Below, in pieces: positions 1-54,094 of a stretch of DNA of 54,094 bases; the first letter of the stretch is position 1; each line of letters starts with the position of its first letter. The notes under the pieces were generated by a model. The model did no database searches and was not told the origin of the DNA. It saw only the letters and a list, made by a program, of their open reading frames with translations. Origin of the DNA: Thermodesulfobacteriota bacterium (GTDB lineage: Bacteria > Desulfobacterota_D > UBA1144); contig JAURPH010000010.1 in assembly GCA_030835345.1 (NCBI GenBank), positions 1-54,094 on the forward strand, written 5' to 3'. Both the position numbers and the translations under genes were made by a program.

Positions 1-86
1 CAATTCTTAAAATAATCAAAATATTACAACCTCGGGACATGATTTTGAGTCTACTTGTGTTAGTAAAGAAAAGGCCGAGTTTAACT

Positions 87-163
<77 letters not shown>

Positions 164-233
164 CATTTAGAATATTTTAATTTCTTGGTAAGTCAATAAA
201 TATTCATGTGGAATTTGTCAAAGTGCTTACAAT

Positions 234-250
234 ATGAGACACTGTCTCAT
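234..250. promoter_or_regulatory. 7-1-7 palindromic operator candidate upstream of sitA
   Basis: ATGAGACACTGTCTCAT is a perfect inverted repeat: TGAGACA and TGTCTCA around one central C, extended by one more pair on each side. The 7-1-7 layout is that of Fur-family boxes, though the half-site is not the classical Fur sequence. A -10-like TACAAT lies at 228-233, so the expected transcription start falls inside the palindrome. A bound repressor there would block sitABCD. The Fur-family gene at 3614-4099 is the obvious candidate partner, but that link is inferred. Confidence 0.6.
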
Positions 251-1160
251 GTATAAAAGATTCTTTAAGTTATTTATCATGTTAACTTTGGCTTTAGTGT
301 TGGTTGCTAACAATGCTTTGGCAAACGAAAAAATCAAAATTGTCACAACTTTCACAATCTTTAAAGATATGGCTTCTAATGTTGCAGGAGATAAAGCAGA
401 TGTTGTTTCAATAACAAAGCCAGGTGCAGATATCCATACATATCAGCCTACTCCTGGAGATATTTTAAAGGCACAAGAAGCAGATTTAATATTATGGAAC
501 GGTCTTAATTTAGAGCTATGGTTTGAAAAATTTTTTCAAAATATCAAGGATGTAGAATCAGCAATATTATCAGATGGAATTAAACCTATAGGGATAAAAG
601 GTGGAGCTTATAATGGAAAACCCAACCCACATGCATGGATGTCACCCGAAGTAGGTAAAATCTACATTAACAATATTAAAAATGCCTTAATCAATATTGA
701 TCCTAAAAATAGAGACTACTATAAAAAGAATGCTCAGAGATATATTAAAAGAATAGACCTTTTAATTGACCCCATAAAAAAAATATTTGCAAATATTCCG
801 GAAGAAAAAAAATGGCTTGTTACTAGTGAAGGTGCGTTTAGCTATTTAGCACGAGATTTTAAATTAAAAGAATTATATCTATGGCCTATGAATTCTGATA
901 GCCAAGGTACACCTAGTCAAGTTAAGAATGTTATTGATAATATTAGAAAATATAAAATTGGTGTTATTTTTAGTGAAAGTACCGTCTCACCAAAGCCAGC
1001 AATCCAAATAGCAAAAGAAACAGGAATATTATATGGTGGTATTTTGTATGTTGATTCATTAAGTGATAAGAATGGCCCTGTTCCAACTTATTTAGACTTA
1101 ATTAAAGTAACTAGTGAAAGAATCGCAAAAAACCTAAAAAGGAGTATTGAAAAAAATTGA
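249..1160 (+). CDS. sitA: Mn/Fe ABC transporter substrate-binding protein (SitA/YfeA type)
   Basis: This is the periplasmic metal-binding protein of a manganese/iron ABC importer (cluster A-I, ZnuA/MntC/SitA superfamily). A signal peptide with a hydrophobic core ends at an ALA site before NEKIK. The four expected metal ligands are visible as His in HTYQPTP, His in NPHAW, Glu in TSEG and Asp in YVDSLS. There is no His-rich loop, which argues against a zinc-specific ZnuA. The blocks YLWPMNSDSQGTP and FSESTVSPKP are the SitA/YfeA/MntC pattern. I prefer the ATG at 249 over the one at 234, because 234 lies in the operator palindrome and close to the expected transcription start. The gene overlaps sitB by 4 bases. 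Confidence 0.9.
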   Translation: MYKRFFKLFIMLTLALVLVANNALANEKIKIVTTFTIFKDMASNVAGDKADVVSITKPGADIHTYQPTPGDILKAQEADLILWNGLNLELWFEKFFQNIKDVESAILSDGIKPIGIKGGAYNGKPNPHAWMSPEVGKIYINNIKNALINIDPKNRDYYKKNAQRYIKRIDLLIDPIKKIFANIPEEKKWLVTSEGAFSYLARDFKLKELYLWPMNSDSQGTPSQVKNVIDNIRKYKIGVIFSESTVSPKPAIQIAKETGILYGGILYVDSLSDKNGPVPTYLDLIKVTSERIAKNLKRSIEKN

Positions 1161-2005
1161 ATGATATAAAATCTAATATTTTAAAAATATCAGGAGTAGA
1201 TGTCATCTATAACAATGAAGTTCTTGCTCTGAAGAATGTTACTTTTGACTTAAATAAATCTACAATTGCTGCATTAGTTGGAATGAATGGAAGTGGTAAA
1301 TCAACATTATTTAAAGCAATAATGGGATTTGCACCAATAACTAAAGGGTCAATTAGAATTTTTGGATTAGAAATAAAAGATGCTTTAAAAAAAAATTTAA
1401 TAGCATATGTTCCACAAAATGAAGAAATAGATTGGGACTTTCCAATACTTGTTGAAGATGTAGTTATGATGGGCCGCTACGGCTTTATGAATTTTTTCAG
1501 AAATCCAAAAGATTTAGATTTTAAAATTGTTGATGAATCTTTATCTAGGGTAAATATGAGGGCTTTTAAAAAAAGACAAATAGGTGAGCTATCTGGAGGT
1601 CAAAAGAAGAGAATATTTTTAGCAAGAGCATTGGCTCAAAAAAGTGATGTAATACTTCTAGATGAACCATTTGCAGGAATTGATGTTAGGTCAGAAGAAG
1701 AAATTATATCCATTCTTTCCAAGCTTAAAGATGAAGGAAAGATTATTTTAATTGCAACTCATAACCTAGGAAGTGTCCCTGAATTTTGTGATAAAGCTAT
1801 TTTGTTAAATCAAGAGGTAATAGCCTCTGGAATAACAAAAGATGTATTTACACAGTCTAATTTAGAGAAGACATTTGGCGGTACACTTAGACAATTTATA
1901 TTACCTGGCAAAGACTTGCATACAGATAAAGATGAAAGAGGAATTACTGTTTTAAGTGATGACGAAAGACCCTTGGTTTTCTACGATGAGGATAATCATG
2001 ATTGA
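1157..2005 (+). CDS. sitB: Mn/Fe ABC transporter ATP-binding protein
   Basis: This is the cytoplasmic ATPase that powers SitCD. Walker A is GMNGSGKST (about residues 42-50), the ABC signature is LSGGQKKR, and Walker B with the catalytic Glu is LLDEPFAGID, followed by the H-loop in IATHNLG. The length, 282 aa, is a little above the family norm because of a charged tail after the nucleotide-binding fold. Its ATG overlaps the sitA stop in ATGA, and its own end overlaps the sitC start by 8 bases, so translation is probably coupled across the operon. Confidence 0.92.
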   Translation: MNDIKSNILKISGVDVIYNNEVLALKNVTFDLNKSTIAALVGMNGSGKSTLFKAIMGFAPITKGSIRIFGLEIKDALKKNLIAYVPQNEEIDWDFPILVEDVVMMGRYGFMNFFRNPKDLDFKIVDESLSRVNMRAFKKRQIGELSGGQKKRIFLARALAQKSDVILLDEPFAGIDVRSEEEIISILSKLKDEGKIILIATHNLGSVPEFCDKAILLNQEVIASGITKDVFTQSNLEKTFGGTLRQFILPGKDLHTDKDERGITVLSDDERPLVFYDEDNHD

Positions 2006-2822
2006 TATTCTAATTGAGCCATTCGCCTACAACTATATGGCAAAAGCTATATTCATTAGTACACTTGTGGGTGCATTATGTGGCTTTTTGTCATCATACT
2101 TAATGTTGAAGGGTTGGTCACTAATGGGTGATGCATTATCACACTCTGTTGTGCCCGGTGTAGCAGGTGCATATATTTTGGGCCTTCCTTTTTCAATTGG
2201 GGCATTTATTTCTGGATCACTTGCTGCTTTAACAATGCTTTTTTTAAACAAAGAAACTAAGCTTAAAGAAGATGCAATAATAGGAATAATTTTTACATCT
2301 TTCTTTGCATTAGGATTATTTATGATCTCGCTAAATCCTACTTCAGTAGATATAAAAAAAATTATTTTAGGAAATATCTTAGCAATATCAGACTTTGATC
2401 TAATACAATTAATGATAGTTTCAACAATTTCATTATTAGCATTAATATTCTATTGGAAGGATATAATGATTGTATTTTTTGATGAATCACATTCAAATAC
2501 AATTGGTATTTCGCCAAATAAAATCAAGTTGATTTTTTTCATTATTTTAAGTGTATCTACTGTTGCTGCACTTCAAACAGTAGGAGCCTTTTTAGTTATT
2601 GCACTAGTCATTACACCAGGAGCTACTGCTTATCTTCTGACTAAGAAGTTTTCCCATCTCATCATATATAGTGTAAGCATTGGATCTTTAGCATCTTTTT
2701 TTGGTTCATACTTAAGTTATTACATAGATGGAGCTACAGGTGGAATTATTGTGGCACTAATGACTATGTCTTTCTTTATAGTATTCATGTTAAAAAAAGA
2801 GAGGCAAAAAATAAATGCTTGA
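1998..2822 (+). CDS. sitC: Mn/Fe ABC transporter permease
   Basis: This is an integral-membrane permease of the ABC-3 family, with about eight hydrophobic helices. The conserved block MLKGWSLMGDALSHSVVPGVA and a later LVIALVITPGATAYLL are diagnostic for metal ABC-3 permeases. An in-frame ATG lies upstream at 1956 inside sitB, but MIDILIEPFAYNYMAKA from 1998 matches the usual N-terminus, so I chose 1998 (274 aa). It pairs with the related permease SitD. The two are about equally long and share the GWxLMGDAxSH motif, so they are probably an old tandem duplication, as in other sit/yfe operons. Confidence 0.9.
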   Translation: MIDILIEPFAYNYMAKAIFISTLVGALCGFLSSYLMLKGWSLMGDALSHSVVPGVAGAYILGLPFSIGAFISGSLAALTMLFLNKETKLKEDAIIGIIFTSFFALGLFMISLNPTSVDIKKIILGNILAISDFDLIQLMIVSTISLLALIFYWKDIMIVFFDESHSNTIGISPNKIKLIFFIILSVSTVAALQTVGAFLVIALVITPGATAYLLTKKFSHLIIYSVSIGSLASFFGSYLSYYIDGATGGIIVALMTMSFFIVFMLKKERQKINA

Positions 2823-3630
2823 TTCAATTTTCTCTCCATTTGAATATGATTTTATGCAAAAGGCTTTTTTGATTTCAATAGGAATTGCAGTTCCTATGTC
2901 TATAATTTCTTGTTATTTGATTTTAAAAGGATGGGCATTGATGGGTGATGCAATATCTCATGCCATACTTCCGGGAATAGTAATTTCATACATACTAGGG
3001 ATTGCACTTTCAATCGGTGCTTTCTTTGCGGGTTTGCTATGTGCCCTAACTTCAGGATATGTAAAAAATAATAGTAAATTAAAACATGATTCTATACTTG
3101 GAATAGTTTTCTCAGGAATGTTTGCGTTGGGTCTAATTTTATATCTTAAAGTTGAGACAGATATTCATCTAGATCATATATTATTTGGAAATATACTTGG
3201 ATTATCATGGAATGATGTAATTAATAGTATAATTCTAAGCATAATCTGTTCATTACTTATCTATTTAAAGCGCTTTGATTTAATGTTAAACATTTTTGAT
3301 TCTCAGCATGCTACAGCTATTGGCTTCAATGTGAAGAAATTAAATTATATTTTTTTAGCAATTTTATCACTAATCATTGTCGCTTCATTAAAATCAACTG
3401 GAATTATTTTGGGAATAGCATTGCTAATAATTCCGGGTTCAATTTCATATTTAATCTCAAAGAATTTCTTTCAGATGGTTAAATTTTCATTACTCATATC
3501 AACATCCTCATCATTAATTGGAGTATATATTAGCTTCTTTATTGACAGTGCTCCTGCTCCAACCATCGTATTGGTTCTGGCATTAATATTTACAATAAGT
3601 TTTTTGAAAAAAATTAAATCTTCTCTTTAG
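2815..3630 (+). CDS. sitD: Mn/Fe ABC transporter permease
   Basis: This is the second ABC-3 family permease of the operon, with about eight transmembrane helices in 271 aa. It carries ILKGWALMGDAISHAILPGIV near the N-terminus, the family hallmark, and IALLIIPGSISYLI late in the protein. It overlaps sitC by 8 bases. Its 3' end overlaps the convergent Fur-family gene by 17 bases, so no separate terminator fits between the two transcripts. Two distinct permease genes are the rule for Sit/Yfe transporters, which supports the Mn/Fe assignment over Znu. Confidence 0.9.
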   Translation: MLDSIFSPFEYDFMQKAFLISIGIAVPMSIISCYLILKGWALMGDAISHAILPGIVISYILGIALSIGAFFAGLLCALTSGYVKNNSKLKHDSILGIVFSGMFALGLILYLKVETDIHLDHILFGNILGLSWNDVINSIILSIICSLLIYLKRFDLMLNIFDSQHATAIGFNVKKLNYIFLAILSLIIVASLKSTGIILGIALLIIPGSISYLISKNFFQMVKFSLLISTSSSLIGVYISFFIDSAPAPTIVLVLALIFTISFLKKIKSSL

Positions 3631-4099
3631 TGCAGTTTTTACATAAACCATAGAAATGCATTTCGTGACCATAAATTTCAAAGCCCATTTTTTCTAAGAT
3701 TTTATTATAAATTTCTTCCTCTCCGAAATCAGGAAACTCAATGTTTGTTTTACAGTTTAAACAGAATGCATGATGATGGGGCTTCTTCTCTAAAACAAAT
3801 TCAAAATGTTGATGTTTATCTCCAAAAGCTGTCTTTCTAATTACTTGTGATTCTACTAACTCGTTTAGCGTCCTATAAAGAGTAGCCCTAGAGACACTAT
3901 TTTTACTAGATTGGAGAATATCTTCTGCCCCAAAATGATTATCCATTTTAGCTACTATCTCAAAAACTTCAGATCTTGCCTTAGTCAGTTTCAAATCATT
4001 ATTGGTTAAATAATCAATAAATTTTTTTTGTTGTATAAGGGCTTCATCATTTTGATTTTTTTTATCCATATAATTGATAAAAATATCATCATCATTCAA
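3614..4099 (-). CDS. Fur-family metal-responsive regulator (Fur/Mur/Zur-like)
   Basis: This is a winged-helix repressor of the Fur superfamily, 161 aa or 151 if started at the second Met. The DNA-recognition part contains SRATLYRTLNELVE (about residues 70-83). The dimerisation part has a histidine run HHH (108-110) and two CxxC pairs, C113/C116 and C153/C156, of the structural-zinc type. It is the last gene of the pterin-heme directon (27 bases after hemC) and converges on sitD. Which metal it senses cannot be read from sequence; Mn or Fe is likely given the SitABCD neighbour and the heme genes. The 7-1-7 palindrome at 234-250 is a plausible target. Confidence 0.85.
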   Translation of the reverse strand: MNDDDIFINYMDKKNQNDEALIQQKKFIDYLTNNDLKLTKARSEVFEIVAKMDNHFGAEDILQSSKNSVSRATLYRTLNELVESQVIRKTAFGDKHQHFEFVLEKKPHHHAFCLNCKTNIEFPDFGEEEIYNKILEKMGFEIYGHEMHFYGLCKNCTKEKI

Positions 4100-4126
4100 A
4101 TATGCAAAAAGTAAATATTAAAGAAA

Positions 4127-5008
4127 TTATAAAATAGTAGAGAGTTCTGATATTATAGAATCAATTTGATAGTCAATACTTTCATTTTTAATTATGACTG
4201 AATTCTTAATAGTCTTTTGGTTATTATTTAGGAAATATGAGCATATAAAGTCTTTTTTATAATTCATCAAATTAAAACCAAAAGGTAAGAAGCATGATCC
4301 ATTTAGAGAAACTAATGCTCTTCTTTCATACTTTGAAATAACCTTATCAATATCAGAGCAGAAAGGTGAGAACAAGTTGGCCAGGTCTCTATCTTTTCGT
4401 GCCTCAATTGCTATAAACCCTTGGAGAGGAGAAGGTACCATTTTTTCAGTTGGAAAGAAGCTAGAAATTTTAGATGTTAATCCTAATCTTATCAGAGCAG
4501 CACCTGCTAATATAATTGCATCCAATTCATTATCAAATACTTTCCTAACTCTTGTTTCAATATTTCCTCTAATAGGAACAATTTCAATATCATCGCGTAA
4601 TTGATTTAGTTGAAAAGTTCTTCTTTTACTACCCGTTCCAATTTTACAATTTAGTGGCAAATCTTTTAATTGTATATTCTTAGAAATTAATACATCGCGA
4701 CAATCTTCTCTTGGTGAAGTAGCAATTATCTCTAAATCATCAGGTAATTCACTAGGTAAATCTTTGTAGCTATGTACTGCTATATCTATCTCTTTCCTTA
4801 TTAAAGCTTCTTCTATCTCTTTTACAAAGACACCTTTGCCGCCTAAAACATCTAAATTGTCTTCAAGATTTATATCGCCAGTCGTTTTATATTCTACTAC
4901 TTCAACTGAATCAACCAACCCGTTTTTCTTGAGGAAGTCTTTGACAAAGTTTGCTTGCCAAAGAGCAAGACTGCTGCCCCTAGTTCCTATTTTTATTTTG
5001 TTTATCAT
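4127..5008 (-). CDS. hemC: porphobilinogen deaminase (hydroxymethylbilane synthase)
   Basis: The enzyme condenses four porphobilinogens to hydroxymethylbilane in tetrapyrrole synthesis. IKIGTRGSSLALWQA at the N-terminus, HSYKDLPSELP with the catalytic Asp, and GTGSKRRTFQL are family blocks. The dipyrromethane-cofactor Cys is in NGSCFLPFG. The ORF can be read from 5050, but MINKIKIGTRGSS from 5008 is the normal N-terminus (293 aa). This start still overlaps the end of hemA by 29 bases. The C-terminal domain is somewhat shorter than usual. It is cotranscribed with hemA and the Ahb fusion. Confidence 0.93.
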   Translation of the reverse strand: MINKIKIGTRGSSLALWQANFVKDFLKKNGLVDSVEVVEYKTTGDINLEDNLDVLGGKGVFVKEIEEALIRKEIDIAVHSYKDLPSELPDDLEIIATSPREDCRDVLISKNIQLKDLPLNCKIGTGSKRRTFQLNQLRDDIEIVPIRGNIETRVRKVFDNELDAIILAGAALIRLGLTSKISSFFPTEKMVPSPLQGFIAIEARKDRDLANLFSPFCSDIDKVISKYERRALVSLNGSCFLPFGFNLMNYKKDFICSYFLNNNQKTIKNSVIIKNESIDYQIDSIISELSTIL

Positions 5009-6239
5009 CAACTTTATTCTGAATATCTTTTTGTTTAAGTTCCAAGTCAAATAATTCTTGTATTAATTTAAGGTTAAAATCATCATATGCTATGTCTTCT
5101 TTTATTTTTGTTAAAGGTGAATGAAGAATTTTATTGGTAATTTTTGCTGAAATAGTATCAACATCAGAATTTGATTTTAATTCAGATTCTACTATATCAA
5201 GTATGTGTTTTCTAAGAGCAACCATAGTGTCCTTGGCAGATGAAGTCTGTTGCCATTCTTTAAATCCATCAACACTTTTATTAATAATTGAGATTGCATC
5301 GTTTATACCATTATTAAAAGAATTCTTTTCATTTACGGATAATTTTTTGAAATCATCAAGACCATACAAGAAACATGAATCAATATCTCCTACTCGAGGG
5401 TCAATATCTCTAGGTATGGCTATATCTACAATGAATAAATTAGAGGTTTTTCGATCTTCAAAATCTTCTTTATTTAAAATAAATTCATTAGATCCTGTAG
5501 ATGTAAAGATAATATCAACTTCATTTAGAAAGGTTGGTATATTTTCAAATACTACGGGTTTACACCTAAAACGGTCCGCAAAGGTTATTGCATTATTTAT
5601 ATCTCTGCTAGCAATAAATACTTCATGGATTTTCTCATTAAGTAAATATTCTGCAAACAATTGAGACATTTCTCCAGTTCCTATAATTAAGGCTTTTTTC
5701 TTAGATAAGTCATCAAATATCTTCTTTGAAAATCTTATTGCGATTTGTGATATTGACTCTGAACGTGATCCAACAGTTGTTTCATTTCTAACTTTCTTTG
5801 CAACATGCAATGACATTTGAAAAAGTTTGTGCAAATAGGGGCCAATTGTTTTTGTTTTGTTTGCAAGACTATAGCCTTCTTTAATCTGGTTTATTATTTG
5901 AGGCTCGCCAATAATCATAGAGTCGATACCAGATGCAACTTTAAAAATATGGTAAACGGCATCTCTATCATGCATAAACTGATAAACAGTTGGGGATTTA
6001 TCAATATGTAGTGAATGGTAATCTGATAAAAATTTAATTATCTTTGATTCTATATTTTCATCAACGGCCTTAGCATATATCTCAACCCTATTACAAGTTG
6101 ACAATATCATACATTCTTCTATACCTTCAACTTTCTTCAATGTTTTAAGTGCAAGTGGTAAAGAATCTTTGTTAAAAGCGAATTTCTCAAGAAAGGATAT
6201 CTCTGAATTATTATGATTAATAGTCAGAACTGTTAGCAT
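4980..6239 (-). CDS. hemA: glutamyl-tRNA reductase
   Basis: It catalyses the first committed step of the C5 route, reducing glutamyl-tRNA to glutamate-1-semialdehyde with NADPH. STCNRVEIYA contains the catalytic Cys (C49). Other family blocks are GEPQIINQIKEGY, SISQIAIRFSKK, and the NADPH-binding LIIGTGEMSQLFAEYL. The C-terminal dimerisation helix is present, giving the usual length (419 aa). It starts 2 bases after the stop of the AhbA-AhbB fusion and overlaps hemC at its own 3' end. The organism therefore makes ALA from glutamyl-tRNA, not from glycine and succinyl-CoA. hemL is not in this window. Confidence 0.95.
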   Translation of the reverse strand: MLTVLTINHNNSEISFLEKFAFNKDSLPLALKTLKKVEGIEECMILSTCNRVEIYAKAVDENIESKIIKFLSDYHSLHIDKSPTVYQFMHDRDAVYHIFKVASGIDSMIIGEPQIINQIKEGYSLANKTKTIGPYLHKLFQMSLHVAKKVRNETTVGSRSESISQIAIRFSKKIFDDLSKKKALIIGTGEMSQLFAEYLLNEKIHEVFIASRDINNAITFADRFRCKPVVFENIPTFLNEVDIIFTSTGSNEFILNKEDFEDRKTSNLFIVDIAIPRDIDPRVGDIDSCFLYGLDDFKKLSVNEKNSFNNGINDAISIINKSVDGFKEWQQTSSAKDTMVALRKHILDIVESELKSNSDVDTISAKITNKILHSPLTKIKEDIAYDDFNLKLIQELFDLELKQKDIQNKVDDKQNKNRN

Positions 6240-6241
6240 AA

Positions 6242-7279
6242 TTAAACTGCCTCTTTATATTTAGATTCCCAATCTAAGTAATCTTTCGAGAAATATTTCA
6301 ACCTTGTTTTTTTATACTCTTTAGAGCTATATAGTGCATCATACTTACTAATACCACTAATATCAGAAAGCTTTTTAAGCAAATCGTTACAATCTTTTGC
6401 TGACCTTCCATGAATCATTGTAAAAAGTGAATAAGGCCAATCAGGATATGTTGGTCTTCTATAACAGTGACTAACAGATTTAAAAGCAGCCATTTTTGGT
6501 GCAATTTCTTCAATTTGATCAATAGGGACATCCCATACCCCCATGGCATTTGCTCTAAAACCTGCTTTTCTATGGTGAAGTATTGCAGCAACTCTTCTCA
6601 TAATTCCATGCTTTTTGAGATTTTTTAAATGACTAATTAACTCTTCACAATTCAGCCCTATTTTATTTGCAATGGCAGTGAATGGTTTGGGTATTAAAGG
6701 AAAGTCTTCTTGCACCTCTTTAATAATATCCGTATCAATATTTTTAAATACATAGTCTTTAGAAATATCACTTTCTCCATAAAATTTCTTTTCTTCAACT
6801 GTTGAAATATCATCTTTTCCTGTCATATCAAGTTTTACTCCAATTTTAAAAAGCTTTAAAGTTGGAAGAATCCTTGCTGATTTTGCATTGGATTCTGACT
6901 TAAGAATTTCCACTGTCTTTTCTAGGCCTAAAATACTGTCAGGTGGCACTGCAAGAGTAAACCAGAGGTTGTAGAAATGATTACGTTTATAATTATGAGT
7001 TACACCAGGATGCTGATTTATAACTTGAGCAGCACTATCAATTTCACTGTCTTCGTAAGACATAGCAATTAAGGAGGATTTATATTTCATACTTCTTGTG
7101 TCAAATATTGCACTTATCTGTCTTATGTAATTTATTTCTTTTAATTTCTCAATTCTTTCAATAACTTCAGATTCAGAAATAGAAAGATTCCTTCCTATTT
7201 CTTGAAAAGGTTCTTCTACAAGCGGAAAATTAGATTGCAGACGATTTAATAATTCATTATCTATTTTTTCAATATCCAT
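6242..7279 (-). CDS. ahbAB: fused siroheme decarboxylase AhbA-AhbB
   Basis: The protein has two Lrp/AsnC-like modules in tandem (about 1-165 and 185-345), each a helix-turn-helix followed by a ligand domain. Module 1 has HNYKRNHFYNLWFTLAVPP, and module 2 has RRPTYPDWPYSLFTMIHGR. These are the signatures of AhbA/AhbB (also NirD/L/G/H), which remove two carboxyls from siroheme in the alternative heme route or in heme d1 synthesis. The two subunits are usually separate genes or a fusion. No nirS, ahbC or ahbD is visible here, so which end product is made is open. The position directly upstream of hemA supports a tetrapyrrole role over gene regulation. Confidence 0.85.
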   Translation of the reverse strand: MDIEKIDNELLNRLQSNFPLVEEPFQEIGRNLSISESEVIERIEKLKEINYIRQISAIFDTRSMKYKSSLIAMSYEDSEIDSAAQVINQHPGVTHNYKRNHFYNLWFTLAVPPDSILGLEKTVEILKSESNAKSARILPTLKLFKIGVKLDMTGKDDISTVEEKKFYGESDISKDYVFKNIDTDIIKEVQEDFPLIPKPFTAIANKIGLNCEELISHLKNLKKHGIMRRVAAILHHRKAGFRANAMGVWDVPIDQIEEIAPKMAAFKSVSHCYRRPTYPDWPYSLFTMIHGRSAKDCNDLLKKLSDISGISKYDALYSSKEYKKTRLKYFSKDYLDWESKYKEAV

Positions 7280-7302
7280 ACTGACTAATTAGTATACATA
7301 AA

Positions 7303-8013
7303 TTATAGGATTCCAGCAGGCGGCATAAGAAAAATCTCATCAACATTAACTGATGACTTATTCATAATTGAATCAAAAAGAACTTTTGCAACTTCTGTAT
7401 CTAACATCATTCCAGACTTATCCCATTTACCATCTAAATTATCCCAAATAGGGGTATCAGTTGCTCCAATTTCTGCATGAACTACTCTTATTTTCTTGGG
7501 TCTTAGTTCTTCTCTTAAAGATTCAGTAAAACCCTTCAAGCCAAATTTTGATGAACAGTAGGCTGCCCAATTGGGAAACCCAGTCCTGGAAGCAATTGAG
7601 CCCATATTTAAAATGACAGAATCTTTCCTAAGAAAGCCCAATAATTTTTGAGTTAAGAAAAAAGGCCCGGATAGGTTTACAGAAATTATTTGATTCCAAT
7701 CATTTGCTTTAATTTTAGAAATGGGTCCAATTCTATTAGTACCAGAATTGTTAATTAAATAATCAATTCTTTTGGTTTTACTAGTAACAATCTTATGGAT
7801 ATAGTTTAAATCTTTTTCTGATGTAATATCAGCTTGAAAGCAAGTCAATTGATTGCTATAGTCAGAAAAATCTTTCTTCAAATTTATCACATTTTTTTTT
7901 CTGCTTGAAAAAGTTATTACATTTACCTGTTCATGTAAAAACAAAGAAACAAGCTCTCGCCCAATTCCACTTGTTCCACCACTGATAAAAACAAACTTAT
8001 TTTTTTTCGGCAT
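7303..8013 (-). CDS. SDR-family oxidoreductase, sepiapterin-reductase-like candidate
   Basis: This is a classical short-chain dehydrogenase of 236 aa. The nucleotide-binding glycine motif is SGGTSGIG (11-18) and the NNAG motif reads NNSG. The catalytic set is S139, Y152 and K156 in YCSSK. Its ATG overlaps the stop of the FolE fusion by one base, so it belongs to the pterin operon, and the context suggests reduction of a pterin side chain (sepiapterin-reductase or YghA-like role). The fold alone cannot prove the substrate; a generic 3-oxoacyl or sugar SDR is the alternative. The ahbAB gene follows 23 bases later. Confidence 0.75.
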   Translation of the reverse strand: MPKKNKFVFISGGTSGIGRELVSLFLHEQVNVITFSSRKKNVINLKKDFSDYSNQLTCFQADITSEKDLNYIHKIVTSKTKRIDYLINNSGTNRIGPISKIKANDWNQIISVNLSGPFFLTQKLLGFLRKDSVILNMGSIASRTGFPNWAAYCSSKFGLKGFTESLREELRPKKIRVVHAEIGATDTPIWDNLDGKWDKSGMMLDTEVAKVLFDSIMNKSSVNVDEIFLMPPAGIL

Positions 8014-8870
8014 TATGAAATATTCCTGTGATTTCCAATTAGATTTAGAAACTCTGCCCTCGTTCTTTCATCACTTCTAAAACTTCCTAGCAGCTTACTA
8101 GTAATTGTATTAGTATCAGATGTTTTTACACCCCTCATCTCCATACACATATGCCTAGCTTTTAAAACAACAGCTACACCTTTGGCTTGAAGATTAGACT
8201 GAAGATGTTCAGCGACTTGGTTAGTAATTCTTTCCTGGTTCTGTAATCTTCTAGAAAACGTCTCTAATGTTCTTGCAAGCTTACTTAAGCCTACAATTTT
8301 CTTGTCCGGAACATATGCAACATAACCTTTTCCAAAAAAAGGTAAAAGATGGTGCTCACAAAAAGAATAAAAGGGAATATCTAGTTGAACAATCATTTCA
8401 TCAGTATTTTCCACATCAAAAGTTGTCATATTGAATTCAGGAGGCGATAAAAACTCTTTAAATGCATCTATATATCTTCTTGGAGTATCTAAAAGCCCTT
8501 CCCTTTTGGGATTCTCTCCTATAACTTGAAGCAATCTAAAAATTAAGTCTTGATGATCAGCATCAGTATTTTTTTCAAATGGAAAATTTACCCAATCAAT
8601 TTTTTTATCTTTTTCAAATAATGTTATAAATTTTTTCTTAGGGAACATTTTTTTTAATTTTTTCTTAGTTGCTCCAGAGTCAATGATGTCATCAATAATA
8701 ATATCAGCATCATCAGGACTTGGAAGATTAATAGCACCAAGGAAGCCGGCTAAAATCATTCCATTTTTTGGAACACCAAAAACCTTTGTTTTGGATGTAA
8801 TTTTATGCTTCTTCTTAATATAATTAATTCTTGCAAATACATCTTCCCAAGTTACATTAATAATTTTCAT
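8013..8870 (-). CDS. folE: phosphoribosyltransferase-GTP cyclohydrolase I fusion
   Basis: Residues about 108-285 are a complete GTP cyclohydrolase I, which turns GTP into dihydroneopterin triphosphate. Zinc ligands are visible as C171 and H174 in CEHHLLPF and C242 in RHMCM. Residues about 1-100 are a different domain: FGVPKNGM, then the PRPP-loop-like IIDDIIDSGAT (59-68), then DWVNFPFE. That series is the pattern of compact xanthine-guanine-type phosphoribosyltransferases. It is much shorter than a free PRTase (about 150 aa), so it may be a reduced or regulatory version. I recall similar fusions from marine phages and marine bacteria but cannot check. It sits between PTPS and SDR genes with 1-base overlaps on both sides. 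Confidence 0.9.
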   Translation of the reverse strand: MKIINVTWEDVFARINYIKKKHKITSKTKVFGVPKNGMILAGFLGAINLPSPDDADIIIDDIIDSGATKKKLKKMFPKKKFITLFEKDKKIDWVNFPFEKNTDADHQDLIFRLLQVIGENPKREGLLDTPRRYIDAFKEFLSPPEFNMTTFDVENTDEMIVQLDIPFYSFCEHHLLPFFGKGYVAYVPDKKIVGLSKLARTLETFSRRLQNQERITNQVAEHLQSNLQAKGVAVVLKARHMCMEMRGVKTSDTNTITSKLLGSFRSDERTRAEFLNLIGNHRNIS

Positions 8871-9286
8871 TACTCACCCCTATAATCAAAGAAATTCTCA
8901 GATGTTTCCCATAATCTAACGTGAAATAGTTTAGCTGGTTTTGGAATTTTAGTTACTAATTCATCCCATAAATATTTAGCAATATTTTCTCCTGACGCTC
9001 TAACTTTTGTAAAATATTCAATTTCAATATCGAGTCTTTTATGATCTAAAGGTTCAATTATGCTGTTTGCAACCTCATCCAAATCATCAAGATGAATTAT
9101 CATCCCAGTTTTATCAGAAATTTTACCAGCAACAGTTAACTCAAGGTAATAATCATGGCCATGACCATTTGGATTATTACATTTTCCAAAAATTTCAATA
9201 TTTTTTTCTTTTGAAAATTTATCATTATTCAGCCTGTGGGCTGCACTAAAGGAATAAATTTTAGTTAAAGTACAATTTTCATCCAT
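8870..9286 (-). CDS. 6-pyruvoyl-tetrahydropterin synthase family protein (first copy)
   Basis: This is a PTPS/QueD-fold protein of 138 aa. Zinc ligands H17, H42 and H44 and the catalytic Cys C36 lie in GKCNNPNGHGHDY. The spacing is Cx5HGH, the eukaryote-like PTPS pattern, and not the Cx3HGH of E. coli QueD. The catalytic Asp/His pair is D81/H82 (LDHKRLD), and the substrate-anchoring Glu is in ETSENFF. It should turn dihydroneopterin triphosphate, made by the next gene, into 6-pyruvoyl-tetrahydropterin. A preQ0-type role remains possible, but no queC or queE is nearby. Only 2 bases separate it from the second copy. Confidence 0.87.
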   Translation of the reverse strand: MDENCTLTKIYSFSAAHRLNNDKFSKEKNIEIFGKCNNPNGHGHDYYLELTVAGKISDKTGMIIHLDDLDEVANSIIEPLDHKRLDIEIEYFTKVRASGENIAKYLWDELVTKIPKPAKLFHVRLWETSENFFDYRGE

Positions 9287-9288
9287 AA

Positions 9289-9705
9289 CTATTTCCAGTA
9301 ATCCACATACAAGTCCTTAGTTTCATACAGTCGAACTTTTAATAGCTCACATTCTGAGTCTTTTAGTTTTTCGTCAATACATTCATACAAGATTTTAGCG
9401 AAATTTTCTGTAGTTGGAATTAATTTTTCAAAGTAATCAGTATCTAAATTTAAAAATTTATGATCAAATTCTTTCAAAACTGACTTTAGAATTGGTTTCA
9501 ATTTGTAAATATTAATAATCATGCCTGTATCTTCGTCTACTGGGCCTCTTACAGTTGTCTCAAGTACATAATTATGACCATGCCCATATTCACTAGTACA
9601 TTTTCCAAAAATATTAAGATTTTCTTCTTCAGTAAAATCATTATTCCAATACCTATGAGAAGCGGAAAATTCTATTCTTTTTGATAGTGTTGTAAATTCA
9701 GCCAT
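9289..9705 (-). CDS. 6-pyruvoyl-tetrahydropterin synthase family protein (second copy)
   Basis: This is a tandem paralogue of the neighbouring PTPS gene and has the same length (138 aa). Every active-site residue sits at the same number: H17, C36, H42, H44, D81, H82, with motif GKCTSEYGHGHNY, again Cx5HGH. The remaining sequence has diverged strongly, so the pair is old. It may form a hetero-oligomer with its sister or act on a different pterin. It is the promoter-proximal gene of the pterin-heme operon, and a 51-base gap separates it from the LLM gene upstream. Confidence 0.85.
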   Translation of the reverse strand: MAEFTTLSKRIEFSASHRYWNNDFTEEENLNIFGKCTSEYGHGHNYVLETTVRGPVDEDTGMIINIYKLKPILKSVLKEFDHKFLNLDTDYFEKLIPTTENFAKILYECIDEKLKDSECELLKVRLYETKDLYVDYWK

Positions 9706-9756
9706 AAAGCTTTTAGAATACCACTTTTAAATAAATTTTTAAGACAATAAGTAAAA

Positions 9757-10686
9757 TTAACTTATGACATCAATTATATTTTGCATTACTTCTAGTGGGC
9801 TTTGTTTGCCAACAGCATTAGGTGTAATTATTGGCATATCGGCTCCTGCATCAATAAATCTACTTAGTGTATCTTTACAACTTGAAACTGAACCAACTAG
9901 AGCTACATCTTTTACTAAATCTGCAGTTAATGCTTCTGCTGGGTTTTCACCATCTTGAATTTTTTTAATTATATCTTCATAACCACTAAGACTAAGTACC
10001 CTTTGATAAAAAGGAAGTCTTGCATAGCCTGACAAACCTTTAATTGCTGCCTCAATAGCTTTGTCCTCATCTTCTGATATAAAAGATGGTAATCCTGCTG
10101 TCATACAAAAATCTGCATTGAGAGATGATTTTTCTCTACCAGCTTTTGCAGAATTTATTAATTTTTGCAAGTGATTAGTACTAGCCAAATACGGCATTAA
10201 ACCATCAGCAACTTCACCTGCTAGCTCAGCTGTTTTTTCGGTCAAACCAGCTATAAATATTGGAAATTGGTCTACTTTCCTTTTTAAATTAATCTGTTCT
10301 GATGACCCATCAACATATGATCTGATTGATGTTACATAATCTCTCATTGATTCAATAGGGTCACCCATGTCTATACCCAATCTTGTATTTACAGGCTTAT
10401 GAGAAACTCCAAGACCTAACAATAATCTATTTCCGCTAAACTCATGGATTGTCATTGCTTCACCAGCACATAAAACTGAATGTCTCAAATAAATATTAGA
10501 AATCCAAGTGCCCACCTTTGTATTAGAGGTGTAATTTGCCATTAAATTTGCATTTGCTAGTCCGCTATAAGGAGGAACTTCTGGTGAAAGAATTGAAAAA
10601 ACTCCAGCATCTTCAGCCATCTTGGCAAGTCCTATAAGATTATCTGTTGAGCACCCCCAAACAGGTGTTGTAATTGAAACTTTCAT
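9757..10686 (-). CDS. LLM-class (luciferase-like) oxidoreductase
   Basis: This is a TIM-barrel flavin or F420-dependent oxidoreductase of the bacterial luciferase-like family, 309 aa. Supporting blocks are the N-terminal KVSITTPVWG strand, GTWISNIYLRHSVLCAGEAMT, GNRLLLGLGVSHKP, and FPIFIAGLTEKTAELAGEVADGLMPYL, where the last is the phosphate/cofactor-binding part of LLM proteins. Whether it uses F420H2 or FMNH2 cannot be told, and the substrate is unknown. It lies between a radical-SAM gene and the pterin operon on the same strand, so joint expression is possible but unproven. Confidence 0.8.
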   Translation of the reverse strand: MKVSITTPVWGCSTDNLIGLAKMAEDAGVFSILSPEVPPYSGLANANLMANYTSNTKVGTWISNIYLRHSVLCAGEAMTIHEFSGNRLLLGLGVSHKPVNTRLGIDMGDPIESMRDYVTSIRSYVDGSSEQINLKRKVDQFPIFIAGLTEKTAELAGEVADGLMPYLASTNHLQKLINSAKAGREKSSLNADFCMTAGLPSFISEDEDKAIEAAIKGLSGYARLPFYQRVLSLSGYEDIIKKIQDGENPAEALTADLVKDVALVGSVSSCKDTLSRFIDAGADMPIITPNAVGKQSPLEVMQNIIDVIS

Positions 10687-10733
10687 AAATATCTCCTAAA
10701 AATACATTTAAGTATAATTATATATTATATGAA

Positions 10734-11624
10734 TTAATATTGATTAACAATATCGCGATAGTACTCGGACCTGAGCCCCTTTTCTTTCTTTTCATTAACA
10801 ATATTTTTAATCTTTGCAACTGTCGCATCTTTATCTTTCGGATAAATGGCTTTAATTGGGAGGTAATTTGAAATATGATTTGAGAAAAAATAACCATTAC
10901 TTAGCTCAGTATTTTCTGCAATAATTTCTAATTCTTTTAATATCTGGAATTTATCGGGCAACTCGAAATTTCCTTTTTCCCATTCAGTATAGATAGGAGC
11001 ACCAGGACGAACTTGTAAAGATAAAAGCCCTACATATTCTGGATCACCCTTTGAAAGCATATCAGCAGTTTCATATGCATGAACGAAGCTTCTTTCTTTT
11101 CCGCCTACACCAAGGAGAACCATTCCGGAAACTTTAATTTTTGCTCTTTTTAATTTATTCATAGCTTCTATGGTCTGTTCTTTCGTTGCACCCTTTTTAA
11201 TTCTACGAAGTGTAATGTTATCTCCACTTTCAAATCCAATATAGACAAGAGAGAGTCCAGATTTTTGTAACTTTATTAAATCATCATCAGACTTTCTAAG
11301 AATATCTCCAACATTTCCATACAATGAAACTCTTTCCATGTTTTTATTTTTATTGAAAATCTCAATAATAGTCTCAGATAAAAGCTTGGTAGGCATAACT
11401 AACGCATTTCCATCTGCAATAAAAGACCTTTTAAAATCAACGGAAGACCTTTCATCTATAATCTTGAAAATTTCATCTTTTTTTCTCATTCGAAATTTTT
11501 GATTAGATTGTCTATACATAGCACAATATGTGCAATTGTTATGAGAGCAGCCAATGGTTGCTTGAATTAATAAACTATTGGCCTCACTTGGTGGCCTAAA
11601 CATTGGTTGTTGGTAATCTATCAT
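10734..11624 (-). CDS. radical SAM protein of unknown function
   Basis: This is a radical-SAM enzyme of the COG1032/Elp3-like group, 296 aa. The cluster cysteines are C26, C31 and C34 in GCSHNNCTYCAMY, a Cx4Cx2C spacing. MFRPPSEANSLLIQ before it and FIADGNALVMPTKLL, YIGFESGDN and MVLLGVGGKE after it are family blocks. There is no B12-binding or methylthiotransferase TRAM domain. It does not look like AhbC or AhbD, so I do not assign it to heme. A perfect -10 box on the minus strand (11641-11646) sits just before the start, which would give a very short leader. Substrate unknown. Confidence 0.8.
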   Translation of the reverse strand: MIDYQQPMFRPPSEANSLLIQATIGCSHNNCTYCAMYRQSNQKFRMRKKDEIFKIIDERSSVDFKRSFIADGNALVMPTKLLSETIIEIFNKNKNMERVSLYGNVGDILRKSDDDLIKLQKSGLSLVYIGFESGDNITLRRIKKGATKEQTIEAMNKLKRAKIKVSGMVLLGVGGKERSFVHAYETADMLSKGDPEYVGLLSLQVRPGAPIYTEWEKGNFELPDKFQILKELEIIAENTELSNGYFFSNHISNYLPIKAIYPKDKDATVAKIKNIVNEKKEKGLRSEYYRDIVNQY

Positions 11625-11632
11625 ATTAAACC

Positions 11633-11661
11633 TTTAAATAATTATATTTATTATTTATAAT
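11633..11661 (+). promoter_or_regulatory. promoter for the 45-aa ORF
   Basis: A perfect -10 TATAAT lies at 11656-11661, 17 bases after TTTAAA (11633-11638, 4 of 6 to the -35 consensus). The expected transcription start is at about 11668, so the ATG at 11672 would be nearly leaderless. The sequence is AT-rich, so a chance match cannot be excluded. The same stretch holds the divergent -10 of the radical-SAM gene. Confidence 0.45.
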
Positions 11662-11671
11662 AACATTCGTT

Positions 11672-11809
11672 ATGCCAGATATTAAAGAAATTTTAAGTCA
11701 GTTTAAGTTAGAACCAAACGAGATGGAGGCAGTACCCTATATAATTGGGATTTTCTTATTTGTTTTTTCAATAGTTGGACTTGTATCAATAAGTTATTTA
11801 CTTTTTTAG
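11672..11809 (+). CDS. small single-pass membrane protein candidate (45 aa)
   Basis: The ORF reads MPDIKEILSQ, a charged amphipathic stretch up to about residue 20, then one hydrophobic helix from about PYIIGIFLFVFS to the C-terminus. That layout, a soluble N-tail with one transmembrane segment at the end, is protein-like and unlikely for random AT-rich DNA. No Shine-Dalgarno is visible, but a perfect -10 box just upstream would allow leaderless translation. It fills an otherwise empty 160-base gap and overlaps the convergent hypothetical gene by 12 bases. I do not recognise a family. Confidence 0.45.
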   Translation: MPDIKEILSQFKLEPNEMEAVPYIIGIFLFVFSIVGLVSISYLLF

Positions 11810-12136
11810 CCAATTATCAATAACATTTAATACATTTTCAATTTCGATTAGATTATTTGTGTTATCTAAGTAATTCATCCCCTCTACTTTAACTTCTATT
11901 AATTTTTTAAAAGTTCTTTTTTTTAATACAGAAATTCCAACTATTGTTATTAGTCTATTGTTTTTAAATGCTAAGATAGCTTTGTATCTGTATGGAATAA
12001 ATAACGATCCATCATCAGCAGTTATATCAAATAATAATTTTGTAAGCGATTCATTGAATGTATGAATTTCATACTTATCATTAAAGAAGTTATAAAAAGG
12101 ATCTAGTCCGATTGAAATATTAACATCGCTATTCAC
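11798..12136 (-). CDS. hypothetical protein (112 aa)
   Basis: I do not recognise this gene. It encodes 112 aa with mixed alpha/beta character, no signal peptide and no clear membrane helix; alternating hydrophobic stretches such as RYKAILAFKNNRLITIVGISVL suggest beta strands. The C-terminus (LIEIENVLNVIDNWLKK) looks helical. Its start lies one base from the nominal start of the next, divergent ORF, so the two share a promoter region around 12137-12160. Base composition matches the surroundings. It could be a PilZ-like or small-ligand barrel, but nothing in the motifs decides this. Confidence 0.6.
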   Translation of the reverse strand: MNSDVNISIGLDPFYNFFNDKYEIHTFNESLTKLLFDITADDGSLFIPYRYKAILAFKNNRLITIVGISVLKKRTFKKLIEVKVEGMNYLDNTNNLIEIENVLNVIDNWLKK

Positions 12137-12161
12137 TATGATATATTATACATATCGAATT

Positions 12162-12497
12162 ATGCATGTTGATATAAAATCACCATCTACTTTTATAACT
12201 AAGGTCTACACTACATCCATTAAAGATGGTAAAAAAAAAGATATAAAACTAAAAGTTGTATATGATGATGGAAAAATTTATTTCACACGAAGAAATAAAC
12301 AGTCTTCCTGGTATAAGAACTTATTAAAAAATGATAAAGCTGAATTTGAGCTTGGTGGTAAAATATTCTATGGAACAGCAAAAGAGATGAGTGATCAAAA
12401 TCTGATTTCTCATATTTCTCAAATAAAATATTCAAATGAAAAAAAAGATGAGCCTAGATATGGTTTTGAAATCAAAATTCAAGGAGAGAGCACATAG
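12162..12497 (+). CDS. DUF385/Ddn-like split beta-barrel protein
   Basis: The protein is 111 aa and resembles the deazaflavin-dependent nitroreductase (DUF385) or pyridoxamine-oxidase-like split-barrel fold. It shows TSIKDGKKKDIKLKVVYDDGK, then a SSWYKNLLKNDKAEFELGGK block, which parallels the WYHNLxANPxVTVxVGG pattern of that family. The cofactor (F420, FMN or heme) is undetermined. I prefer the ATG at 12162 to the one at 12138: a -10-like TATTAT lies at 12144-12149, so 12138 would not be in the transcript. Its TAG stop overlaps the ATA that begins HflX, so the two genes are coupled. Confidence 0.6.
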   Translation: MHVDIKSPSTFITKVYTTSIKDGKKKDIKLKVVYDDGKIYFTRRNKQSSWYKNLLKNDKAEFELGGKIFYGTAKEMSDQNLISHISQIKYSNEKKDEPRYGFEIKIQGEST

Positions 12498-14128
12498 CAA
12501 CTATCCAAGGTAATACTTTAGGTTTAAAGAGCAGTGAGCGAAAGGCCCTCCAAGGATTATTTAGGAATAAGTCATCAAAAGATGAAATAATTACAAAAGA
12601 GTTTTTAAGAATAATCTCTAATACTAACTTTGTTATTGAAAAAGATTTTAATATTGTCCTAAATCATAGAGGTAAAGTCGTTTTAATTTATCTGGGAGAA
12701 ACAAGTGAAATAGAGAAATACTTCAACAATGATTCTGTAAGGTCTAACTCTTATCAAAAAAGGCTCATATCAATCTCTCAAAAAAAGAAAAATTTTGAGA
12801 AAAAAGATAAAGTTGCATTTATAAATTCAAAGTTTAATAGCTTTCTAATGATCCAAAATTCAGAACATATTAAATTTCAATTATGTCATAAAGGAGATAG
12901 GAGCACTAAAAGCCTATGGAAACTCGAAGACTTCGATGACATTAATAAACTAAATAATTCTTCATTTTGGATTAGCTCTTCATCAAATAAAAAGAAGCCA
13001 ATTGGAAAACTAGTTCAAAACTCGTCTGAATCCTTATACATAGTTGGTGTATCAGATACAGATAATATAGATTTAAAAAGCTCAATGAAAGAACTAAAAG
13101 AGTTATGTATATCGCTTAATAAAAATATAGTAGGTGAAAAAACTCAATTAAGAAAAAAAATTGATCCTTCTACTTTTATCGGAAAGGGATTGCTTAATGA
13201 AATTTTATTAGAGGCTAAATTTTACAATGCTAAAAGAATTTTATTTAATAAAGAATTACAACCATATCAATCTAAAAAGATATCCATGCTAACAAATATA
13301 AATATAAGTGATAGAACTGATTTAATTCTTGAAATTTTTGAAAAAAATGCCCAATCTAAAGAAGCCCATACTCAGATAGAACTTGCAAGGTTAAAATATG
13401 AGTTACCAAGACTTGCCGGGCAAGGTCTTAACTTTTCTCAAATTTCAGGTGGAATAAGATCAAAAGGACCAGGTGAGAAAAAACTAGAACAAAGAAGAAG
13501 ATATCTAAGAAAAAGAATTAATGAGTTAGAAAAACAAATTGATAACCTGAGCAACAGAAGGCAACTTACACGATCTCAAAGAGCAAGAAATCAATTATTC
13601 TCTGCGACACTTATTGGATATACTTGTGCAGGGAAATCAACATTGTTTAACAAATTAACAAAAGCAAATGTCATTGAAAGTACAAAAGCATTCTCAACTT
13701 TAAATCCAACAACAAGGAAAACTTTTTTATCAAAAAATACTCAGATTTTACTTAGTGATACTGTTGGATTTATAAGTGATTTACCTAAAGACTTAGTATC
13801 TTCATTCAGAGCGACACTTGAAGAGATTAGCGATTCCAACTTACTTATACATATTGTTGATGCTAGCGATAAAGATTTTGAAGAAAAAATAGTTTCAGTG
13901 GAGAAAACACTAAAGGAAACAGGACTCGAAGAAAATCCTAAAATTGTTGTATTTAACAAATTGGACTTACTTAGTCCAGAAGAGCATAGTGAGCTAAAAA
14001 AAATATATCCAGACCAGTGTGTTTCATCAAAAACAGGCGATGGAATCAATAATTTGAAAAAATATATCGAACTCCAAATTGAATCAATTGGAAATTTTAG
14101 TTCATACAAAAAAACAGCTAATCTTTAA
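12494..14128 (+). CDS. hflX: ribosome-associated GTPase HflX, long form, with ATA start
   Basis: HflX binds the 50S subunit and splits stalled ribosomes. The GTPase domain shows G1 GYTCAGKST, G3 DTVGF and G4 NKLD, and the HflX domain has GKGLLNEI and GGIRSKGPGEKKLE. The first in-frame ATG is at 12848, but the frame is open for 118 more codons and these encode TIQGNTLGLKSSERKALQGL, the GNTxGLKxSQxxAL start of long deltaproteobacterial-type HflX. No ATG, GTG or TTG is available there. The only codon that fits is ATA at 12494, seven bases after a strong AAGGAG (12481-12486) and overlapping the upstream TAG. Full length is then 544 aa. The 3' end overlaps the convergent MaoC gene by 11 bases. Confidence 0.88.
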   Translation: MATIQGNTLGLKSSERKALQGLFRNKSSKDEIITKEFLRIISNTNFVIEKDFNIVLNHRGKVVLIYLGETSEIEKYFNNDSVRSNSYQKRLISISQKKKNFEKKDKVAFINSKFNSFLMIQNSEHIKFQLCHKGDRSTKSLWKLEDFDDINKLNNSSFWISSSSNKKKPIGKLVQNSSESLYIVGVSDTDNIDLKSSMKELKELCISLNKNIVGEKTQLRKKIDPSTFIGKGLLNEILLEAKFYNAKRILFNKELQPYQSKKISMLTNINISDRTDLILEIFEKNAQSKEAHTQIELARLKYELPRLAGQGLNFSQISGGIRSKGPGEKKLEQRRRYLRKRINELEKQIDNLSNRRQLTRSQRARNQLFSATLIGYTCAGKSTLFNKLTKANVIESTKAFSTLNPTTRKTFLSKNTQILLSDTVGFISDLPKDLVSSFRATLEEISDSNLLIHIVDASDKDFEEKIVSVEKTLKETGLEENPKIVVFNKLDLLSPEEHSELKKIYPDQCVSSKTGDGINNLKKYIELQIESIGNFSSYKKTANL

Positions 14129-14990
14129 ATGTAACTTTACCGCTTTTAATGACTTTAATTCCACTCTTATTTTCAACTTCAAAATCAAAAGAGTTATTTG
14201 AGTCATTACTATATGAAATGACTTTTAACTGATCACCCGGGTAGACTGGGCTAGAAAACCTTAAAGTGATTGATTCAATTTTATCAGGCTGTCCTTTCAA
14301 ATTATTATCAATTAATTTTTCCATTGTCATAGCCATTGTACAGAGTCCGTGAACTATTATTCCTGATAAGCCAGCTTTTTTGGCAATTTCATCATCGGTA
14401 TGTATAGGATTGTGATCCTTGGATGCAACTGAATATTTATGAGTAATCGTATCTTCAATATTAAAAACATCCGAGGAAATTTGTTCTCTTATAGGCTTAG
14501 GAGAAGCTGGTTTAGGATTTGATTTTTTACCTGAGGGCTTGGATTCGTCTTTTTTAATGTCCGCAACACGTATAAAAAGTGTCCATAAGGAATTAGAAAT
14601 TTCTTCCCCAAAATTGTCAAAATGCTCCGCTTTCAATCTTAATATGTAATTTGCGCCTTTCTGCATTATATTCTCAACTGAAGCAATTGAGGATACCTCC
14701 TCCCCTACTTTGAGTAGCCTTTTAAAATTCATTGTTTGCTCACCATGGACCAACATTAGAACATTTTGCTTCATTTCTTCTTCAGATCCGTGCAAATCAT
14801 TCATCTTCCATATATCTTCAAGAATAGAAATTTCCTGAACAACATTATAAATGGGGGGTGCAACATTATTCTCATCATAATAATGGTTTTTGGATCCTAT
14901 TACATTGAGATAGTTTTCAACTTCCACTTTATTAATTATGGATATTTTTTTATCTCCCTTGAATCCTTCATAATCTAAATTAATTCCCAT
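14118..14990 (-). CDS. MaoC-type double-hotdog dehydratase
   Basis: The protein has two hotdog folds. The N-terminal half (about 15-150) is like the FAS1-type dehydratase or MaoC_N domain. The C-terminal half (about 180-290) is a MaoC domain with the hydratase motif YSVASKDHNPIHTDDEIAKK, which holds the catalytic Asp and His, and then GIIVHGLCTMA. A Lys/Pro/Ser-rich linker (about 152-170) joins them. The usual role is reversible hydration of enoyl-CoA or enoyl-ACP. The chain length and pathway are unknown, because no fatty-acid genes are next to it. pyrF lies 11 bases upstream on the same strand. Confidence 0.8.
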   Translation of the reverse strand: MGINLDYEGFKGDKKISIINKVEVENYLNVIGSKNHYYDENNVAPPIYNVVQEISILEDIWKMNDLHGSEEEMKQNVLMLVHGEQTMNFKRLLKVGEEVSSIASVENIMQKGANYILRLKAEHFDNFGEEISNSLWTLFIRVADIKKDESKPSGKKSNPKPASPKPIREQISSDVFNIEDTITHKYSVASKDHNPIHTDDEIAKKAGLSGIIVHGLCTMAMTMEKLIDNNLKGQPDKIESITLRFSSPVYPGDQLKVISYSNDSNNSFDFEVENKSGIKVIKSGKVTFKD

Positions 14991-15001
14991 AGTACACCAC
15001 C

Positions 15002-15706
15002 CTATTTTAAAGATTTTATTATATCATTTAATTTATCTTTTCTATTTTTTGACTCTGTTACAGTTCTTCCAAGGACAATATAGTTGGCACCCTTTTCGAA
15101 AGCTAATCTTGGTGAAATAACTCTTTTTTGATCACCATCATCAGAGTTAAATCTTATACCAGGTACAAGTATTTCTATTTGATCACCAAAATTTTCTCTA
15201 ATTAAACTTATTTCGTGACCAGAACAAACTATGCCATCGGCACCAGCATTTATTGAACTCTCGACCAGGTTTAATATATTATCTTTAATTGTTCCACTCA
15301 AACCGATAGCATTCATTTCAGGCTGATCAAAACTTGTCAGAATACTTACACAAAACATTTTAGGTTTTTTAATCGCAAAACTCTGTTCTTTTTCTATGAG
15401 TTTTTGGTTCAACAATGATATAGAAGTAGGTCCAGCCAAGGAATGAACAGTGAAAATATTAATATTATTTCTAAATAAGAAATCTAATGATTCTGCCATT
15501 GTATTTGGTATATCAAAAAATTTAAAGTCAAACATAATTGAAAGATTAAAGCTTTTTATTAAATCAATAATTGATTGATAATTACTCAAAAAAGAAATCG
15601 GACCAATTTTTACATTTGAAATTATTGGAGCCAGTTCATCTAATATATTTTTAATCTCTTTAATATCTGTAGAATCAATTGCTAAAATTATTTCTTTATT
15701 ATTCAT
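15002..15706 (-). CDS. pyrF: orotidine 5'-phosphate decarboxylase
   Basis: It makes UMP from OMP, the last step of de novo pyrimidine synthesis. ILAIDST opens the barrel, then VKIGP, and the catalytic Asp-Lys-Asp set appears as FDFKFFDIPNTMAES (consensus DLKFHDIPNTV). VPGIRFNSDDGDQKRV near the end is the phosphate-binding block. The length, 234 aa, is normal for the bacterial group I enzyme. Its start overlaps the end of proS by 8 bases. A second pyrimidine gene, pyrD, lies at 35439-36479, unlinked to this one. Confidence 0.93.
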   Translation of the reverse strand: MNNKEIILAIDSTDIKEIKNILDELAPIISNVKIGPISFLSNYQSIIDLIKSFNLSIMFDFKFFDIPNTMAESLDFLFRNNINIFTVHSLAGPTSISLLNQKLIEKEQSFAIKKPKMFCVSILTSFDQPEMNAIGLSGTIKDNILNLVESSINAGADGIVCSGHEISLIRENFGDQIEILVPGIRFNSDDGDQKRVISPRLAFEKGANYIVLGRTVTESKNRKDKLNDIIKSLK

Positions 15707-17435
15707 TAATCAACTCAAAAAGCTTATTTAAATTATCAATTGGAATTTCTTCCTTTATGTTAGTTCTTCGATTTTTAAACTCAATAACATCTTTAGCTAA
15801 AGATTTAGGTCCTATTACAATCTGATATGGTATTCCAATTAGTTCAGCATCCTTAAATTTTATCCCTGGGCTCTCGGGTCTATCATCAAGTGCTACATCA
15901 ATGCCTTTATTTTTTATAAAATTATATATTTCCTCTGAAACTCTAAGTACTTCTTCATTTTTTTTATCAGCTTGAATCACTATAGCTTCAAAAGGAGCAA
16001 TTGATAATGGCAAAGAAATACCCTTCTCGTCATTATTTTGCTCTATTGCTGCTGCTACTACTCTACCAACACCAATTCCATAGCAACCCATGAAAAAATT
16101 TTGATTTTTGCCAGAGGCATCAGTAAATCCTGCTTTCATAGCTTCACTATATTTTGTTCCCAACTTAAAAACATGACCAACTTCAATTCCTTTAGTTGAA
16201 CTTAACAAAGCATCAACAGAGCACCTACACCTATCGCCTTCCATGGCTTCTCTGACATCAAAAAACTTATTAATTTTGAAGTCTTTATTGTGATTAACAT
16301 TTAAAAGGTGAAAATCTTTTTCATTAGATCCTGCAACATATGAAACTAGGTTCTTAATTGCATTATCAGCAAAAATTTTAACCTCTAAATCTATGGGCCC
16401 AGTGAAACCTTTGGCTGTTTTTAATTCATCTATTTCTTTATCATTTGCCAATTCAACAAACTCAAGATTTCTTTCTTTCTTATATTTAGTCAAACTTATC
16501 TCATGATCTCCTCTAATCAATACTGCTTCTAATCCCTGATCAGTAGATACAATCATTGTTTTTACTATTCTTTGCTCAGCAATTCCCAGAAAATTTGCTA
16601 AATCTTTTACACTTGTAATAGATGGAGTAGAAATTTTTTCAATTTTAATCTCAGGGGTTTCTTTCCCAGCGCCAGCATTTTTTTTATGATTTTCACTTTT
16701 TAAATCCTCTTCTTGAAAAATTACTGGAGTAGTCTCAACATTGGCTGCAAAGTCGCACTTGTCACAAACCATAATTGTGTCTTCCCCAGTATCAGCAATA
16801 ACCATAAACTCATGAGATGAGCTACCACCAATATTTCCAGAATCTGCCTCAACAGCCCGAAATTCAAGCCCACATCTTTTAAAAATATTTTGATAAGCAT
16901 TAAACATCTTAGAATATGATTCGTCAGCAGCTTTTTCATCTACATCAAAACTATAGGCATCTTTCATGACAAATTCTCGAGCCCTCATAACTCCGAAACG
17001 TGGTCTTATTTCATCCCTAAATTTCGGTTGAATTTGATAAATATTTAAAGGCAGGTTTTTATAAGACTTAACCTCACGATCAACTAAATCAGTTACGACT
17101 TCTTCATGTGTTGGGCCAAGGCAAAAATCCCTATCTGCTCTATCTTTTAATCTTAATAACTCTTTACCGTAAATATCCCATCTTCCACTTTTGATCCATA
17201 AATCAGCGGGGGTTACGAAAGGCATCATTACCTCTATTGCATCAGAATTATTCATTTCTTCACGAATTATCTTTTCTACTTTTCTAAAAACTCTAAGGCC
17301 CAAAGGCATAAAATTGTATATACCAGCAGCGACTTTCCTAATCATTCCAGCTCTTATCATCAATTTATGGCTTTGTGTTTCCGCATCATTTGGAGCTTCT
17401 TTAAGAGTTGCAACTAAGTATTTTGAGAGTTTCAA
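15699..17435 (-). CDS. proS: prolyl-tRNA synthetase (bacterial type, with editing domain)
   Basis: This is a class II aminoacyl-tRNA synthetase charging tRNA-Pro. Motif 2 is in FRDEIRPRFGVMRAREFVMKDAYSF and motif 3 in GIGVGRVVAAAIEQ. CLGPTHEEVVTDL is a ProRS block. Between motifs 2 and 3 lies the large insertion with the YbaK-like editing domain (about 230-400), which marks the bacterial form of 578 aa. The C-terminal anticodon-binding domain ends the protein. A cognate tRNA-Pro (GGG) lies in the same window at 48237. ispG is 10 bases upstream on the same strand. Confidence 0.96.
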   Translation of the reverse strand: MKLSKYLVATLKEAPNDAETQSHKLMIRAGMIRKVAAGIYNFMPLGLRVFRKVEKIIREEMNNSDAIEVMMPFVTPADLWIKSGRWDIYGKELLRLKDRADRDFCLGPTHEEVVTDLVDREVKSYKNLPLNIYQIQPKFRDEIRPRFGVMRAREFVMKDAYSFDVDEKAADESYSKMFNAYQNIFKRCGLEFRAVEADSGNIGGSSSHEFMVIADTGEDTIMVCDKCDFAANVETTPVIFQEEDLKSENHKKNAGAGKETPEIKIEKISTPSITSVKDLANFLGIAEQRIVKTMIVSTDQGLEAVLIRGDHEISLTKYKKERNLEFVELANDKEIDELKTAKGFTGPIDLEVKIFADNAIKNLVSYVAGSNEKDFHLLNVNHNKDFKINKFFDVREAMEGDRCRCSVDALLSSTKGIEVGHVFKLGTKYSEAMKAGFTDASGKNQNFFMGCYGIGVGRVVAAAIEQNNDEKGISLPLSIAPFEAIVIQADKKNEEVLRVSEEIYNFIKNKGIDVALDDRPESPGIKFKDAELIGIPYQIVIGPKSLAKDVIEFKNRRTNIKEEIPIDNLNKLFELINE

Positions 17436-17445
17436 TTATTCGACC

Positions 17446-18504
17446 TCATTGATTTAAATTTTTGATTTCATCGACCAAAATATCAACAATTTCACTTTCC
17501 TTACAAGATTTGTAAATTTTACCATTTTTATAAATCTGTCCCTTTCCTCTTCCACCGGCAATACCTATATCAGCATCTGATGCTTCACCAGGACCATTAA
17601 CCACACAGCCTAGGATTGCAACCTTTAGGGATTTCTTAACTTTAATATCAGAAATTCTTTTTTCTACTTCATTAACTAATTCGTTTAAATTTATTTCTAA
17701 TCTTCCGCACCCGGGACATGAAATAAGTTCAATACCATTCTCGTAATGCCCCAGAGCTTTTAAAATATTTCTACCCATTATAACTTCATCTAACGGATCA
17801 CCTGTCATTGAAACTCTTAGGGTGTCTCCAATACCATCAACTATCAAACCTCCAATACCGATGGAAGATTTGATTGATCCAATTTTATAAGTACCAGCCT
17901 CAGTTACACCTAAGTGAAGAGGTATATTTGTAAGGCTAGCTAATTTTCTATACGAATCTTGCATAATTTGAACACTAGTAGACTTTACTGAAACCTTTAT
18001 ATCGGAAAAATTTAAATCATCTAAAATAGCAATATGTCTCATTGCACTTTCAACAAGTGCATCCGATGTGGGAGATCCATGCTTTTTTAGTATATCTTTT
18101 TCTAAGGAGCCAGAATTTACTCCAATTCTTATTGGAATCCCTTTATCTTTGGCAGCTGAGACTACCTGCTTTATCCTTTTTACAGCTCCAATATTACCTG
18201 GGTTAATTCTAAGGCCTTGGATTCCAGACCTTATTGCCTCTAGTGCCAATGTATATTCAAAATGTATATCAGCTACCAGGGGAATATGTATTTTTTTTAT
18301 TATATCTTTCAATGCCTTAGCGGCTTCAATATTAGGTACTGCACATCTTATGATATCACATCCAGCATTAGTTAATGTTTCGATTTGATCAACTGTAGCA
18401 TTAATATTCCTGGTATCCGTTTTTGTCATAGATTGAACGGATATAGGAAAATCAGAACCTATACCTTTAGTACCTAAATAAAAATTTCTAGTAACTCTTC
18501 TCAT
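17446..18504 (-). CDS. ispG: 4-hydroxy-3-methylbut-2-enyl-diphosphate synthase
   Basis: This is the 4Fe-4S enzyme of the MEP isoprenoid pathway that converts MEcPP to HMBPP. ISVQSMTKTDTRNI near the N-terminus and RINPGNIG are diagnostic. The cluster cysteines appear in SCPGCGR and in ILGCVVNGPGE, with the Glu of NGPGE as the fourth ligand. The length, 352 aa, is that of the short bacterial form without the plant-like insert. It leads a minus-strand run ispG-proS-pyrF-maoC. Its upstream region carries the hairpin at 18538-18564. Confidence 0.95.
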   Translation of the reverse strand: MRRVTRNFYLGTKGIGSDFPISVQSMTKTDTRNINATVDQIETLTNAGCDIIRCAVPNIEAAKALKDIIKKIHIPLVADIHFEYTLALEAIRSGIQGLRINPGNIGAVKRIKQVVSAAKDKGIPIRIGVNSGSLEKDILKKHGSPTSDALVESAMRHIAILDDLNFSDIKVSVKSTSVQIMQDSYRKLASLTNIPLHLGVTEAGTYKIGSIKSSIGIGGLIVDGIGDTLRVSMTGDPLDEVIMGRNILKALGHYENGIELISCPGCGRLEINLNELVNEVEKRISDIKVKKSLKVAILGCVVNGPGEASDADIGIAGGRGKGQIYKNGKIYKSCKESEIVDILVDEIKNLNQ

Positions 18505-18537
18505 ATTTTTTCAATCTTATATCATATTATGCGTGAT

Positions 18538-18564
18538 ATCAGATAAAAGTGAATCTGATTTTTT
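18538..18564 (+). terminator. hairpin with T-run between divergent genes
   Basis: ATCAGAT (18538-18544) and ATCTGAT (18553-18559) form a perfect 7-bp stem with an 8-base loop, followed by six T. By shape it is a weak intrinsic terminator on the plus strand. It lies in the divergent gap between ispG and the SufT-like gene, where nothing on the plus strand ends close by. It might stop a stray or leader transcript, or be a palindromic protein-binding site used for both promoters. Confidence 0.45.
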
Positions 18565-18585
18565 ATTATGTATACTAAAGGCACT

Positions 18586-18984
18586 ATGAAAAAAATAATA
18601 TTTAAGAAAAATATAAATGATGCTGAAGCGAAAAATGATTCAGAGGTAAAACTTACAAATTTTAAGAAAAAAGAAGAAGAATCTGATTTCGTATTTACTG
18701 AATCTACTGTACTTGATGCTCTTAAGAATGTAATGGATCCAGAGCTCCCGGTAAGTATAGTTGACTTAGGCTTAATATATTCAGTTCAAACTGAGGATAA
18801 CAATATAAGTATAAAAATGACTTTAACTACTCCAGGCTGTTCAATGGGTAATGCAATCTCAAAACAAGCTGAAAATGTATTGTATGCATTAGGTGCAAAA
18901 AATGTAATTATTGAAATCATTTGGGACCCACCATGGAACCCAAATATGATGAGTGATGAAGCTAAATCCAAATTAGGAATGTAA
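18586..18984 (+). CDS. MIP18/DUF59-family Fe-S assembly protein (SufT-like)
   Basis: This is a DUF59 (MIP18/PaaD-like) protein thought to help iron-sulfur cluster maturation. It shows VLDALKNVMDPELPVSIVDLGLIY, then the conserved TTPGCSMGN with the family Cys (C85). An N-terminal lysine-rich extension of about 35 residues precedes the domain. I prefer the ATG at 18586 to 18568, because AAAGG (18577-18581) lies 4 bases ahead of it and a -10-like TATACT at 18571 overlaps the first candidate. mrp begins one base after its stop, so the two likely act together. Confidence 0.85.
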   Translation: MKKIIFKKNINDAEAKNDSEVKLTNFKKKEEESDFVFTESTVLDALKNVMDPELPVSIVDLGLIYSVQTEDNNISIKMTLTTPGCSMGNAISKQAENVLYALGAKNVIIEIIWDPPWNPNMMSDEAKSKLGM

Positions 18985-18985
18985 T

Positions 18986-20026
18986 ATGGAAAATAAAGAG
19001 ACCATTTTAACACTTTTAAAAGAAGTTAATTTTCCTGGTTTTACAAGGGATATTATTTCTTTTGGAATAATCAAAGATATCACTGCTGAAAATAATCTAA
19101 ACAAAATTTTCATTGAACTGCCAAAAAAAGATGAGGAAATTGCGAAAAAAATTGTCCAAGATATAAACAATGCATTTTCTCGTGAAGGTTATCAACTACC
19201 AGAATATGAGTTTTCTGTATATCAAAAACAAGGTGGAGCTTCCCCTGCTTCCAATGCTCCCGAAGAAAACAAAGTTAACCTTCCAAATATAAAAAAATAT
19301 CTTGCTGTTGCAAGTGGTAAAGGTGGTGTTGGAAAATCAACTGTCGCAGTTAACTTAGCTCTAGCTTTTTCTAAAAAACTTTCTAACATGGGGCTTATGG
19401 ATGCAGACATTTGGGGACCTAGCATACCAATGATGTGTGGTATCGATACCAAGCCTATGGCAACAAAAGATGAAAAAATAATACCTATAGAGAAATTTGG
19501 AATAAAAATGATGTCAATTGGCTTTCTTTTAAGTGAAGAAGATACTGTGATATGGAGAGGCCCCATGGTTCATGGAGCAATAAAACAATTTGTTGAAGAT
19601 GTTGAGTGGGAAGGAGTGGATAATCTTGTAATCGATCTACCCCCAGGAACTGGAGATGCTCACTTATCACTAATTCAAACCGTGCCTTTAAGTGGAGGAG
19701 TAATTGTAACTACACCCCAAGATGTCGCCCTTATAGATGTAAAAAGAGGTATACAAATGTTCAAGAAATTAAATGTTCCTCTATTGGGTGTAATAGAAAA
19801 CATGAGCTATTTACAAAATGGAGATGAGATAATAGATATTTTTGGTCGAGGCGGTGGAAAAGCTATGGCTGAAAAATTTGATGTGCCCTTTTTAGGCGAG
19901 ATACCTATTGATCCAGAAATAAGAAAGGGTGGAGATACTGGTCTTCCTGTAGTTCATAATTCACCTAATTCTGCATCAGCAAAAGCTTTTAATGACATAG
20001 CTGAAAAGCTTATAGATAAATTATAA
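18986..20026 (+). CDS. mrp: Mrp/ApbC/NBP35-family Fe-S cluster carrier ATPase
   Basis: This P-loop ATPase is thought to carry and hand over 4Fe-4S clusters. Residues 1-85 are a degenerate DUF59-like domain. The deviant Walker A is GKGGVGKST (111-119), and DADIWGPSIPMM and IDLPPGTGDAHL follow as Mrp blocks. In most ApbC proteins the segment after NMS contains CxxC, which bridges the cluster; here NMSYLQNGDEIIDIFGRGG has no cysteine. It may thus work without a bridged cluster or take it up elsewhere. The SufT-like gene directly upstream has the conserved Cys and may supply it. Confidence 0.9.
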   Translation: MENKETILTLLKEVNFPGFTRDIISFGIIKDITAENNLNKIFIELPKKDEEIAKKIVQDINNAFSREGYQLPEYEFSVYQKQGGASPASNAPEENKVNLPNIKKYLAVASGKGGVGKSTVAVNLALAFSKKLSNMGLMDADIWGPSIPMMCGIDTKPMATKDEKIIPIEKFGIKMMSIGFLLSEEDTVIWRGPMVHGAIKQFVEDVEWEGVDNLVIDLPPGTGDAHLSLIQTVPLSGGVIVTTPQDVALIDVKRGIQMFKKLNVPLLGVIENMSYLQNGDEIIDIFGRGGGKAMAEKFDVPFLGEIPIDPEIRKGGDTGLPVVHNSPNSASAKAFNDIAEKLIDKL

Positions 20027-20046
20027 TTTCTTATTAAACTTATATT

Positions 20047-20313
20047 ATGAGTAATAGCGAACCTATAATGGACTTTTCCAACATTATTCTTTCATATGCA
20101 GTCAATGCAACTATTCATTTAGGATTATCTCCTGATCCTTCAACCGGTCAAATCACAATAGATTTGAATAGAGCTAAGGATTTAATAGATATGCTAGATT
20201 TATTAAAGTTAAAAACAAGCGGTAATCTCACAGATGAAGAAGTAAAGGTAATGGATGAAACATTATCAAATTTGAAGATGCTTTATGTTAAAGCTACTAC
20301 CACTAAAACTTAG
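20047..20313 (+). CDS. DUF1844 protein
   Basis: This small acidic protein of 88 aa has the DUF1844 pattern: MDFSNIILSYAVNATIHLGLSPDPSTGQ, then LNRAKDLIDMLDLLKLKTSGNLTDEE, ending in LKMLYV. Function unknown. The family is common in deltaproteobacteria, acidobacteria and planctomycetes and often sits near housekeeping genes. There is no signal peptide or membrane helix; the protein should be mostly helical. It follows mrp by 20 bases and converges on the PfkB kinase with a gap of 6 bases. Confidence 0.85.
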   Translation: MSNSEPIMDFSNIILSYAVNATIHLGLSPDPSTGQITIDLNRAKDLIDMLDLLKLKTSGNLTDEEVKVMDETLSNLKMLYVKATTTKT

Positions 20314-20319
20314 ATAGTT

Positions 20320-21225
20320 TTATATTCTTGCAATTCTTCTTAATTTTTTGTGTCGGCTCTCAAGTTCTTTTAGACTTAACTTGAAAAGACGCTCAGTACC
20401 AAAACTTTCAATTGTAAATGAAGACATTGCACTTCCATATATCATGCCATCAATTATATCTTTCTCAGTTATGGAACTTCTCTTGGATAAATGACTAAAC
20501 AAAGCCCCAGCAAAACTGTCCCCTGCACCAGTTGGATCAACTAAATTTACAAAAGGATAGCTAGGAATCCAATGAAAACTCCTTCTTGATACCAACATTG
20601 AGCCTGCACTTCCTCTTTTAACTATTAAATATTTTATTTTAAATTTTTTAAAAATATCACTAAATGCTTTTTCTAATGAATCTTTATTGGTAATAAGTTT
20701 TAACTCTAATTCATTTATTGTTAACAAATCTACCCTTTGAATCGCCTTGAAGAGGGATATTCTTTTTGAAGAAATCCAAAAGTTCATTGTATCAAGTCCG
20801 ATAAATTTATTTGTACTACTATCATCTAAAATTTTGTTCTGTAAGTCTGGATCAATATTTGCAAGAAATAATATTTTATTATTTTTTTTATACGAACTAG
20901 GTATTTCAGGTTGAAAATCCTGAAAAACATTTAAGTTGGTGAATCTAGTTTCGGGATCCTCAGATATAGTTTTATAAACACCTCCCCAAGAAAAAGTTTT
21001 ACCTTTCTCAATAACAAGGCCTTCTGTTTGAATTTTTTTCTTATTCAATTTTAAAAAAATATTTTTAGGGAAATCTTGCCCAACAACAGATACAATTTTA
21101 GATTGAGCTTTAAAAGATGCAGCCAAAGAAAAATAGATACAAGATCCACCAAGTATTCTTACTCTTTTTCCTTTAGGGGTTTCAATATCATCAAATGCTG
21201 ACGAACCAACTACTATAATTGACAT
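20320..21225 (-). CDS. PfkB-family carbohydrate/nucleoside kinase
   Basis: This is a ribokinase-fold kinase of 301 aa. Signature 1 is in RVRILGGSCIYFSLAAS, and signature 2 with the catalytic Asp is DPTGAGDSFAGALF. It lies 9 bases downstream of the MTA phosphorylase on the same strand. That pair recurs in many deltaproteobacteria-like genomes as far as I recall, and suggests a substrate from nucleoside or methylthioribose metabolism, perhaps adenosine. The exact substrate cannot be deduced, and generic sugar kinase remains possible. Confidence 0.83.
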   Translation of the reverse strand: MSIIVVGSSAFDDIETPKGKRVRILGGSCIYFSLAASFKAQSKIVSVVGQDFPKNIFLKLNKKKIQTEGLVIEKGKTFSWGGVYKTISEDPETRFTNLNVFQDFQPEIPSSYKKNNKILFLANIDPDLQNKILDDSSTNKFIGLDTMNFWISSKRISLFKAIQRVDLLTINELELKLITNKDSLEKAFSDIFKKFKIKYLIVKRGSAGSMLVSRRSFHWIPSYPFVNLVDPTGAGDSFAGALFSHLSKRSSITEKDIIDGMIYGSAMSSFTIESFGTERLFKLSLKELESRHKKLRRIARI

Positions 21226-21234
21226 AAAGCCTCC

Positions 21235-22092
21235 TTAAGATAATAAATATTTTCTTATTATTGCTGATAACTTTTCAAGTGACTCTTCTTTTATAGCATC
21301 TAAGGAACTTATGATAGATCCTTTCAAAGCATTTTCAATATAATCATCTTTATTCTTTGGGAATTCTTTAATCACTTGTTTAATTACTGCTTTTGCATTT
21401 TCCACATTTGAATTCATTGTTTCAATAACCTGATCAACAGTAACCGAGTCATGATTTGGATGCCAACAATCATAATCGGTACTCAAAGCAAGAGTTGAAT
21501 AACAAATTTCAGCCTCCCTAGCTAGTTTGGCTTCTGGCATGTTTGTCATTCCAATCACATCTGCATTTAAACTTCTATAAAAATTACTTTCAGCTAATGA
21601 AGAAAACTGAGGACCCTCAATACAAACATATGTTCCACCAAATTCACAGGGAATATCTAGTACATCACATGCTTCCTTGAGAGCATTTGAGAGAACCTCG
21701 CTAACTGGTTTGGCCATGGAAACATGAGCAACTATCCCTTCAGAAAAGAAAGTGGATTCTCTATTTTTTGTAAAATCTAAGAACTGATCTGGAAGAACAA
21801 TCATTCCTGGAGGTATGTTTTCTTTTAAACTTCCAACTGCTGAAACAGAAATAATCCAATCGACTCCTAAAAATTTTAACGCATAAATATTAGCTCTAAA
21901 ATTAATTTCCGATGGAGCTATAAGATGACCTCTTCCGTGTCGTGATAAGAAATAAATCTCATGTCCTTCTTCTTCAGTTTTTAATATGGAATCAGAAGTT
22001 TCACCCCAAGGAGTAACAATATTTAATTCTTCTGCTTCTGATGGATTATTAATATCATACAATCCACTTCCGCCTATCACTGCAATTTTCAA
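21235..22092 (-). CDS. mtnP: S-methyl-5'-thioadenosine phosphorylase
   Basis: It splits methylthioadenosine, the by-product of polyamine synthesis and radical-SAM chemistry, into adenine and methylthioribose-1-phosphate. IAVIGGSGLYDI at the N-terminus, SRHGRGH for phosphate, GGTYVCIEGPQFSS, GMTNMPEAKLAREAEICY and STDYDCW near the base site are all family blocks. The length, 285 aa, is standard. A strong ribosome site AAGGAG precedes the ATG. A PfkB kinase follows at once and may use one of the products. Confidence 0.93.
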   Translation of the reverse strand: MKIAVIGGSGLYDINNPSEAEELNIVTPWGETSDSILKTEEEGHEIYFLSRHGRGHLIAPSEINFRANIYALKFLGVDWIISVSAVGSLKENIPPGMIVLPDQFLDFTKNRESTFFSEGIVAHVSMAKPVSEVLSNALKEACDVLDIPCEFGGTYVCIEGPQFSSLAESNFYRSLNADVIGMTNMPEAKLAREAEICYSTLALSTDYDCWHPNHDSVTVDQVIETMNSNVENAKAVIKQVIKEFPKNKDDYIENALKGSIISSLDAIKEESLEKLSAIIRKYLLS

Positions 22093-22133
22093 TGGAATCT
22101 CCTTAATTGTATTTATTTAATATTCAATTATAG

Positions 22134-23441
22134 TTGAAACCACACAAAGAACAAGAATCCGTAAATTCATATAAATTTACTAATTCAAGGAGAAGTCTAA
22201 TTTATTTTAGTGAATTAGGATTATCAAAAAAACTTATTAGTTGCTTAAATAGAATTAATTTCATAAATCTAACACCAATTCAAGAAAAATGTATACCATT
22301 AACTCTTAAAGGAAATGATATTTTAGCTTCTGCTGAAACTGGAAGTGGAAAAACTGGAGCATATATGATTCCAGTAATTAGCTTGATAGAAAAATCAAAA
22401 AAGAATAAAATTATAATACTTGTTCCAACTAGAGAATTAGCAAAACAAATTCTGGATGTTGCGAATTTATTTTTTTCAAAAAAAGAAAAATTTAATTCAA
22501 TAATTTTAATCGGTGGCGAGTCAATCAGAGAACAGACCTTTAAACTAAAAAGAAATCCAAAGATTATAATTTGTACGCCTGGAAGAGCAATTGATCATTT
22601 AAATAGAAATTCATTAGATCTCAAAGATGTATCAACACTAATACTTGATGAAACAGATAAAATGCTAGATATGGGTTTTGGACCTGATATTAAAAAAATA
22701 ATACAATTAATACCTAAAGAAAGACAAACTCTAATGTTTTCAGCTACCATACCAAAAAATATAGTAAAAGTCGCTGAATCATATCTTAATAATCCTAAAA
22801 AAATCACTATTGGTAAAGAAAACAATATTCCAAAAAATATCAAACAAGAAGTAAAAAAAGTTAAACCCAATGAAAAATATGATGAATTAAAAAAAGAATT
22901 AATGTCAAGAAAAGGATCTATTTTAGTCTTCATGAAAACAAAACATGGTAGTGATAGGCTAGCAAAAAGATTGAAAGATCAAGAAATTATATCTGAAGCA
23001 ATTCATGGAGATTTAAGTCAAAATAAAAGAAATAAAATTATACAACGATTTAGAAATAATAAGTTTAATATACTTATAGGAACAGATATTGTTTCTAGAG
23101 GACTAGATATTCCACATATTCAGCATGTTATCAATTATGATTTACCCCAAGTACCTGAAGATTTTATTCACAGAATGGGTAGAACGGCTCGAGCCGGTAA
23201 AAGTGGACAAGTCCTTACCTTTATAACACATGAAAATTTCAAACTTTGGAGAGAAATAAATAAGCTAATTAACCCAAAATCGGAAAAAAAGAATAAATCA
23301 GATGATGACACAGAGTTTGTCAAAAAAAGGTCTAAAAAAGATTTCCATAAGAAGAAAAAGAGAATATTTTCGAATGGATTTAAAAAAAATAAAAAAATTG
23401 GATTTTCATCTAAAAAACCTAAGCAATTGATTATTAGCTAG
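22134..23441 (+). CDS. DEAD-box RNA helicase (RhlE-like) with DETD motif II
   Basis: This ATP-dependent RNA helicase of 435 aa starts with TTG. The Q motif is LTPIQEKCIPL, motif I AETGSGKT (67-74), Ia PTRELA, motif II DETD (172-175), III SAT, and VI HRMGRTARAG. Motif II has Thr where the family name-giving Ala stands. The C-terminal tail from about 385 is very lysine-rich, with no RRM, and probably binds RNA non-specifically. It stands alone between mtnP (divergent) and sucD. Likely roles are ribosome assembly or mRNA decay in the cytoplasm. Confidence 0.9.
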   Translation: MKPHKEQESVNSYKFTNSRRSLIYFSELGLSKKLISCLNRINFINLTPIQEKCIPLTLKGNDILASAETGSGKTGAYMIPVISLIEKSKKNKIIILVPTRELAKQILDVANLFFSKKEKFNSIILIGGESIREQTFKLKRNPKIIICTPGRAIDHLNRNSLDLKDVSTLILDETDKMLDMGFGPDIKKIIQLIPKERQTLMFSATIPKNIVKVAESYLNNPKKITIGKENNIPKNIKQEVKKVKPNEKYDELKKELMSRKGSILVFMKTKHGSDRLAKRLKDQEIISEAIHGDLSQNKRNKIIQRFRNNKFNILIGTDIVSRGLDIPHIQHVINYDLPQVPEDFIHRMGRTARAGKSGQVLTFITHENFKLWREINKLINPKSEKKNKSDDDTEFVKKRSKKDFHKKKKRIFSNGFKKNKKIGFSSKKPKQLIIS

Positions 23442-23500
23442 CGTGTGATAATATTTTATTTCGAAATTCTAAATACTTAATAATTTAATCAGGAGTAAAT

Positions 23501-24367
23501 ATGAGCATTCTAGTAAACAATGATACAAAACTAATAGTACAAGGTATTACAGGTAGCCAAGGCTTATTTCATGCAACCCAATGTAGAGAATATGGAACTA
23601 ATGTGGTTGGAGGTGTAACTCCTGGAAAAGGTGGAACACAAGTTGAAGGTTTTGATGTTTTTAATTCAGTTGCTGATGCTAGGAAAGCAACGGGTGCTAA
23701 TACTAGTCTAATTTTTGTACCTGCCGCTTTTGCCCCTGATGCAATCCTTGAAGCAGAAGATGCAGGGATTGAACTTATAATTTGCATAACAGAAGGAATT
23801 CCAACAAACGATATGGTTAGTGTAAAAAAAGTTATTGATTCATCTTCATCTATCTTAATTGGGCCGAACTGCCCAGGAATAATAACACCTGGTCAAGCAA
23901 AAGTTGGAATTATGCCTGGATATATTCACAAAGAAGGGAGAATTGGAATTATTTCCAAAAGTGGAACTTTGACTTATGAGGCTGTTTGGCAGCTAACTCA
24001 ATTAGGCATTGGTCAATCTAGCTGTGTGGGTATTGGAGGAGATCCTATAATTGGTTCAACTTTCATTGATATTTTAGATTTATTCAATAAGGATGATGAT
24101 ACCGATGGTGTTATCATGATAGGTGAAATTGGTGGTAGTGCAGAGCAAGAAGCAGCTTATTGGATAAAAGATAACTTTAAAAAACCCGTTGCAGCATTTA
24201 TAGCAGGTGCAACTGCCCCTAAAGGTAAAAGAATGGGACACGCTGGTGCAATTGTATCTGGCAGCTCTGGTTCTGCAGAAGAGAAAAAAACTGTTCTAGA
24301 ATCAGTTGGAATTAAAGTTTCTCCTAGTCCAGCAGAAATGGGTGAAACATTAAAATCACTATTTTAG
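23501..24367 (+). CDS. sucD: succinyl-CoA synthetase alpha subunit
   Basis: This TCA-cycle ligase subunit binds CoA and carries the phospho-histidine. [32 protein letters not shown] is replaced only slightly from the consensus, and the active-site His is H247 in [17 protein letters not shown] and [13 protein letters not shown] are also present. The length, 288 aa, is normal. A good AGGAG site precedes the ATG. The partner sucC, normally directly upstream, is absent: the upstream gene is a helicase, so the beta subunit must lie elsewhere. Confidence 0.94.
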
Positions 24368-24384
24368 TAGTATAATAAACTTTA

Positions 24385-25338
24385 GTGAATAAAAAATCCA
24401 AAAAAATCCTTGTTGACTGTCATCTAGACATTGCTTATTCAATAAGAGCTAATAGAAGAAACTTTGAAGATATAAATCCAAAATTTATGATCTCATATGA
24501 TCAGCTAAGAAAAAGTGGTGCTGATATTTTTTTCTCAACAATATTTGTTTCACACAGAAGAGCTTCTGCTTATAGAGAAGAAGCAGTTGAACAAATTAAA
24601 TTCTACAAAAAAATTTTAAAAGACTATGGTTCGTTTTATCAAATTTTAACAAATAATGATTTAAAAAATATTAAGAAAGATAAAATCGGCCTCTACTTTT
24701 TAATGGAAGGTGCTGAGCCAATATCAGATATTGATGATTTAAAATATTTTACTCAAATGGGGATTAGAACAATTGGCTTGACCTGGAATAATGAAAATCA
24801 ATATGCTTTTGGGGTCAATCAAGAGGGAGAATTAAAGAAAAAAGGTTATGATTTAATCAATAATATGAATGACTTAGGTGTATCATTAGACTTATCCCAC
24901 TTATCGGAAAAAAGTTTTAAAGAGGCTATAAATGAGACGAGTTTAATACCTATTGCTTCGCATTCAAATTGTTATAAAGTAAGAAGGCATAATCGAAATC
25001 TTAAAGATTATCAGTTAAAAAAAATCTCTAATTTAGGAGGTGTAACTGGAATAGTCTTGTACAATAAATTTCTTACATCAAAAAAAAAGGCAGATCTAAA
25101 TGATATATTAAAACATTTTAAACACATGCTGAATGTTTGTGGAGAAGATCATATTGCATTGGGCAGTGATTTTGATGGAGCACCTATCAAAGATTTTCCA
25201 AAAGGAATTTATGAGATATCTGATATCCAAAAAATCGTTAATCTACTAATAAAAAATAAAATAAGAACATCAATCATTGATAAATTTCTTGGGCAAAATA
25301 TTTTAAGAGTCTTGAATGAAAATCTTAAAAAAAAATAA
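24385..25338 (+). CDS. membrane-dipeptidase-like peptidase (M19)
   Basis: This is a zinc amidohydrolase of the renal dipeptidase family, 317 aa, GTG start. Metal ligands are H13 and D15 in DCHLD, E108 in FLMEGAEP, H172 in DLSHLS and H193 in IASHSN. IALGSDFDG with the catalytic Asp ends the core. There is no signal peptide or lipobox, so it should work in the cytoplasm on dipeptides, possibly D-amino-acid containing or cell-wall derived. It follows sucD by 17 bases and is the last plus-strand gene before the rRNA operon. Confidence 0.85.
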   Translation: MNKKSKKILVDCHLDIAYSIRANRRNFEDINPKFMISYDQLRKSGADIFFSTIFVSHRRASAYREEAVEQIKFYKKILKDYGSFYQILTNNDLKNIKKDKIGLYFLMEGAEPISDIDDLKYFTQMGIRTIGLTWNNENQYAFGVNQEGELKKKGYDLINNMNDLGVSLDLSHLSEKSFKEAINETSLIPIASHSNCYKVRRHNRNLKDYQLKKISNLGGVTGIVLYNKFLTSKKKADLNDILKHFKHMLNVCGEDHIALGSDFDGAPIKDFPKGIYEISDIQKIVNLLIKNKIRTSIIDKFLGQNILRVLNENLKKK

Positions 25339-25507
25339 GCATTTAATTAATTCCCAAAATAAATGAATATTTAGGCAAAAAAAATTTACAAAATACTAAA
25401 GAATATAAAGTTTTAATAGCTAGAAAAGATACTAAATAAGAAATCTTACGTAATTTAAAAATTTAAAAGAAGGCAATATAAAAAAAGAATAAGTATTTAC
25501 ATACTTC
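25339..25507. other. non-coding gap at the 3' end of the rRNA operon; no 5S gene
   Basis: This is where a 5S rRNA would normally follow 23S. The 170 bases are AT-rich, with the 23S processing-stem arm in 25459-25516. I see none of the 5S landmarks, on either strand. A weak imperfect hairpin at about 25368-25389 has no T-run after it, so I do not call a terminator. Confidence 0.7.

Positions 25508-25516
<9 letters not shown>
25459..25516 (-). other. 23S rRNA processing stem, 3' arm
   Basis: This stretch has two segments complementary to the other flank of 23S. The outer one is AAATTTAAAAGAAGGCAATA (25459-25478), which pairs with 28584-28603 over 20 bp with one G-U. The inner one is 25487-25516, pairing with 28506-28535. 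The pair should close the 23S precursor for RNase III. Confidence 0.8.
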
Positions 25517-28505
<2,989 letters not shown>

Positions 28506-28513
<8 letters not shown>

Positions 28514-28603
28514 CGAAGTACATATGTACTTATTCTTTCACCAAGGATCTTTGATTAATTAATTATTAATCTCAATCAATATTTATTGCCTTCTCTTAAA
28601 TTT
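28506..28603 (-). other. 23S rRNA processing stem, 5' arm
   Basis: This is the 5' partner of the stem described at 25459-25516. The inner arm is 28506-28535, and the outer arm TATTGCCTTCTCTTAAATTT (28584-28603, plus-strand reading) is 20 bases. About 50 unpaired bases lie between the two arms. Confidence 0.8.
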
Positions 28604-28648
28604 TCAAATAACTCTATGCATAAGCATAAAAAAACAAGATGAGAGTCC

Positions 28649-28721
28649 TGGAGGTGATCGGGATCGAACCGACGACCTCCTGCTTGCAAAGCAGGCGCTC
28701 TCCCAACTGAGCTACACCCCC
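28649..28721 (-). tRNA. tRNA-Ala (TGC)
   Basis: The minus strand gives a full cloverleaf with acceptor GGGGGTG/CACCTCC and anticodon TGC in CTTTGCAAG. It holds the spacer position next to 23S, as in the usual 16S-Ile-Ala-23S order. CCA is not encoded. Confidence 0.97.
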
Positions 28722-28744
28722 CTTCTTTTCAGAGCTTCATCTTA

Positions 28745-28818
<74 letters not shown>

Positions 28819-28841
28819 TGCTGATAAGTTGAATGTTTAAA

Positions 28842-28855
28842 AGAAGAAACGTGAG
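28842..28855 (-). other. 16S rRNA processing stem, 3' arm
   Basis: AGAAGAAACGTGAG (plus-strand reading) pairs with CTCACACGTTTCTTCT at 30432-30447, leaving a two-base bulge. TCGAG segments just inside extend the helix. Together they close the 16S precursor. Confidence 0.75.
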
Positions 28856-28881
28856 CATCGAGCACTGGAAATACTCCAGTT

Positions 28882-30398
<1,517 letters not shown>

Positions 30399-30431
30399 AA
30401 GATTTTGTTTTAAATTAATTGGCTCGAAAAA

Positions 30432-30447
30432 CTCACACGTTTCTTCT
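30432..30447 (-). other. 16S rRNA processing stem, 5' arm
   Basis: This is the partner of 28842-28855, about 35 bases ahead of mature 16S. A small hairpin CCACG-AAAA-CGTGG (30468-30481) lies just upstream in the leader. Confidence 0.75.
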
Positions 30448-30489
30448 AATAAATTTTCAAATATCACCCACGAAAACGTGGAGCTATTA

Positions 30490-30517
30490 AATTTATATTA
30501 AAGTTGCTAATTGTCAA
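30490..30517 (-). promoter_or_regulatory. rRNA operon promoter
   Basis: On the minus strand a perfect -35 TTGACA (30512-30517) is followed after 16 bases by -10 TAAATT (30490-30495). Transcription would start near 30483, giving a leader of about 85 bases with the hairpin and the 16S stem arm. The -35 box is the best match in the window, as expected for an rRNA promoter. Confidence 0.65.
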
Positions 30518-30558
30518 GAAACTAATAAATAAATTTTTAATATAGCGAAATTTAATTA

Positions 30559-30564
30559 TATAAT
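30559..30564 (+). promoter_or_regulatory. -10 box of a leaderless parA promoter
   Basis: A perfect TATAAT ends 7 bases before the parA ATG at 30572. The transcription start would fall at or next to the A of ATG. The -35 region is poor. No Shine-Dalgarno fits between, so the message would be leaderless. Confidence 0.5.
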
Positions 30565-30571
30565 AGTAAAA

Positions 30572-31375
30572 ATGCCTAAAATAATTGCTATAATTAACCA
30601 AAAAGGTGGAGTTGGTAAAACAACAACTGTAATTAACCTTGCTGCTGGACTTTCACTGCTTGGGAAAAAAACTTTAATTATTGATTTGGACCCTCAAGGT
30701 AATTCCACTAGTGGACTTGGTTTGGATAAAAACGAAATTCAATTATCAACATATGATTTACTTATAGGCTCACATCAACTAAGTTCAATAATCAAAAAAA
30801 TAGATTTAGAGGACAATAGGAGTATTCATATATCTCCTTCAACTGAACAACTTTCAGGAGCAGACATAGAACTATACGATGAAGATAGAAGAGAATTCAG
30901 ACTCAAAGATCAATTGAACAATGAGGAAATTAATAATTTTGATTATATTTTGATAGATTGTCCTCCATCTTTAAGTTTACTTTCAATAAATGCCCTCTCA
31001 GCATCTGACTCGTTATTAGTTCCTATTCAATGTGAGTTCTTTGCGATGGAAGGGTTGGCACAATTGAATAAAACCATAAATTTAGTAAAAGAAAGAATAA
31101 ACCACAATATAAGTATTGAGGGATTCCTTTTAACAATGTTTGATTCTAGAAATAATATTTGTAAGACTGTAGTTAATGAAGTTAAAAATTATTTTGGCAA
31201 CAATGTTCTTAAAACGATAATACCAAAAAATGTTAAGCTAGCTGAGTGCCCAAGTTTTGGCAAATGTATATTTGAATATGACAAATATTGTCTTGGTGCA
31301 AAAAGTTATATGGAATTAACAAAAGAAATACTAATGAAAAATGGAGATCAATACATTGAAAAAATCATTAGGTAA
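30572..31375 (+). CDS. parA: chromosome-partitioning ATPase ParA (Soj)
   Basis: This ATPase drives origin segregation together with ParB. The deviant Walker A is QKGGVGKTT (10-18), then LIIDLDPQGNSTSGLG, and IDCPPSLSLLSINALSASD is the Walker B region. The length, 267 aa, is that of a chromosomal type without an N-terminal HTH, unlike plasmid ParA. It is read divergently from the rRNA operon across a 170-base gap and overlaps parB. This pair usually lies near the replication origin, so this part of the window may be origin-proximal, though no dnaA is visible. Confidence 0.94.
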   Translation: MPKIIAIINQKGGVGKTTTVINLAAGLSLLGKKTLIIDLDPQGNSTSGLGLDKNEIQLSTYDLLIGSHQLSSIIKKIDLEDNRSIHISPSTEQLSGADIELYDEDRREFRLKDQLNNEEINNFDYILIDCPPSLSLLSINALSASDSLLVPIQCEFFAMEGLAQLNKTINLVKERINHNISIEGFLLTMFDSRNNICKTVVNEVKNYFGNNVLKTIIPKNVKLAECPSFGKCIFEYDKYCLGAKSYMELTKEILMKNGDQYIEKIIR

Positions 31376-32198
31376 GGGTCTTGATTCACTTATAAGATCA
31401 AACAATCTAAATAATAAGAACGATGATCAATTTAAAAAAATCAATGAAGTTTTTTTAACCGATATAATTCCGAATAAAAGTCAGCCAAGAAAAGATTTTG
31501 ATTTAGAGTCATTAAACGATTTAGCAGAATCAATTAAGGAACATGGCCTCATACAACCAATAGTTGTAAGAAAAATTGACAATAAATTACAGATCATAGC
31601 TGGTGAAAGAAGATGGAGGGCATGTCAAATTGCTGGAATTACAAAAGTTCCTGTTTCAACTATTGAAGTAGATAATATTAAAAGCTCTGAAATAGCAATA
31701 GTTGAAAACTTACAAAGAGAAGATTTAAATCCAATTGAAATTGCAAAAGCAATTAAAGAACTTATAGATTTACATGGATTAAATGAAGAGAGATTAATAA
31801 AAATTACTGGTAAGAAAAAAAGTACTATTATAAATTCTCTTAGAATACTAAATTTACCTCCAAGAGTTATATCCTATATCGAAAAGGGAAAAATAAGTAG
31901 AGGTCATGCTTTAGCACTCCTTGCCTTTTCCGAAGTATCGCGATTACTTGAGGTAGCAGAAGAAATTATCTCAAAAAAGTTAACTGTGAGACAGGTTGAG
32001 AAGCTAGGAAGCGATACAAAAAAATTAGCAAAAAATAAATTAATTGAACCTGATATATACATAGATAATTTTAAAAGTATAATTGAGGAAAGAATAGGAT
32101 TGCCTACTAAAATATCAGGCTCTTCCAAATCAGGGAAAGTAGAGATAAAATATAAAAGCTTAGATGAGCTAAATAAGATTATGGATTCTTTAAAATAA
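31356..32198 (+). CDS. parB: chromosome-partitioning protein ParB (Spo0J)
   Basis: This is the parS-binding CTPase clamp. N-terminal MKKSLGKGLDSLI is the ParA-interacting tail, and the CTP-binding motif is GERRWR (83-88) after IIAG. ENLQREDLNPIEIAKA and the HTH around KKKSTIINSLRILNLP follow. The ORF can be read from an ATG at 31341, but TTG at 31356 has a GGAG nine bases ahead and gives the standard N-terminus (280 aa). The C-terminal dimerisation part is present. I did not find a parS 16-mer in the window. Confidence 0.93.
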   Translation: MKKSLGKGLDSLIRSNNLNNKNDDQFKKINEVFLTDIIPNKSQPRKDFDLESLNDLAESIKEHGLIQPIVVRKIDNKLQIIAGERRWRACQIAGITKVPVSTIEVDNIKSSEIAIVENLQREDLNPIEIAKAIKELIDLHGLNEERLIKITGKKKSTIINSLRILNLPPRVISYIEKGKISRGHALALLAFSEVSRLLEVAEEIISKKLTVRQVEKLGSDTKKLAKNKLIEPDIYIDNFKSIIEERIGLPTKISGSSKSGKVEIKYKSLDELNKIMDSLK

Positions 32199-32458
32199 TG
32201 GCCTTATATAAAATCAATTTAGAAATCATGCCAATTCAAAGTGTCTTAGACCCTCAGGGTGAAGCTATAGAAGTTTCTCTAAAGAACTTAGATAAAATAA
32301 AAGCTTCAAATTTTAGAGTTGGAAAAAGAATAGAATTTAAAGTTGAAGCTCCCAACAAAGAAAAATGTAAAGAAATAACAAATAAATTATGTAAAGATTT
32401 TTTGGTTAATGAAGTTATAGAAAAATATACTTTTACAATTAAAAATGAGAAAAAATAA
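32198..32458 (+). CDS. purS: phosphoribosylformylglycinamidine synthase subunit PurS
   Basis: This is a small subunit (86 aa) that links the glutaminase PurQ with the large subunit PurL in purine synthesis. YKINLEIMPIQSVLDPQGEAI and FRVGKRIEFKVE match the PurS fold. The presence of PurS means the organism has the three-part enzyme. The ATG overlaps the parB stop by one base and its end overlaps purQ by 14. purL is not next to it, because a TusA-like gene follows purQ. Confidence 0.9.
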   Translation: MALYKINLEIMPIQSVLDPQGEAIEVSLKNLDKIKASNFRVGKRIEFKVEAPNKEKCKEITNKLCKDFLVNEVIEKYTFTIKNEKK

Positions 32459-33143
32459 ATTTGCAGTATTAAATTTTCCTGGCTCTAATTGCGAAAAGGA
32501 TTGCCATTTTGTTATTGAACATATTCTGAAACAAGATTGTAAATATATTTGGCACGAAGAGACGGACATAAATAATGTGGATTGCATAATAATTCCAGGT
32601 GGTTTTTCATATGGAGATTATTTAAGAACTGGTTCCATTGCTGCTCAGAGTAAGATAGCAAAAAGTTTAAAAAAATATTCTAGACAAGGTGGGACAATAA
32701 TTGGGATTTGTAATGGTTTTCAAATTTTAACAGAGCTCAAACTTTTACCAGGAACATTGCTAAGGAATCGCTCCTTAAACTTCATATGTAAAGAAGTTAA
32801 TTTAGTTGTAAATAATAAATCCAGATTTACTAGCAAGTATAATCATAATCAAGTGGTTAAGGTTCCGATTGCACATGCAGAAGGCAACTACTTTGCAAGT
32901 TCAACAATTCAAAAAGAATTAATAAAAAATAATCAGATAATTTTTTCATACTGTGATAAGGACGGGAATATTAATAATTCTTCTAACCCCAATGGATCAC
33001 TAAATGGAATTGCTGGAATCACAAATAAAGAAGGAAATGTTCTTGGAATGATGCCTCATCCCGAAAGAGTATCAGAAAAAGTATTTGGTAATATAGATGG
33101 ACTGGGTGTTTTTGAATCTATTTTAGATTTTCACAAGAACTGA
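32445..33143 (+). CDS. purQ: phosphoribosylformylglycinamidine synthase subunit PurQ
   Basis: This is a class I glutamine amidotransferase that feeds ammonia to PurL. The nucleophile Cys is C89 in IIGICNGFQIL, and the His/Glu partners are in MMPHPERV. FAVLNFPGSNCEKD at the N-terminus is typical. The length, 232 aa, is normal for the free subunit. It overlaps purS by 14 bases, which argues for coupled translation. purL and the rest of the pathway are elsewhere, except the partial purN at the far end of this window. Confidence 0.94.
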   Translation: MRKNKFAVLNFPGSNCEKDCHFVIEHILKQDCKYIWHEETDINNVDCIIIPGGFSYGDYLRTGSIAAQSKIAKSLKKYSRQGGTIIGICNGFQILTELKLLPGTLLRNRSLNFICKEVNLVVNNKSRFTSKYNHNQVVKVPIAHAEGNYFASSTIQKELIKNNQIIFSYCDKDGNINNSSNPNGSLNGIAGITNKEGNVLGMMPHPERVSEKVFGNIDGLGVFESILDFHKN

Positions 33144-33176
33144 TAATTTATTTATAAATTGTGTTAAATTTATTAT

Positions 33177-33416
33177 GTGAATATTTATACTAAGATTGAC
33201 TCATTTTTAGATATAACTAATGATTTCTGCCCAATGACTTTTGTAAAAACAAAGCTAAGACTAAAGGAAATGTCTAAAGGAGAAGTTTTAGAAGTTAAGG
33301 TATCTGATGGAGAGCCACTTGAATCAGTCCCTGAGAATATCATCCAGGATGGTCATCAGGTGCTTAAAGTTATTTCTAATGGTAAAGATTCAAGAATTTT
33401 TATTAAAAAAAACTGA
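33177..33416 (+). CDS. TusA-family sulfur-carrier-like protein
   Basis: This is a small TusA/SirA-fold protein, 79 aa, GTG start. The sulfur-binding Cys is C18 in DFCPMTFVKTKLRL, so the usual CPxP motif reads CPMT. DGEPLESVPENIIQDGHQVL follows the family pattern. It begins 33 bases after purQ and its stop overlaps the cysM ATG by one base, so it belongs to the sulfur module tusA-cysM-JAMM. It could carry persulfide sulfur to the cysteine-forming enzyme. It has no C-terminal GG, so it cannot act like CysO/ThiS by thiocarboxylation. Confidence 0.83.
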   Translation: MNIYTKIDSFLDITNDFCPMTFVKTKLRLKEMSKGEVLEVKVSDGEPLESVPENIIQDGHQVLKVISNGKDSRIFIKKN

Positions 33417-34339
33417 TGGAAAAAAGTCTTAAACAACTAAACAATATAAATTCTATAGTTGAGCTTATTGGTAATACTCCGCTAATAGAGTTAAACGGTT
33501 TTAAGGAATTATCATCCGACAAAAGAATTTTTATAAAGGCTGAATGGTTCAACCCCGGAGGATCTATTAAAGACAGGGCAGCTTTGTCTATGATTAATGA
33601 TGGAATTACATCAAAAAGACTAACTTCAAATAAAACTATTATGGATTCTTCTTCTGGTAATACTGCAATTGCTTATGCAATGATTGGTGCGGCATTAGGG
33701 TTCAAAGTAGAATTAGTTACTCCTGAGAATATAAATATTGAAAGAAAGAAAACTCTTCAGGCATACGGAGCTAAAATTATTTATTCAAGCCCATTCGAAG
33801 GTTCTGATGGTGCGATAATTGAAGCCAGAAAATTAGCTAAAAATTTTCCAGATAAATATTTCATGCCTGATCAATATAATAATAATGCAAACCCTGATGC
33901 TCACTATAAAACAACAGGTCCAGAAATTTGGGAACAAACAAATCATGAAATAACTCATTTCATATCTGGTATTGGAACAAGTGGAACTGCAATGGGGACA
34001 TCCAAGTTTCTTAAGGAAAAAAATAAGAAAATAAAAACTATTGGTGTTCAACCTGATGATTCTCTTCACGGACTTGAAGGGTTAAAGCATATACCATCAT
34101 CAATTGTTCCTGGTATTTATAATGAAGATCAACTAGATCAAATATATTGGGCAAATACTGAAAAGTCATATGAAGTAATGGAAAAACTAGTAAAACTAGA
34201 AGGCATGTTTGTAGGTCACTCCGGTGGAGCTGTAGTTCTAGCTGCATTAGAAGAGTTAGAAATGGTTGAAAAAGCTACCATTGTTTGTGTTATACCTGAC
34301 GGCGGATATAGATATTTAAGCGGCGGTGTGTGGTGGTAA
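33416..34339 (+). CDS. cysM: cysteine synthase (CysM-like, PLP-dependent)
   Basis: This is a PLP enzyme of the beta family, 307 aa. The PLP lysine is K52 in GGSIKDRAA, and the phosphate/substrate loop is SSGNTA (79-84). GIGTSGTAMGTSKFL binds the cofactor phosphate. The block QPDDSLHGLEGLKHIPSSIVPGIY and the C-terminal GGYRYLSGGVWW resemble CysM proteins that accept a protein-bound sulfur donor (Mycobacterium CysM with CysO) more than the sulfide-using CysK. TusA-like and JAMM genes on both sides support that reading. A plain sulfide-dependent role is still possible. Confidence 0.88.
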   Translation: MEKSLKQLNNINSIVELIGNTPLIELNGFKELSSDKRIFIKAEWFNPGGSIKDRAALSMINDGITSKRLTSNKTIMDSSSGNTAIAYAMIGAALGFKVELVTPENINIERKKTLQAYGAKIIYSSPFEGSDGAIIEARKLAKNFPDKYFMPDQYNNNANPDAHYKTTGPEIWEQTNHEITHFISGIGTSGTAMGTSKFLKEKNKKIKTIGVQPDDSLHGLEGLKHIPSSIVPGIYNEDQLDQIYWANTEKSYEVMEKLVKLEGMFVGHSGGAVVLAALEELEMVEKATIVCVIPDGGYRYLSGGVWW

Positions 34340-34758
34340 AAATAAAAAGACAAATTAATGACAAGTTAATTGAGATATGCGAAAAAGGATTCCCTAATGA
34401 AGTCTGTGGAGTTTTAATAGGTAAAAAAAATAAAGAAATTTTTATAATTGATGATTATTATATTTGCGAAAATCTAAATAAAGAGAGATCAATAGATCGT
34501 TACGAGCTTAATCCAATTGATTATATAAAAGCTGAAGACCGAGCAAAAAAGTCAAATGCATCTATTATTGGAATTTACCATTCCCATCCAAATCACCCAG
34601 CGATAGCATCTGAAACAGATAAAATGTTTGCATGGCCTGATATGGCATATCTAATTTACTCAATTTATGATGGTAAATTAAAAAATCTTATAAGCTGGCA
34701 GATTGATGAGAGCGAAGATGTTTTTGCACAAATCAATACTGAATTAATTGATGAGTGA
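34330..34758 (+). CDS. JAMM/Mov34 metalloprotease (Mec-like)
   Basis: This is a zinc isopeptidase fold of 142 aa, GTG start. The JAMM motif is complete: E24 in NEVCGVLIG, then H84 and H86 in YHSHPNHP, S94 and D97 in ASETD (HxHx7SxxD). Mec of Mycobacterium, the closest known role, cuts cysteine off the C-terminus of the sulfur carrier CysO. It overlaps cysM by 10 bases and is overlapped by the next SDR. The carrier it would need, a ThiS/MoaD-like protein ending in GG, is not visible in the window. Confidence 0.87.
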   Translation: MVVKIKRQINDKLIEICEKGFPNEVCGVLIGKKNKEIFIIDDYYICENLNKERSIDRYELNPIDYIKAEDRAKKSNASIIGIYHSHPNHPAIASETDKMFAWPDMAYLIYSIYDGKLKNLISWQIDESEDVFAQINTELIDE

Positions 34759-35452
34759 TAAAGTAGCATTAATAACTGGTTGTTCGAAAAGAATAGGAAA
34801 AGAAATAGCCTTATTTTTATCAAATGAAGGTTATAAAATAATAATTCACTATAATTCAAATGACGGAACAGAGAATAAATTAAAAAAAAATCTTACAACA
34901 GATTCAAAGAAGATTAAGTTCGATTTGAATAAAGTGGAAGAAATAAAAAATTTTACTAAAAAATGCATTACAAAATTTGGTAAAATTGATCTCCTTGTAA
35001 ATAATGCTTCAATTTTCAAAAAAGATGGCTTAGAAGAAATGGAAATTATAAAAACACTGAATATTAATCTAATAGCTCCCTATCTTCTCTCTTTATATGT
35101 AGGTAACCATATGAAAGAAAAAGGCAGTGGCAAGATAATAAACTTAACTGACTCCGTTGCTTCATCAGAGCCATGGAAAGGATTCTCGTCTTATTCTGTC
35201 TCCAAATCAGGTCTTGAAATGGTAACAAAATCATTAGACAAAGAATTGGGCAATAAGGTTCAAGTTAATTCCATTGCACCTGGACCAATACTCAAACCCT
35301 CAAATAATAATGTCAAAATTTATAAAAACTCTTTCAAAGAAGAGAATGCATTAAAATCTATCATTAGTGCTTTAAAAATTTTTTTAAATTCAAAAAGAAT
35401 CTCTGGCAAATCAATTTCAGTTGATAATTGTGAAAGCATTATTTCTGACTAG
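34751..35452 (+). CDS. SDR-family protein, pteridine-reductase-like
   Basis: This is a short-chain dehydrogenase of 233 aa. TGCSKRIGKEIA resembles the TGxxKRxG motif of pteridine reductases (PTR1/FolM), where Arg supports NADPH. NNAS is the NNAG site. The catalytic set is D134 in LTDSV, Y148 and K152 in YSVSK; an Asp instead of Ser is the PTR1 pattern. It likely reduces a dihydropterin and may serve the pterin made by the operon at 7303-9705. The ATG at 34751 overlaps the JAMM stop by 8 bases; its own end overlaps the convergent pyrD by 14. Confidence 0.75.
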   Translation: MSDKVALITGCSKRIGKEIALFLSNEGYKIIIHYNSNDGTENKLKKNLTTDSKKIKFDLNKVEEIKNFTKKCITKFGKIDLLVNNASIFKKDGLEEMEIIKTLNINLIAPYLLSLYVGNHMKEKGSGKIINLTDSVASSEPWKGFSSYSVSKSGLEMVTKSLDKELGNKVQVNSIAPGPILKPSNNNVKIYKNSFKEENALKSIISALKIFLNSKRISGKSISVDNCESIISD

Positions 35453-36479
35453 CTCCTACGATTTCTTGAATATTTTGTATTCCATTGTTCTCAAGATATT
35501 TGACCAGTTCTTGGTTAATTTTCTTGGGTAGTCCTAAACCTTCATAAATCATCCCAGTATAAAGTTGAACAGCACTAGCCCCGGCGCTTAATTTTTCGAT
35601 AACATCAGTTGCCGAAGATACACCCCCTACCCCTATAATTGGAATTTTTCCCTCTGTAATCTTATAGGCAATAGAGATTTGTTTTAAAGATAAACTTTTA
35701 AGAGGAAAACCTGATAAGCCACCATCTTCATTACAATCCCCTGATTTTAAGCTAGTTGGCCGAGAAAGTGTCGTATTTGTTAAAATTACTCCATTCATCC
35801 CATACTTAATAATTTTTTCTACACTTTTAATCAAATTTTCCTCAGATAGATCTGGTGACAGCTTTATAAATATATCCTTTGATCTGTCTCTTATGGAATC
35901 AATATTAGCTAGTAAAGAATCGATTTCCTTAGACTCAAAATCTCTTAGATTTGGTGTATTTGGAGATGATAAATTAAAGGTAACATAGTCTGAATATTTA
36001 GATATCGATTTATAACAATTAAGAAAATCATCAATCCTATTACTGGAATCTTTATTGGGCCCAATATTTACCCCTAACTTATTTGGAATAAATCTGTCTA
36101 ATTTTGAGATAATATTATCTTTTGCTATTTGGACCCCAACATTATTAAATCCTAGTCTATTAACAATAGCTTTGTCCTCTACGAGTCTAAAAATTCTCGG
36201 CTTTGGATTTCCAAATTGTGGCTTAGGTGTGATAGTTCCTACCTCAACAAATCCGAAACCCAATTTAAACATATTGCTAAAAACTTCTGCATTTTTATCA
36301 AAACCAGCCGCCAAGCCAATTGGAGAAGGAAATCTTAAGTTCCCAACTTTTACAGATAACAAGGGATTAATTTCTTCTTTATATAGATTAGTTAATCCAG
36401 TTTTAATAATTTTTATTGCTAAATTATGAGCAGTCTCTGGTTCTATTTTCCAAAGTATTGGCTTTATAAGTTCATACAT
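35439..36479 (-). CDS. pyrD: dihydroorotate dehydrogenase (quinone, class 2)
   Basis: This is a membrane-associated flavoenzyme of pyrimidine synthesis that passes electrons to quinone. The N-terminal YELIKPILWKIEPETAHNLAIK helix is the class 2 membrane segment. SPIGLAAGFDKNAE binds FMN, the catalytic Ser is in VTFNLSSPNTPNLRDF, and IIGVGGVSSATDVIEKLSAGASAVQLYT ends the barrel. The length, 346 aa, fits class 2. The use of quinone implies a respiring cell. It is convergent to the SDR gene with 14 bases shared. Confidence 0.95.
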   Translation of the reverse strand: MYELIKPILWKIEPETAHNLAIKIIKTGLTNLYKEEINPLLSVKVGNLRFPSPIGLAAGFDKNAEVFSNMFKLGFGFVEVGTITPKPQFGNPKPRIFRLVEDKAIVNRLGFNNVGVQIAKDNIISKLDRFIPNKLGVNIGPNKDSSNRIDDFLNCYKSISKYSDYVTFNLSSPNTPNLRDFESKEIDSLLANIDSIRDRSKDIFIKLSPDLSEENLIKSVEKIIKYGMNGVILTNTTLSRPTSLKSGDCNEDGGLSGFPLKSLSLKQISIAYKITEGKIPIIGVGGVSSATDVIEKLSAGASAVQLYTGMIYEGLGLPKKINQELVKYLENNGIQNIQEIVGASQK

Positions 36480-36526
36480 TTTATTTATTAATACTAACTT
36501 TAAATTTTTACTTTATAAATAAAGAG

Positions 36527-36555
36527 TTGACTTATTTTTAGGGGTTCGCTATTTT
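36527..36555 (+). promoter_or_regulatory. ftsK promoter
   Basis: -35 TTGACT (36527-36532, 5 of 6) and -10 TATTTT (36550-36555, 4 of 6) are spaced by exactly 17 bases. The start of transcription would fall near 36562, only about 8 bases before the ftsK ATG. Confidence 0.55.
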
Positions 36556-36569
36556 CATACTAAAAAGTA

Positions 36570-38690
36570 ATGTTGAACTCAAAAAAGAATTTCCCAAAAA
36601 TATTTAAAGCCCTAGCCTCATATACCATTTCCATAATTAATATTTTAATATTCCTTATAATATCAATTGGAATAATTGCTGAAATTATTGGATACAACGA
36701 CAAAGATCAAATTTTAGGGAAGTATGGATCTATCGTTGCAAGTCAATTTTATTATTTATTTGGATTCTCAGGAATAATTTTTAGCATTTATATGCTAAAA
36801 AAGTCTTCAGATTTTCTTAAAGCTAAAGAAAATAAAAACCTATTTAAAAATATTTTTTTAATCTTAATTATCACGATATCTCTTGGTGGCCTAATATTTA
36901 TATTTCGAGAATTTGTTACTGTTTTTAATAATTATAAGATTATAGGATTTATCCCATTTAAATTGTCTGACTTTTTAGTAAAGAATATTGCAGGCAGTAT
37001 TGGTACAACACTATTTTATATTCTAATTTCAATTTTTTCTATAAACCAATTAAACAATAAATTATTAAGTGCCATTTTAAAAAAAATTGTTAATTCTTTT
37101 TCAAAGCTTAGATTTATTTTTAATAGAACTAAATATCAAACCACATCTAAATACGAAGAAAATGAGATAAAAATTAACCTTGAAAAGGAACCTGAAAAAC
37201 AAAAGCTTCAATTAGAAGATAAAGTTGAGCAGGTTGCAGAAACCGGTGTAGTAAAGAATGAAAAAAGAAAGAAAAAATTTACAAATTTTCAATTACCGTC
37301 TCTTTCACTTTTAGACGAACCTGAAAAACCCAAAGTTCCATACAATAAAGAAATGGCTCTAGAGAAAGCACGTAGCATTGAGGAAAAATTAGTGAATTTT
37401 GGCATTGAAGGGAAAATTACTGAAATCAAACCAGGTCCAGTAATAACAATGTATGAATATAAACCCGCCGCTGGGACAAAAATTAATAAAATTGCCTCGT
37501 TATCAAACGATCTTGCTATGGCACTCAAGGCAACTAGAGTAAGGATTATTGCTCCGATTCCTGGAAAAGATGTAGTAGGTATTGAGGTGCCAAATGATAT
37601 TAGAGAAACAGTTTATTTAAAAGAATTACTTTCAAAAGAAAAATTTAAAAAAGATCTAAGTCCTATATTCCTTTCTTTGGGAAAAGATATAGGCGGAAGT
37701 CCAATGTTTATGGATCTAAAAAAAGCACCACATCTAATGATTGCTGGAACAACAGGTTCAGGAAAAAGTGTATTTCTTCACAGCATTATTACCAGCATGC
37801 TGTATAAAGGAACTCCACAGGATTTAAGATTCATAATGATTGATCCTAAAATGTTAGAACTTTCTGGCTATGAAGATATACCTCATCTGCTTCATCCTGT
37901 TGTTACAGATCCAAAAAAATCTGCTGCCGCTTTAAGATGGGCTGTAAAGGAAATGGAAATGAGGTATAAGCTTTTATCTGACATTGGTGTTAGAGATATA
38001 GATTCATATAATTCAAAAGTTCAATCAAACAATGATTTTGATGCAGCTTCCGATCTTTTGCCATACATTGTAATAATTATTGATGAACTTGCAGATTTAA
38101 TGTTTGTTGCACCAAATGAAATAAAAGAATCAATTACTAGATTATCTCAAATGGCGAGAGCAGCTGGAATTCATTTGATTGTTGCAAGCCAAAGACCCTC
38201 AGCAGACGTTGTAGCTGGATTAATTAAAGCAAATTTCCCAGCAAGAATTTCTTTTGCTGTTTCGTCAAAAACAGATTCAAGAATAATTTTAGATGCTTCA
38301 GGAGCTGAAGAGCTTCTTGGAAAAGGAGATATGTTATTACTTCAACCTCCCAATAACTTAATAAGAATTCAGGGTTCAATTATATCTGACAAAGAAAGAG
38401 AGAATATTTCGAATCATTTAAAGAAAGAAAGTCCACCTGAATATAATTCTGAAATCACTAAAGTTGAAGAGGAGACTATTGAAGGTGAAGAATTGAATTA
38501 TGAAAAAGATGCCCTATATGACCAGGCATTAGAAATAGTTAAACAAACCAAGCAAGCCTCAATTTCAATGGTCCAAAGAAGACTTAAGATAGGTTACAAC
38601 AGAGCTGCTAATATTATTGAGATGATGGAAAGAGAAGGTATAGTTGGTGAGCAAGAATCTGCAGGAAAACCTAGAAAAGTAAACATTTAA
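36570..38690 (+). CDS. ftsK: DNA translocase FtsK
   Basis: This septum-bound DNA pump resolves chromosome dimers. The N-terminus has about four membrane helices (within residues 15-170). A charged linker with many Glu/Lys (about 195-250) follows, then the alpha/beta motor with Walker A GTTGSGKS (about 392-399) and Walker B IVIIIDELADLMF. The C-terminal gamma winged helix is ALEIVKQTKQASISMVQRRL to MEREGIVG, which reads KOPS orientation sites and activates XerCD. The length, 706 aa, is short for the family because of the small linker. The stop TTAA is shared with the convergent pdxA. Confidence 0.95.
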   Translation: MLNSKKNFPKIFKALASYTISIINILIFLIISIGIIAEIIGYNDKDQILGKYGSIVASQFYYLFGFSGIIFSIYMLKKSSDFLKAKENKNLFKNIFLILIITISLGGLIFIFREFVTVFNNYKIIGFIPFKLSDFLVKNIAGSIGTTLFYILISIFSINQLNNKLLSAILKKIVNSFSKLRFIFNRTKYQTTSKYEENEIKINLEKEPEKQKLQLEDKVEQVAETGVVKNEKRKKKFTNFQLPSLSLLDEPEKPKVPYNKEMALEKARSIEEKLVNFGIEGKITEIKPGPVITMYEYKPAAGTKINKIASLSNDLAMALKATRVRIIAPIPGKDVVGIEVPNDIRETVYLKELLSKEKFKKDLSPIFLSLGKDIGGSPMFMDLKKAPHLMIAGTTGSGKSVFLHSIITSMLYKGTPQDLRFIMIDPKMLELSGYEDIPHLLHPVVTDPKKSAAALRWAVKEMEMRYKLLSDIGVRDIDSYNSKVQSNNDFDAASDLLPYIVIIIDELADLMFVAPNEIKESITRLSQMARAAGIHLIVASQRPSADVVAGLIKANFPARISFAVSSKTDSRIILDASGAEELLGKGDMLLLQPPNNLIRIQGSIISDKERENISNHLKKESPPEYNSEITKVEEETIEGEELNYEKDALYDQALEIVKQTKQASISMVQRRLKIGYNRAANIIEMMEREGIVGEQESAGKPRKVNI

Positions 38691-39607
38691 AAATTTAATG
38701 AATCAGCTAATTTAATTGATTCAATCATGCTATTTGGGTTTGGATTTTTTTTCCATGCAATATCATAAGCAGTTCCATGGTCTGGTGAAGTTCTTACAAA
38801 GGGAAGATTGATAGTAAAATTAACACCTGTATCAAAAGAAAGCATTTTAAATGGAATCAAGCCTTGATCATGATAAATTGCATGAAAAACATCAAAGTTC
38901 TTTAAATTATCTCTCACAAATAAGGTATCTGAGGGATAAGGCCCGCTAACATTTATTTTTTTCTTCTTAGCTTTTTTCACTGCTGGCACTGTTATCTTTA
39001 AGTCATGATTTCCTATAGTCCCATTTTCAGATGCATGAGGGTTTATACCGCAGAGCCCTATCTTAGGTTTATGTCCTAAAGTTCTAACGAAAAAAGAATC
39101 AATAATTTCCAATTGTTTTAATAACAAATCTGAACTAATGCTGCCAATTACTTGATCAAGTGGTATATGAATAGTTGAAAGAGACACTTTAATCTTTTTA
39201 GACCAAAAAGCCATTATTACATTATTAATGCTAAAAGCACTTTGAAGAAGATCGGTATGGCCTTTGAATCTTGAACCCGCTTTCTGGATAGCCTCTTTAC
39301 TAATTGGTCCTGTTACTAACTTTGAAGCTTTACCACTTTTTATGAGTTCAATTGAATGGTGTAAGTAATCTAATGATGCTCTACCTGAATGAATCGTGGG
39401 CTTACCAGGATTAAAAACGACCTTATTGCTTCTATAAATAAAATCAATTTTATTATTATTGATTTTTAATTTATTAATAATAGATCTATCTCCAATAAGT
39501 GAAATATCCATTTTTTTTATTTTTGCATCATTTAATGCATTCTGGATTACAACGGGGCCTATTCCATTATAATCACCCAGTGTAATTAAAATTTTCTTAC
39601 TTTTCAT
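38687..39607 (-). CDS. pdxA: 4-hydroxythreonine-4-phosphate dehydrogenase
   Basis: This enzyme of pyridoxal phosphate synthesis by the DXP-dependent route oxidises 4-phosphohydroxy-threonine. ITLGDYNGIGPVV at the N-terminus is the PdxA form of the GDPxGIGPE motif, with Asn for Pro/Ala. FKGHTDLLQ holds a metal His, and YHDQGLIPFKMLSFDTGVNFT the other metal site. The length, 306 aa, is slightly short. It overlaps tatD in ATGA. pdxJ is not in the window. Confidence 0.92.
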   Translation of the reverse strand: MKSKKILITLGDYNGIGPVVIQNALNDAKIKKMDISLIGDRSIINKLKINNNKIDFIYRSNKVVFNPGKPTIHSGRASLDYLHHSIELIKSGKASKLVTGPISKEAIQKAGSRFKGHTDLLQSAFSINNVIMAFWSKKIKVSLSTIHIPLDQVIGSISSDLLLKQLEIIDSFFVRTLGHKPKIGLCGINPHASENGTIGNHDLKITVPAVKKAKKKKINVSGPYPSDTLFVRDNLKNFDVFHAIYHDQGLIPFKMLSFDTGVNFTINLPFVRTSPDHGTAYDIAWKKNPNPNSMIESIKLADSLNF

Positions 39608-40356
39608 AAATTAAAAAACCTTTTTGAATTAGCTCTTAAAATTTCACATAATTCATCAAAGTTAAGATCTAGAGATTTTGATACACATTCTGCAATATAC
39701 AATAGGTTAGAAGAGTTATTTTCTTTACCCCTGTAAGGCTCCGGAGATAAATATGGGGAGTCTGTTTCAATCATAAAAGAATTTAAAGGTATTTCTTTTA
39801 ATAAGTTTCTAAGTTCAATTGATTTTTTAAATGTAATAATTCCTGTAAAAGATAAATGGCCACCAAGATTAATTATTTTTTTTGCAGTAGAAAGATCCTC
39901 TGTAAAACAGTGAAAAACAAAATCAACTTTAGGTTTTCTTGATTCTATAAAGCTAATTGCTTCAGGATAGGCATCTCGGCAATGAATCACAACTGGCTTA
40001 TTTACCTCTTCTGCAATGGTAAATTGGGAATCAAAAAGATCAAATTGTCTTTGCTTGTTGAAAGGCTTATGAAAAAAATCTAATCCGATTTCTCCAATTG
40101 CTTTACATTCATCCAGGCTAGCAATCAATTTAAGTTCATTCACTTCCTCGAGACTTTTTGGATGTATTTCACATGGGTGGAACCCGGCAGCACAAAAAAT
40201 GTTTTTATATTTCTTTGATATTGCTATGTTTTCTTTTGAACTATTTATATCAGTTGAAATAGCAATTAATTCTGTAACTCTATTCTCCTTACATTTTTCA
40301 AGGAGAAAGTCTAATTCTTTAACTTTATTAATATGAGTATGTGTATCTATTAACAT
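39604..40356 (-). CDS. tatD: TatD-family metal-dependent hydrolase
   Basis: This is a TIM-barrel metallohydrolase of the TatD nuclease group, 250 aa. Metal ligands are H6 and H8 in DTHTH, Glu in IGEIGLDFF, His in PVVIHCRDAYPEA and FVFHCFTED, and Asp in MIETDSPYLSPEPYRGKEN. All are intact. Known roles include 3'-5' DNase activity in quality control and D-aminoacyl-tRNA editing in relatives. It overlaps nrdR by one base and pdxA by 4, so the trio is one transcript. Confidence 0.93.
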   Translation of the reverse strand: MLIDTHTHINKVKELDFLLEKCKENRVTELIAISTDINSSKENIAISKKYKNIFCAAGFHPCEIHPKSLEEVNELKLIASLDECKAIGEIGLDFFHKPFNKQRQFDLFDSQFTIAEEVNKPVVIHCRDAYPEAISFIESRKPKVDFVFHCFTEDLSTAKKIINLGGHLSFTGIITFKKSIELRNLLKEIPLNSFMIETDSPYLSPEPYRGKENNSSNLLYIAECVSKSLDLNFDELCEILRANSKRFFNL

Positions 40357-40808
40357 TATTTGTCTAAAATTTTATTTAATTCGCTTAAAAATTCTGAAAG
40401 ATCATCAAAAGATCTATAAACAGATGCAAACCTAATATAGGCAACTTGGTCTACTTCGTATAAATGTCTAATAACTGAATCACCAATTTCTGCTGCATTT
40501 ACCTCTCTATTTCCAGAATCAATTATTTTCTTCTCAATTAAAAAAACAATATTTTCAATTTGTTTGATGCTCACAGGCCTTTTTTCACAAGCTCTTAACA
40601 TACCTGAGATAATTTTCGACTTGTCGTACTGTTGAGTAGAGCCATCCTTTTTAATAACTATTAACTCATGCTCTTCTACCCTCTCATAAGTTGTAAACCT
40701 TTTGCCACAACTTAAACATTCCCGTCTTCTCCTTATCGACTTATTCTCTAAACTTTGACGAGAATCAATTACTCTTGAACCATCCTCTGAGGAGCAATCA
40801 CAAAACAT
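40356..40808 (-). CDS. nrdR: transcriptional repressor NrdR
   Basis: This ATP-cone repressor of ribonucleotide reductase genes has 150 aa. An N-terminal zinc ribbon is followed by SRVIDSRQSLENKSIRRRREC and GKRFTTYERVE, then the ATP-cone from IVIKKDGSTQQYDKSKI. In almost all NrdR the ribbon starts CPxC, with C3 and C6; here the start is MFCDCSSEDG, so C3 and C5 are only one residue apart, while C31/C34 are normal. glyA follows the usual nrdR-glyA neighbourhood, on the same strand and 42 bases upstream. Confidence 0.92.
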   Translation of the reverse strand: MFCDCSSEDGSRVIDSRQSLENKSIRRRRECLSCGKRFTTYERVEEHELIVIKKDGSTQQYDKSKIISGMLRACEKRPVSIKQIENIVFLIEKKIIDSGNREVNAAEIGDSVIRHLYEVDQVAYIRFASVYRSFDDLSEFLSELNKILDK

Positions 40809-40850
40809 TAGTAAATATTATCATAAAAACAATGTTAAATTTAGTGGAAG

Positions 40851-42098
40851 CTAGTCTATTAAATCTGAGTAAATTGGGAATCTTGAGCACAACTCATTAA
40901 CTTCTTTTTTACAAGAATCTAAAATATTACTGTCGTTAAAGTTTTTAACTGATTTAGAGATTAAATTAGCGATTATTCTTATCTCATCCTCTTTCATTCC
41001 CCTAGTTGTTACTCCAGGAGTACCAATTCTAACACCAGATGCAATAGCAGGGGGTTGTGGATCAAACGGAATAGCATTCTTGTTTGTAGTTATCCCTGCC
41101 TTCGATAATGCTTGCTCTGCTTCCTTACCAGTAACACCAGATTTTCTTAAATCTAAAAGGACTAAATGAGTATCTGTTCCACCTGTAATACAATCAAAGC
41201 CGTTCTCTATTAAAAGCTCGGCTAATAGCCTAGAATTCTTTAGAACTTGCGATTGATATTCTTTGAATGATGGGTCTAAAGCCTCTTTAAATGCTACAGC
41301 TTTGGCGGCTATAGTATTCATCAAAGGTCCACCTTGGGTTCCAGGAAAAACTCTACTGTTGATAATTTTAGCATGCTCTTCTTTCATCATGATCATGCCA
41401 CCCCTTGGTCCTCGCAAGGTCTTATGGGTTGTGGTTGTAACAAAATCACAGTGAGGTACTGGATTTGAATATAATTCTGCTGCAATCAATCCAGAAGGAT
41501 GAGCAATATCTGCAAGCAATAAAGAACCTGATTTATCAGCGATTTCCTTAAATTTTGAATAATCTAAATCTCTAGGATAAGAGCTCCATCCAGCTATTAT
41601 CAACTTAGGCTTATGCTTAAGTGCTAAATCCTCTATCTGATCATAATCAATTAAAAAACTATCCTCTTTAACACCATATGATATTGAATTATAAACTCTT
41701 CCAGAAAAATTTACTTTAGAGCCATGTGAGAGATGGCCTCCATGATCAAGACTCATGCCTAAAACTGTATCTCCTGGGCTAAGAAAACCAAGGAATACCG
41801 CCATATTTGCTTGTGCTCCTGAATGAGGTTGAACATTAACTGCTTCAGCTCCAAATAAGTCTTTCGCTCTTTGGATCGCTAAATCTTCGGCTTTATCAAC
41901 AAATTCACAACCACCATAATATCTTTTATTGGGATAACCTTCTGCATACTTATTAGTTAATACTGAACCAACTACATCCATTACGGCTTTGCTTGCATAG
42001 TTTTCAGATGCAATCATTTGAAGTTCATTCTCTTGCCTTATTGTCTCATCATTAATTATTGAGTAAATTTCTGGATCTTGTTTTTTAAAGGAGCTCAT
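40851..42098 (-). CDS. glyA: serine hydroxymethyltransferase
   Basis: This PLP enzyme interconverts serine and glycine and charges tetrahydrofolate with one carbon. The PLP lysine is K226 in [39 protein letters not shown] and [15 protein letters not shown] are family blocks. The length, 415 aa, is standard. It is read divergently from uvrA over a 43-base gap. The neighbourhood glyA-nrdR is common in bacteria, so this order is old. Confidence 0.97.
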
Positions 42099-42141
42099 TA
42101 GATATTTTTCAGATTACTCTAAAAGTGAAAAAATTCAAGGT

Positions 42142-44886
42142 ATGATAAAAAATGTAGTTAGTATTAGTTTAATGAAGCAAAAAATATCAGTTGAAGGTGC
42201 AGCCAATAACAATCTAAAAAATATAAATGTAGAGATTCCATGGCATTCATTGTGTGTTATTACTGGATTATCGGGGTCAGGAAAATCCACATTAGCACTT
42301 GAAACAATTCATGGAGAGAGTCGAAGAAGATATCTGGAATCTTTGTCTACATATGCACGACAATTCCTAGAAAAAATTGACAAGCCTGAAATAGAGCGTC
42401 TTGAAGGTCTTCCCCCATCTATAGCTATTGAAAGCAGAAATAAAATCAAAAATTCACGATCGACTGTGGGAACAATGACTGAAATTTATGACTTTATAAG
42501 AATTATTTATAGTAAAATTGGAGAAATATTTTGCCCAGAATGCAAGGTTAAATGTGAAAATCTCTCAAACAATCAAATTTACGAAAATTTGTTAGCTAAT
42601 CATAAAGAAAAAATTATTTATATCTGTGGAAAAAATGAGAAGAATATTAAAGAAAGAGAATTAAAAAAAATCGGAATTTTCGAATATTTAGAAAATGGCC
42701 AAAGCATTTTACTTAAGTCTGATCCAAATAAAATAATTCCATTTCCAATTTTCGATACAATAAAAATTAACGAGGAAAATAAATCTAGAATCATAGAATC
42801 AATAGAATTTTGTTACAGCATATTTAAAACAATAACAGTGTTCGATAAACAAAGTTCAACGGAATCTAAAGATTACAAAAAAGAATTCTGTTGTTCTAAA
42901 TGCAATAAAGAATATTCAAGACTATCCTCAAACAAATTTTCTTTTAATAGTCCAGATGGAGCATGTAAAGATTGTAAGGGTTTTGGTAATAATTTATTAC
43001 CGGATTTCAATTTAATTGTTGATGATGAATCAAAGAGTATAAATGAAGGTTGTATCTCAGTTCTTGAAAGGCCATCCTTAAGCTTTGCAAAAAGAAAATT
43101 TATAGAATTCTGTATTAATTCCAATATTGATCTAAATAAAAAATTTTCTAATTTTTCCAAATTGGAGTTAGATAAAATAATGTCTGGAAATGAAAAATAT
43201 AAAGGCATTATTGGTATATTTAAAAGGTTAGAGTCTAAATCATATAAAATGCATATTAGAGTACTATTGTCACGTTATAGATCTGCCAGAGAATGTTTAA
43301 AATGTAATGGCTCAAGGATAGGAACATTAGCATCAAATGTAAAAATTCATGGAATGACCATAAAAGAACTTTGTGAATTAAATATAAAAGATTTAAATAG
43401 TTTTTTTAAAAAACTAAAGATTAATTTAAGCAGTGAGGCTATTGTAAAAGAGCCATTAAAACAAGTTAAATCAAGATTGAAGTATCTATTAGAAGTAGGC
43501 CTTGACTATTTAACTCTTTCTAGATTATCCAGAACTCTTTCTGGGGGTGAAGCACAAAGAGTAAATCTTGCTCAACAATTAGGATCTGAATTAACAGACA
43601 CATTGTATGTTTTAGATGAACCTTCAATTGGACTTCATCAGAAAGATATTGAAAAACTTTTCAATAGCATCGAAGGGCTAAAAAAATTAGATAATACAAT
43701 AATTCTTATTGAACATGATCTTGATATGATTAGTAAAGCTGACTGGGTTATTGAATTAGGTCCTGGTTCGGGGTATCAAGGTGGAGATGTGATACATTGT
43801 GGAAATTTAAAAAAATTGAAAAAAAATTCTCAATCTTTAACTAGTAGATATTTAAGCGGAGAAGAATTTATTGAAATGCCAAGCAAAAGAAGAACTTCTT
43901 CTAAAAAAATATCAATTGTAGGAGCCAAAAAAAATAACATAAATAATGTTGATTTCGATATCCCATTAAATTCCATTACTTGTATAACTGGTGTATCGGG
44001 TTCAGGTAAAAGTACTTTAATATATGACTGCTTTTATGGTAATGCAATAAGGAAAATGGGTTCTTCATTTGAAAACCCTGGTTTTGTAAAAAAAATAGAA
44101 GGGTTAGAAAACATAAAAGAAATAATTATGATGACTCAAGAGCCCATAGGAAAGACCGCTAGATCAAATCCTGCTACATATCTTAAAATTTATGATGAAA
44201 TAAGAATGCTTATGTCTTCAACTCCTGAGGCAAAAAGTTTATCACTCAAGCCTGGTGATTTTTCATTCAATACCTCAGGAGGTAGATGTGAAGAATGTAA
44301 GGGTGAAGGACGAATAGTTGTTGAAATGCAATTTCTCTCTGATGTTGAAGTTTTATGTGATTTTTGTCATGGATTGAAATTTAAAGAAGAGATATTGAGA
44401 ATTAGATATAACAATAAAAATGTTTCAGAGATATTAAATATGACAATTTCCGAAGCATTAATTTTCTTTGAAGATAAAAATAAAATAAAAAGATTGCTCA
44501 AGATACTTGAATCAGTTGGATTAGGATATTTAAAACTAGGTCAGTCTTCAAATACATTATCAGGAGGTGAATCCCAAAGAATAAAAATTGCAAAATTCCT
44601 GTCTGCATCTAATTCATCAAATGTTCTTTTCATATTAGATGAACCTTCTATAGGGCTTCATGTTGATGATTTGAAAAGTTTAATAAATACATTTAACAAT
44701 GTTATTGAAAGAGGTAATACAATTTTATTAATTGAACATAATACCGACTTAATTAAAATATCAGATTTTATAATAGATTTAGGTCCAGAAGGAGGAATAA
44801 ATGGAGGAAAAATCTTGGCTCAGGGTACCCCAGAACAAATAGTCAAAAATAAGAAATCTGTCACTGGTCCTTATTTGAAAATATAA
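42142..44886 (+). CDS. uvrA: excinuclease ABC subunit A
   Basis: This is the damage-recognition ATPase of nucleotide excision repair. It has two ABC modules with Walker A GLSGSGKS (42-49) and GVSGSGKS (about 616), and signatures LSGGEAQRVNLA and LSGGESQRIKIA. Zinc modules show CPEC, then CSKC with CKDC, and CEEC with CDFC. STVGTMTEIYDF is the inner insertion. The length, 914 aa, is close to the family norm of 940. The start at 42142 or 42172 (MKQKISVEGA) is open; the second matches relatives better, but neither has a good ribosome site. Confidence 0.95.
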   Translation: MIKNVVSISLMKQKISVEGAANNNLKNINVEIPWHSLCVITGLSGSGKSTLALETIHGESRRRYLESLSTYARQFLEKIDKPEIERLEGLPPSIAIESRNKIKNSRSTVGTMTEIYDFIRIIYSKIGEIFCPECKVKCENLSNNQIYENLLANHKEKIIYICGKNEKNIKERELKKIGIFEYLENGQSILLKSDPNKIIPFPIFDTIKINEENKSRIIESIEFCYSIFKTITVFDKQSSTESKDYKKEFCCSKCNKEYSRLSSNKFSFNSPDGACKDCKGFGNNLLPDFNLIVDDESKSINEGCISVLERPSLSFAKRKFIEFCINSNIDLNKKFSNFSKLELDKIMSGNEKYKGIIGIFKRLESKSYKMHIRVLLSRYRSARECLKCNGSRIGTLASNVKIHGMTIKELCELNIKDLNSFFKKLKINLSSEAIVKEPLKQVKSRLKYLLEVGLDYLTLSRLSRTLSGGEAQRVNLAQQLGSELTDTLYVLDEPSIGLHQKDIEKLFNSIEGLKKLDNTIILIEHDLDMISKADWVIELGPGSGYQGGDVIHCGNLKKLKKNSQSLTSRYLSGEEFIEMPSKRRTSSKKISIVGAKKNNINNVDFDIPLNSITCITGVSGSGKSTLIYDCFYGNAIRKMGSSFENPGFVKKIEGLENIKEIIMMTQEPIGKTARSNPATYLKIYDEIRMLMSSTPEAKSLSLKPGDFSFNTSGGRCEECKGEGRIVVEMQFLSDVEVLCDFCHGLKFKEEILRIRYNNKNVSEILNMTISEALIFFEDKNKIKRLLKILESVGLGYLKLGQSSNTLSGGESQRIKIAKFLSASNSSNVLFILDEPSIGLHVDDLKSLINTFNNVIERGNTILLIEHNTDLIKISDFIIDLGPEGGINGGKILAQGTPEQIVKNKKSVTGPYLKI

Positions 44887-44929
44887 AGCTAGATAAAGTT
44901 GCAAATATTAATTTAAAATACTTAACTAT

Positions 44930-45352
44930 ATGATTAAATTTTCCTTAGGAGCTGATAGTTCAGCCAAAGTAATTTTAAAAACAAGAAAAATACTTAAAGA
45001 AAAAGGATTTATTATATTTGAACACGGTATTAATGATGATTCATTAGATTGGGTTGAAATAGCTCGTCGTGTTGCAAATGATGTAAAAAATAAAATAGCT
45101 GATTATGGAATAATATTTTGCTATACAGGAACCGGAGTCACTATTGTTGCAAATAGATACAAAGGAATTAGAGCGAGCCTATGTAATACCAAAGAAATTG
45201 CTATATGTGCAAAGAAATGGAACAATCCTAATATTATTACAATGGGTATAATGTCTGTTAAAGAGAATGATATTGAAGGCATCATTAATGCTTGGTTAAC
45301 AACTAATGTTGACAAGGAAGAATTGGAAAATATAAGGAAAATTGATAAGTAA
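44930..45352 (+). CDS. RpiB/LacA/LacB-family sugar-phosphate isomerase
   Basis: The fold is that of ribose-5-phosphate isomerase B, 140 aa. The catalytic Cys region reads CYTGTGVTIVANR (C64) instead of CGTGIGMSIAANK, and the ring-opening His of RpiB is replaced by W97 in KKWNNPN. Those two changes mark a side branch of the family, some members of which act on tetrose phosphates, so I do not give the symbol rpiB. The asd gene starts one base after its stop. Confidence 0.82.
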   Translation: MIKFSLGADSSAKVILKTRKILKEKGFIIFEHGINDDSLDWVEIARRVANDVKNKIADYGIIFCYTGTGVTIVANRYKGIRASLCNTKEIAICAKKWNNPNIITMGIMSVKENDIEGIINAWLTTNVDKEELENIRKIDK

Positions 45353-45353
45353 G

Positions 45354-46355
45354 ATGAGAATAGGAATTGTAGGAGCAACTGGGGCAGTCGGTCAGGAGAT
45401 TATCACCCTGTTATCTGAAAGAAATTTTAATCTCGAAAGTATAAGGCTTTTTGCATCACCAAAGTCGGTGGGGAAAAAAATAAAGTATTTAAAAGAAAAT
45501 TTAATTGTAGAAAAAATAAAACAAAATTCTTTCAAAGATTTAGATATTCTATTTTTTTCAGCTGGATCATCAATAAGTAAAAAATATGCAAAAATTGCTC
45601 AAAAAAATGGATGCTATGTTATTGATAACAGTTCAGCATTTAGATTAAACAAGAATGTACCACTTGTTGTTCCGGAGATTAATAGTGAAACTTTAAAGAC
45701 AAATACAAGATTAATATCCAATCCAAATTGTACTACCATAATTTCTTTAATGGCGATTAAGCCACTCATGGATTTATGTGAAATAAAAAGAGTTGTTGCA
45801 ACAAGTTTTCAATCTGTGTCAGGAGCTGGAAATACTGGTATTGATGAATTAATAAAGGATACAAAGGCTGCAATTCATAAGAAGAAATTCAAGAATAAAG
45901 TTTTTGATAGAAATATTTCATTTAATGTAATTCCGAAGATTGGAGATTTTGAATCAAATCTGTTCACACAGGAAGAGATGAAATTGCAAAATGAATCAAG
46001 AAAAATTTTATCTAACAAAAGAATAAATTTAACTGCAACAACCGTTAGAGTCCCAGTGATTAGATCACATAGTATCAGTTTAAATATTGAGTTTACAAGG
46101 AAGGTTAATTTAAAGAATATTATTAATGCATTAAAAGAATTTAAAGGTATTAAAGTTCAAGACGATTTAGATCCAAACTTGTACCCGACACCTCATGATT
46201 CATCGAATATTGATGATTGTATTGCAGGACGAATTAGAATTGATTATTCACAAAAAAATACAATTTCACTTTGGGTTGTAGGTGACCAAATTAGAAAAGG
46301 TGCGGCATTGAATGCAGTGCAAATTGCCGAAGCCTTAAGAGATAAGATAAGGTAG
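45354..46355 (+). CDS. asd: aspartate-semialdehyde dehydrogenase
   Basis: It reduces aspartyl phosphate to the semialdehyde, the branch point to lysine, threonine and methionine. IGIVGATGAVGQEI binds NADPH, SNPNCTTI has the catalytic Cys (C126), and VPVIRSHS has the catalytic His. The ORF can be read from TTG at 45342, inside the previous gene, but the ATG at 45354 gives MRIGIVGATG, the normal start (333 aa). dapA follows in 13 bases, so the two lysine-pathway steps are linked. Confidence 0.95.
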   Translation: MRIGIVGATGAVGQEIITLLSERNFNLESIRLFASPKSVGKKIKYLKENLIVEKIKQNSFKDLDILFFSAGSSISKKYAKIAQKNGCYVIDNSSAFRLNKNVPLVVPEINSETLKTNTRLISNPNCTTIISLMAIKPLMDLCEIKRVVATSFQSVSGAGNTGIDELIKDTKAAIHKKKFKNKVFDRNISFNVIPKIGDFESNLFTQEEMKLQNESRKILSNKRINLTATTVRVPVIRSHSISLNIEFTRKVNLKNIINALKEFKGIKVQDDLDPNLYPTPHDSSNIDDCIAGRIRIDYSQKNTISLWVVGDQIRKGAALNAVQIAEALRDKIR

Positions 46356-46367
46356 TATTATAAGAAC

Positions 46368-47252
46368 ATGCTCAAAATAAAAGGCTGTATAACAGCATTA
46401 ATAACACCATTTACTAAAGCTGGAAATTTAGATCAAAATACTTTAAAAAAATTGATTAAAAGACAGATAGAGCTTGGTGTTCATGGGATAGTACCTTGCG
46501 GTACAACCGGAGAATCTCCAACTCTAAGTCATGATGAACATGATAAAGTAATTGAAATTGCAGTCTCAACGTCAAATGGAAGAATCCCTGTAATCGCAGG
46601 TACCGGATCAAATTCAACAAAAGAAGCCATCAGATTAACTAAAGCAGCCGAAAAAGCTGGAGCAGATGCAAGTTTACAAGTTGTTCCTTACTACAATAGA
46701 CCAAATCAAGAAGGTTTATTTAAACATTTCAAGAATATTGCAAGAGAAACTAAGCTACCAATAATCTTATATAATATCCCAGGCAGATCTTCAGTGAATC
46801 TTGAGACTTCTACAATTGCAAGGTTAGAGAAGGCCTGTAAGAATATTGTGGGCATTAAAGAAGCCTCTGGGAACATTAATAAAGTAAAACAAATAATTAA
46901 AAGCTGTTCAAAAAAATTCATTATTTTGTCTGGTGAAGACAGTTTGAATCTTCAAATACTAAAAAATGGTGGTAAAGGTTTTATCTCGGTTACATCTAAT
47001 TTGATGCCAAAGGAATGCTCTGAACTTTATGAGAATTATATTGCCAAGAATACTAAAGAAGTGAATAAAATTGATAGAAACTTAAAAAATATAAATAAGT
47101 TGCTATTTGTAGACACTAATCCAATTCCAATAAAATATGCCATGAAAAAATTAGGACTTAGTCTAGATAATATAAGGCTTCCTTTAACAAATTTAGATAA
47201 AAAAAAGCAGGAAAAAATTAATAAGGAACTAAAAAAATTAAAGCTACGATAA
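46368..47252 (+). CDS. dapA: 4-hydroxy-tetrahydrodipicolinate synthase
   Basis: This class I aldolase condenses pyruvate with aspartate semialdehyde in lysine and cell-wall synthesis. The Schiff-base Lys is K164 in VGIKEASGN, the catalytic Tyr is Y135 in LYNIPGRS, and GTTGESPTLS binds the substrate. The length, 294 aa, is standard. A -10-like TATTAT (46356-46361) ends 6 bases before the ATG, so an internal leaderless promoter is possible. Its last bases overlap the ATA that appears to begin rnhB. Confidence 0.95.
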   Translation: MLKIKGCITALITPFTKAGNLDQNTLKKLIKRQIELGVHGIVPCGTTGESPTLSHDEHDKVIEIAVSTSNGRIPVIAGTGSNSTKEAIRLTKAAEKAGADASLQVVPYYNRPNQEGLFKHFKNIARETKLPIILYNIPGRSSVNLETSTIARLEKACKNIVGIKEASGNINKVKQIIKSCSKKFIILSGEDSLNLQILKNGGKGFISVTSNLMPKECSELYENYIAKNTKEVNKIDRNLKNINKLLFVDTNPIPIKYAMKKLGLSLDNIRLPLTNLDKKKQEKINKELKKLKLR

Positions 47253-47866
47253 AGAATAGTCTTTCTGATATAGAAATAGAAATCATTAAAAAATATGGAA
47301 ATGTTGTTGGAATTGATGAAGTTGGAAGAGGTTCATTGTTCGGTCCAGTAATATCATGTTGTGTAATTGTAAATGAAAAATTTAACAAATTAGACCTTTC
47401 AAAAATAAAGGACTCTAAGAAATTATCTGAAAAATTAAGAAATAATTTTGTTAAAGAATTTATTGATGCAGGATGTGATTTTGGATTAGGGTCATCCAAT
47501 AATAAGCACATAGATAAATCTAATGTAAGCGATGCTACATTATTTTCTATGAAAGATGCAATCAATAATCTTAAAATTGAGCCTAGGGCTATTTTGGTTG
47601 ATGGTATGCAAAAAATCCCAAATATTGATTGTTACCAACTAGCAATAACAAAAGGTGATAATATATGTAAATCAATTGGAGCGGCATCTATTTTGGCAAA
47701 GTTTGTTAGAGACTTTATTATCAGAAAATATCATAGTGCTTTACCATATTACGACCTAAAAAATAACGTAGGCTATGGAACCACTATCCACATAAAGAAT
47801 ATTAATACTTATGGTAAAAGCTTTGGTCATAGAAAATCTTTCAAAATCAAATCAATTGACAGATAA
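47249..47866 (+). CDS. rnhB: ribonuclease HII, with ATA start
   Basis: It removes RNA primers and single ribonucleotides from DNA. GIDEVGRGSLFGPV holds the first two acidic residues, ILVDGM the third, and NVGYGT is the C-terminal family block. The first codon of the usual kind is TTG at 47336, but that would cut off the essential DEVGRG. The frame stays open to 47225 without ATG, GTG or TTG. ATA at 47249, overlapping the dapA stop as ATAA, gives 205 aa with the usual 20 or so residues ahead of GIDEVG. ATT at 47237, nine bases after AAGGA, is the alternative. Confidence 0.85.
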   Translation: MKNSLSDIEIEIIKKYGNVVGIDEVGRGSLFGPVISCCVIVNEKFNKLDLSKIKDSKKLSEKLRNNFVKEFIDAGCDFGLGSSNNKHIDKSNVSDATLFSMKDAINNLKIEPRAILVDGMQKIPNIDCYQLAITKGDNICKSIGAASILAKFVRDFIIRKYHSALPYYDLKNNVGYGTTIHIKNINTYGKSFGHRKSFKIKSIDR

Positions 47867-47891
47867 AAATTAATAAATTATTTTTCTTTTC

Positions 47892-48233
47892 ATGCCTAAT
47901 AATTCAGAATATAGAGAAAAGTATTATTATAAAATTGGTGAGTTAGAAAAAATCACTGGAGTAAGTTCTACTAAAATTAGATACTGGTCCCAAAAGTTTA
48001 AAAGCCTTAAAGATCAAATGAAAACATCTGATGGATATTCTCACAAACTTTATCATCATAAGTCGATCGATGTTATTCTAAATTTAATGAAGTTTCATAA
48101 TGAAATTAATATAAAATCACAATTCAATGAATTTGATGAAAAATTAGCTGATAAGATTAATAGAAAACAAAACATTGCCGGTAAAATTGAAAATATCAGG
48201 AATACAATAAAAAGACTTATAGAAACACCATAG
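47892..48233 (+). CDS. MerR-family HTH regulator
   Basis: This is a small DNA-binding protein of 113 aa. YYKIGELEKITGVSSTKIRYWSQKF is a MerR helix-turn-helix and wing, followed by KLYHHKSIDVILNLMKFH; the C-terminal part is a coiled-coil-like helix (about 75-110) with no metal-binding cysteines. It resembles the short MerR proteins often found beside tRNA-Pro and surE or next to ihfA in proteobacteria. No effector domain is visible and the target is unknown. tRNA-Pro starts 3 bases after its stop. Confidence 0.8.
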   Translation: MPNNSEYREKYYYKIGELEKITGVSSTKIRYWSQKFKSLKDQMKTSDGYSHKLYHHKSIDVILNLMKFHNEINIKSQFNEFDEKLADKINRKQNIAGKIENIRNTIKRLIETP

Positions 48234-48236
48234 GTA

Positions 48237-48308
48237 CGGGGTGTGGCGCAGCGGAAGCGCACTGGTCTGGGGGACCAGGGGTCGTTGGTTCAAATCCAAT
48301 CACCCCGA
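48237..48308 (+). tRNA. tRNA-Pro (GGG)
   Basis: A plus-strand cloverleaf with acceptor CGGGGTG/CACCCCG and anticodon GGG in the loop CTGGGGG. C1-G72 is typical for bacterial tRNA-Pro. It lies 3 bases after the merR stop and 8 bases before the surE start; CCA is not encoded. Confidence 0.96.
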
Positions 48309-48316
48309 TAAATGAA

Positions 48317-49045
48317 ATGGAAATACTTTTAACAAATGATGATGGGTTTAATGCGGAAGGCATAAAAATACTATTTGAAGACTTGAAAAGAATTGGTAAT
48401 GTTACTATTGTTGCACCAGAATGGAATCAAAGTACTACGAGTCACTCTATTAGTCTCAATAAGCCTCTAAGGTGTAAAAAACAAGAAAAGAACATATATT
48501 CTGTCATTGGAGTTCCAGCAGACTGTGTCAACTTCGCAATAAATAGTGAATTACTTAAAATTGATTTTGATTTAGTAATTTCTGGGATAAATGACGGTGC
48601 CAATATTGGAGATGATATCAATTATTCAGGAACTGTAGGGGCTGCTAGGGAAGGATATCTTCACGGAATAAACTCTATTGCTATATCAATTGGCAATAAA
48701 AAAAATCCTAAATTTGAAGATTGCTCAAAATTCTTTGTTAATATATTAGAAAAAATTATAGAATCTAATAGTAAAAAATTCTTTTTGAATATTAATTACC
48801 CAAATAGAAAAGCAGAGGATATCGAAGGAGTCAAATTTACAAAGCAAGGTGCAAGGGCATATGGCCATGAAATTATAACCAAAACAGATCCTCGCGGTGG
48901 AGAATACTTCTGGATTGGAGGTAATGATTTAAGCTATAAAGCTGAAAATGGTACTGATATTGCTGCGCTAAGAGAAGGATATGTTTCAATTACACCTTTA
49001 ATAACGAACTATACAGATATGAATTTTAAAAAGATCAAAATATGA
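48317..49045 (+). CDS. surE: 5'/3'-nucleotidase SurE
   Basis: This is a metal-dependent nucleotide phosphatase of the stationary-phase survival family, 242 aa. LLTNDDGFNAEGI has the metal Asp pair D8 and D9, PEWNQSTTSHSISLNKPL is the Ser/Thr-rich loop, and SGINDGANIGDDINYSGTVGAAREG is the core motif. The ATG lies only 8 bases after the tRNA-Pro 3' end, so tRNA processing would release a surE message with almost no leader. It overlaps the DedA-like gene by 4 bases. Confidence 0.94.
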   Translation: MEILLTNDDGFNAEGIKILFEDLKRIGNVTIVAPEWNQSTTSHSISLNKPLRCKKQEKNIYSVIGVPADCVNFAINSELLKIDFDLVISGINDGANIGDDINYSGTVGAAREGYLHGINSIAISIGNKKNPKFEDCSKFFVNILEKIIESNSKKFFLNINYPNRKAEDIEGVKFTKQGARAYGHEIITKTDPRGGEYFWIGGNDLSYKAENGTDIAALREGYVSITPLITNYTDMNFKKIKI

Positions 49046-49620
49046 GCTTCATAAAAAAAATTCTAGACAAATCTAAAGGCCCACAAGCTTTAGTGATTAT
49101 GGGAATCATTTCTTTTATAGAATCTATCTTTTTTATTTTACCACCTGATCCTTTTTTAGGATTACTATGTATAGCAAGGAAAATTAAAAAAGTTATCTAC
49201 TATGTTTTTATTTGCACTTTTCTATCTGTTTTAGGAGGTTGTGTAGCATATTTACTGGGTGAAAAATTATTTGAATTGGCTCTTTATAAAGATATAAAAT
49301 TTATAACAAATAATATCGAACAAATTAATCAATTAAAATTAAGGCTGAATAATGAAACTTTTTGGTTGATGATAACCTCTGCCTTCACCCCTCTTCCTTT
49401 TAAAATTTTTTGTATTTCTGCAGGATTAGCAAAAGTTAACTTTATGCCCTTTCTTCTAGGCTCTATTATTGGAAGAGGGTTGAGATTTTTAATAGTTGGG
49501 ATGTTAGCTTATAAATATGGAGCAAAATTCGAAGAAATATTGAAAAGTAAAAAAATCGGCTATTTAATGATTGGCCTAATAAGCTTTTTAATTATATATT
49601 TATATTACAAATGGAAATAA
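49042..49620 (+). CDS. YqaA/DedA-like (VTT domain) membrane protein
   Basis: This is an integral membrane protein of 192 aa with about five hydrophobic helices. The DedA/VTT signature appears as SAFTPLPFKIFCISAGLAKVNFMPFLLGSIIGRGLRFLI, split here by its own reentrant loop, and an N-terminal ESIFFILPPDPFL. Known relatives flip phosphatidylethanolamine or undecaprenyl phosphate across the membrane; the substrate of the YqaA branch is not settled. It overlaps surE by 4 bases and apt by 10. Confidence 0.8.
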   Translation: MSFIKKILDKSKGPQALVIMGIISFIESIFFILPPDPFLGLLCIARKIKKVIYYVFICTFLSVLGGCVAYLLGEKLFELALYKDIKFITNNIEQINQLKLRLNNETFWLMITSAFTPLPFKIFCISAGLAKVNFMPFLLGSIIGRGLRFLIVGMLAYKYGAKFEEILKSKKIGYLMIGLISFLIIYLYYKWK

Positions 49621-50120
49621 AAGACTACATTCGAGATATCCAGGACTTCCCATCAGAAGGTATTTTATATAGAGATATAACTCCGCTATTAAAGGACTCT
49701 GCAGCTTTTAAATATGTTGTTAATCAAATCTCTAAATCTATTCCAAAAGATATAGATGCTATTATAGCTCCTGAATCTAGAGGTTTTATTTTCGCTTCAG
49801 CTGTATGTTTTAATCTGAATAAAAAACTAATTCTAGCAAGAAAAAAAGGAAAGTTACCATTTAAAACATTTGAAATTGAATACCAACTGGAATATGGGAG
49901 CGATTGCTTTCAAATGCATATCGACTCATTAGAAAAAGGTTCTAAAGTTGCCATTATAGATGATCTATTAGCAACTGGTGGGACAATATCGGCAATTGAA
50001 AAATTGGCAACGAACTTTGAATCTGAAATCAAACATATTGCATTTGTTATAGAGCTATTAAATCTAAATGGAAGAAATAATATTAAATGTAAAAATATAA
50101 CGTCCTTGATTGAGTATTAA
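49611..50120 (+). CDS. apt: adenine phosphoribosyltransferase
   Basis: It salvages adenine to AMP with PRPP. IKDYIRDIQDFPSEGILYRDITPLL is the APRT N-terminus, IIAPESRGFIFAS the base site, and VAIIDDLLATGGTIS the PRPP loop. The length, 169 aa, is normal. It can take up the adenine released by MtnP (21235-22092). The ATG lies in the last codons of the DedA-like gene, and aroB begins directly after its stop. Confidence 0.94.
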   Translation: MEIKDYIRDIQDFPSEGILYRDITPLLKDSAAFKYVVNQISKSIPKDIDAIIAPESRGFIFASAVCFNLNKKLILARKKGKLPFKTFEIEYQLEYGSDCFQMHIDSLEKGSKVAIIDDLLATGGTISAIEKLATNFESEIKHIAFVIELLNLNGRNNIKCKNITSLIEY

Positions 50121-51188
50121 ATGAAAATTAAAAATCATATACATAAAGAAGAATATAAAATTGAGTTTGATAAAGATTTAAAAAAATACCTATCCAACTT
50201 AAATCAACGATATTATAAAATTTCTGTGATAACAGATGAAAATATTTATAAAATTTACAAAAATATCTTAAATAAGAAATATTTAAACACAATTAAAATA
50301 AAGCCAGGTGAGAAATCAAAATCTATAGAAAATAAAATAATGATTGAAAAAAAATTATTAAAACTAAAATTTAATAGAAAATCTGTGATAGTTGCTTTGG
50401 GAGGAGGTGTAGTTGGGGACTTAGTAGGATTTGTTGCATCTACTTTCTTAAGAGGAATAGATTTAATTCAAATACCCACCTCTTTAGTAGCAATGGTTGA
50501 CAGTTCTATAGGTGGAAAAACAGGAATCAATAATGATTTAGGGAAAAACCTAATTGGAACTTTTTACAACCCGAAGAAAATTATAGTTAATTCCTCTTTC
50601 CTAAAAACTTTACCAGAATCAGAATTAAGACAGGGCTTAGCAGAAATAATAAAATATGGAGTTATTTATGATTTAAGGCTTTTTAAATTGTTAGAGAAAA
50701 TTAATATTAATTTTATGGAAAACAGTAACCAAATAATTAATAAAATAATTAAAAACTGCATAGCTATAAAAGTAAAAGTAGTTGAAGAGGATTTTAAAGA
50801 AACTGACAAAAGAAGTATATTAAATTTTGGTCATACAGTGGGGCATGGATTGGAAAAATTATATTCCTACAAGAAATCACACGGAGATTGTATTGGGTTA
50901 GGAATGGCAATCGAAGCATCAATTGCAAACAAATATTTTGATTTAAATGATGAGAGTCTAAATAAAATATATAAAATATTAGACAGATTCGCTTTAAGAT
51001 CTATAAGATATAGCTCTACACAAATTAAATCTATTATTAAGTACATGGAATTAGATAAAAAAAATAAAACCAATAAAATTACCTTTTCATTACCTAATAA
51101 AATTGGATCAATTATGCTAAAGAATAAAAAACATACAATTGAGGTATCAAAAGAAAAAATTAATACAGTTTTAAAAGAATTTTTATGA
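50121..51188 (+). CDS. aroB: 3-dehydroquinate synthase
   Basis: This is the second step of the shikimate pathway, zinc- and NAD-dependent. VIVALGGGVVGDLVGFVASTFLRGID binds NAD, QIPTSLVAMVDSSIGGKTGIN is the core, and the zinc ligands lie in NFGHTVGHGLE and SHGDCIGLGMA. The length, 355 aa, is normal. It has no gap to apt and overlaps trmB by 4 bases. The first enzyme of the pathway, DAHP synthase, is encoded 1.4 kb downstream (52558). Confidence 0.95.
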   Translation: MKIKNHIHKEEYKIEFDKDLKKYLSNLNQRYYKISVITDENIYKIYKNILNKKYLNTIKIKPGEKSKSIENKIMIEKKLLKLKFNRKSVIVALGGGVVGDLVGFVASTFLRGIDLIQIPTSLVAMVDSSIGGKTGINNDLGKNLIGTFYNPKKIIVNSSFLKTLPESELRQGLAEIIKYGVIYDLRLFKLLEKININFMENSNQIINKIIKNCIAIKVKVVEEDFKETDKRSILNFGHTVGHGLEKLYSYKKSHGDCIGLGMAIEASIANKYFDLNDESLNKIYKILDRFALRSIRYSSTQIKSIIKYMELDKKNKTNKITFSLPNKIGSIMLKNKKHTIEVSKEKINTVLKEFL

Positions 51189-51772
51189 AATATAAAATTA
51201 GAAAATTCGAACAAAATCTAATTGATATCTCTATTCCAGAAAAGATATTTTTTTTGAACGATAGCAAAAATCTAGTTCTTGACTTAGGATGCGGTGAAGG
51301 TGAATTCATCTTAAATCTTGCAAAGCAAGATAGTAATTCACACTTTATAGGTATTGAAATCAAATATGGAAGAATACTAAAATGTTTAAAAAGCCTAGCA
51401 AAACTTAATCTTAAAAATATCAATTTTATCTTAGGTGATGCAACCCTAATTTTATCTCAATTTGTACAGAAAGGGTCGACTAAGAGATTTTATATAAATA
51501 ATCCTGACCCATGGCCAAAGGATAAGCATGGAAAAAATAGAATAATAAATTCTGTCTTTTTAAATCATATCTTTGACCTATTATCTCATAAAGGCGATCT
51601 CGTTATAAAATCAGATGATTTAAACTACATAAACCTCATTAGGACTGAGGTACAAAAAAGTAAGTTTAAAATCACCCTGGATCATAATGAAAAATTACCA
51701 TCAACCAAATTCCAAACATCATATGCAAAGAAAAGAGTCCCAATTCATACAGTTTATTCGAAAAAGAATTAA
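51185..51772 (+). CDS. trmB: tRNA (guanine-N7-)-methyltransferase
   Basis: It puts m7G at position 46 of tRNAs. The SAM loop is LVLDLGCGEGEF, then FIGIEIKYGRILKCL, and the family block YINNPDPWPKDKHGKNRI and a C-terminal TKFQTSYAKKRVPIHTVY. The length, 195 aa, is slightly short at the N-terminus. The ATG overlaps the aroB stop by 4 bases, and the TTAA at its end is shared with the convergent plsC. Confidence 0.93.
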   Translation: MKYKIRKFEQNLIDISIPEKIFFLNDSKNLVLDLGCGEGEFILNLAKQDSNSHFIGIEIKYGRILKCLKSLAKLNLKNINFILGDATLILSQFVQKGSTKRFYINNPDPWPKDKHGKNRIINSVFLNHIFDLLSHKGDLVIKSDDLNYINLIRTEVQKSKFKITLDHNEKLPSTKFQTSYAKKRVPIHTVYSKKN

Positions 51773-52500
51773 ATATTATTATTAAAAATGGAAAAAACAT
51801 GATCCTTTAATTTAGATACTGGTTCATCATGGGATAAAAAATCCTCAACTTCAATTTCAGGTAAAATTTTTATGATGATAGTACCTGGGTTAATTTTCAG
51901 TGAATTTTTCATCACTACATTATCAGCTCCCTTAATTATCATTGGAACAATGTTAACTTTAGTTTTTGTAGAGATAAAAAAACCCCCATCTTTAAATTCT
52001 AATAATTCTTTGTCAGGATTTCTGGTTCCCTCAGGGGCTATAAATATTGCTTTACCATTTTTAATTTTCTTTAAAATCTTTATAACTTCCCTTCTATCAG
52101 CAAAAGAGCCGTCCCTGGCTACAAAGTAATGTCCCATGACTCTAACAGCTTGTCCGAAGAAAGGTATCTTTAACAACTCTTTTTTCATCATTGCTCTCCA
52201 ATCAATCTTCATAAATGATGCAAATGAAAAAATGTCATAAAAACTTTTATGGTTATACATTATAATTGTTGGCTTATCTTTAATATTTTCTAATCCCCTA
52301 ACCTCCAATTTAACAAAGGAAATTAGCAATATTAATTTTCCCCAAATTTTTACAAGTGTTAGTGTAGCAAATTTAGGTGAAACAAAAGAAACTATTGTCG
52401 CAAGAATAGCCAAAATTATTGTTGTTATTGCAATTAAAAACCATTTTATATAGGAAATAATCATTAATAAGAATCCTAATTTATATAAAATTAATTTCAA
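51769..52500 (-). CDS. plsC: 1-acyl-sn-glycerol-3-phosphate acyltransferase
   Basis: This is a membrane acyltransferase that makes phosphatidic acid. Catalytic HX4D is H84 to D89 in YNHKSFYD, and the substrate motifs FVARDGS and IAPEGTRNPD follow. A long N-terminal hydrophobic part (about 5-65) anchors it in the membrane. The length, 243 aa, is typical. The gene is alone on its strand here, and divergent from the DAHP synthase over 57 bases. Confidence 0.9.
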   Translation of the reverse strand: MKLILYKLGFLLMIISYIKWFLIAITTIILAILATIVSFVSPKFATLTLVKIWGKLILLISFVKLEVRGLENIKDKPTIIMYNHKSFYDIFSFASFMKIDWRAMMKKELLKIPFFGQAVRVMGHYFVARDGSFADRREVIKILKKIKNGKAIFIAPEGTRNPDKELLEFKDGGFFISTKTKVNIVPMIIKGADNVVMKNSLKINPGTIIIKILPEIEVEDFLSHDEPVSKLKDHVFSIFNNNI

Positions 52501-52557
52501 TATATTTGATATAGACTGTTTTTTCCATAAAATACTATAGATAGTCGGAGGAAGTAA

Positions 52558-53577
52558 ATGATAATTGTTCTTAAACCATCAGTGTCTGAAAAAGAGATTG
52601 AGCGAATTCTAGAATCTATAAATGATTTTGGTTATAAAGCAGAGACAGTAAAAGGAGAGGCCAGGACCATCATTGGAGCTGTTGGTAATCAGAAAGAAAA
52701 ACAACAACACATGAATCTGCTGGGTCAGCTGCCTGGAGTTGAAGCAGTAGTTCCAATAATGCAGCCCAATAAATTAGGTAGCAGAGAATTCAAGAATGAA
52801 GATACTAGCTTTGAGGTTGGTAATACTACGGTAGGAGGTAAAAGATTAACTGTTATAGCTGGACCTTGCTCAGTTGAATCTGAAGAACAAATCCATAGTA
52901 TTGCAAAATCAGTAAAAATTGGCGGAGGAACTATATTACGAGGTGGTGCATTTAAGCCAAGAACATCTCCATATACATTTCAAGGACTGGGTGAAGAGGG
53001 TTTGAAATTTTTAAAAGCTGCAGGTGATTCTGTTGACCTGCCAATTGTAACAGAGGTTCTTGATGTAAAAGATTTAGATTTGATCTGTCAATATGCTGAC
53101 ATGTTACAAATTGGTGCAAGAAATTGCCAGAACTATGCTCTATTAAAAGAAATTGGAAAAACCAAAAAACCAGTGCTACTAAAAAGAGGTATGTCTACTT
53201 CATTAAATGAATTTTTATTATGTGCAGAATATTTATTAGCTGAAGGTAATATGTCTGTTGCCCTATGCGAAAGAGGCATAAGAACATTTGAAACTGCGAC
53301 AAGAAATACTTTTGATATTAATGCAATACCAGTTTTGAAAGAAAAAACACACTTACCTGTTATTGCAGATCCAGCACATGGAACAGGCTATTGGCAGTAT
53401 GTGTCCCCTATAGCTTATGCAGCTATAGCAGCTGGGTCAGATGGTCTTGCAGTTGAAGTTCATAATAATCCAGAAATTGCATTAAGTGACGGTGGTCAAT
53501 CATTAAAGCCCAAAAAATTTAATATAATGGTTGAAAAATCCAGAGTAATAGCAAATGCAATCGGTAAAGAGATTTAG
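52558..53577 (+). CDS. aroF: DAHP synthase (type I-beta, with regulatory domain)
   Basis: It makes 3-deoxy-D-arabino-heptulosonate-7-phosphate at the head of the aromatic pathway. Residues 1-70 form a ferredoxin-like regulatory domain, as in Thermotoga and Bacillus-type enzymes, where it allows feedback control. The catalytic barrel has the metal Cys C104 in IAGPCSVES, RGGAFKPRTSPYTFQG for PEP and DPAHGTGYW. The length, 339 aa, fits type I-beta. A strong GGAGGAAG ribosome site stands right before the ATG, the best in the window. Confidence 0.95.
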   Translation: MIIVLKPSVSEKEIERILESINDFGYKAETVKGEARTIIGAVGNQKEKQQHMNLLGQLPGVEAVVPIMQPNKLGSREFKNEDTSFEVGNTTVGGKRLTVIAGPCSVESEEQIHSIAKSVKIGGGTILRGGAFKPRTSPYTFQGLGEEGLKFLKAAGDSVDLPIVTEVLDVKDLDLICQYADMLQIGARNCQNYALLKEIGKTKKPVLLKRGMSTSLNEFLLCAEYLLAEGNMSVALCERGIRTFETATRNTFDINAIPVLKEKTHLPVIADPAHGTGYWQYVSPIAYAAIAAGSDGLAVEVHNNPEIALSDGGQSLKPKKFNIMVEKSRVIANAIGKEI

Positions 53578-54094
53578 TCTTTTATAAAGACTTTCCTACC
53601 ATCAAATATAAGTTTATCTTTAGATAGAAGTTCTATGGCTCTTGGTAACACTTCATGCTCTTTTTTATTAATTTTTGATATCAATGAATCCTCTGTATCA
53701 TTCTTATCTATTTCAACCATACCTTGAAGTATTATTGGGCCGGTATCAATACCATCATCAACAAAATGAACAGTGCATCCCGTATATTTTGCTCCATATT
53801 CTAAAGCCTGCCTCGGAGCATGAAGTCCTGTAAATGCAGGTAAGAGAGATGGATGTAGATTAATTATTTTGTTCTCAAATTTTGATGTAAAAAATGGAGA
53901 CAATATCCTCTTAAATCCAGCCAAAACTATAAGATCTAAATTATAATTTTCTATTAAAGAAATAATTTCCATCTCATAATCCTTTCTAAGCTTGTATTCT
54001 TTATGCGATAAAGTAATTATTGGTACAGATAACTTTTTCGCTCTTTCAAGCACATAAGCATCTAAAACATTACAAAAAAGGAAGCTAACTTCAA
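53574..54094 (-). CDS. purN: phosphoribosylglycinamide formyltransferase, partial
   Basis: This is the folate-dependent GAR transformylase of purine synthesis, cut by the window edge. LDLIVLAGFKRILSPFF, NLHPSLLPAFTGLHAPRQALEYGAKYTGCTVHFVD and DDGIDTGPIILQ contain the catalytic Asn-His-Asp set. A GTG at 54053 is not the start: the frame runs open to the end of the window and encodes EVSFLFCNVLDAYVLERAKK, a normal inner part of PurN. About 30-50 N-terminal residues are missing. Its TTA stop shares bases with the convergent DAHP synthase stop. Confidence 0.92.
   Translation of the reverse strand, partial: EVSFLFCNVLDAYVLERAKKLSVPIITLSHKEYKLRKDYEMEIISLIENYNLDLIVLAGFKRILSPFFTSKFENKIINLHPSLLPAFTGLHAPRQALEYGAKYTGCTVHFVDDGIDTGPIILQGMVEIDKNDTEDSLISKINKKEHEVLPRAIELLSKDKLIFDGRKVFIKD

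Follow-up and report, generated by a model that had tools for sequence, protein, structure and literature searches.

Few bacterial genes with non-canonical start codons have been characterized. To our knowledge, no such start is widely kept in any bacterial gene besides infC, which begins with AUU in Escherichia coli, AUC in Streptomyces and AUA in Staphylococcus aureus. AUA is also the start of ccpN in the latter organism, where those non-canonical starts that were measured yield approximately 10 to 30% of AUG (PMC13009471). Through its repression of non-canonical starts, the initiation factor IF3 controls its own gene, infC, as well as Streptomyces sigR (PMC5472188). IF3 acts against the association of ribosomal subunits, and under stress HflX splits 70S ribosomes. 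Genes that prefer non-AUG starts have been listed by Gvozdjak and Samanta (arXiv:2008.10758). In the open-access literature that we searched, which did not cover that gene list, we found no report of an AUA, ATC, ATT or other non-AUG start of hflX. The analyses presented here indicate that hflX is a second widely conserved gene with an AUH start (AUA, AUU or AUC) after infC, which is new unless it figures in that list.

The window, i.e., the whole stretch of 54,094 nucleotides that was analyzed, comes from a 968-kb draft genome in 15 contigs that is 94% complete. It harbors a long-form hflX gene (12494-14128, plus strand) of 544 codons followed by a TAA at 14126-14128. Its product matches the TIGR03156 GTP_HflX profile (E=2.9e-113, 378 bits versus a curated cut-off of 216.75) and the Pfam models GTP-bdg_N, GTP-bdg_M and MMR_HSR1 at residues 196 to 489, and the G-domain motifs GYTCAGKSTLFN, DTVGF and NKLD are all intact. 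The profile match and the G motifs show that it is a member of the GTPase HflX family, while ribosome splitting by this particular protein is inferred, without biochemistry.

A frame scan placed the first in-frame ATG of hflX at 12848-12850, with no GTG or TTG before it. In the same frame, an ATA codon at 12494-12496 (plus strand) is found 7 nt downstream of the Shine-Dalgarno sequence AAGGAG (12481-12486, plus strand). The frame remains open for only about 27 nt above that ATA and is then closed, and the start must therefore be near 12494. The initial annotation, made from the sequence alone, had proposed that HflX starts at this ATA seven bases after AAGGAG, that 118 codons devoid of ATG, GTG or TTG are open above the first ATG, and that the conserved GNTxGLK motif lies among them. 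The spacing and the codon count were confirmed, and a start at 12848 would indeed drop GNTxGLK and some 100 further residues.

The region lost with a start at that ATG (codons 2 to 118; 12497-12847, plus strand) was compared between the window and a congener. dN was 0.030 and dS 0.884, giving a ratio of 0.034 compared with 0.056 for the remainder of the gene, and 106 of 114 residues were identical. As they are under purifying selection (dN/dS 0.03), codons 2 to 118 must be translated. The N-terminal extension as a whole is approximately 180 residues long, has no Pfam model, and aligns across the phylum. None of the solved HflX structures that we found by sequence covers it: when a relative served as the query, the matches started around its residue 190. 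It could be argued that translation starts at the internal ATG and that the upstream frame is not translated, since 12848 is the first canonical start and short-form HflX proteins lack the extension. We consider this very unlikely in view of the selection on codons 2 to 118, of their phylum-wide alignment, and of the absence, in many relatives, of any canonical codon close to the conserved N-terminus.

The start region was inspected for each full-length hflX in the window's phylum, whose 58 genomes form a single class, which yielded 46 intact genes. Codon 1 was ATA in all 46, in loci ranging from 28 to 59% G+C. It was the sole invariant codon of the start region, with an entropy of 0 bits versus 1.65 to 3.13 bits for codons 2 to 12, though several of those encode conserved residues. 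If codon 1 coded for Ile like any other, all 32 genes of sufficient length would carry ATA there with a probability of approximately 10^-11.5. This estimate uses each gene's own ATA share and is a guide rather than a P value, because the genes are kin. A single transition would convert ATA to ATG, and its absence in 46 species leads us to infer selection against AUG. In 37 of the 46 genes, ATG, GTG and TTG were all absent from the stretch running from the preceding in-frame stop to codon +15, and that stop was at most 10 codons away in 31 genes. Shine-Dalgarno matches of at least 4 nt were detected in 31 genes, with a spacing of mostly 6 to 9 nt from the GGAGG core to codon 1; the 15 genes without such a match under this strict test mostly have GGGG-type variants. 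One more gene, from a 59%-complete draft genome (G056; L031/L061), was not counted among the 46. It has the ATA, and its hflX is frameshifted just after the start.

The checks that the initial annotation had called for included those for an assembly error at the ATA and for the identity of this codon in close relatives. An ATG misread as ATA might be suspected in a draft genome of 15 contigs, but this codon is also ATA in 45 further species of the phylum, whose genomes were assembled independently, which all but excludes this explanation. Another possibility is that the real start is a nearby near-cognate codon, such as the ATC at 12503. There is a precedent for this in gyrA of the same genome, which resembled an ATA start until the conserved codon turned out to be an ATT two codons on. 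For hflX this is very unlikely: codon 4 varies (ATC, ATA, ATT, CTC, GTA, TTA), whereas codon 1 alone is invariant, and codon 4 sits 9 nt further from the Shine-Dalgarno sequence, beyond the normal spacing. When the same spacing test was moved to codon 4, it was met by no gene in the phylum and by 4 outside it. We conclude by comparison, in the absence of protein, ribosome-profiling or reporter data, that HflX translation very likely starts at the ATA at 12494, as first proposed.

In the window, the TAG stop codon of an upstream gene of 119 aa (12138-12497, plus strand) overlaps the ATA as ATAG. The product of that gene weakly matches F420H2-dependent quinone reductases/nitroreductases, with both PF04075 (E=4.9e-4) and TIGR00026 (E=1.1e-4) below cut-off. 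The parallel drawn in the initial annotation between ATAG and ATGA coupling held in part, i.e., only in the window's own family. There, 8 of 12 genomes have the overlap, and the upstream gene ends 4 to 7 nt before the ATA in the other 4. In 17 examined loci of other families, no upstream gene ended near hflX, and the ATA was nevertheless kept; it is therefore independent of the overlap. Stop-start coupling as the cause of the ATA was rejected, as the nearby upstream gene is, among the loci examined, confined to the window's family. The ATA start is probably older than the ATAG overlap, with coupling a later and local feature. The overlapping or abutting genes of this family might also suggest that ribosomes enter the extension from the upstream gene, through a frameshift or readthrough of its stop codon, rather than by initiating there. 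This is all but excluded, since no upstream gene ends nearby in the loci examined outside the family, in-frame TAA codons are present two codons above the ATA in five loci (L025, L027, L030, L052, L054), and a normally spaced Shine-Dalgarno sequence would be purposeless.

When 387 genomes were searched with a profile, 56 long-form hflX genes from other phyla had a readable N-terminus. Codon 1 was ATC in 19, ATT in 11, ATA in 10, ATG in 8, TTG in 4, GTG in 2, and unclear in 2, amounting to an AUH start in 40 of 56 genes, spread over 34 family codes, and to ATG, GTG or TTG in 14. The starts of this sample were partly placed by eye: the codon was first set at a constant distance from the GN motif, then shifted by 1 or 2 codons in about a dozen loci. 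The two unclear genes, L098 and L064, have ACG and CTA, respectively, as apparent starts. In 29 of the 40 AUH genes, the sequence up to codon +15, counted from the preceding stop or from the limit of what was examined, had no canonical start, and 35 of the 40 had a Shine-Dalgarno match of at least 4 nt at a distance of 4 to 11 nt. Comparison thus shows that hflX of the window has a conserved AUH start of the infC type, in that AUA, AUU or AUC is kept in relatives, the Shine-Dalgarno spacing is normal, and no canonical start would preserve the conserved N-terminus. Initiation with fMet and repression by IF3 are inferred. If this reading is true, gene finders limited to ATG, GTG and TTG would truncate the N-terminal domain of long-form HflX.

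A second phylum was picked because its IF3 is, in our view, cyanobacterial in appearance, and 30 of its hflX loci were inspected; 3 of the 30 were already in the first outside sample. There were 21 AUH starts without a nearby canonical start, 3 ambiguous cases with a GTG 2 to 3 codons upstream, 5 ATG starts, and 1 gene that could not be aligned. Shine-Dalgarno sequences are weak in this phylum. In these loci (L349-L378), an NNG codon followed by CCT often precedes the ATC of hflX. The NNG codon is ATG or GTG in some species, as though the start had shifted two codons upstream. Plasmid records were also searched for named organisms with an AUH hflX; only Fusobacterium was found, and its long hflX uses ATG. 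A 2.1-Mb Fusobacterium vincentii record (NZ_CP084075.1, L263), filed as a plasmid, carries hflX and is of chromosome size.

By comparison, infC of the window genome (L043; G000:C13:122547-123044, minus strand) has an ATA start, which follows GGGAGG and overlaps the stop codon of the upstream gene as ATAA. The start of infC best supported by a Shine-Dalgarno sequence was ATA, ATC or ATT in approximately 45 of 60 genomes, a majority that agrees with prior knowledge of infC starts. That the unusual start is common to many phyla and to infC goes beyond what the initial annotation had claimed. Genomes with a canonical hflX start mostly retain an AUH infC (e.g., G291, G076 and G203), and we looked for strict co-variation between the start codons of the two genes without seeing any. 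As a control, frr was sought in 30 of the same genomes and located in 21, with ATG in 20, GTG in 1 and AUH in none at the expected place. Among eight short-form hflX genes (Gallionella-type and alphaproteobacterial records), seven had an in-frame ATG near the expected start and the eighth was unreadable.

The window genome has 34 tRNAs, three of them with a CAU anticodon and none with UAU, and a special initiator tRNA for AUA was rejected on these grounds. Rough start calling on 646 genes of this genome, which allowed only ATG, TTG and GTG, gave 542, 70 and 34 starts, respectively. Free use of ATA throughout the genome was likewise rejected, on the basis of this rough calling with three codons only and of the small number of genes with coding sequence above their first canonical start. 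A filter based on the onset of codon usage was too blunt to detect unusual starts and was dropped.

The scan of the window genome for genes that code upstream of their first canonical codon returned hflX, infC, gyrA, rnhB and trmFO, plus the normal prfB frameshift. In gyrA (L264; G000:C11:37765-40221, plus strand; relatives L265-L277), an ATT or ATC near the N-terminus after a Shine-Dalgarno sequence is conserved in 14 of 14 genomes of the window's family, and other families have ATG. No well-placed canonical start is present in 13 of these genomes; in the remaining one, G003, a TTG lies two codons upstream. The apparent start of rnhB (window 47225-47866, plus strand) is the ATT at 47237, conserved as ATT AAA with AAGGA upstream in genera g1 and g4, and genus g2 has ATG. 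For trmFO (L294; G000:C11:27989-29308, minus strand), an apparent CTG start (AGGAGAGATAAACTG) is conserved in g1, g2 and one g4 genome. The streamlined family of the window thus seems likely to use near-cognate starts more broadly, in addition to an older hflX and infC pattern. Separately, a von Willebrand A domain gene, perhaps ChlD-like chelatase (G000:C11:42565-43773, minus strand), has a reading frame that extends approximately 58 codons upstream of the first ATG; no start-like codon occurs there, and ribosomes might enter it by a frameshift in the preceding gene.

We propose that AAGGAG would position the 30S subunit at the AUA of hflX, where the ordinary initiator tRNA (anticodon CAU) may read this codon with a third-base mismatch to give fMet. 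IF3 would reject AUA initiation complexes, so that HflX would be made at only part of the rate that an AUG would give. A shortage of free IF3 relative to 30S subunits would raise HflX and IF3 together. As infC has the same kind of start, the levels of IF3 and HflX, both of which keep or make the subunits separate, would be set by a single sensor, namely the ratio of free IF3 to 30S subunits. An AUA start with IF3 holding HflX down, placing hflX within the infC feedback loop, is in our opinion the likely best explanation. The start is supported by comparison, whereas the purpose is inferred, as is the control of hflX by IF3, which we nevertheless regard as probable.

It might be instead that AUA is the start but merely keeps HflX low, without the level of IF3 being a signal. 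In favor of this view, S. aureus reporters with non-AUG starts fell to approximately 10% in poor medium, the unlinked near-cognate starts of gyrA, rnhB and trmFO in the window's family suggest that low yield alone can be favored, and the hflX and infC starts lack strict co-variation. However, a weak Shine-Dalgarno sequence or GUG and UUG starts would also cut yield, and yet many phyla keep AUH in infC and hflX, two genes that are tied to subunit separation. We therefore find low yield alone unlikely and favor control by IF3. A bolder reading is that long-form hflX is the second gene, beside infC, with an AUH start kept across many phyla, and that IF3 thus regulates HflX in trans; we lean towards it, by a small margin. 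If true, it would represent a bacterial circuit connecting start-codon proofreading with ribosome splitting, in which initiation fidelity is linked to the stress rescue of ribosomes.

The ribosome-splitting factor HflX of E. coli, a short form, belongs to the same GTPase family. The solved HflX proteins, including that of E. coli, match the long form only from around residue 190, and the short-form genes examined have an in-frame ATG. Like infC, hflX is a translation gene with an AUH start after a strong Shine-Dalgarno sequence, conserved across phyla, and infC of the window genome also has ATA. Unlike IF3, HflX does not itself act as the repressor, so that IF3, if it controls hflX, would do so in trans, and hflX has ATG, GTG or TTG in about a quarter of the genes sampled outside the phylum. 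Streptomyces sigR is similarly a stress-response gene with a non-canonical start, for which IF3 control in trans has been shown (PMC5472188). However, sigR has GTC, codes for a different protein and is described in one lineage, and the link between hflX and IF3 is without experiment. The S. aureus genes ccpN (AUA) and cvfC1 (AUU) resemble hflX by their conserved starts; theirs come with an extended Shine-Dalgarno sequence, and their reduced yield has been measured (PMC13009471). Their conservation was reported within one bacterial group, whereas that of the hflX start spans phyla.
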